A DNA stretch of 32,749 nucleotides, taken from contig CAJXRJ010000003.1 of the NCBI GenBank assembly GCA_913058555.1, positions 1 to 32,749 of the forward strand, read 5' to 3'. Source of the stretch: an uncultured bacterium. GTDB taxonomy: Bacteria; Planctomycetota; UBA1135; GCA-002686595. The notes under the pieces are model-generated. The model was not told the origin of the DNA and made no database searches. It worked only from the letters and a program-made list of their open reading frames with translations. Position numbers and translations under genes: made by a program. Numbering within the stretch: the first letter of the stretch is position 1; each line of letters begins with the position of its first letter. Of this stretch, positions 1 to 32,749 are shown piece by piece.

Positions 1-49
1 ATCTACACACTGCATATCGTCGGCAGCGTCAGATGTGTATAAGAGACAG
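1..49 (+). other. Illumina Nextera adapter with i5 index (not genomic)
   Basis: The window opens with the end of the P5 arm (ATCTACAC), then an 8-base block ACTGCATA, then TCGTCGGCAGCGTC, then the 19-base transposon mosaic end AGATGTGTATAAGAGACAG. This is the order of the Nextera read-1 adapter. The 8-base block matches, from memory, the standard i5 index S506/N506. Genomic sequence therefore starts at base 50, and this end is a contig end made from untrimmed reads. ORFs reaching into it should be ignored. Confidence 0.97.
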
Positions 50-173
50 AGGCGGAGTCATGCAGCGTGTAGCGACCTCACCAGCGGATCAGCATTGGAT
101 TCCTTGACCGTTCAGCTGAAACCGGGCTCGACTTCGCTTCGCTCGGTCAGCGGTGATGACCGCCTCGCGGCAT

Positions 174-2579
174 CTACAAGACGATGCGCGCTCGCACGCG
201 GCCGGCTGGGTCGCGCAGCAAGAGCGTCTCACCGGCGGCGAGGTTTCCGCTGAACGGGCCCACGACGAAGTGCCCCTCACCGGCGTGCGGTGAAGTCGTT
301 CGCTCGCGGAACGCCCGCGAGTCGGCGCAAAGGTACACCTGCCCACCGGCCTCGACCACTGTCCCCGGCGGAAGCGTCATGGTCACGGCGCCCTCCAGGC
401 GATAGCCCGAGAGGTCCGTCGCCCAGGCTGCATCATTGGTGAGCTCGATGTACTCCTCGTCGTTGTTGCCAGACGCAGGTGACAGGTCAAAGCCTGTGAC
501 TCGCAGGCTCGTGCGACGCGAGTTGCCCCCCGGTACCAGTCCGCCATTGGCCGCAAGCAGGCTCCCGTAAAGGTGCCCGCGCCGATTGACCACGTAGCCC
601 GAGATCATGCGGTCCTTCGCCTGCAGGAAGGTCCGGGACGTCTGCCATGTTGGTACGCCCCAGCGCGCCGCGTCCAGCGCGACGTCGGGTGCCATCAGGG
701 TGTAGGCGTCCTCGATGAGGTTCTCCATCCACAGCTCCGATGCCGGTGTGCCCGGCGGCTGAAGGAACTGGTCGCAAACCGTTCGCAACCGACGCAGGTA
801 CATCTCACGGAGCCGCGGGCTCCCGTAGATCCGGTCGATGAGGCGATTCCAGAATCCATCACTGTTCGGGTGCTGGCTATCGCCAATCAGCGGGTGGCTG
901 TTCTGGAAATGATTGTACGAGAGCCGATCGTTGAGGACTCCGCCGTTGTTCAGGTGGTAGTTGCGTCCCCACGTGAGATCCTTGTCCCACGGGATGAACT
1001 CCCATTCGCCATCGCCGTCCGAATCCCGATAGAAGTAGTAGTTCTTGTGGCAGTGATCGTTCTCGTGGATCAGCCAAGAAGCCGCCAGGTAGTTAATCAC
1101 CCTCGGCACGTCGAGGTTGTCGAACAGGTAGTCCTCCATCCCCGGCCCGACCTGCTGAACGGCTGAAACGATGGCCTGCAGGTCCGAGTTATTCTCATGG
1201 GTGCGGGTGACCTTTTCGACACCCGAGGTTCCGCTCGAGAACGTGTTGTACATCTTGTAGAGCGCGCCATTCGGATCCTCGCCGGCCCGTTCGAGGTAGA
1301 AGCGATCCGGCTCCTCGATGAAGGTCTGGACGGAGTAGAAGGTGCCGTTCTGCTCCAGCCGCACGGGAAACGAGGTAGAGCTCAGGGAGCCGACTTCCTC
1401 GTACACGCGATACGACAAAGACTGCCGGACGTGCGCCTTGTCGGACCAGTGTGTGTTGAGGTTGGCCTCGTCGATCGGGACGCCAAGGTCCTGGAGGACC
1501 GGCCGGTGATCCGGGTTGAAGTCGAACTTGAAGCTCTTGCGCGGGTAACCGGCAGAGCTCGACCCCCGGCGGTTGACCTTGACGTTGTCGTAGAATTCGC
1601 CTTCGATCCACAGCGAGCAGCGCGTGCCCGCTGATGTGTTTGCCGCGGAGGGGTTCTGGATGAACCACTCCCAGACGGGCAGCGGGCTGACCCCCAGGCT
1701 CGGATCAAGGACGACCGTGCCATGCCACTCGGGCGAGCCCAAGGGGCTCAGGAAGGCAGGCAGGGTCGTCGTGCCGATGGAGTCGGAGACGATGATCTTG
1801 TAGCGCAGCATCTCGCCCGGGCCAGTCAGCGAGGAGCCGATGGAACTCGTGTAGATCCCATCACTGGCAAAAGCGTCCGGCGCAACACCGTCGTCGAACA
1901 TGGGCACGCTCTGCTGGGCGCCATGCATGATGCGGTACACAAGGTCGACGCTCGGTGCACTCGCGCCAAGTGTGGGGGCCCTCACCGACACGACGAGATC
2001 GTCGTTGTCGCTGGGTTGGTGCGGCGTGTGCATCGTGTCCCATGCCGGAGGCCCGCCGGCCGAGTTCGGAGCGTTGGGTGTCGGTACCGTGAAGAAACGA
2101 GGTTCGGTCGTTGGGGCCGGGTTGAATGACAGCCCGTAGGAGATGTCGTCCGTCTGCGGAGGGAACTCAGGTGTGTAGGCCGAGGCGATCGTTCCCGCGG
2201 GATCCACGAGTGCAAGGTACTCACCGCTTCCCGAGAGCTTGAAGTTCGTGTGGAGCGTCCCCGCGGGGTCGCGTCGGTTCTTGCTCGACGCGAAGATGAC
2301 CAGGAAGCCGCTTTCACTCAGGTTCGTTCCCGGTGGGAACGTCCACTTCGTCAGATCGCCCGGATCATCGGTGAGGGCCCATCCGCTGAGATTGACGGGG
2401 CCCGCGCCCGGAATGTTGTGCACTTCGATCCAGTCCGAGTGATCGCCGTCCTCGTCCTGGAGGCCGTTGTCGTTGCGGGCCAGCAGCTCGGTGATCACTG
2501 GCCCTTGGGCCAGAACAGAATTCACGAGATACGGCGCCAGCAGGATGGCGAGGGAGAAGTGGCGGCTGAGACGGGTCAT
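174..2579 (-). CDS. Secreted CotH-kinase protein flanked by two lamin-tail domains
   Basis: A predicted exported protein of 801 aa. I start at the ATG giving MTRLSRHFSL, which begins a clear signal peptide (hydrophobic core, cleavage near VLA-QG). An ATG at 2606 is possible. The longer ORF start at 2723 would put low-complexity residues before the signal. Domains in order: a lamin-tail domain (about residues 25-150, 'SDWIEVHN', 'LSGWALTDD'), a linker, a CotH-kinase domain (about 300-640), and a second lamin-tail domain at the C terminus ('EEYIELTND', 'LSGYRLEG'). CotH signs are RRGSSSAGYPRKSFKFDF near its start and FIPWDKDLTWG with an upstream NDHCHKNYYFY block. CotH proteins are atypical protein kinases known from Bacillus spore coat; the role in this type of bacterium is not known. 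The stop is genuine, 125 bases inside the contig. A small hairpin (GCGGT/ACCGC) lies just beyond it without a T tract. Confidence 0.88.
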   Translation of the reverse strand: MTRLSRHFSLAILLAPYLVNSVLAQGPVITELLARNDNGLQDEDGDHSDWIEVHNIPGAGPVNLSGWALTDDPGDLTKWTFPPGTNLSESGFLVIFASSKNRRDPAGTLHTNFKLSGSGEYLALVDPAGTIASAYTPEFPPQTDDISYGLSFNPAPTTEPRFFTVPTPNAPNSAGGPPAWDTMHTPHQPSDNDDLVVSVRAPTLGASAPSVDLVYRIMHGAQQSVPMFDDGVAPDAFASDGIYTSSIGSSLTGPGEMLRYKIIVSDSIGTTTLPAFLSPLGSPEWHGTVVLDPSLGVSPLPVWEWFIQNPSAANTSAGTRCSLWIEGEFYDNVKVNRRGSSSAGYPRKSFKFDFNPDHRPVLQDLGVPIDEANLNTHWSDKAHVRQSLSYRVYEEVGSLSSTSFPVRLEQNGTFYSVQTFIEEPDRFYLERAGEDPNGALYKMYNTFSSGTSGVEKVTRTHENNSDLQAIVSAVQQVGPGMEDYLFDNLDVPRVINYLAASWLIHENDHCHKNYYFYRDSDGDGEWEFIPWDKDLTWGRNYHLNNGGVLNDRLSYNHFQNSHPLIGDSQHPNSDGFWNRLIDRIYGSPRLREMYLRRLRTVCDQFLQPPGTPASELWMENLIEDAYTLMAPDVALDAARWGVPTWQTSRTFLQAKDRMISGYVVNRRGHLYGSLLAANGGLVPGGNSRRTSLRVTGFDLSPASGNNDEEYIELTNDAAWATDLSGYRLEGAVTMTLPPGTVVEAGGQVYLCADSRAFRERTTSPHAGEGHFVVGPFSGNLAAGETLLLRDPAGRVRARIVL

Positions 2580-2723
2580 AGGCGAGGGTGATGGAGGGTT
2601 TTCCATCCTGACATAATCTGCCGCCTCTGACGGGGGAGGCCCCAGGCTGGGACCAGGGGGAGGGCAGCAACGCCCGCCCGTGGTACCCTCTGCTCTCCGG
2701 CCGTAGCCCGCTAGCCCCACCAC

Positions 2724-3803
2724 ATGCGCTCCAACCTACTATTCACATTGCTCTGCTGTGCGCTCCTCGCACCGGAGCAGGCCGCGGCGCAAGCCGGAGT
2801 CTTCGTCGATCTTGGACCCGCAGGCATTCACGGCGCACCGAGCGCCGCGCACGGCGCTGCCGCGGGCATCGCTGGGTTCTGGAACGAAATCGACACCGAC
2901 GCCATCGGCGCGGGCGGGTTCCCGTTCACTGCGACCGGCCTCGTCGATTTGAGCGGGGCCGGGACTGGCATCACGGTCACCTTCGACGACCTCGGCTCGG
3001 GGATGGACGCGTTCCTTTACGACAACCCCGCGACCTCCGGCGGCGTCGACGCGTTGCTCGACGACCTCGCCTTCTTCGGCGGAGCGGCCATCCTCGAGGT
3101 CCGAGGCCTCATGCCCGGTCGCTACGAAGTCTTCACATACGCGACGACGCCCGACGGCGCGCCCCACGAGACGCGCGTGCGCGTGATCGGTTCACCCGAC
3201 CCGTCGCAAGATGTTGGCGGACCTTTCGCCGGCGGGTACGCGCTTGGCGTCACCCATGCGCGCCATGAGATCACGGTGGGCCCAGGCGGCACGGTGTTGA
3301 TCCGGCTCGACGTGGCTGCGGAGTTCATGTCAGTCAACGGCTTTCAGATTGTGCCGTTCGGAGCGGCGGCAGACTTGGGGGCAACGTATTGCTCGCCCGC
3401 CGTCCTCAACGCGTCAGGGGACGCAGGCGAGATTTCCGCTCTTGGCAGCGCGCGCCGCAGTTCCAACGACGTCACGCTCACGGCGAGCTCTCTCCCGCAG
3501 AACCAGTTCGGTTTCTTCCTCAACAGCCAGACGCAGGGATTCGTCGTGGCTCCCGGCGGGAGCATAGGCAACCTATGTCTCGGCGGCTCCATTGGCCGCT
3601 ACGCCGGCCCAGGTCAGGTGCTGAGCAGCGGCGCCACGGGTGCGTTCTCCCTCGCGCTCGACCTCGCGATCACTCCGACGCCGTCGGGGCTGGTGTCGAT
3701 ATCGCCTGGAGAGACGTGGAACTTCCAAGCGTGGTACCGGGACACCGTGCTGGGCATCCCAATATCGAACTTCACGGACGGCCTGGCGATCACGTTCCTT
3801 TGA
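2724..3803 (+). CDS. Secreted protein with 'YCSP...NFTDG.AITF' C-terminal domain
   Basis: A 359-aa exported protein of unknown function, divergent from the CotH gene across about 145 bp. Residues 1-24 form a signal peptide ending AAAQA. Residues about 25-215 are a beta-rich region ('FVDLGPAG', 'FWNEID', 'GRYEVFTYA') that resembles a galactose-binding-like fold, but I cannot place it. Residues about 219-359 form a distinct module with two cysteines (C223 in TYCSP, C285 in LCLGG), the block 'LCLGGSIGRY', then 'TWNFQAWYRD', and the ending 'NFTDGLAITFL'. The same module closes the protein at 11628-14114. I recall this module from many planctomycete secreted proteins, where it is an uncharacterised C-terminal domain. 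No Shine-Dalgarno sequence is visible before the ATG. The function is unknown; the domain assignment is more certain than the role. Confidence 0.85.
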   Translation: MRSNLLFTLLCCALLAPEQAAAQAGVFVDLGPAGIHGAPSAAHGAAAGIAGFWNEIDTDAIGAGGFPFTATGLVDLSGAGTGITVTFDDLGSGMDAFLYDNPATSGGVDALLDDLAFFGGAAILEVRGLMPGRYEVFTYATTPDGAPHETRVRVIGSPDPSQDVGGPFAGGYALGVTHARHEITVGPGGTVLIRLDVAAEFMSVNGFQIVPFGAAADLGATYCSPAVLNASGDAGEISALGSARRSSNDVTLTASSLPQNQFGFFLNSQTQGFVVAPGGSIGNLCLGGSIGRYAGPGQVLSSGATGAFSLALDLAITPTPSGLVSISPGETWNFQAWYRDTVLGIPISNFTDGLAITFL

Positions 3804-4297
3804 GGGGTAGGCGCAGCCGTCGCCACTTCAGTCAGCCAGTCAGGTCAGGGGCGATGGCGACAGCGACCTCCTCTCGGCATCGTCGGCAGAGGTCAAGGTC
3901 GCATTGATGCCGACGCCCCTTGGCCCCGTGGAGGTCCAGCCCAGCGAGGCATGGAGTTCCAAGCCTTGTCACCACGATGTGAACCCAGGGCCGGCAAGCA
4001 ACCTCACGGACAGGGCTAGCGTGACGTGCAGGTCGGCGCCGGCTGGGAAGCCCCTCGTCGCTCGCTCCGCGTGAACCGCGGGGGGGGAGCATTTGACCTT
4101 TCGCGGCGCGGGCGCGGCCGCCCGCCACCCGTGGGCCGCCAGGGCTCGTCGGTCACTCCGATCCTTCGGGAAGGTCTTGCCCCGTGTCCACGCCGTTGTT
4201 TCCGCGTGGGGACTTCGACCCGCTAGGCGCTGCGCCCGAGCGCTTCCGGCGGTCTCAGCTGGGGGCTCCGAGACGGAAGCGCCCCCTGGGTCGCGAG
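3804..4297. other. Gene-free gap between convergent genes
   Basis: Nearly 500 bases lie between the convergent ends of the secreted protein and the FG-GAP gene. I read all frames and see only short arginine- and proline-rich ORFs of the kind random GC-rich DNA gives, with no recognisable domain. There is a small CCTT/AAGG hairpin near 4164-4175 and a run of eight G near 4080, but nothing with a T tract that would make a convincing terminator. Confidence 0.6.
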
Positions 4298-6622
4298 TCA
4301 GCGGGCCAGATTCTCGAAGAGCCAGAGCGTCTGCGTGTGCCAGCCGATGGAGACCACGTCGAGGTCTCCGTCACCGTCGATGTCTACCGGGAGCGATCCA
4401 TCGTGGTGGTCGATCGCGCCTTTCCCGTCGTCGGCGACGTGCTCGACGAAGCGCGCTCCCCGGTCGATGTTCTCGAAGATCAGCAAGCGATTGCGCTCAG
4501 CGCGGTGCTCGCCGACCACGACGTCAACGTCCCCGTCAGAGTCCATGTCCGCCGTGTGCATGCTGTAGCCCTCCCCCGGGACCTGCGCGATCTCGTGACG
4601 GGTCCAGGGCTCGGTCGGATCCTCGTGCGCCGCGTACCAGACGAGGTCCGTCGCGCCCTCGAAGCTGACGACGGCGTCGAGGCGTCCGTCGCCGTTCATG
4701 TCGGCCAGGCTGCAACGATCGCATGCGGGGATACCGCCGGGCGCATGACGAGTGGGGGCTAGGTCCTTGGCCCCGTCCAAAACGTGTGGGATTGGCGCCG
4801 GCCCTCCGAGTTCGAGCCACTCGGTCCCGAGTAGCAGATCGATGTCCCCGTCCCCGTCGAGGTCACCGGCAGCCAGGTCCTCGGCGAGGGAGCGTTCCGA
4901 GAAGACCGACGCCGTCCACGTCTCTTCGGTCGGTCGCGCGGGAATGCGCAGCCCCGTCAAGCCCTTGCCGCGATCGTGCCAGCTCAGGACGACGGTGCGG
5001 CCGCCGGGTCCCTCGAGGAGTGCCCGCCCCTGGAGAAAGTCGCCCCAGCCGCTCGCTTCGATGTTGATGTGTGCCGTGAATCCGCCGCGGCCGTCACCCC
5101 TGGCCCAGGCGAAGGTGCGGTTGGAAGCCGAACCCTTGCCCTGTGTCCCAAGCACATCAACGTGCCCGTCGCCGTCCAGGTCGTGGACCAGCGCCGTCTG
5201 CCCTAAGGGCGCTGGCAGCGCGCGCGACTCCCAGTCCCCGCGGGCCTCGCCCGGGTTGACGTACCAGTGGCCGCCCGCGACGACGTCCATGTCCCCGTCG
5301 CCATCGAGGTCCGCCGCATCGACGAAGATCGCGCGTGCCGGAAGCTCGCCCTGGATGCGGTGCCGGCTCCATGCATCCAGCGTCTTGGGCGGCGGGCGGT
5401 TCTCGAAGACGCGGACGGGGGCGTCCGTCCACGAGTGTGCACTGGCGATGTCCTGGTCCCCGTCCCCGTCGATGTCGACGAGCTGCGCCTTGTAGGTGGG
5501 CTCTTCAGCGAGAACATGCCGCCGAAAGGAACGTGCGCCGCCTTCGTTCTCGAGCAGCAGCAGCATCGGTTCAGGGGCGCGCTTGCTCATGCCAGCGATC
5601 AGGTCGAGGTCTCCGTCACCGTCGAAGTCCGTGACCTCGAAACTGTGGCAGCAGTCGACGGGGAGGAGTTCATGCCGCTCCCACCCGTCTGGACCCCGCT
5701 CCGGATCGACGTTGCGGTACCAGGTCACCGGGACCCCAAGCTTCTCTGGCTGGGCGACCGCCAGGTCCTGACGTCCATCCCCATCCAAATCGGCGACCTG
5801 CGGCAGGGCCGCAAAATCCATCCAGCTCCCCGTGTCGTCTTCGAACCACTTCGGGTCGTAGATAAACTCCTCGAACTCGTCGGTCCACGGATCGGGGGGC
5901 GTGCGCCACCAGTAGCCGTTGAGCACCAGGTCCATGTCCCCGTCCCCGTCGAGGTCGCCGAGGGCCAGGCCCTCGCGCAGCTTGCAGGGCATGAGACGCG
6001 ATCGGAAGGTTCCATCTTCGAGCCGCGAGTAGAGTGCCACGACTTGCAGCGTCCGCACCACCACGTCGAGCACGCCGTCGCCATCCAGGTCGTGGACCTT
6101 GATGTCCTTCACCTCGCCTTTCGGATCGACCGTCCCGAGCATGTGCTCCGTCCAATCCCCCGTGCCATCTCCGCCGGGGTGTTCGTACCAGGCGAGCTTG
6201 CCGAGGGAATGGGTCCCGACCGGCGCAACCAGGTCGAGGTCGCCGTCGCCGTCCAGGTCACCTGAGCCGAGTTCGTCTCCGTAGTAGCGGGCGGTCCCAA
6301 CGAGGGTCGATGTGCGCCCGCCGTCGCCTAGCCATCGCAGTTCGCCAGGGACCTCGCCGACGCCCCAGGTCTGGACCACAAGGTCCGGGCGGCCGTCCGC
6401 ATCGATATCGGCGGCGAGAACGCGGCCGCCGAGGTTCTCGGACCAGATCGTGATCGGGGCCGGGGCCGAAGTCAGGGTCGGGCGCACGGTCGCGGTCCCG
6501 CTGCCCTCCTGCGAATCAAGGCCCCGGAGGGCTGCGGCTCCCAGGGCGACCAATGAACTCCCCACGAGGACCGCGCGCAGCGCTACACCCTGTCGGCGGT
6601 CCGTTCGTTGCTCGTCGTTCAT
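4298..6622 (-). CDS. Exported FG-GAP/VCBS repeat protein
   Basis: A 774-aa protein built almost entirely of FG-GAP/VCBS repeats. I count 13 calcium-binding-type motifs of the form D-x-D/N-x-D-G-x-x-D, such as DLDGDGDLDLVA, DFDGDGDLDLIA and DMNGDGRLDAVV, spaced about 45-70 residues apart. The repeats should fold into one or two seven-bladed propellers, usually surface or secreted adhesion or scaffold modules. The start MNDEQRTDRR gives an N-terminal hydrophobic stretch (AVLVGSSLVALGAAAL) that can serve as signal peptide or anchor, and GAAGG precedes the ATG. The ORF track's 6901 start is rejected because 6740-6901 carries an opposite-strand transposase fossil. An ATG at 6652 is the only close alternative. 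The GC-rich repeats produce long antisense ORFs that are not genes. The ligand is unknown. Confidence 0.85.
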   Translation of the reverse strand: MNDEQRTDRRQGVALRAVLVGSSLVALGAAALRGLDSQEGSGTATVRPTLTSAPAPITIWSENLGGRVLAADIDADGRPDLVVQTWGVGEVPGELRWLGDGGRTSTLVGTARYYGDELGSGDLDGDGDLDLVAPVGTHSLGKLAWYEHPGGDGTGDWTEHMLGTVDPKGEVKDIKVHDLDGDGVLDVVVRTLQVVALYSRLEDGTFRSRLMPCKLREGLALGDLDGDGDMDLVLNGYWWRTPPDPWTDEFEEFIYDPKWFEDDTGSWMDFAALPQVADLDGDGRQDLAVAQPEKLGVPVTWYRNVDPERGPDGWERHELLPVDCCHSFEVTDFDGDGDLDLIAGMSKRAPEPMLLLLENEGGARSFRRHVLAEEPTYKAQLVDIDGDGDQDIASAHSWTDAPVRVFENRPPPKTLDAWSRHRIQGELPARAIFVDAADLDGDGDMDVVAGGHWYVNPGEARGDWESRALPAPLGQTALVHDLDGDGHVDVLGTQGKGSASNRTFAWARGDGRGGFTAHINIEASGWGDFLQGRALLEGPGGRTVVLSWHDRGKGLTGLRIPARPTEETWTASVFSERSLAEDLAAGDLDGDGDIDLLLGTEWLELGGPAPIPHVLDGAKDLAPTRHAPGGIPACDRCSLADMNGDGRLDAVVSFEGATDLVWYAAHEDPTEPWTRHEIAQVPGEGYSMHTADMDSDGDVDVVVGEHRAERNRLLIFENIDRGARFVEHVADDGKGAIDHHDGSLPVDIDGDGDLDVVSIGWHTQTLWLFENLAR

Positions 6623-6739
6623 GGGCCCTTCATCGTCCGCTCGGCGATTCATCCGCGCCAGAACTTGCCCGCAGCTTTGTCCATTTGTCCAGGAAGCGAA
6701 CTGGGCGCGGCCGGGAGCCATACTGCGACACTGAACGGC

Positions 6740-7132
6740 ATGGGGGCACGGATACCGATCTCTGGGGCGACCACCGCCTTGATGCTGCGTCTCGCCTTCC
6801 ACCTGCCGCGACGTTCGGCCATGGGCGGCGGGATCGACCTGATCAGCGCTAGCAGCGGCCTCGCGGTCGTGGCCGAGGGGAAATGGGCGGCCGCTGGACA
6901 CGGCGCCAGGGTCGACGGGGCTGAATGAGGGTGCAGCTTAGCGTTGACGCGGCTGGAGAGCTTGTCGCGTACTTTCCTGTCCGACAGCGCCATCCATGAC
7001 GATGCCACGGGCGTTGCGAGCATTGTCAGCGCGAGCGAGCGCGTTCGGTCGGTGACAGCTGACGCCGCGTACGACTCGATAGGGATCTACAACGCCGCCG
7101 ATGGCAAGGGAGCGCAGGCCGCCATCAGCTAG
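6740..7132 (+). mobile_element. Fossil of an IS5-type (DDE_Tnp_1) transposase
   Basis: A decayed transposase in three frame segments. The first (about 6755-6928) reads 'TALMLRLAFHLPRRS', then 'GGIDLISASSGLAVVAEGKWAAAGHG'. This matches the IS5-group pattern 'TALTLRL.FHLPLRQTEG' followed by 'IHLIVDSTGL.V.GEGEW...KHG', with the region between them deleted. The second (about 6890-6972) reads 'RQGRRG*MRVQLSVDAAGELVAY', matching 'GRRGWRKLHLAVD..TGEIVA', with TGA replacing a Trp codon. The third (6974-7132) reads 'FLSDSAIHDDATG' and then 'VTADAAYDSIGIYNAADGKGAQAAIS', matching 'VTADGAYD...Y.AI..RGA...IPP'. The expected Asp of the first catalytic motif is lost (VDSTGL has become SASSGL). With a deletion, two frameshifts and a stop, it cannot be active. 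Family assignment comes from remembered consensus patterns. Confidence 0.72.
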
Positions 7133-7146
7133 CCTCCGACAGGCGC

Positions 7147-7308
7147 AGTGTGGGGGGACCGAGCAGCACCGACCGAAACGCCATCTGCTGGATCGCGGTC
7201 ATGCGGTTGCTGGAGGACTCGCGTGACGCCTTGATCATCGTCCAGCCGGCAATGGAGTCCCTTGGGGAATGCGCGCGGGAGTGGTCCCGGCGCCGGGCAG
7301 CATGCGGC
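7147..7308 (+). mobile_element. Possible fossil of an rve-type integrase/transposase
   Basis: The plus frame reads 'TDRNAICWIAVMRLLEDSRDALIIVQP' and then '...ECAREWSRRRA'. This resembles the segment 'DR.FW..L.RLW..WRDAL.IVQP.TV.RWHR.G.R.YW..KSR' of IS481/IS3-like integrases. The expected 'TVxRWHR' is not there, so a small deletion would be needed. It sits directly between the IS5 fossil and the end of the propeller pseudogene, a plausible place for another relic. The match is short and could be chance. Confidence 0.33.
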
Positions 7309-8535
7309 TTACTGATCGAGCAGCCGCGGCCAGTCCGTGATGAGTTGATCCGGTGGCTGGCGCGTGGCTCGGTCCGCACGCATCACGAGGAAGCGCTGGC
7401 CATCGGGCGTGACGTTGAACGCCTGCAGGTCGTCACCCGAGTCGGGAAGAACGAGCTCGGGTGCATCGTCGACGGGGCCGTCCTTGGCGAACGCCACGGC
7501 GAACACGCCTTCCTGGCAGCGGTAGAAGAGCTCGGTCCCGTCCCCGTTCCAGCATGGATCGAATCCGCTGTCGGTCGAAATGCGTGTGCGCTTCTTGAGC
7601 TCGGGGTAGGTCGCCACGTAGACCTCGGACCGGCCTGTCTCGTCGCTCTCGTAGGCAAGCCAGCGCCCGTCAGGCGACATGGACGGGTTCCTCTCGCTGG
7701 GAGGCGTCACAAGAAGCGGGCGCCGCTCGAGCGTGTCGATCTCGACGATCCACAGGTCGTATCCCGCGTCCGCGCGTTGCCGGTAGATCACCGACTTCCC
7801 GTCCGCGGTCCAGCAGCCCAGACTGTGTGAGGATCCGTCGTAGGGAACGATCTCCTTCGGCGCACCACTATCCACGTCCAGAACGTACACGCGCGGTGGC
7901 CCCTTTCAGTCGGCAAGGAAGGCGATGCGCGTGCCGTCGGGAGACCATCTGGGGGCGTCGGCCCAGCGTTCATGCGAAGTCGCGCGCGTCGAGACGCCCC
8001 GTTCGAGGTCACGGATCCACAGGTCTTGAGAGCCCGTCTCGTTCTTGATCGCGACGGCGAGCCGCCTGCCCGCACGGTCGAGTCGCAGGCTGTCATCGTA
8101 GTCGTCCGCTTCGGCCACCTGCGCGAGAGTCCGTCCTCCGCGCGCGACCCGCTCTAGGTCAGACTTCCCGCTGACTTTGCGGTAGACGAGCGTCCCCTCG
8201 TCGGAGAAGGAGAAGAACGCGGCGCCCCGTGAGAGGAAGCCCCAGACCCCCTCGACCAGCTGCCGCGGGCTCCCCGCAACCTCGTGCGTATCTGCGTCGA
8301 AGGCCTGAACCAGCAGGCGACCGGCCTCGCACCACGCGAGCCAACCCGGTGAGACGTACTCCGAGCGCGAGGCGCCTCGGGCGATGCGCTTCATCGTTCG
8401 CGTTTCGAGCGATGCGACGTGAATCCAGGCGCCCTCGTCGGTCTGCACGGTGAGGAGGAATCTGCGCGCGCCGGGCAGGTAAGCGGGCCAGAACCGATCG
8501 GGGTGTCGTTGGTGCATGACCACCGGCCTCAAGAG
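7309..8535 (-). pseudogene. Broken PD40/TolB-like beta-propeller, probably from a Ser/Thr kinase
   Basis: Two ORFs in the same frame (7906-8694 and 7309-7890) together make one PD40-type propeller. The joint reads FLAD-TGA-KGPPRVYVLDV, where family members have an Arg (as in 'SDRxGPPxxYV'). A single CGA to TGA change would create exactly this stop. Upstream motifs are 'FWPAYLPGARRFLL', 'SPRQLVEGV', 'DDSLRLDRAGRRLAVAI', 'QDLWIRDLERG' and 'WSPDGTRIAF'. Downstream are 'MSPDGRWLAYESDETGRSEVYVATYP' and 'NVTPDGQRFLV'. This order is typical of the extracytoplasmic half of bacterial Ser/Thr protein kinases with WD40-like sensors. The expected kinase domain and transmembrane helix are missing: family similarity ends near 8535 and the upstream sequence is unrelated. 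So the gene is truncated at the N terminus and nonsense-mutated. A sequencing error could explain the TGA but not the missing front half. Confidence 0.82.
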
Positions 8536-8845
8536 CGACCCTGGGCCGCAGCCTGAGCGTTGGAGGCGCTGGTGAGCACGCCGTTCTAGCATTCTGAGGG
8601 GATGATCTCGTGCCTCCATCCGAAACTCAAGACTCGCTACCGCGTGACCAATAGGCGTGAGCAAAAACAAGAGGTGGTGCAGCGCGGCGACCACACGGGC
8701 CGGCTGTTACCGGGGACGTGCTCGCATGCAGCGCTCTCAATCGGATGCGTGAGCGCGGGGGGCCGATGCCCGTAGAGTTGGCCCATTGACCTCGGAGGGG
8801 ATGGGGGACCCCTCCCCGTCTTGTCTCACCGCTGAGCCGCCGCAG
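8536..8845. other. Gap between propeller pseudogene and integrase fossil
   Basis: No gene is recognised. The ORF that extends the propeller upstream through here has no family resemblance and looks like junction DNA. A strong G/C hairpin lies near 8797-8817 (GGGGATGGGG facing CCCCTCCCC, one bulged T, a very short loop), followed by GTCTTGTCT. It is terminator-like on the plus strand but has no intact gene in front of it. It may be part of the neighbouring element's end. Confidence 0.4.
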
Positions 8846-9198
8846 TGACGGCCCCGAGAAAGCCGGGATCCTGCCGGCATGCTGACGAACAGCCTCCCGA
8901 TCTGAGCGCTCCTACTGACCGTCGCGGGCTGGGTGCATCGTGAGCGGCGGCGCGCGATCGAGTACCCCATCGAGGAGAACCTCGTCCTCAAGAAGCAGCT
9001 TGGCGACCGGCGGCTCCTGGGTTGTGTGTCAACGACGTTGCCCCGGGACTCGAACCTGCGCTGGCAGCCGCTGGATCGAGGGCGACCTCCTTGGCCGGAC
9101 GACCTTCGTCGGTGGGGCGTCCCTTTGCCGGACGCATTGGGACTACGTCGATCACTGCCACGGCGACCGTCCGCACCAAGGGCCCGGGAATCTAATGC
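8846..9198 (+). mobile_element. Integrase-core transposase fossil A (N and C ends, middle deleted)
   Basis: Starting at an ATG at 8879 the frame reads 'MLTNSLPI*ALLLTVAGWVHRERRRAIEYPIEENLVLKKQLGDRRLL'. This is the N terminus of an rve-type transposase family I recall from planctomycetes ('..EYL.EENRVL.EQLGGRRLRLTDDQRRRLA'), with TGA where Trp is expected. The match stops near 9012. In another frame, 9099-9198 reads 'TTFVGGASLCRTHWDYVDHCHGDRPHQGPGNLM', the C-terminal end of the same family ('FGEASLR.A..EYV.HYH.ERPHQGLGN'). The catalytic middle is deleted. Fossil C (16452-16728) shares the N-terminal part, including 33 aligned bases before the ATG, so the ancestral element extended upstream of the gene. 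It is dead. Confidence 0.75.
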
Positions 9199-9237
9199 AT
9201 GATCGTCCGGCCAAGCCGCGCACAACGTCGCTCCGCC

Positions 9238-11148
9238 TCAGTCGAGTTCGAGGCGACTCGCCTCGGTTTCCCACTTCGACGACAACTCGGCAAGGCGTTC
9301 GGTGTTGGTCTGTAGTTCGCGGCCCAGCTCCCTGCCGCGCGCGCCGTCGCTCCAAGTCTCGGGCAATTCCAGTTCCCCAGTGATCGCAACCTGGCGGGTC
9401 TCCAGGGCGTCGATCTCTGTCTCGAGCGCCTGCACGAGCCTCTTTTGCTTCTGCAGATTGAGCCGCGCCTTGTTCGCCTCTTGCCGGCCTGGTCGGCCGG
9501 ACTTGCCCTGGGGCTTCTCGGCTGCACCGCCGCCGGCGGTGAGTGCGGCGCGCGCCGATTCCGAATGCGTCTTGTGCAGGTAGAACGCGTAGTCGCCAAG
9601 GTACGGCGTAAGCTGGCCCCCGGCCGTGTGAATGACCTTGTTAGCGAGGGTCTTGATGAAGTGGACGTCGTGGCTGATGAAGACCAGCGTCCCCTCGAAC
9701 TGAGTCATCGCGGCAACGAGCGCGTCGATGCTCGACATGTCGAGGTGTGTCGTCGGCTCGTCCATCAGCAGGAGATTCGGCGGATCGAGTAGCAACTTCA
9801 CGAGGGCGAGGCGACTCTTTTCGCCACCGCTCAGAACCTCTACGCGCTTGAACACCGAGTCACCTGAGAACAGGAACGACCCCAGCAGGGTACGCACGAC
9901 TTGTTCTGTCACCTTGGCTTCGGTGTCGAGCGCCTCCTCGAGCACCGTTCGCCCGGGCTCGAGCATTTCAATCCGATACTGTGAGTAGTAGCCGACCGAG
10001 ACGTTGTGGCCGAGCTCACGCTTGCCCTGGTCCGGCGTGAGCTTATCCGCCAATAGCTTAAGCAACGTCGACTTGCCGGCGCCGTTTGGCCCGACGAGCA
10101 CGATGCGCTCACCACGCTGAACCTCAAAGTCGATGCCGCGGTAGATTCTGTTTTCGCCGAAGGCAAAGTGCACCTGATGGAGCCAGATCACCTTTTGGCC
10201 GCTGCGGGGCGGTTGCGGGAAACGAAAGCCAACCTTCTTGTCGTCGGCCTCCGGCGCTTCAAGCTTGTCCATCCGCTCGATCTGACGCAGCTTGCTCTGC
10301 GCCTGCGTGGCCTTGCTCGCCTTGGCCTTGAAGCGATCGACAAAAGCCTGCAGGTGTGCGATCTCTTTCTGTTGTGTCTTGTAGGCCGCGAGATGCTGGG
10401 CGTCGGCGGCCTCGCGTTGCTGGAGGAATTTCGTGAAGCTGCCGGTGTAGCGGACAAGTTTCTGGTGGCGGATCTCGACGATGGCGGTGACGAGCGCGTC
10501 GAGGAACTCGCGGTCGTGAGAGATGACGAGGATCGCTCCCGGATATCCCTTGAGGTAACCCTGAAACCACAACAGCGACTCGAGGTCGAGGTGGTTCGTC
10601 GGTTCATCGAGCATCAGGAGATCGGGCTCCTGCGTCAGCAGTCTGGCCAGGTGAGCCCGCATGACCCATCCACCGCTCAGCGTGCGGGCCGGGCGATCGA
10701 GATCCGAATCGCGAAAGCCGAGGCCAGCGAGAATCTGCTTGGCTTTGGCTTCGACAATGTAGCCGTTGAGCTCGTTGTAGCGGTCGTGCACGTCGTCGTG
10801 CACATCCTCGGGATGCTGCGCCTCGACCGAATGCTTCTGCTCCCGCGCCTTGATGATGCGGTGCAGGCGCACGAAGTCTTCGGTGATGGCGAGGGCGATC
10901 TCGAGGACGGTTTCCTCGCCGACCGGAGCACTTTCCTGCGGCAAGTAGCCGATCGCGGCGTCGCGCTCGATGCTGACCCGTCCGTCGTCGGCCGGCTGGC
11001 TGCCGAGAATCAGCGAGAACAGCGTGGACTTGCCGGCCCCGTTCGGCCCAACGAGGCCGATGCGATCGCCGCGATTGACCTGCAGAGCCGCCGCTGCGAA
11101 CAGGGTGCGCTCTCCATAGGACTTCGTGATGCCGGATAGGGTCAACAT
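9238..11148 (-). CDS. ABC-F family ATPase (Uup/YdiF-like)
   Basis: A 636-aa cytosolic protein with two ABC ATPase domains in tandem and no membrane segments, the layout of ABC-F proteins that act on the ribosome. Domain 1 has Walker A GPNGAGKST (about residues 34-42), signature LSGGW (about 157) and the Walker B block LLMLDEPTNHLD. The linker about 240-310 is charged and helical (P-site tRNA interaction motif region). Domain 2 has a second GPNGAGKST (about 352), LSGGEKSR (about 439) and LLMDEPTTHLD. The C-terminal tail (about 545-636) is a Lys/Glu-rich coiled coil, as in Uup. ABC-F proteins act as translation factors or in antibiotic resistance; no neighbour here indicates which. The gene is intact and solitary, with no clear Shine-Dalgarno before the ATG. 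Confidence 0.93.
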   Translation of the reverse strand: MLTLSGITKSYGERTLFAAAALQVNRGDRIGLVGPNGAGKSTLFSLILGSQPADDGRVSIERDAAIGYLPQESAPVGEETVLEIALAITEDFVRLHRIIKAREQKHSVEAQHPEDVHDDVHDRYNELNGYIVEAKAKQILAGLGFRDSDLDRPARTLSGGWVMRAHLARLLTQEPDLLMLDEPTNHLDLESLLWFQGYLKGYPGAILVISHDREFLDALVTAIVEIRHQKLVRYTGSFTKFLQQREAADAQHLAAYKTQQKEIAHLQAFVDRFKAKASKATQAQSKLRQIERMDKLEAPEADDKKVGFRFPQPPRSGQKVIWLHQVHFAFGENRIYRGIDFEVQRGERIVLVGPNGAGKSTLLKLLADKLTPDQGKRELGHNVSVGYYSQYRIEMLEPGRTVLEEALDTEAKVTEQVVRTLLGSFLFSGDSVFKRVEVLSGGEKSRLALVKLLLDPPNLLLMDEPTTHLDMSSIDALVAAMTQFEGTLVFISHDVHFIKTLANKVIHTAGGQLTPYLGDYAFYLHKTHSESARAALTAGGGAAEKPQGKSGRPGRQEANKARLNLQKQKRLVQALETEIDALETRQVAITGELELPETWSDGARGRELGRELQTNTERLAELSSKWETEASRLELD

Positions 11149-11627
11149 TGGGGGAGAAGAGTGTGCCGGCGGCCTCCTCGAATGGCCATGGTTGTGCCAT
11201 GTGCCTATCGAGGAATCCGCTTACGCCCCCAGGGGCGTTGGTGATCTCGCTCGCTCGGCCCTTGCCGGTGCTGCGTACGGCGCAGGCCGGTCTCGGTGGG
11301 CGACTTCGAGCGCGCGCGTTGCCTTCGCGGGAAGCGAAGGTGAGGATCGCGTGTGGCGTGCGGAACCGTATGCGCGCACTCGGAGGGCCCAAGCCGGTCA
11401 AGGTCCCTGGTGGGGACGGGGGAGCTACGCAACCGGTCGGGATTCATGCACCAACGGCGCCTGGCGGTGCCCTGGGGCGTTCCTCTCACATCAGCTATGG
11501 CCCCGCGGAACTATCGCGGTTTCTGGTGAGCCAGGGCGACAGCTCCCCAGTCTAGGTCTTGGCGGGCCCGTTCCTCCGCTACCCCGCCAGGCCCTCGATC
11601 TCGTTCCGCACCCGATTGGTGCGCGTC
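11149..11627. other. Intergenic region between divergent genes, no gene seen
   Basis: About 480 bases lie between the ABC-F start and the start of the next plus-strand gene. All frames give only short Arg/Pro/Gly-rich peptides. A perfect 7-bp hairpin (CCTTCGC, loop GGGAA, GCGAAGG) sits at 11322-11340, without a T tract. Promoters for both genes must lie here, but I cannot identify convincing -35/-10 boxes in such GC-rich DNA. Confidence 0.55.
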
Positions 11628-14114
11628 ATGAAGACTATCTCCTCTGCCGTTCCATTCTGGGGTGCGATCCTGCTCCTCGCCGCCCCCCCTGCATTCTCCA
11701 GGTCCCTGGGGCAAGAGATGCTCGAAGGGGAAGTGCCCGCGGCTGTAGCGGGCGAGATCTATCTGGCCCCGCGGCCGGACCTGAATTCAGATGGCGCCCT
11801 GCCGGCGCCCCGGGGACTGCGGCGCGATGAGTCCTCGCTACCGGCGGTGAAACTTGGGCCCATTGAGGGCCAGCGAACCCCAGCGCCCCCTGGCGTGGAG
11901 AGGATCCAGCCCCTGGGCCCGACCAACGACGCCCTGCGGTACCTGCAGCAGGCGGACGGGCATTGGGTTCGTGGCCGTTCGTTCAAGGCCCGGGCCGCGC
12001 GGGGCGGCTTCACCTACGTCCCTTTCCTGGGTTCAAGCGCCTCACGCAACTACCCCGTGCGCTTCCGGCTGGAATCCGTAGCTATCGCCAACGAACACGT
12101 GCCCCTCACCAGGGGCGCCGAGGTCACGCGCGAGGGCGACCGCTTCGTCCTTGACCGCGGTTTCGTTCTGGCCACCTACGATATTGCCCTGGAGCAGGTC
12201 GAGCAGAGCTTCATCATCGACCGGCCCGCCGCGTCCGTGGGGAAGCCCGGTGACCTGGTGCTTACCCTGGGAGTCGAAACAGATCTCGAAGCGCGCCCCT
12301 TGGGCACGGGGTTCACTTTCGATGGCCCGGAGGGCTCGGTGCGCTATGGCGCGGCCATCGCGTTCGATGAAGCGGGCGAGACCGTGCACGTGACGTCCAG
12401 GCTCAGCCCCGGTGGCCTCCAGCTAACCGTGCCGGCGAGCTTTGTCCAGGGCGCAACGGGCAAGATCACTATCGACCCGCCGATCACGACGTTTACTGTG
12501 GATTCGCCGCCCCAAGATCAGACCGCGCCGGAGGTGACCCATGTGAGTGAACACTTCAGGTGGGTCTTCACCCACGAAGACAAATTCTCGACCGTCGACA
12601 CCGACATCTACCTCAAGCAGACGGACATCTCTGGACAGCCCGGCCCCGCGACCTACGTGGAGCTTGGATTGGAGGAGTGGAAGGCGCCCCGGAACGCCAC
12701 CATGGCGGGGACGAAGAAGGTGCTGATCGTCGCCACGCGCGACACGGGATCCGCATACACCTCGATCGTCGGCCGAGTGTATGACACCCCAAACCGGACG
12801 CTCGGTCCGGTCCTGGAGATCGGCACAACCGGCTCCGGCACCTTTCGCTACACGAACGCGCGCCCCGACGTGGGCGGCGGGGTGGCATCGAACGATGGCG
12901 ATCGTCCCTTCATCGTGGTCTGGGAGCGTACGTTTGCGAGCGGGGATGTCGCCCCCAGGATGCGGCCGGTCTACGGCGACAGCACGATGGACCCCGTGGT
13001 GAGCCTGGACTCGTGGTCCGGGTTCTTGAACCAGGAGGTGGTCATCAACAAGGGCGGCACCACGCCGGAAGTCTGGAACATCGCCTACCGGCGAACCGAC
13101 CGAGCGACCGGGGCGATCAGTCTCCGAACGCTACAACTGGGTCGAGCTGGAAACGTCATCGCCGGACCCAACACGGTCACTCACTTGCCCCAGGGTTCGA
13201 ATCCAACGTCCCTGGATGTCACCAACGCCGTTGCGATCGATGATCTGCCGGAGACCTACATCATCACCTACGACGACTTCGCGCCGGGGAATTCGGATGT
13301 GGATGCCATCGTCTGCGTCGATGCGATCTCTTGGCGCCGCGTCGATATCAACGCCGCCGAGCACGCGCTCCTGGGCCGGAACCAGAACCACCCGCGGGTG
13401 ATCGCGGAGTGGCGCAGCTTCGCGATCGTGTACTACGAGCCCGTGGCCACCGGATGGCAGGCGTATTACTCCACGCTGGGCATGACGGACGACTTCCAGC
13501 TCGGCGTCTATGAGCGACGCAAGCGCGTTGGACAGCCCACCACATTCGTCGGCAGCCCTCCTGCGATCTCCTCGACGGTTCCGTACACGGCGATAGGCAA
13601 CACCATTCAGATCGCCATCATGGCCCTCGCCCAATGGAATGACGCAGGCTCCAACTTCGACATCGTTGCCGGCTATTGGAGCACCTGGGGCTACCAGACG
13701 AGGGGCCACCAGTTCTGCGATGGCGCGGTGCACTCGCGCGGCGATCGAAGCTTCATCACCATGGGCCATGGCAATGATCCCACCACGGACAAGATCATCG
13801 TCGGCTGGGGCCTTCCGCCCCTTAAGTTCTCCATGGTCCTGGTGGGGACGGAGATCGCACACGTTCCCATGGTCGGTGGGGGCCCCGGTACCTTATGCCT
13901 CGGTGGAAACCTAGGCCGCTTCACGAGCGACCTTCAAGGGAGCAATGGCGACGGATACGTCCTCCTGCACGTCGACCCAACCGCCCTCCCTTTCGCCAGC
14001 GGAGTGCAGTCAGCCCTCTCCGGCCAAACTTACCACTGGCAGCTCTGGCACCGAGATACCGCTGCGGCGGGCGGCTCAAACTTCTCCAACGGGTTCTCCA
14101 TCACATTCGATTAG
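11628..14114 (+). CDS. Large secreted protein with the shared C-terminal domain
   Basis: An 828-aa exported protein of unknown function. The ORF is open from 11559, but the start chosen (MKTISSAVPFWG) opens a good signal peptide ending near AFSRS. The body is beta-rich. Repeated blocks such as 'HEDKFSTVDTDIYLKQ', 'RPFIVVWERTF', 'PETYIITYDDF' and 'RSFAIVYYEPV' look like degenerate propeller blades that begin with query-like strands. The last about 135 residues ('FCDGAVHSRGD' to 'NFSNGFSITFD') align with the C-terminal module of the protein at 2724-3803: the paired cysteines, 'LCLGGNLGRF', 'TYHWQLWHRD' and the final 'NFSNGFSITF' are all kept. The module is therefore a transferable unit and may act in anchoring or sorting. 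Immediately downstream is an integrase fossil. Confidence 0.83.
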   Translation: MKTISSAVPFWGAILLLAAPPAFSRSLGQEMLEGEVPAAVAGEIYLAPRPDLNSDGALPAPRGLRRDESSLPAVKLGPIEGQRTPAPPGVERIQPLGPTNDALRYLQQADGHWVRGRSFKARAARGGFTYVPFLGSSASRNYPVRFRLESVAIANEHVPLTRGAEVTREGDRFVLDRGFVLATYDIALEQVEQSFIIDRPAASVGKPGDLVLTLGVETDLEARPLGTGFTFDGPEGSVRYGAAIAFDEAGETVHVTSRLSPGGLQLTVPASFVQGATGKITIDPPITTFTVDSPPQDQTAPEVTHVSEHFRWVFTHEDKFSTVDTDIYLKQTDISGQPGPATYVELGLEEWKAPRNATMAGTKKVLIVATRDTGSAYTSIVGRVYDTPNRTLGPVLEIGTTGSGTFRYTNARPDVGGGVASNDGDRPFIVVWERTFASGDVAPRMRPVYGDSTMDPVVSLDSWSGFLNQEVVINKGGTTPEVWNIAYRRTDRATGAISLRTLQLGRAGNVIAGPNTVTHLPQGSNPTSLDVTNAVAIDDLPETYIITYDDFAPGNSDVDAIVCVDAISWRRVDINAAEHALLGRNQNHPRVIAEWRSFAIVYYEPVATGWQAYYSTLGMTDDFQLGVYERRKRVGQPTTFVGSPPAISSTVPYTAIGNTIQIAIMALAQWNDAGSNFDIVAGYWSTWGYQTRGHQFCDGAVHSRGDRSFITMGHGNDPTTDKIIVGWGLPPLKFSMVLVGTEIAHVPMVGGGPGTLCLGGNLGRFTSDLQGSNGDGYVLLHVDPTALPFASGVQSALSGQTYHWQLWHRDTAAAGGSNFSNGFSITFD

Positions 14115-14146
14115 CCCATCGAGCGCAGCCGTGAGTCGACCGGCTC

Positions 14147-14290
14147 GGGAGTGGGGGAGTCGAGACGGTCTTCACGCCGCCCAAGTCCCCAAACGGCGAC
14201 GCGAACGCCGAGCGCTTTGTGCGCTCCATCAAGTGGAGGAAGAAGGCTCGGGCGTCGGGGCGTCCCAGATTCGTGTCCCCTGCGATGTAA
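14147..14290 (+). mobile_element. Integrase-core transposase fossil B (catalytic Glu region)
   Basis: One plus frame reads 'GVETVFTPPKSPNGDANAERFVRSIK', then unrelated residues to a TAA at 14288. This matches the segment 'GVE.V.LP.KSPN.NAYAERFVRSIK.ECL' of rve-type transposases, which carries the third acidic residue of the DDE triad (the Glu of NAER). Only about 26 codons survive. It lies just after the stop of the secreted protein and just before the lipoprotein gene. It belongs to the same family as the fossils near 8.9 and 16.5 kb but covers a part missing from both. Confidence 0.7.
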
Positions 14291-14319
14291 CCCTACGAGG
14301 GAGCTGAACTAGGTTGGTC

Positions 14320-16257
14320 ATGAACTCCGCCGCCAGCTTCCGGCCAAGCCGTTTCCAGTTCGCCGCCGCGTTGCTCCTGTTGCTCTCGGCGTGCGGTGGA
14401 ACCAGCCCACCCACCGTCGCAGAAGGCGCGCTGGAATTCCTGGGAGCCAATGTGCAGAACGGCCAGACCTGGACCATCGACGGCCCCATCGAGCTTCGCT
14501 TCACCCAGCCGATCGACTTCGGTTCGGTGCACTTAGGAACCGTCGCGGTGAGGGACGCCCAAGGCGCCCCGGCCCTCGGTTCAATCACGACCGGAGTCCT
14601 CACGTCCGGACAGCCCGACGTCTCGGTCCTCCGATTCATTCCGGCGTGCTCCGACGCCACGGGCATCGGGGGGCTCCAGCCCGGGGGCTTCGTCTACACC
14701 ATCACCGTTCGAGGAACTGACAGCGGGGGATCGAGCATCGTCTCGACGGGTGGCGCCGCCCTTGCGACGAGCGTCTCGATCACTTTCGAGACACCCCGGA
14801 TCCTCGATCCAGCGGCTTTGTTCTATGACCCGCTGCCGACACCCGCACGCGTCGTCATCCGCGGTGATTCGGGAACTGGCATAGCCGAGCCCAACGCGAC
14901 CCACGTTGAGGTGGGGTTCCATCCCGCCACCCCCGTCATCAAGGCCTACTTTCGGAGCCAGGGCGTTGGCTTCGCCACTCTGGACGCAGCCGCCGTCTCC
15001 CAATTGCCGAACGGTCTGCCGCTGAACCATCGGATCGCGTGGCAGAACCGGGTCGCAATCGTCATCCACTTCGATCAACCGATCTCCGCGGAGCCGTCGA
15101 ACATCCAACGGATTGGTGTCGAGTATCTGAATGGAACCTGGAAGAAGCTGCGTGGCAAGGCCGAGATCCATCAGAACTGTGCGGGCGAAGGCTTCTCGGT
15201 GCGGTTCGTGCCAGATGGCCTGTTGCCGCGCAGGACGAGCCTGCGTATTGCCATTGGCCCGGGCCTTCAAGATCGTGCTGGCCAGACCAACGCCGCCGCC
15301 ATGGCCGGGATCATCCACGTTATTACGACCGATGCCGCTGATCCCTCCGGAGCCGCTTCCGATGCCATCTACGAGCCATTCTTCCAGAGCGGCAATGACC
15401 CCGGTTCCATCGAAGACGTGGACTCTACCCTTCCTTCCCCCCGCGCATACTGGGGCGAAGGAGCGCTCATCCCCCAACCGGACGCCAACGGCAAGTCCAT
15501 GGCCCAGTCCAAGTGGGTCCACATCGGCTACGGCAAGATCGACCCGGGTATGGCCGATCGGCCCGCGCAGTTTTTGTTCGCCGGCGTGGACGGAACCGGC
15601 GCCATCGAGCACGTGAATGGCATCGTCACACCCGTGCCCGAGTCCATGGGCCCGATCCCGCTGATCGGCCTGGAGACGAGCGCGGTCTCGATGGCCCTCG
15701 GGCAGCTGCCCGATCCCATGGGCTCCTACATCAACCACCCCGCCCTCATGAGAGAGTCACGCGTGGTCTTTCTTCCGGGTGATGCGAGCGTCCCCGGCGG
15801 CGCGGGCGGCCTGAATTTCTACGGTGCCACAGCTGACCTAGGCGTGCTTCGACTCGAAATATCTGCGGGTTGCTTCATCCCGGGCATCGGCTCCGGGGAT
15901 TGCGCGCCCCTCAACCTCTTCAACTCCTTCGCGGGTCCAACGGGATTGAACGTGGAGATCGTCCCCCAGTTCTTTGAGGTCTACTCCGGGCTCAGGGACA
16001 TGATGCCGTCCGACGCGAAGGTACAGATTCTATTCGATGCGGCACACGCCGGCCCCGATGGTGAAGCCGATCCGGCGACAGCCCTGTCCGCCGCATCCGG
16101 TTGGACATCGGATCCAACCGTTCTCTCGTCCCAAGGATGGGACTTTGTGCGCTTCCAGGTCCTATTCGACATGGACGCCTCCGGCGACGGTTGGTCCATG
16201 GCCGACGGCCTACCCATCTTGAATTTCATCAAGCTCGTTTATGATCACGGCCTCTAG
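14320..16257 (+). CDS. Predicted lipoprotein with Ig-like (Big_5-type) regions
   Basis: A 645-aa predicted lipoprotein. The signal peptide is short and hydrophobic and ends in a clear lipobox, LLLSAC-GG, so the mature protein should be lipidated at that Cys. The region just after it ('GANVQNGQTWTIDGPIELRFTQPIDFGSV') is typical of bacterial Ig-like Big_5 domains. A second similar segment occurs near residue 240-340 ('NRVAIVIHFDQPISAEPSN', 'LRIAIGPGLQDRAGQTN'). The rest is unrecognised. I chose the ATG at 14320, with AGG six bases before it; the track starts two codons earlier at a TTG. Its substrate or partner is unknown. Beyond the stop, 16275-16290 holds a weak CAAAG/CTTTG hairpin, and 16258-16451 has no gene. 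Confidence 0.82.
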   Translation: MNSAASFRPSRFQFAAALLLLLSACGGTSPPTVAEGALEFLGANVQNGQTWTIDGPIELRFTQPIDFGSVHLGTVAVRDAQGAPALGSITTGVLTSGQPDVSVLRFIPACSDATGIGGLQPGGFVYTITVRGTDSGGSSIVSTGGAALATSVSITFETPRILDPAALFYDPLPTPARVVIRGDSGTGIAEPNATHVEVGFHPATPVIKAYFRSQGVGFATLDAAAVSQLPNGLPLNHRIAWQNRVAIVIHFDQPISAEPSNIQRIGVEYLNGTWKKLRGKAEIHQNCAGEGFSVRFVPDGLLPRRTSLRIAIGPGLQDRAGQTNAAAMAGIIHVITTDAADPSGAASDAIYEPFFQSGNDPGSIEDVDSTLPSPRAYWGEGALIPQPDANGKSMAQSKWVHIGYGKIDPGMADRPAQFLFAGVDGTGAIEHVNGIVTPVPESMGPIPLIGLETSAVSMALGQLPDPMGSYINHPALMRESRVVFLPGDASVPGGAGGLNFYGATADLGVLRLEISAGCFIPGIGSGDCAPLNLFNSFAGPTGLNVEIVPQFFEVYSGLRDMMPSDAKVQILFDAAHAGPDGEADPATALSAASGWTSDPTVLSSQGWDFVRFQVLFDMDASGDGWSMADGLPILNFIKLVYDHGL

Positions 16258-16451
16258 CCAGTACGGAGTCAGGGCAAAGTTCTAGCTTTGGAGCTGTATG
16301 GGCGCCTTTGCCGACTCGAAGTCGATGGGGGACAAGAGAACCAAGCTGCGAGTTTTTGGTTTGGTCGGGTAGAGGGGGGGCGTGTCGAGAGGGAGATCGT
16401 GCGCGATGAAGGCGCGGCGATGCCGTACTGCCGATCGGTGCGCCCGCGCCC

Positions 16452-16728
16452 TGACGGTGCCGTGAGGGTCGGTTTCTTTGCGGCATGCTGACCGACTGCC
16501 TTCCACTCCGCGCGTGGCTCCTGACTGTCGTCGGGTGGGGCGGCCGCTAGCAGCAACGCACGATCGTGTATTGGATCGAGGAGAACCACGTCCTCAAGGA
16601 GCATCTTGGCGGCCGGCGGCCTCGACTCACAAATGATCAGCGCAGCAGGCTGGCCGAGTAGGGCAAGCAGCTCGGTTGGCGGCTTCTGAGTATTGTGGTA
16701 ACGATCGTGATCACTGAGGGTAACCCGT
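16452..16728 (+). mobile_element. Integrase-core transposase fossil C (N-terminal part)
   Basis: From an ATG at 16485 one frame reads 'MLTDCLPLRAWLLTVVGWGGR*QQRTIVYWIEENHVLKEHLGGRR', then 'PRLTNDQRSRLAE*GKQLGWRLLSIVVTIVI', with two TAG stops. It is the longest N-terminal piece of this family in the window and matches 'IEENRVL.EQLGGRRLRLTDDQRRRLA.KGKALGR.LL.EV.TIVTPDT'. Fossil A has the same start with many base identities, including TGACGG exactly 33 bases before the ATG in both. Similarity ends where 'TPDT' should begin. It is a nonfunctional relic. Confidence 0.75.
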
Positions 16729-16930
16729 CGTGTGCACCAAGCTCGGCCGAGCTGCGCTGCAAGGTCGCTCCCGCTTGGTTACCTGGAAGGAGCGCCTAGG
16801 TGGCCTGGCGGCGTTCCAATTCCGCTATCGCAAAGAACTGGGACTGGTGGGCCCGCTTTCACGAGTGGTCCTCGCCGCCTCCCGCCCGAGCCAATCACCC
16901 ATCGCTCCGCCGTACGTAGCGAGCCCATGA

Positions 16931-17010
16931 GGCTGAGGAGCCGGATACGTGAATCGCGCACGTCCGGAACTGTGGGAGCCCCGGGGAGGAAACGACCCGT
17001 GGCCACCCGG
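16931..17010 (+). mobile_element. Possible group II intron 3' end (domains V-VI)
   Basis: The DNA 'GAGGAGCCGGATACG' ... 'GCGCACGTCCGG' has the order and length of a group II intron domain V (16938-16970, 33 nt). It has the AGC triad at the start, an outer stem CCGGA/TCCGG and an inner hairpin with a GAAU-type loop. Outer pairs at the base and one inner pair are broken. A second hairpin follows (GCCCCGGG facing CCCGTGGC, one mismatch, 16978-17003), where domain VI should be. No reverse transcriptase is seen upstream. It looks like a decayed intron tail stranded in the same gene-free stretch as fossil C. Confidence 0.42.
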
Positions 17011-17202
17011 CGCCTTGTTGCGGCTGGGTGGTGGGGACCCGCCCCTGGGCCTCGTGCGGGGCGCCTTCTCTCAGCGCCGCTTAGCAACAGTCAACGAGGG
17101 ATGCCTCCCTTAGCCACACCGCGGGGACCGGTATTCTGCCGGCGGGCTCACGGATTGCCGAATCCAGAGGGAACCCGCATGACTAGCCGCTCTGTGAGCC
17201 AT

Positions 17203-17244
17203 TGATGCGCCGCTTAGTTGCAGCGCATCAACCAAGCATTGGTT
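17203..17244. other. Two abutting perfect hairpins after the WecG/TagA gene
   Basis: TGATGCGC ... GCGCATCA (8-bp arms, 12-nt loop, 17203-17230) is followed, sharing one base, by AACCAA-GCA-TTGGTT (6-bp arms, 17230-17244). On the minus strand they come 11 bases after the WecG/TagA stop. They are well placed to end or protect that transcript. There is no T run, so I do not call a classic intrinsic terminator. Confidence 0.5.
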
Positions 17245-17254
17245 CCACGGCGGG

Positions 17255-18052
17255 CTAGCGCGACGCGGCCGTATGGGTTCGTTCTCTAAGTGCTGTGGTG
17301 GCGAGTTGGGCCAAGAAAGTGGCGTCGGCCAGGTATCTGCTGGCGAGCCGGCTTGGCTCTTGGGCCAGGCGGTGCATCCACTCGAGCCCTGAATCTTGCA
17401 TCCAGCTTGGGGCACGCCGTGAGTTACCTGCCAGGAAGTCCAGGGTGGCGCCGACGCCGACGCCGAGGCTTGCTCCGGTGCGTTCGAGGTGGCGCTCCAG
17501 GAAGAGCTCCTGCTTGGGGCAGCCAAGGCCTACCAGAAGCAGGCTAGCGCCGGTCGCGCGGATGTCATCGGCGACGGCCGCGGCCTGGGCCTCGCTATTC
17601 CAGTCGATAAACGGGGCTGCGGTGTCCGCAATTCTCAGGTTGGGGAGGCGTCCAATGGCAGCATTGGCGGCCTTCTGGGCGACGCCGTACCCGCCACCAA
17701 GGAAGTAGACACTGGCGCCTCGGGACGCCGCTTCTTCAAGGAGTGGCCAGGCAAGGTCCGAGCCTGCTACGCGCTCCGGTAGAGGCGCGCGGAGGATTCT
17801 TGAGAGCCAAACAAGGGGCTGCCCGTCAGCGGTGACGAGGTCGCAGGTTTGGAGCGCCCGGAGGAGCTCTGGGTTACTGGCCGCGAGTCGGAGGAAGTCA
17901 ACGTTGGCAGTGGCTACTCGCCGTGGCTGCGGGCCGGTCATCCAGTCACCGAGGAGCGCGACCGTGTCGGGGAAGTTGAGAGCCGAGACGTCGATACCCG
18001 CGAGCTCGGTCGTTCGGATGCTTGGGGCAGCGGTCATGTTTGTTTGAATCAT
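17255..18052 (-). CDS. WecG/TagA/CpsF-family glycosyltransferase
   Basis: A 265-aa GT26-family enzyme. This family adds a sugar (often N-acetylmannosaminyl or a uronic acid) to an undecaprenyl-linked sugar on the inner face of the membrane, usually the second step of a repeat unit. Family motifs: ATANVDF (about 47-53), VTADGQPLVWLSR with the conserved Asp (about 76), PERVAGSDL, GLGCPKQELF, and the ending 'GVGATLDFLAG..RRAPSWMQ..GLEW..RLA.EPSRL..RYL'. The start at 18052 has AAGGA nine bases upstream. The ORF track's 18106 start lies upstream of the predicted sigma-54 transcript start. The priming transferase at the far end of the locus would supply its acceptor. It has its own promoter, separate from the glycosyltransferase operon. 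Confidence 0.92.
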   Translation of the reverse strand: MIQTNMTAAPSIRTTELAGIDVSALNFPDTVALLGDWMTGPQPRRVATANVDFLRLAASNPELLRALQTCDLVTADGQPLVWLSRILRAPLPERVAGSDLAWPLLEEAASRGASVYFLGGGYGVAQKAANAAIGRLPNLRIADTAAPFIDWNSEAQAAAVADDIRATGASLLLVGLGCPKQELFLERHLERTGASLGVGVGATLDFLAGNSRRAPSWMQDSGLEWMHRLAQEPSRLASRYLADATFLAQLATTALRERTHTAASR

Positions 18053-18089
18053 CGCAAGAATTCCTTGGTGGGTTAGCTTCCTGCAACAA

Positions 18090-18105
18090 TGCATAAAGCG
18101 TGCCA
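18090..18105 (-). promoter_or_regulatory. Sigma-54 promoter for the WecG/TagA gene
   Basis: Reading the minus strand, TGGCACG-CTTT-ATGCA fits the -24/-12 consensus TGGCACG-N4-TTGCW with one mismatch (A for T) and exact GG/GC spacing. It lies in the 93-bp gap before the gene. The predicted transcript starts near 18079, 27 bases before the ATG. Confidence 0.8.
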
Positions 18106-18145
18106 AGCGACCAGGGAGTCCTTCGCTGCCGTCAGTGGGCGATGA

Positions 18146-19420
18146 TCATTCCGTTGCGAGACGAACCTGCGAGGGAGAGTCCGAACCGGAACGCACTTCG
18201 TCGTAGTAGCGCAGGACACATGCGACCTTCTTGCTCCAGGTGTAGCGTTCTTCCACGTGTCGCCTTGCTGAGCGACCCATCAGTGACCGGCGTTCTTCGT
18301 CGTGTGCGAGCGAGTGCAGCGTCTGTGCCAATGCGCTGACCAACGCGGAGGGGGAGTCGGCATCGAGCGCGAAGCCGCTATCGGGCGTGACCGTCTCAGC
18401 CGGACCACCGTGGTTCGCGACGATGACGGGTTTCCCCGCAGCCATAGCTTCCATCACCGTAGATCCACCCGACTCCCGTACCGACGGGAAAACGTAGACA
18501 TCGCAGGCCTGCATCCTCGGGGGTACTTCCGTCACTGGCACAGCCCCGTGGAATACGACGCGCCCCTCGAGCTTGAGCGATTGCGTCAGTGCCTCAAGGC
18601 GCACACGGTCGGGTCCGTCGCCCACAATGTCCAGTGTGACATTCGCCGTGTTACGCACTTGGGCCAGTGCTCGCAGGGCCGTGTCGACGCCCTTGTAAGG
18701 CAATAATCGCCCGAGGTACAGGGCCCGCAGTTGCGGCCCCCCCCTAATGAAGTTCGGAGTGAACGCCGCTAAGTCGACGGCATTCTCAGAGAGAGTTATG
18801 GCGCAGGAACGATAGGTGCTCGGCAGGGCTTCGCGCGTGCCTTCCGTGGCTACCAAGATCTTGGAGGCCGACGCGAAAGTCCGCTGGAAGGGATCCAGGA
18901 GTCTCGCAAGCGAGCGGACACAGAGGAAGCCCTCACGCTCACGCCGGCGAACCTCGCCGAAGCCCGGCATGGTCGTCATCCCGCCATTGATTGGCCCGAG
19001 GACCATTGGGACGCCGAGGGTGCCGAGCCGAGTCGGGAACCTGGGCGAGATTGGAGAGACCCGGTGGATGACATCGATCATTCCCGCTGCAATGCGTCCA
19101 CGGGCGATCCTGCGGGCATCGCGATCAAAGGCGAGTTGGGCCAGAGCCTCCAATGCGAGTCGATTCACAGGTGAAGATCGGCGCCAGAGGCGCGTATTCC
19201 AGCGGTCGATGCGGGCCGCGAGGGTCTCAGTGTTAACGTAGTGGACCTTGCACCGCAGCACGCCCGCCCGCTCGATGGCCGCTTGATTGCGGACGTGGGT
19301 GATCAGCTCGATGTCTGCGACCTGGTCGAGGTAGCTGGCCCACCGCCAGCCGATGAGGGGCTCGCTACCCCACTCTGGATTGCAGTGATGGGCGACGAGA
19401 AGGACACGTGTGGCGCTCAT
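18146..19420 (-). CDS. GT4-family glycosyltransferase
   Basis: A 424-aa GT-B fold retaining transferase, last gene of the six-gene glycosyltransferase operon. The N-terminal acceptor half starts 'RVLLVAHHCNPEWGSEPLIGWRWASYL', with the Gly-rich loop for the sugar nucleotide. The C-terminal half carries 'ALYLGRLLPYKGVDTALRAL', 'LDIVGDGPDRVRLEAL', 'VVFHGAVPVTEVPPRMQACDVYVFPS' and the E-x7-E motif ESGGSTVMEAMAAG. It probably adds one sugar of the repeat unit in the cytoplasm; donor and acceptor cannot be read from sequence. Its ATG overlaps the preceding gene's stop as ATGA, implying translational coupling. Confidence 0.92.
   Translation of the reverse strand: MSATRVLLVAHHCNPEWGSEPLIGWRWASYLDQVADIELITHVRNQAAIERAGVLRCKVHYVNTETLAARIDRWNTRLWRRSSPVNRLALEALAQLAFDRDARRIARGRIAAGMIDVIHRVSPISPRFPTRLGTLGVPMVLGPINGGMTTMPGFGEVRRREREGFLCVRSLARLLDPFQRTFASASKILVATEGTREALPSTYRSCAITLSENAVDLAAFTPNFIRGGPQLRALYLGRLLPYKGVDTALRALAQVRNTANVTLDIVGDGPDRVRLEALTQSLKLEGRVVFHGAVPVTEVPPRMQACDVYVFPSVRESGGSTVMEAMAAGKPVIVANHGGPAETVTPDSGFALDADSPSALVSALAQTLHSLAHDEERRSLMGRSARRHVEERYTWSKKVACVLRYYDEVRSGSDSPSQVRLATE
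18180..18193. promoter_or_regulatory. Candidate activator site upstream of the WecG promoter
   Basis: TCCG-AAC-CGGAACG matches one full arm and half the other arm of the perfect palindrome at 31162-31180 (TCGTTCCG-ATC-CGGAACGA). It sits about 105 bases before the predicted transcript start, inside the end of the GT4 gene. The site is short and may be chance. Confidence 0.35.
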
Positions 19421-20337
19421 GCCCGCACCTTCCCGCGGGTGATTAGGGCCTTGAGTCGCTCAAGCTGCCATCGGCGTAGGTCGCGGCGGAAGTCGACATC
19501 GCCGTAGCGGGGTCTCCTGCGCGCTGCGCTTGTGAAGTATCCCCAGAGCATGCAGATCCCTCCCAGGACGCGCGGTCGCTCGTACATGCGGAAGATTGCG
19601 CTTGCGATCAGGTAGAGCGGGTGCGTACCCATGAACCACTGCCCGGCCCCGAGGCGCACACGGCCCCGGTAGATGTTGCGATCCGAGGACCCCATTAGCC
19701 GATGGTGGAGGATCCTAAGGGCATCCTCTGGGATGGACTTCGTCCGCCAGCCCATGCGACGGGCCTGATGGAAGTCGATTCCGTCCCACATGACTTCGGG
19801 GACGAGGCCGCCAATGTCCTCGAAGCAGGCGCGGCGCCAGCATTTCCACTGGCCCGCGACCATGTCGTCGATCATGAACTCCTCCACGAGGTGACCATCC
19901 TCCGGACGGAAGACCTTGCCACTAGCGGATCCGAGGAGCGGATCTTCCGCGAAGTGTTCGAGCAGTCGCTCTATGTACCGGGACCCGAATGTCAGGTCCG
20001 CGTCGACCTTGGCCACGAAGTCCCAGGGCCGATTCACGGAGTCGAGGCCGATGTTGAATGCATCTACCACACCTCCACCCAACTTCCGCGCACCGCGGTC
20101 GTTGCGCCGGAGGACCGAGATCCAGTCGTGGGCCTGCGCCAATGCGAATGCAACTTTGGCCGTGTCGTCCGTCGAGCCATCATCGACGATCACCCAGCGG
20201 CAGGGGAGCCTTGTCTGCGACAAGAGGCATTTCGCAAGACGGGGCAGGCGGTCCGCCTCATTGCGCGCCGGCGTGATGATGACTAGATCCGCGTGAGCAT
20301 GGCGGCCTGTGATTGACGAAGAGGAACGCTGAATCAT
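19417..20337 (-). CDS. GT2-family glycosyltransferase
   Basis: A 306-aa GT-A fold inverting transferase. Motifs: 'LVIITPARNEADRLPRLAKCLLSQT', the donor-binding VDDGSTDDT, the metal-binding D-x-D as VDADLTFG, and 'MVAGQWKCWRRACFEDIGGL' with 'WDGIDFHQARRMGW' in the acceptor/catalytic region. A hydrophobic stretch near residue 225-245 (PLYLIASAIF, VLGGICMLWGYF) may contact the membrane. The start is fixed by an ATGA overlap with the upstream gene's stop; the track's start eight codons earlier is less likely. It is the fifth gene of the operon and presumably adds a repeat-unit sugar. Confidence 0.9.
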   Translation of the reverse strand: MIQRSSSSITGRHAHADLVIITPARNEADRLPRLAKCLLSQTRLPCRWVIVDDGSTDDTAKVAFALAQAHDWISVLRRNDRGARKLGGGVVDAFNIGLDSVNRPWDFVAKVDADLTFGSRYIERLLEHFAEDPLLGSASGKVFRPEDGHLVEEFMIDDMVAGQWKCWRRACFEDIGGLVPEVMWDGIDFHQARRMGWRTKSIPEDALRILHHRLMGSSDRNIYRGRVRLGAGQWFMGTHPLYLIASAIFRMYERPRVLGGICMLWGYFTSAARRRPRYGDVDFRRDLRRWQLERLKALITRGKVRA

Positions 20338-21602
20338 TGGAAACCCTCGACGAAGGGGCAAGCAGCGGCGGCCAATGCAGGTGCCTGAAGTCGCTGACGG
20401 AAGCGCGTCACGAGCTGCTCGGCGTTCCTCTGGAGGTCGAATCGTTCCTCGACGGTGGTGCGCGCATTGCGGGCCATCTCGCTCGCTTGCTGCGGCTCAC
20501 CCAAGATGGTCAGTAGGGCGCTCGTGAGAGCCAGACGGTCGCGTGGTGGTACAGTCAGTCCGTTCACACAGTTCTCCACGAGCTCAGGGATTCCCGGTAG
20601 CGTAGTCGTTACCACCGGAACCCCGGAGGCCATCGCTTCCATGAGCGCCACGGGCAAGGCGTCTCGATCCCCGTTCTCCGTCGGGCGGCAGGGGAGGCAG
20701 AACGCTTGAGCCCGCCTCAGGAAGGTGCGGACCCTCGCGGGAGTGATCGAGCCCGTCATCACGACACGCTGGTCGACGTGGAGTGACTCTGCCAATCGTT
20801 CGAGATTGCGTCGTTCTGGCCCCTCGCCAGCGATGACAAGGCGGAGATCTGGATGTTCCTTCGAGACGGCCGCAAACGCATGGATGAGGTCGTCAAATCC
20901 TTTCTTGGCGACGAGGCGGCCCACGGCAAGCAGATAGGCACCCCAGGGATACTCACCTCGGCGCAGCGTGAACTGGTCGAGGTCGACGCCGCAGCGGTGG
21001 ACGCGGACCAAGTCGGCAGGCTGGCCAACTGTGCTGCGCAGCTCGCGTTTGTTCTCCTCGGTCACAGTCAAGAAAGACTGTGCGCGGAGCATCTTCTCGG
21101 CCAGGAGGGAGCCTTCCACGAACAGGTCGTTGGCGTGCGCGGTCACGCTGAACGGAATTCCCGCCGCGAGAGCGGCGTACATACCGACGGTTGCGGGTGC
21201 GTGGGCGAAGTGCACATGCAGGTGCTCGCTTCGGTGCCGGCGAAGATGCCTTGCGACCGCGAAGGCAGCGATCAGTTGCATCGGGACTTTCCAGCGTTGT
21301 AGCTCCTTTGGGAAGTTCCCGCGGAGCATGTCGCGGGCCGCGAGCGCGATTGCGGAACAAGCACGGACGGGGTCTTGTGCGGCGCCAAACGCTGCATCCA
21401 CGAGCATACGCCACGGCGCACTGTAGAGGAGTGATGTCCGCCTAGTTAGCGGCTTGAGTTCTGGAGCCGTTGGCATGGGGCTCGGTCGCCGGAGAGCCAG
21501 CGCCTGAACGTCGTGCCCGGCCTCTCCGTGGGCGGAGAGTTCGCGGTAGACGAACGTGGCCGAAACCGAAGGAATCTCAGGTGCAAGGTAGGTCATTCTC
21601 AT
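20334..21602 (-). CDS. GT4-family glycosyltransferase
   Basis: A 422-aa GT-B transferase. It starts 'MRMTYLAPEIPSVSATFVYREL', a common opening of exopolysaccharide GT4 enzymes. It has an acceptor half with 'HVHFAHAPATVGMYAALAAGIPFSVTAHANDLF', and a donor half with 'LLAVGRLVAKKGFDDLIHAFA', 'LVIAGEGPERRNLERL' and 'RDALPVALMEAMASGVPVVTT'. The last is the E-x7-E motif with the first acid as Asp, a known variant. The track's extra 113 N-terminal residues are rejected: they are out-of-frame translation of the upstream GT2 gene, and the ATG at 21602 forms the operon's usual ATGA overlap. Sugar specificity is unknown. Confidence 0.92.
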   Translation of the reverse strand: MRMTYLAPEIPSVSATFVYRELSAHGEAGHDVQALALRRPSPMPTAPELKPLTRRTSLLYSAPWRMLVDAAFGAAQDPVRACSAIALAARDMLRGNFPKELQRWKVPMQLIAAFAVARHLRRHRSEHLHVHFAHAPATVGMYAALAAGIPFSVTAHANDLFVEGSLLAEKMLRAQSFLTVTEENKRELRSTVGQPADLVRVHRCGVDLDQFTLRRGEYPWGAYLLAVGRLVAKKGFDDLIHAFAAVSKEHPDLRLVIAGEGPERRNLERLAESLHVDQRVVMTGSITPARVRTFLRRAQAFCLPCRPTENGDRDALPVALMEAMASGVPVVTTTLPGIPELVENCVNGLTVPPRDRLALTSALLTILGEPQQASEMARNARTTVEERFDLQRNAEQLVTRFRQRLQAPALAAAACPFVEGFQ

Positions 21603-22567
21603 CGGATTACTCCGCGGCGGATGGGCGTGATCAGGACGGTGAGGGCCGCGAGCGCGACCGGGATCTTGACTGCGTAGACGTGGACGGCGTGGATGGCCGC
21701 GTGGCGTAGTGGGGTCCCCCGAGCGAGCGCGCGGAGGGCGTGGCGAAGGGCGAGGCCAGCGACCACGACGGTGATGGCTCCGAGTGCAGCCGGACCCGCG
21801 TAGGCCGCGCTCCCCAAGCCAACAGCCAGCGCGGTGAACGCGAAGACCGGGCTCTTGAGGTTTCTCCGAACCGTAGGGTCGCCAGAGTGCTTGAGGAACA
21901 CGGAGGCCCGTGACCGACCGACGGCCCAGGCGCGGCGCCACCAGCCCATTGCAGATTGGAGCCCCAGGTCGTGACTCGCCATGGTGGCGGTGAGCCGCGC
22001 GACCTCAAATCCTCGGTCACGGGCACGGAGGTAGAGATCTGGGTCTTCTCCGACGGGCAGAGTCGGGTCGAAGCCCCCCAGGGCTCGGAGGCTTGAGGTA
22101 CGCCAGAAAGCTGCGCCCCCGAGGATCGCATGTCTCGATGGGCCCTGGGCCCAATCCATACCGAACGCCGTATTCCAAGGGGTGGACCCGAGATGCCTTT
22201 CGTGGATCTGGCCGCCGACTGCGGCGAGGCCTCCCTCGACCAGGGCCTCGAGAGCGAGGGGGAGCCACTGGGGGTGAACGAACATGTCCCCGTCTAGGAG
22301 CTGGACGAACTCCCCTCGCGCCTCTGCAATGCCGAGGTTCCGTGCTCGAGCAGCATTCAGAGGGGCCCCGGTCAGCGAATGGACGCCGACGCCCGGCCGA
22401 GCGGAAGCGATGGCGATGCTGGAATCCTGCGAGCTGCAGTCCACGAAGAGGACCTCGGTCGAGTAGCCGCGAGAGGCCATGGCTTGGGCGCTCGCTACGG
22501 CGTGGTCCAACGCAGCTCCTAGGTGCGCTGCTTCATTGCGACCGATGAGGACGAGCGACAGGATCAT
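21599..22567 (-). CDS. GT2-family glycosyltransferase with C-terminal membrane helices
   Basis: A 322-aa protein. The GT-A domain has 'MILSLVLIGRNEAAHLGAALDHA', the donor motif VDCSSQDSS, the D-x-D as LLDGDMFVHPQW, and 'GGFDPTLPVGEDPDLYLRARDRGF' with the catalytic acidic ED. After about residue 225 come two or three hydrophobic segments (SPVFAFTALAVGLGSAAYAG, AALGAITVVVAGLAL, IPVALAALTVLI), so it should sit on the inner membrane. It starts at the ATG inside an ATGA overlap with the upstream gene. It is the third gene of the operon. Confidence 0.9.
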   Translation of the reverse strand: MILSLVLIGRNEAAHLGAALDHAVASAQAMASRGYSTEVLFVDCSSQDSSIAIASARPGVGVHSLTGAPLNAARARNLGIAEARGEFVQLLDGDMFVHPQWLPLALEALVEGGLAAVGGQIHERHLGSTPWNTAFGMDWAQGPSRHAILGGAAFWRTSSLRALGGFDPTLPVGEDPDLYLRARDRGFEVARLTATMASHDLGLQSAMGWWRRAWAVGRSRASVFLKHSGDPTVRRNLKSPVFAFTALAVGLGSAAYAGPAALGAITVVVAGLALRHALRALARGTPLRHAAIHAVHVYAVKIPVALAALTVLITPIRRGVIR

Positions 22568-23469
22568 GCCGATACCCCCTTCTCTTCCAGAGGAGTCGCC
22601 GTGACGGGGGGCTCCGTCACTGAATCGACGACCGGCCGTGCCCACATCCACAGTCGACGCGCAAGGTGGAGCCCTTCGACCGTGGCGAGAGCGATGACGC
22701 CATGGTGCTTCCTGAAGTAGCGTCGGCGGCTGGCACGGAAGTGCTGAGCCGTCACCTTTGACGAGGTTCTAGTGGGCGCGCCTGAGGACGCTCCACCGAT
22801 GTGCTTGCAGACGGCGCTAGGCAGGTGAGCGACTCGCCAACCGAGGGCCTGCGCGCGGAGGCACCAGTCGGTTTCTTCGTAGTAGAGGAAGAAGCTCTCG
22901 TCGAAGGGACCGACCACCTCAAGTGCCCTCCGCCGAATCAGCATGCAGGCGCCCGAGATCCAGATCGAGTCACGCGCGTCGTCTTTGCACTGGTCGTCGC
23001 GCTGGAGCCCCAGCCGGCGCGCGAGGATCTCACAGGTCCTGGCAAACTCACCTCCGGTGGAGGGAAGCGATTGTAAGCCAGCTTCGGCACCTCCGTCCCC
23101 GTTGACGATGGCCGGCCCGACGGCCGCGACGTCCGGGTTCTGCTCGAGGTACGCGACCAACTTGACAAGCTCACTCGGCTCCAGCGTCGCATCCGGATTG
23201 AGGAGCAGGACCCACGGAGCCGCACCCAGTGCGATACCTGCATTGCACCCCGACCCGAAGCCGCGGTTGGTCGGCATGACGGACACCTCTACGACATCGT
23301 GACAGCGTTTGATGTACTCAACCGTGTTGTCGTGGCTAGCCGAGTCCACGACGAATGAGCGAACAGACGGTGTCCGGCGCAGGCCCTCCAGGCAAGCGTC
23401 AACGACGAAGCGGCTGTTGTAGGTCACGACGACGGCGTCGATGATCGGGATCGGCTGTGGTGGCTTCAT
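22564..23469 (-). CDS. GT2-family glycosyltransferase (rhamnosyltransferase-like)
   Basis: A 301-aa GT-A enzyme. It has 'IDAVVVTYNSRFVVDACLEGL', 'FVVDSASHDNT' and 'NRGFGSGCNAGIALGAAPWVLLLNPDATL', where NPDA takes the place of the D-x-D as in rhamnosyltransferase-like GT2 proteins. It ends with 'WISGACMLIRRRALEVVGPFDESFFLYYEETDWCLRAQALGW', the family's catalytic block. The Met chosen (MKPPQPIPII) overlaps the flippase stop as ATGA; the 156 extra residues in the track are antisense-like read-through of the flippase gene in another frame. The sugar is not predictable beyond resemblance. Confidence 0.9.
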   Translation of the reverse strand: MKPPQPIPIIDAVVVTYNSRFVVDACLEGLRRTPSVRSFVVDSASHDNTVEYIKRCHDVVEVSVMPTNRGFGSGCNAGIALGAAPWVLLLNPDATLEPSELVKLVAYLEQNPDVAAVGPAIVNGDGGAEAGLQSLPSTGGEFARTCEILARRLGLQRDDQCKDDARDSIWISGACMLIRRRALEVVGPFDESFFLYYEETDWCLRAQALGWRVAHLPSAVCKHIGGASSGAPTRTSSKVTAQHFRASRRRYFRKHHGVIALATVEGLHLARRLWMWARPVVDSVTEPPVTATPLEEKGVSA

Positions 23470-25073
23470 ACTGGCATCACGGGTGACAGGTTCTGTGGGC
23501 GACGGTGATGTGCACTGCGGTGTTGACGTAGGGCGTGGACGATGTAGGGGAGGGCCCCGAGAGTCACGATGGACCCAGCCACCAGGACTCTGATGCCCGC
23601 ATCCGTACGAGTCGCGGCGGGGCCCCACGCGCTGAGAGCGGGCATGCTGCAGGCGGCTGCCAGGACGGGTCCGAGAGCTGGGAAACTGAGGTCTCCCATG
23701 CGGGCCGCCCAAGGAATCTCGCGGGCGAGTGGAGCCCACGCCCAAAGGCCAAGGCAGCAAACGGCCTGGGTGCTTGCGACGCTGATGGCGACGCCAGCGA
23801 GCCCGAACGTGGCCCCAGAGGGAGGGACAGCGATCAACGCGAGCGCCAGCCAGGCGATTGCGTATGCAACTTCGGCGCGGGGCCGAGCGAGGCCGCGGAG
23901 GGACGCGGTGAGTGCGCCTGTGGAGAGGTGTAGCCATGCGGCTGGTGCCAGGATCATCAGGACTTGGGCGATCCGTGGATCGGGACTTCCAAGCCAGGCC
24001 TGGACCAGGTCGTCCGCAGACACAATGAACATTGCGGTTGGGACGGCACCAGCCAAAGCAACAAGGCGCGTGGCCGTTCGCAGAGCGTTGATAAGCTCGC
24101 GACGCCCAGCGACGCCCCTTGAGCCGAGGGAGGCCGCAGCCGGAGCGAGGGGCGCGAGCCCGTGTGCCGGGAGAGCTGCCGCGAACTCGACGAGTTTCCT
24201 TGCCACCTCGTAGGCGCCGGCGGTGACGAGTCCACCACTGTGGACGAGGGCGAATCGGGGCACCGCGGCGATGCCGAGGTGCACCGTGCCCAACAGTTGG
24301 ATCGCGCCGCCAAGCCGGAGGACGGGCCCGAGCTCTGATCTACTCAGGAGACCAGGAGACGCGCACAGTGGGTGCTGACCACGCAGTGCACCATGGCGGT
24401 GGAATGGAATCGGGAGGAGGATTCGGACGGCGTAGGCGACTGCGAGGCCCACAAGCCCAGCGCCGCCGAGGAGGAGCAGCACAAGCAGGCCGGCCTCCAC
24501 CAGTTGGGCGGTGGCGTCCGTGATTCGGGCCCGCGCATGATCTTGCCGTGCCTCGAGCGCCGATTGCCAGCCTCCGAGGACGAGGCCGGTGAGCGTGGCG
24601 ATCCCAGTGATCTGAACGCAGAGCGTTGCGGCGGCTAGGTCGGCAGCAGAGATCCCGATAAGCTGCGCTCCCCGCTCCGCATGGAAGAGAAGGAGGCAGC
24701 CCAGCGGGATGGCGCAGAGCAATGCAACGGTGGCCGTGGTCCTCAGAGTCGCTTCGGCTCGGTCGGCGCGGTGGGCGGAGAGATGTGCAGCGGCGTGGGC
24801 CACCGAAGCGGACAGGAGTCCCATCCGGTGGATCCCGAGGAGCCCAAGCGCCACAAAGAGGATGGACCAGAACCCGTACGCGTCCAGTCCCGCCTTGGAG
24901 ACGATCAGCGGAGTCAGTAGGAAACGGGAGGCGAGGTATGCGGCTTGCGCAGCGATGCCGATACTCGACCCGCGTCGCACGGCGGACCACAATGTCCGTC
25001 CGTGTAACCCCTGATCGTCGCTCGAAGCCGTCTCACTCAGGGAGGAGGTGGAGGTCTGTTGGTTAGTTCGCAT
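23466..25073 (-). CDS. Wzx-type polysaccharide flippase
   Basis: A 535-aa integral membrane protein of the MOP/MATE-like polysaccharide flippase group, with about 12-14 predicted helices. Typical signs are the first helix region 'AAQAAYLASRFLLTPLIVSKAGLDAYGFWSILF', with the small-residue and 'YGxW' pattern of Wzx N termini. Later come repeated helices and 'PRFALVHSGGLVTAGAYEVARKLVEFAAALPAHGLAPLAPAAASL' in the middle. It should move the undecaprenyl-linked repeat unit to the outer face for the Wzy protein encoded divergently. It is the first gene of the operon, about 23 bases from the predicted sigma-54 start. It slightly exceeds the usual 420-500 aa because of a hydrophilic N-terminal tail of about 30 residues. 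Confidence 0.88.
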   Translation of the reverse strand: MRTNQQTSTSSLSETASSDDQGLHGRTLWSAVRRGSSIGIAAQAAYLASRFLLTPLIVSKAGLDAYGFWSILFVALGLLGIHRMGLLSASVAHAAAHLSAHRADRAEATLRTTATVALLCAIPLGCLLLFHAERGAQLIGISAADLAAATLCVQITGIATLTGLVLGGWQSALEARQDHARARITDATAQLVEAGLLVLLLLGGAGLVGLAVAYAVRILLPIPFHRHGALRGQHPLCASPGLLSRSELGPVLRLGGAIQLLGTVHLGIAAVPRFALVHSGGLVTAGAYEVARKLVEFAAALPAHGLAPLAPAAASLGSRGVAGRRELINALRTATRLVALAGAVPTAMFIVSADDLVQAWLGSPDPRIAQVLMILAPAAWLHLSTGALTASLRGLARPRAEVAYAIAWLALALIAVPPSGATFGLAGVAISVASTQAVCCLGLWAWAPLAREIPWAARMGDLSFPALGPVLAAACSMPALSAWGPAATRTDAGIRVLVAGSIVTLGALPYIVHALRQHRSAHHRRPQNLSPVMPV

Positions 25074-25082
25074 TCGGTACGG
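25064..25082. promoter_or_regulatory. Candidate activator site upstream of the wza promoter
   Basis: TAGTTCGCATTCGGTACGG matches the palindrome at 31162-31180 at 13 of 19 positions. Its centre is about 100 bases before the predicted wza transcript start. It also covers the flippase start codon. The match is weak and unproven. Confidence 0.28.
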
Positions 25083-25106
25083 CAGCGCGTGCTACGCCAC
25101 TGCAAC

Positions 25107-25122
25107 CGCACACACCGTGCCA
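25107..25122 (-). promoter_or_regulatory. Sigma-54 promoter for the flippase/glycosyltransferase operon
   Basis: On the minus strand, TGGCACG-GTGT-GTGCG has a perfect -24 element and the essential GC at the right spacing. The -12 element is GTGCG instead of TTGCA. The predicted start near 25096 gives a leader of about 23 bases before the flippase ATG. Confidence 0.68.
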
Positions 25123-25147
25123 GTACCGGAATGGAATGCTTCGACGT

Positions 25148-25163
25148 TGGTCCGTCGTTTGCA
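25148..25163 (+). promoter_or_regulatory. Sigma-54 promoter for the export/polymerase operon
   Basis: TGGTCCG-TCGT-TTGCA has the invariant GG and GC at exact spacing, a perfect -12 element and two mismatches in the -24 element (T for C, C for A). The predicted start near 25174 lies 31 bases before the ATG at 25205 and rules out the track's start at 25136. It is divergent from the flippase promoter, only 25 bases away. Confidence 0.7.
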
Positions 25164-25204
25164 TCAGGTGGGGTGGAGGTCGCCGCTGTCCTTCACCATT
25201 GACC

Positions 25205-26248
25205 ATGCATATCACCCAACTACGTCTGCTTGCCACCCTCTTTGCCGCCCTGGCTGGATGCGCCGGGGTCGCCAGTCCCGAAGGCGTTCCACTTAGGGAT
25301 GCCATTCTGGAACTGCCCCGCGTCGCGCCAAGCGTGCCGCCGCTGACCGATTCGTCACGGATCGACTATGAGGCACTCCGCACCTCTCGGCCGGCTCCCT
25401 CGACGACGGAGTACCAACTTGGTCCGGGGGATGAACTTGCGGTGTTTGTCGCTGGGCACCCCGACCTTAGTGGCCGCTTTGTCCTGGGGCCCGATGGGCG
25501 CCTCGGCTTTCCCTTGATCGGGAGCGTCTCTCTTACGGAATCAACCCGTGACGAGGCTGCCCGGTCGCTTGCGGGGAAGCTGGCGCCGTACCTTGCGACA
25601 CCCCCGTCCGTCGTGGTGGATGTGACGCGCTACGTAAACAACAAGGTCTATGTGCTTGGCCGCGTCGAGCAGCCTGGGATCGTCGAACTGACGGGCAGTG
25701 GGACGCTGCTCCAGGCAATTGCTGCTGCAGGAGGGCTGCCAGTACGCGAGTTCCGCGCGCTGCTCTCTCGGGCAGCCATTGTCCGGGGGAGAGACGAGAT
25801 ACTCTGGATCGACCTCATCGACCTCCTTCAGAACGGCAATGTCGCGCTCAACGTCCCGCTGCGGAACGGCGATGTTGTCTACATCCCGGACTCGGAGGAT
25901 GCGTCGGTATTCGTGATGGGTGAGGTCGCCACGCCCGGGGCAGTGCAGATCAAAGCGCGCCTCCGCCTGACGCAGGCCCTAGCACGTGCGGGCGGGCCGA
26001 CGGAGGATGCAGATCTGAGTCGGATCTACCTTCTGCGGCCGAATCCCGGTGGAGAGACGATCAAGCCGATGGTCATGGACCTATCTGCGTTACTCGAGAC
26101 TGGTGACTTCGGTGAGGACGTGGAGTTGCTACGCGGGGACATCCTGTACATCGCACGCTCAGGCATGGGCGACGTTGGCTACACGCTCTCAAAGCTCTCT
26201 CTCGGTTTTCCGCTTGTCTTCGCCGGCGCCACCCTGGGAGGAAATTGA
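25205..26248 (+). CDS. Wza-like polysaccharide export lipoprotein
   Basis: A 347-aa outer-membrane polysaccharide export protein. The chosen start MHITQLRLL leads to a signal peptide with lipobox LAGC (Cys19). The Poly_export domain follows ('YQLGPGDELAVFVAGHPDLSGRFVLGPDGRLGFPLIGSVSL', about 75-160). Then come two SLBB domains ('KVYVLGRVEQPGIVELTGSGTLLQAIAAAGG' and 'SVFVMGEVATPGAVQIKARLRLTQALARAGG'). The C terminus is hydrophobic (LGFPLVFAGATLGG) and may be the membrane-spanning helix of the Wza octamer. It should form the exit channel, partnered by the next gene. The stop overlaps that gene's ATG by one base (TGATG). The gene leads the plus-strand operon. Confidence 0.92.
   Translation: MHITQLRLLATLFAALAGCAGVASPEGVPLRDAILELPRVAPSVPPLTDSSRIDYEALRTSRPAPSTTEYQLGPGDELAVFVAGHPDLSGRFVLGPDGRLGFPLIGSVSLTESTRDEAARSLAGKLAPYLATPPSVVVDVTRYVNNKVYVLGRVEQPGIVELTGSGTLLQAIAAAGGLPVREFRALLSRAAIVRGRDEILWIDLIDLLQNGNVALNVPLRNGDVVYIPDSEDASVFVMGEVATPGAVQIKARLRLTQALARAGGPTEDADLSRIYLLRPNPGGETIKPMVMDLSALLETGDFGEDVELLRGDILYIARSGMGDVGYTLSKLSLGFPLVFAGATLGGN
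26237..26241 (+). promoter_or_regulatory. Strong Shine-Dalgarno that fixes the next start
   Basis: GGAGG lies six bases before the ATG at 26248, inside the last codons of the wza-like gene. It is one of the few canonical ribosome sites in the window and supports 26248 over the TTG one codon earlier. Confidence 0.8.
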
Positions 26249-28227
26249 TGAAGGAGCTCTTCGAACTCGGCGATGAGGCACTGGTGTCGCCCGGCGCGGC
26301 GTTGCCCGGAGGGGCTATGGCGGCGAAGATGGAGTCACCTTCGGTCGGGGGCCCTGCGGACCTCGCGAGGCTTGCAGTCTCGGCTGTCTGGCGCCGCTGG
26401 TACGTGGTCCTCGGCGTAGCGCTTCCGTTGGGGGCACTATCAGTCTTTGCCGCGGCGAAGAAGTTCCAGCCCGCGTTTGCCGCCGAAGCGATGATCGAGG
26501 TCGCGCCGACGGTTCCGAGCGTGGCATTCACCGATGAACAGTGGCGCGCGCAATCGATCCACGGGTTCTATGACAATTACATGCGCACTCTGATGCGCTT
26601 GGCGAAGGTCCGTCCCGTGCTGGAGGGCGCAAGGCAGCGCCTCAGCGACGACGGGATCAACTGGCGCCCACCGGCGGTGACAGAGGCGGAGTCCACCGAC
26701 CACTTAGGGGCCCGAATACAGGTGAATGCGATCCGAGAGACACACCTCTTCTCGGTGCGCTTTGAGGACGCCGATCCAGGGCTCGTGGCGCCGGTGGCCA
26801 ATGCGGTCACCACGTCTCTTCTGACTCACCTAGAGGAGACCGCTGCTGAGCAGCGGAGGAAGCGCCGCGAGATCATCGAGGATGAGCGAGAACGCCTTCG
26901 GTTGCAGCTCAGGGATACTTATGCGGCCCTCGAGCCCATGAGCGCCCGATTAGGGAGTGCGTTGATCGATGACCGCCACAATGTCTTCTTCGAACGCCTC
27001 AATACGCTCACCGAGGGCATGACCAAGGTATTCGTCGACCGCGTTCGAAGGGAGGGCGAACTGGAGGGGGTGCGGAAGCGAGCCTCGCTGCTTCTTCAGG
27101 AGGTTCCTTTTGGGGAACTTGAGGCCCTCGTTGATGAGGACCGAGCGGTGGCCGACGCACGCGTGACCCAAGGGCGCCTCGCCCGGGAGATCGAGAGTTC
27201 TACGGGGGCGCTTTCCGATGAACACCCGGAGAGGGCGCAGGCCCTCAAGCGGCTGGCCTCTGCGAGAGCTCAGGGGGACCAAATCGAAGAGGGGGCCCGG
27301 GTCCGGATTCGCGCGAGGCTGCAGTCCCAGCGCGAGGAGCAGGCGGCTCGCTTGTTGACCGCTGCCGAAGGAAGCGTCGAAGGGGCGCGGTGGAGTGAGG
27401 AACGGATGCAGAACGTACTCGGGGATGCCGAGGAACAGCTCGTGGAGCATGGTCGAGCCCAGATCGTGGCGCGGGAGCTTCGCACGGAGGCTGATCGGCT
27501 GCTGGCCACCATGCGGATGTTGGACCAGAGGGTGGACGAGCTCCAGATGGAAGCAAACGCCGCATCCCGCGTTGTCCTCCGAGCTCCTGCGGTAGAGCCG
27601 CGCCGTCCGACGGGGGACAAGCGGCCGGTCGTTGCGCTTGTTGGTCTGTTGTTCAGTGGCGCTCTCGGACTAGCCTTGGGGATCGCATTGGAATGGCTCC
27701 GGCAGCCTGTTCGTCGCGACGCGGACCTCAAGGAGCTTGGACCCGTGACGCGGATGGACGAACGCAGTCGGGCACGGCTTGCGTTTCAGCTGAGCTCCGC
27801 CACGCGGCCCACGCTACTGATGGGGATGGCCGGCGTCTGCGCGGAGGAACTCCGCGCCGTTGGGGCGGACCTGGTCGGACGCGTGGCGACGATCGGCGAG
27901 GTGGTCTGGTTTGACTTGCTCCCCGGCTGCGCGCCTGGAAGAGAGGGTCCTGTGGGGGTGCAAGCGATCCGCCTTGACTCGACAGACCAGGTAGTCCTGC
28001 CAGCTCCGGAAGTGACGCAACGGATCGCAGCGGCCGCCCAGCGCCAGAGGGTTCTCGGTACGGTGCTAGCAGATCCTCATCCGGATCCCGCTGCGAGCGT
28101 TCGCGATCTGGGTTGCGACGTCGTCCTCGTCGTTCGCCGGCACCGAACCCGGCTGGCCTGGGCTAAGGATGCGGCCGCGTCCGGACTTGTGGTTCGCGGG
28201 GTTCTCGTACTCGAACGGAGGGGATGA
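26248..28227 (+). CDS. Wzz/Wzc-like chain-length protein with degenerate kinase domain
   Basis: A 659-aa inner-membrane co-polymerase. Order: a cytosolic N tail, TM1 (about 52-68, 'WYVVLGVALPLGALSVFAAA'), the Wzz region, a long charged coiled coil (about 195-450, 'AEQRRKRREIIEDERERLRLQLRDTYAAL'), a proline-rich segment, TM2 (about 459-482), and a cytosolic C domain. That C domain sits where bacterial tyrosine kinases have their P-loop domain. The segment aligned with Walker A reads 'LLMGMAGVCAEELRAVG' instead of 'GEGKST', the Walker A' 'DxDxR' is 'WFDLLPG', and there is no C-terminal Tyr cluster. The final strand and helix 'CDVVLVVRRHRTRLAWAKDAAASGLVVRGVLVL' still fit the family. So it probably cannot bind ATP or phosphorylate. 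It should set chain length and dock the exporter. No phosphatase gene is seen. Confidence 0.87.
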   Translation: MKELFELGDEALVSPGAALPGGAMAAKMESPSVGGPADLARLAVSAVWRRWYVVLGVALPLGALSVFAAAKKFQPAFAAEAMIEVAPTVPSVAFTDEQWRAQSIHGFYDNYMRTLMRLAKVRPVLEGARQRLSDDGINWRPPAVTEAESTDHLGARIQVNAIRETHLFSVRFEDADPGLVAPVANAVTTSLLTHLEETAAEQRRKRREIIEDERERLRLQLRDTYAALEPMSARLGSALIDDRHNVFFERLNTLTEGMTKVFVDRVRREGELEGVRKRASLLLQEVPFGELEALVDEDRAVADARVTQGRLAREIESSTGALSDEHPERAQALKRLASARAQGDQIEEGARVRIRARLQSQREEQAARLLTAAEGSVEGARWSEERMQNVLGDAEEQLVEHGRAQIVARELRTEADRLLATMRMLDQRVDELQMEANAASRVVLRAPAVEPRRPTGDKRPVVALVGLLFSGALGLALGIALEWLRQPVRRDADLKELGPVTRMDERSRARLAFQLSSATRPTLLMGMAGVCAEELRAVGADLVGRVATIGEVVWFDLLPGCAPGREGPVGVQAIRLDSTDQVVLPAPEVTQRIAAAAQRQRVLGTVLADPHPDPAASVRDLGCDVVLVVRRHRTRLAWAKDAAASGLVVRGVLVLERRG

Positions 28228-29532
28228 TTGCAGGCCGCGGTTCTCCTTCCGGTCCTTCTCTTCGTCGCCGTGTGGTTATTCCGCGGCGCTCGGAGTGCTA
28301 TCGTCGGCGTCCTGCTGCCCAGTCTGGTGCTGTTGCCTGCGTATTACGTTTGGAAACTGCCGGGCATTCCGGTGGTGACCTTTCATAACTACCTGGTGGC
28401 CCTTGGGCCGGTGGCGCTCATCAGTGCGCGGATTACCACAGGAGTGCGCCCCGCGCTCACCGACCTTCTGGTGCTCACGGGAGCCATGTGTGCCATCTCC
28501 AGTGAGTGGGGCAATGCGAATTTGCACGAGGCCAAGAACCTGGCGGCGATGATGTTCATGCTGGGCCTGGCCCCGTACTGGATCGGGCGCCTTGTGGCGT
28601 CGTCCGACGGGCTATTGGTCGCATGCATCGGCGTCGTCGTAATGCTCGGCGCTGGCGTGGGCTTCGCATCAGTCTTCGAGGCGCGAATGGGATCGAACCC
28701 CTTTGATTTCTGGCGGGGACGTTGGCCGGGATCCGTGCCTTGGGATGGGGCGCTCTATCGCGCGGGGATTAGACGGTGTGCGGGGCCGTTCGCTCACCCC
28801 ATCTGTGCCGGCTTCTTCTTCTCCATGCTCATTCCGCTCTGGGCGTGGTTGGCCGACCGGAAGCTCCCGTTTCGGTCGCTACAGCGTGTTCTTCTGGGCT
28901 CAGGGCTCTTGTTGGGACTGCTCACTTCGGTGTCGCGAGGGCCCATGCTGGGGGCAATGGTCGGTGTGTTGATCATGCGCTTGGGCTGGTCGCGATGGCG
29001 GCTTCCGATCGCCGCGGTCGCGCTGGCCACCGGTTTGCTCGGGAGCGTGCTGGCTGCGGACAAGGTGGAGGGTTACCTCAGCGTCACCCGGGGGGACGCG
29101 AAGACCGAGTCCCAAGAGACGGCGGCCTACCGCACGGAGATGCTCGTCAACTACCTGGAGGTGGTACGGGAGGAGCCATGGCAAGGATTCGGTCGCTATC
29201 AGGTCCCGGTGGTCAAGGGGCAGAAGTCGATCGATAACCAGTATCTCTTCCTCACCCTCCAGTACGGACTTCCGCATGCCGTGCTCTTCCTTCTGGCGCT
29301 CTTGACGCCGGCGTGCCTTCTTGCCTGGAGGCTCGCATGGGCACCCGTCACCGATCCTCACGGGCGACTCGGGTGGGCCATCGTGGGCTTGCTTTTTGGA
29401 GCGATAGGGACACTGACCACGGTTTTCGCGGGGACGCAAACCGCACAGATTCTGCTTCTGATGCAAGGGATGGCCGTGACACTTACGGGGCGAATCGGTC
29501 GTTCGGCGAGCCTCGGAACGCGGCTACAATGA
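28228..29532 (+). CDS. Wzy/O-antigen-ligase-type polysaccharide polymerase
   Basis: A 434-aa membrane protein with about 11 hydrophobic segments. The key Wzy_C-type block is 'LLTSVSRGPMLGAMVGVLIMRLG'. It is followed by a large outside loop with 'TAAYRTEMLVNYLEVVREEPWQGFGRYQVP' and 'KSIDNQYLFLTLQYGLPHAVLFLL', matching the pattern 'R..M....L.......P..G.G......DN.YL......G'. It should polymerise flipped repeat units on the periplasmic face. It starts with TTG. A GGAGGGG ribosome site lies four bases upstream across the previous stop, and no ATG in frame fits better. The gene follows the chain-length gene directly. Its stop overlaps an in-frame ATG (29529) of the regulator reading frame. Confidence 0.87.
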   Translation: MQAAVLLPVLLFVAVWLFRGARSAIVGVLLPSLVLLPAYYVWKLPGIPVVTFHNYLVALGPVALISARITTGVRPALTDLLVLTGAMCAISSEWGNANLHEAKNLAAMMFMLGLAPYWIGRLVASSDGLLVACIGVVVMLGAGVGFASVFEARMGSNPFDFWRGRWPGSVPWDGALYRAGIRRCAGPFAHPICAGFFFSMLIPLWAWLADRKLPFRSLQRVLLGSGLLLGLLTSVSRGPMLGAMVGVLIMRLGWSRWRLPIAAVALATGLLGSVLAADKVEGYLSVTRGDAKTESQETAAYRTEMLVNYLEVVREEPWQGFGRYQVPVVKGQKSIDNQYLFLTLQYGLPHAVLFLLALLTPACLLAWRLAWAPVTDPHGRLGWAIVGLLFGAIGTLTTVFAGTQTAQILLLMQGMAVTLTGRIGRSASLGTRLQ

Positions 29533-29604
29533 GGAGGTTTACTGAGATTCACGCTGGGGAGAGCCTTAGGGTGACGAACCAACAATCCCTCAGCCGGGGC
29601 ATTT

Positions 29605-29620
29605 GCTGGCCGCGGCCAGC
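29605..29620. promoter_or_regulatory. 16-bp perfect palindrome before the regulator gene
   Basis: GCTGGCCGCGGCCAGC reads the same on both strands and sits 50 bases before the regulator's ATG. It could be an operator for autoregulation or an RNA hairpin (6-bp stem, CGCG loop). In GC-rich DNA such palindromes also arise by chance. No T tract follows, so it is not a terminator. Confidence 0.4.
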
Positions 29621-29669
29621 CTGGGTAGGAGTCCTTGGCGAAAGAACTAGACTAGGTGATGGTGACCCA

Positions 29670-31133
29670 ATGAATCCCCGACTGCTGCTTGTGGACGATG
29701 ATGCTCACTTGCTTGAGTTGATTCAGCTTCAGCTTCGCGGCGAGAGCCTCGACGTTCGGACCGCCGATTCCGGCGCAGGTGCTATGGAGACTCTCAAGGG
29801 GGCTAGGTTCGACGCCGTAGTGCTCGACCTTGGGCTGCCGGATGCGTCCGGATTGGACATCCTCAAGCGTATCTGCACGACCTACGGAGATACGCCAGTG
29901 GTCATCCTCACCGCGAGGGAGGACGTGGAGAGTGCTGTTGCATGCCTTCGCGCCGGTGCGACCGACTTCTTGAGCAAGCCTTTCGATCGAGCTCGTTTGA
30001 TTGCTTCTGTGCGAGGTGCGTTGACTCAGGGGAAGTTGAAGCGGGAAGTCTCCACGCTGCGCAAGGAGCTACAGCGAGAGGAGGGCTTTGGGTCCTTCCT
30101 CGGGAATTCGCCGGCGCTGGCGAGGTCGTTGGAACTCCTGGGGCGCGCGGCAACGAGCGAGGTAACCGTCCTGATCGAGGGCGAGAGCGGCACTGGCAAG
30201 GAAGTCGCCGCGCGGGCCGTGCATGCTGAGGGCAATCGTGCCGCGGGGCCGTTCCTTGCGATCAACTGCGGAGCGTTGCCGGAAACACTCGTTGAGAGTG
30301 AGTTGTTCGGGCACGAAAAGGGAGCCTTCACCGGGGCGGATTCCCTGCGCCGTGGCTGCTTCGAAGAGGCGAGCGGCGGAACGCTATTCCTCGATGAAGT
30401 CGGGGAGCTGAAACCTGATATCCAGGTGCGACTCCTGCGCGTCCTTCAGGAGCGAACGGTCCAGCGTCTTGGTTCGAGCAAGTCGATCCCGATCGATGTG
30501 CGAATCGTGACCGCGACGAATCGAGACCTCCGCGCGGAGGTCGATGCGGGCCGATTCCGGGAGGACTTGTTTTATCGACTGGCTGTATTCCCTGTGATTT
30601 TACCGCCACTGCGCGATCGCAACGGGGACGTGGACCTCCTGGCGCAAGTGTTCCTTGATCAGTCCGCACGGGAGCTGGGGCGGCCAGCGCGTGGGCTCAG
30701 TCGGGAGGCGCTAGAGGTGCTCGGACGCCACACGTGGCCGGGTAACGTTCGTGAACTGATGAACGTGCTGCAGCGCGCGGTGATCCTGGAAGACAGCGAG
30801 GTCGTGCGTACGGACGCCTTGCCAGCGGCGTTAGTGGAGAGCGCGTTCCCCGAAGGCGTATCGGACGTAGGTGAACGGTCCGAGCCGGCCGCTGCGCACG
30901 CAAGGGCGACTCCCTCGCAGTCAAAGGTCGGAGGGGGACTCGCCTTCGGCGGAGAGGTGCTCCGTTTTGTGGAGTACGAGCGAGCGATCGTGTTGCACGC
31001 ACTCGAATCGACAGGGTGGAGTATCAAGAACACACTTGCGTCCCTAGGGATCGGCCGGGCGACCCTCTACCGAAAGATCGAGCGCTACGGGCTGAGGGAC
31101 GAGCGGGGTGAAGTCCCGCCGTCGGACGATTGA
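29670..31133 (+). CDS. NtrC-family sigma-54-dependent response regulator
   Basis: A 487-aa transcription activator. Receiver domain (about 1-118): acidic triad D9-D11, phospho-acceptor D53 in VVLDLGLPD, 'ILTARED' and the Lys in FLSKPFD. AAA+ domain (about 140-365): Walker A GESGTGKE (171-178), the sigma-54 contact loop GAFTGA (218-223), Walker B GGTLFLDEVGEL, and arginine-finger region FREDLFYRL. C-terminal Fis-type helix-turn-helix (about 452-475, 'NTLASLGIGRATLYRKIERYGL'). All catalytic and contact residues are present, so it should be active with RpoN. The ATG at 29670 begins exactly at the receiver domain, with AGGTGA ten bases upstream. An in-frame ATG at 29529, overlapping the wzy stop as ATGA, would add 47 residues. 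No partner histidine kinase is in the window. Four sigma-54 promoters nearby are its likely targets, including that of its own operon. Confidence 0.93.
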   Translation: MNPRLLLVDDDAHLLELIQLQLRGESLDVRTADSGAGAMETLKGARFDAVVLDLGLPDASGLDILKRICTTYGDTPVVILTAREDVESAVACLRAGATDFLSKPFDRARLIASVRGALTQGKLKREVSTLRKELQREEGFGSFLGNSPALARSLELLGRAATSEVTVLIEGESGTGKEVAARAVHAEGNRAAGPFLAINCGALPETLVESELFGHEKGAFTGADSLRRGCFEEASGGTLFLDEVGELKPDIQVRLLRVLQERTVQRLGSSKSIPIDVRIVTATNRDLRAEVDAGRFREDLFYRLAVFPVILPPLRDRNGDVDLLAQVFLDQSARELGRPARGLSREALEVLGRHTWPGNVRELMNVLQRAVILEDSEVVRTDALPAALVESAFPEGVSDVGERSEPAAAHARATPSQSKVGGGLAFGGEVLRFVEYERAIVLHALESTGWSIKNTLASLGIGRATLYRKIERYGLRDERGEVPPSDD

Positions 31134-31161
31134 GGCTAATCTCCTCGATTGGATGGCTGGG

Positions 31162-31180
31162 TCGTTCCGATCCGGAACGA
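31162..31180. promoter_or_regulatory. Perfect palindrome, likely enhancer site of the sigma-54 activator
   Basis: TCGTTCCG-ATC-CGGAACGA has perfect 8-bp arms and a 3-bp spacer. It lies 29 bases after the regulator's stop and about 120 bases before the transcript start predicted from the exact sigma-54 promoter, the usual distance for an NtrC-type upstream activating site. It could instead form a hairpin at the regulator's 3' end, but no T run follows. Partial copies occur near two other sigma-54 promoters. Confidence 0.58.
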
Positions 31181-31263
31181 TGTACGAGTGGGGCGTTGCT
31201 CGAGCCTGAGACGGAGTGGGGATGGAGGCTCCGCGAGGGACACTGGGAGCTGCCAGGGGGGGC

Positions 31264-31279
31264 TGGCACGACACTTGCT
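31264..31279 (+). promoter_or_regulatory. Exact-consensus sigma-54 promoter
   Basis: TGGCACG-ACAC-TTGCT is identical to the consensus TGGCACG-N4-TTGCW. The predicted start near 31290 is about 19 bases before the ATG of the priming transferase, and AGAGG nine bases before that ATG lies inside the resulting leader. Confidence 0.92.
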
Positions 31280-31308
31280 TCTCGGTGAGTGGGCAGAGGC
31301 CCTTCACT

Positions 31309-32052
31309 ATGAACATCTCCATCGTCAGCCCCCTACGTTCGAACGCGGCGGGAGGCGGCCCGAGGCACGCTTTCGGCGCAAAGAGCGCTCCGCAGTACAT
31401 CCGCCTTTCGGTCAACGTCCAGAGAACCGGGTGGTGGCTTCGTCATCGAATGTACCCCCACGCGAAGCGCGCCATGGACGTTTTGGTGGCAGGCACGGCG
31501 TTGCTCGTGCTGAGCCCCGCCCTCGCGCTCCTCGCGGTCGCAATCCGCTGCCAAGACGGTGGCCCTGCGCTCTATGTGCAGGAGCGAGTGGGACGTGGCG
31601 GGCGCAGATTCCGGTTCCCCAAGCTCCGGAGCATGAGCATGGCGTCGGACGACCTTCGCGAATCGGTGATCGCACAAGCAGGGCAGCAGACCGGCGTGCG
31701 CTTCAAGGATCGCCGGGACCCACGGATTACGCCTTTGGGTCGGATCCTGCGCCGAACGAGCCTGGATGAGCTCCCTCAGCTCTGGAGTGTTCTCGTCGGG
31801 GACATGTCGCTGGTCGGGCCCCGCCCGCCGCTTCCATCGGAGGTCGAGGCTTACGACCGCCGCACGTGGAGGCGGTTGGATGTCCCACCCGGGCTCACAT
31901 GCACCTGGCAGGTCAGCGGCAGGTCCGACATTGACTTTCAGCAACAGGTGGACCTCGACCTAGACTACGTGCAATGCCGAGGCCTCTGGGTCGATCTGGC
32001 GCTCTTGGCGAGGACGCCGGTGGCTGTTCTCACCGGCCGTGGGGCCTACTGA
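31309..32052 (+). CDS. Priming glycosyl-1-phosphate transferase (monotopic PGT)
   Basis: A 247-aa member of the bacterial sugar transferase family (PF02397). It moves a sugar-1-phosphate from a nucleotide sugar to undecaprenyl phosphate, the first step of repeat-unit assembly. Motifs: 'KRAMDVLVAGTALLVLSPALALLAVAI' (membrane-dipping helix, about 54-80), 'YVQERVGRGGRRFRFPKLRSM' (K105 in KLRSM), the catalytic Asp-Glu in LDELPQLW (D153/E154), and 'GDMSLVGPRPP'. It is the short form, without the N-terminal multi-helix half of WbaP-type enzymes, but with an extra hydrophilic tail of about 45 residues. The track's start at 31216 is rejected because the sigma-54 promoter lies inside that extension. 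A second gene begins one base after the stop. Confidence 0.93.
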   Translation: MNISIVSPLRSNAAGGGPRHAFGAKSAPQYIRLSVNVQRTGWWLRHRMYPHAKRAMDVLVAGTALLVLSPALALLAVAIRCQDGGPALYVQERVGRGGRRFRFPKLRSMSMASDDLRESVIAQAGQQTGVRFKDRRDPRITPLGRILRRTSLDELPQLWSVLVGDMSLVGPRPPLPSEVEAYDRRTWRRLDVPPGLTCTWQVSGRSDIDFQQQVDLDLDYVQCRGLWVDLALLARTPVAVLTGRGAY

Positions 32053-32053
32053 T

Positions 32054-32749
32054 ATGAGCAGCACTCAGCACGGCCCCTACAGCGTCTCGTTTTTGGGGGT
32101 CGAAGCCCTGGCGCCGAGGAACCTCAGCCCCGCGGACCTCCGGGCATGGCTTATGGCGCCTATCGCGGGCGAACCGCTCTACCGTCGACTCCTCGAACCC
32201 TTGGTCGGCGTGACGGTGGCCCGAATCCGAACAGGGACAGGCTCCGTTGGTCGTGCTCTCGCCAGGTTGGTCGAAGAGCGACCGGTCTTTGGACTCGGGG
32301 ACTCGTTCAAAGCGGATGTTGGGCCGGGGATGGGCGAGCTCCTCTTGCCGGGTAGCGGGCTGATCGGACTGGATGTCTCGGCGTTGATCGCCCGGTCCGA
32401 GGCCGAGGAGCGGCCGTACATTGTCATGGGAAAGCCGACGCATCGCTCGTCCCGTGGAAACATGGTTTTCGTCCGGCCTGCGAGTTGCAGGCGAGGCGCA
32501 TCCTCTGCGGCGCCCGCGCAGCCAGGGGTGCCGTTCGAGTTCCGACCAACTGGCTCCGTCAGGGCGTTGCTCGAGTCGTCCAAGGCCGCGCTGCGACAGC
32601 AGGTCCCTGGACTGGAGCCGGCCGGTGTTTGGCGGCGAGGGATGCTGCTGGGTTCACGCGCCACCGTCGCTGCGACTATGGATGGGGCGGTGCGGGCGGC
32701 AGTCGGGGCTGAGAGTCGGGTGGAGACAAACGTGCTTCTGGGGGAAGGG
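32054..32749 (+). CDS. Unidentified gene after the priming transferase (cut by window end)
   Basis: An open frame of 232 codons runs to the last base without a stop, which is why the ORF track omits it. It begins ATGAGCAGCACTCAG one base after the transferase stop, so it is almost certainly co-transcribed and coupled. The protein starts 'MSSTQHGPYSVSFLGVEAL' with no signal peptide or membrane helix in the visible part. Segments such as 'LRAWLMAPIAGEPLYRRLLEPLVGVTVARI' and 'RPYIVMGKPTHRSSRGNMVFVRPAS' suggest a soluble cytoplasmic protein. I do not recognise a family. Its position under the exact sigma-54 promoter ties it to polysaccharide synthesis. Confidence 0.78.
   Translation, partial: MSSTQHGPYSVSFLGVEALAPRNLSPADLRAWLMAPIAGEPLYRRLLEPLVGVTVARIRTGTGSVGRALARLVEERPVFGLGDSFKADVGPGMGELLLPGSGLIGLDVSALIARSEAEERPYIVMGKPTHRSSRGNMVFVRPASCRRGASSAAPAQPGVPFEFRPTGSVRALLESSKAALRQQVPGLEPAGVWRRGMLLGSRATVAATMDGAVRAAVGAESRVETNVLLGEG

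Follow-up and report, generated by a model that had tools for sequence, protein, structure and literature searches.

A polysaccharide cluster with probable sigma-54 promoters and a self-encoded likely activator in an uncultured bacterial lineage

The exopolysaccharide gene cluster in the window (the whole 32,749-nucleotide stretch of DNA analysed here) is quite likely controlled by sigma-54, with a built-in activator acting at four promoters and feeding back positively on its own synthesis. It provides a concrete case, from an uncultured lineage, of a polysaccharide cluster with sigma-54-type promoters and a self-encoded likely activator. The control looks cluster-wide rather than a switch between two arms, since the two strongest sites precede the genes of the priming transferase and of a WecG-type transferase, which are the most strongly marked control points.

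Cluster organisation and predicted promoters

The cluster consists of two arms read in opposite directions. The minus arm begins with a Wzx-type flippase gene (23466..25073), which has a weak MatE match and an ortholog matching MatE/Polysacc_synt, and continues with five glycosyltransferase genes (GT2, GT2, GT4, GT2, GT4; 18146..23472, starts approximate) and a WecG/TagA/CpsF-type glycosyltransferase gene (17255..18052). The plus arm opens with the gene for a Wza-like SLBB polysaccharide export lipoprotein (25205..26248), followed by those for a chain-length determinant-like protein (26245..28227; EpsF/XrtA chain-length type, below cut-offs), a Wzy_C polymerase/ligase (28228..29532) and an NtrC-type enhancer-binding protein (29670..31133) with a receiver domain, an AAA+ domain carrying GAFTGA and a Fis-type HTH, which is the likely cognate activator. 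After the activator gene comes a bacterial sugar transferase gene (31309..32052, +), encoding a polyprenyl phosphate sugar-phosphate transferase. An open frame at 32039-32749 (+), cut by the contig end, is probably a further cluster gene; a homolog with 33% identity lies at the same place in the related genome G493, and the C-terminus of that homolog weakly resembles a left-handed beta-helix domain. No histidine kinase gene was found within the window, nor was any exosortase, PEP-CTERM gene or PrsK recognised there, and an Rfam scan of the window returned no RNA family.

Putative promoters were recognised by a GG and a GC pair separated by 10 bases within TGGCAC-N5-TTGC, and all window positions were scored with an experimentally derived PSSM, built from 29 intergenic sigma-54 sites of Salmonella (PMC3844500 Table 3). 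All four sites that precede cluster start codons keep the GG and GC pairs, and two of them outrank every other position of the window. Rank 1 is the perfect-consensus site TGGCACGACACTTGCT at 31264-31279 (+), upstream of the sugar-phosphate transferase gene, whose start codon is at 31309, and rank 2 is TGGCACGCTTTATGCA at 18105..18090 (-), upstream of the WecG/TagA-type gene, whose start codon is at 18052. Both are stronger than the divergent pair that the first-pass annotation had described, and both had been missed by it. The distances from site to start codon are 31 nt (transferase), 39 nt (WecG), 35 nt (flippase) and 43 nt (export), with a small circularity because the start codons were picked from protein N termini. 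The perfect 11-base core has 8 matches in the 7.48 Mb assembly, 1 of them in this cluster. Third in the window ranks another strong sigma-54-like site, TGGCACAGACGCTGCA at 18330..18315 (-), which falls within the glycosyltransferase gene that precedes the WecG-type gene, some 265 nt ahead of the start codon of the latter; it could be an additional promoter or a chance match.

In the proposed mechanism, the receiver-AAA+-Fis activator, whose gene lies last in the plus arm, would, when phosphorylated (phosphorylation being its presumed control), drive the sigma-54 polymerase at four promoters. The left divergent promoter would serve the flippase and glycosyltransferases, and the right one the export, chain-length and polymerase genes and the activator itself; of the other two, one would serve the WecG-type transferase gene and one that of the priming sugar-phosphate transferase. 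As the activator gene belongs to the plus arm, firing of that arm would presumably raise the activator level, which constitutes the positive feedback. We infer from the sequence that the sites act as promoters and that this activator, not another of the approximately 16 in the genome, serves them. It is also plausible that the divergent arrangement balances synthesis and export.

The divergent site pair and its conservation

The first-pass annotation had placed two sigma-54-like sites on opposite strands, 25 bases apart and with predicted starts about 78 bases apart, and the coordinates and spacing were confirmed. The -24/-12 site TGGCACGGTGTGTGCG of the flippase/glycosyltransferase arm lies at 25122..25107 (-), with a predicted start at 25096 and the start codon at 25073, and the site TGGTCCGTCGTTTGCA of the export/polymerase/activator arm at 25148-25163 (+), with a predicted start at 25174 and the start codon at 25205; the gap between the sites is 25 bp and the starts are 78 bp apart. 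Each site matches 10/12 positions of TGGCACGNNNNTTGCW and has GG and GC intact in the GG-N10-GC arrangement. The two are imperfect in different halves, as had also been noticed earlier: the weak half of the minus site is the -12 element, which reads GTGC and then G, and that of the plus site is the -24 element, TGGTCC, in which the A at -23, a sigma-54 contact (PMC3844500), is missing.

On sequence, the minus site is the only one of the divergent pair that stands out. It holds rank 4 in the window with 11.9 bits, a score expected 1.9 times by chance, and the plus site holds rank 15 with 7.2 bits, expected 14.6 times. All 29 reference sites score at least 12.7 bits in leave-one-out scoring. The plus site, ranking 15th and falling below every one of these references, is therefore not distinguishable from background by its sequence alone. 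When position is considered, a score this good would arise by chance in the roughly 50 nt ahead of the correct start codon with a probability of 0.0015 (minus site) or 0.012 (plus site).

The conservation of the pair could be followed in G493, a genome of the same order and another family, which is the only other carrier of the cluster among 154 genomes of the order. With the export protein as query, no other orthologous cluster was found in 81 genomes from the same family or in 392 from the phylum, nor in the classes of the next-best genomes, and a repeat draw from the phylum gave the same next-best genomes. The conservation sample is one syntenic relative, and the assembly is fragmented, with a completeness of 80%. 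In G493 the genes from WecG through the sugar transferase to the next gene follow one another as in the window, with protein identities of 29-59%; the differences are an additional glycosyltransferase and the fusion of a receiver domain to the sugar transferase. The latter ortholog (L222:17441-18511, +) consists of an N-terminal PF00072 and PF02397, and the window copy is without PF00072. This fusion hints that the priming enzyme of G493 may be under direct phosphorylation control.

The flippase/export intergenic region of G493 carries CGGCACGCGCGGTGCT on the minus and TGGTCCGTCCGTTGCT on the plus strand, 48 bp apart and in the same order and orientation. Their positional probabilities are 0.0044 (minus) and 0.010 (plus), jointly about 4e-5 in a test that the first finding had fixed beforehand. 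Taken together, the two sites share 21/22 motif positions between the window and G493, as against 2/8 spacer positions (Fisher P 0.0003, or 0.002 when the anchoring GG/GC pairs are left out). Likewise, the similarity of the two intergenic regions goes from P 0.001 to 0.107 when both sites are masked, the rest aligning at chance level. The check suggested in the first-pass annotation, conservation of both GG/GC pairs in relatives that keep the gene order, was thus run and passes in the sole syntenic relative found, and its claim of divergent sigma-54-type promoters for the flippase/glycosyltransferase and export/polymerase arms is upheld to that extent. The divergent promoter pair is probably real, because the only distant relative found to share this gene order keeps both sites. 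The base differences between the two sites may set relative strength, as first suggested; the conservation of the unusual bases TGGTCC and GTGC in G493 fits deliberately weak sites. The other two promoters fare differently in G493, where WecG lies inside the operon and has no promoter site of its own, and where the transferase gene is preceded by a poor site of 3.9 bits.

The plus site is the member of the pair most open to doubt. It is possible, albeit unlikely, that the true sigma-54 promoters are the flippase, WecG and transferase sites and that the plus site is none, so that some other promoter would drive the export operon or the TGGTCCGTC block would bind another protein. The low rank of the site and its missing -23 A agree with such a reading, as does its counterpart in G493, whose predicted start lies only about 3 nt before the export start codon and would leave a 3-nt leader on an almost leaderless mRNA. 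However, the TGGTCCGTC block is conserved together with the GG-N10-GC spacing, a perfect TTGC and the W that follows it, while the spacer bases differ; moreover, sigma-70-like promoters were sought in the flippase/export region and none was found, including near the plus site.

The activator and its candidate binding sites

The cluster activator contains PF00158 (Sigma54_activat), PF00072 (receiver) and PF02954 (Fis-type HTH), and GAFTGA is present in both the window protein and its ortholog in G493. The two proteins are 51% identical and their recognition helices are near-identical (IGRATxYRKIERxGL). The source genome encodes one RpoN, with the RpoN-box ARRTVAKYR, and approximately 16 full-length sigma-54 activator domains. 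Against the PrsR model TIGR02915 the activator scores 384.1 bits, below the cut-off of 502.6. Scanning named genomes with the activator as query gave generic NtrC-type proteins, none of them in a matching cluster.

A perfect palindrome, TCGTTCCG-ATC-CGGAACGA, is found at 31162-31180, about -119 relative to the transferase promoter, and is a candidate activator site. It is the only perfect match to CGTTCCGN3CGGAACG in the genome, which has 7 positions with at most one mismatch. One of the 7 is a one-mismatch copy at 25852-25868, inside the export gene and about 690 bp from the divergent promoters; a remote enhancer is possible there. Two imperfect copies with 3 mismatches each (18147..18193), near positions -76 and -106 relative to the WecG promoter, are suggestive only. 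No exact dyad was common to the upstream regions of all promoters.

A different motif, CGGAATGGAAT at 25127..25137 (+), lies between the divergent promoters and corresponds to CGGAACGGAAC in G493; one-mismatch versions occur at the other two promoter regions. In a star test of CGGAAYGGAAY, random regions as controls gave P 0.003, and keeping the G493 region gave 0.02-0.06 for words of 10 to 12 bases. As an activator contact between the divergent sites it is suggestive only. Activators usually bind about 70-150 bp upstream (PMC3844500), and the centre of this motif, at about -36/-42, is too close for that geometry; with a gap of only 25 bp, a normal enhancer would hardly fit between the -24 boxes. 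The earlier proposal that one shared set of activator sites could fire both arms thus has only suggestive motifs in its favour.

The promoters could also be sigma-54-dependent and served by an activator encoded elsewhere, in which case there would be no local feedback; this is judged improbable. The approximately 16 full-length activators of the genome offer ample candidates, no kinase gene lies beside the cluster activator, and the candidate binding motif is suggestive at most. Against a distant activator, the cluster activator gene occupies the same place in G493 with its recognition helix conserved, and a palindrome unique in the genome lies between this gene and the transferase promoter.

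A rather more doubtful variant of local activation is that a single site between the -24 boxes, which are 25-48 bp apart, fires both promoters, with the arms used in turn and not together. Placed there, the activator would have to make contact with the closed complexes without the long DNA loop that is usual, and mutual exclusion of the two polymerases might make the arms alternate.

That all sites are chance matches in GC-rich DNA and a housekeeping sigma factor transcribes the cluster is very improbable, because, although genome-wide consensus counting gave no excess (a reversed control pattern was commoner than the pattern) and a site of plus quality is expected about 15 times per window, the top-ranked sites directly precede cluster start codons and both divergent sites recur in G493. 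The 23 related export-gene loci examined from the phylum, and 4 further export loci in the source genome, yielded no site better than 10/12.

Relation to known sigma-54 systems

The kind of control proposed for the cluster is already known from orp, zra, hyc/hyp and the Desulfovibrio T3SS, and for polysaccharide from Nla24/EpsI and PrsR, and the cluster is another example of it. What is unusual is the short spacing of the divergent -24 boxes and that the strongest sites precede the genes of the priming and the WecG-type transferase. For example, the orp1/orp2 operons of Desulfovibrio vulgaris are divergent sigma-54 operons with the cognate activator DVU2106 (PMC3897727). As in the present cluster, two divergent operons of one system each have a sigma-54 promoter, and the orp pair is co-activated by its cognate enhancer-binding protein. 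However, the orp activator sites are at -131 and -88 with IHF sites between, compared with 25 bp between the sites here, and the orp function is related to the division site rather than to polysaccharide. Similarly, the T3SS of D. vulgaris has divergent sigma-54 operons, one of which encodes the activator DVUA0100 (PMC4641369). The activator gene thus lies in one arm in both systems; the cargo differs, and DVUA0100 is a single-component protein with GVATGV, whereas the activator here has a receiver domain and GAFTGA. Back-to-back sigma-54 promoter pairs are also present at enterobacterial zraP/zraSR and hycA/hypA (PMC3844500 Table 3), but by the table coordinates these are about 100-150 bp apart, which leaves room for activator sites, against 25 bp in the window and 48 bp in G493.

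Among polysaccharide systems, the eps locus of Myxococcus xanthus encodes EpsI/Nla24, an NtrC-type protein with receiver, AAA+ and HTH domains that is required for exopolysaccharide and is a c-di-GMP receptor (PMC4877007). Both loci encode an NtrC-type activator among exopolysaccharide genes, and several proteins of the cluster match M. xanthus Eps families, below cut-off. The PrsK-PrsR-PrsT/PEP-CTERM system likewise combines a sigma-54 motif with an upstream activator motif and has its response regulator near polysaccharide genes (PMC1569441). In the Prs system, however, the motif precedes genes of PEP-CTERM proteins, and the activator here falls below the PrsR cut-off. The cluster lends support to Francke et al. 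(2011), in whose view sigma-54 controls the exterior of the cell (PMC3162934).

As a separate observation from the same genome, a sigma-54-like site of 16.0 bits lies at L126:378-393 (+), near the 5' end of a YtfE-type iron-sulfur repair gene, and its -12 variant, GGTGC, resembles that of the flippase site.
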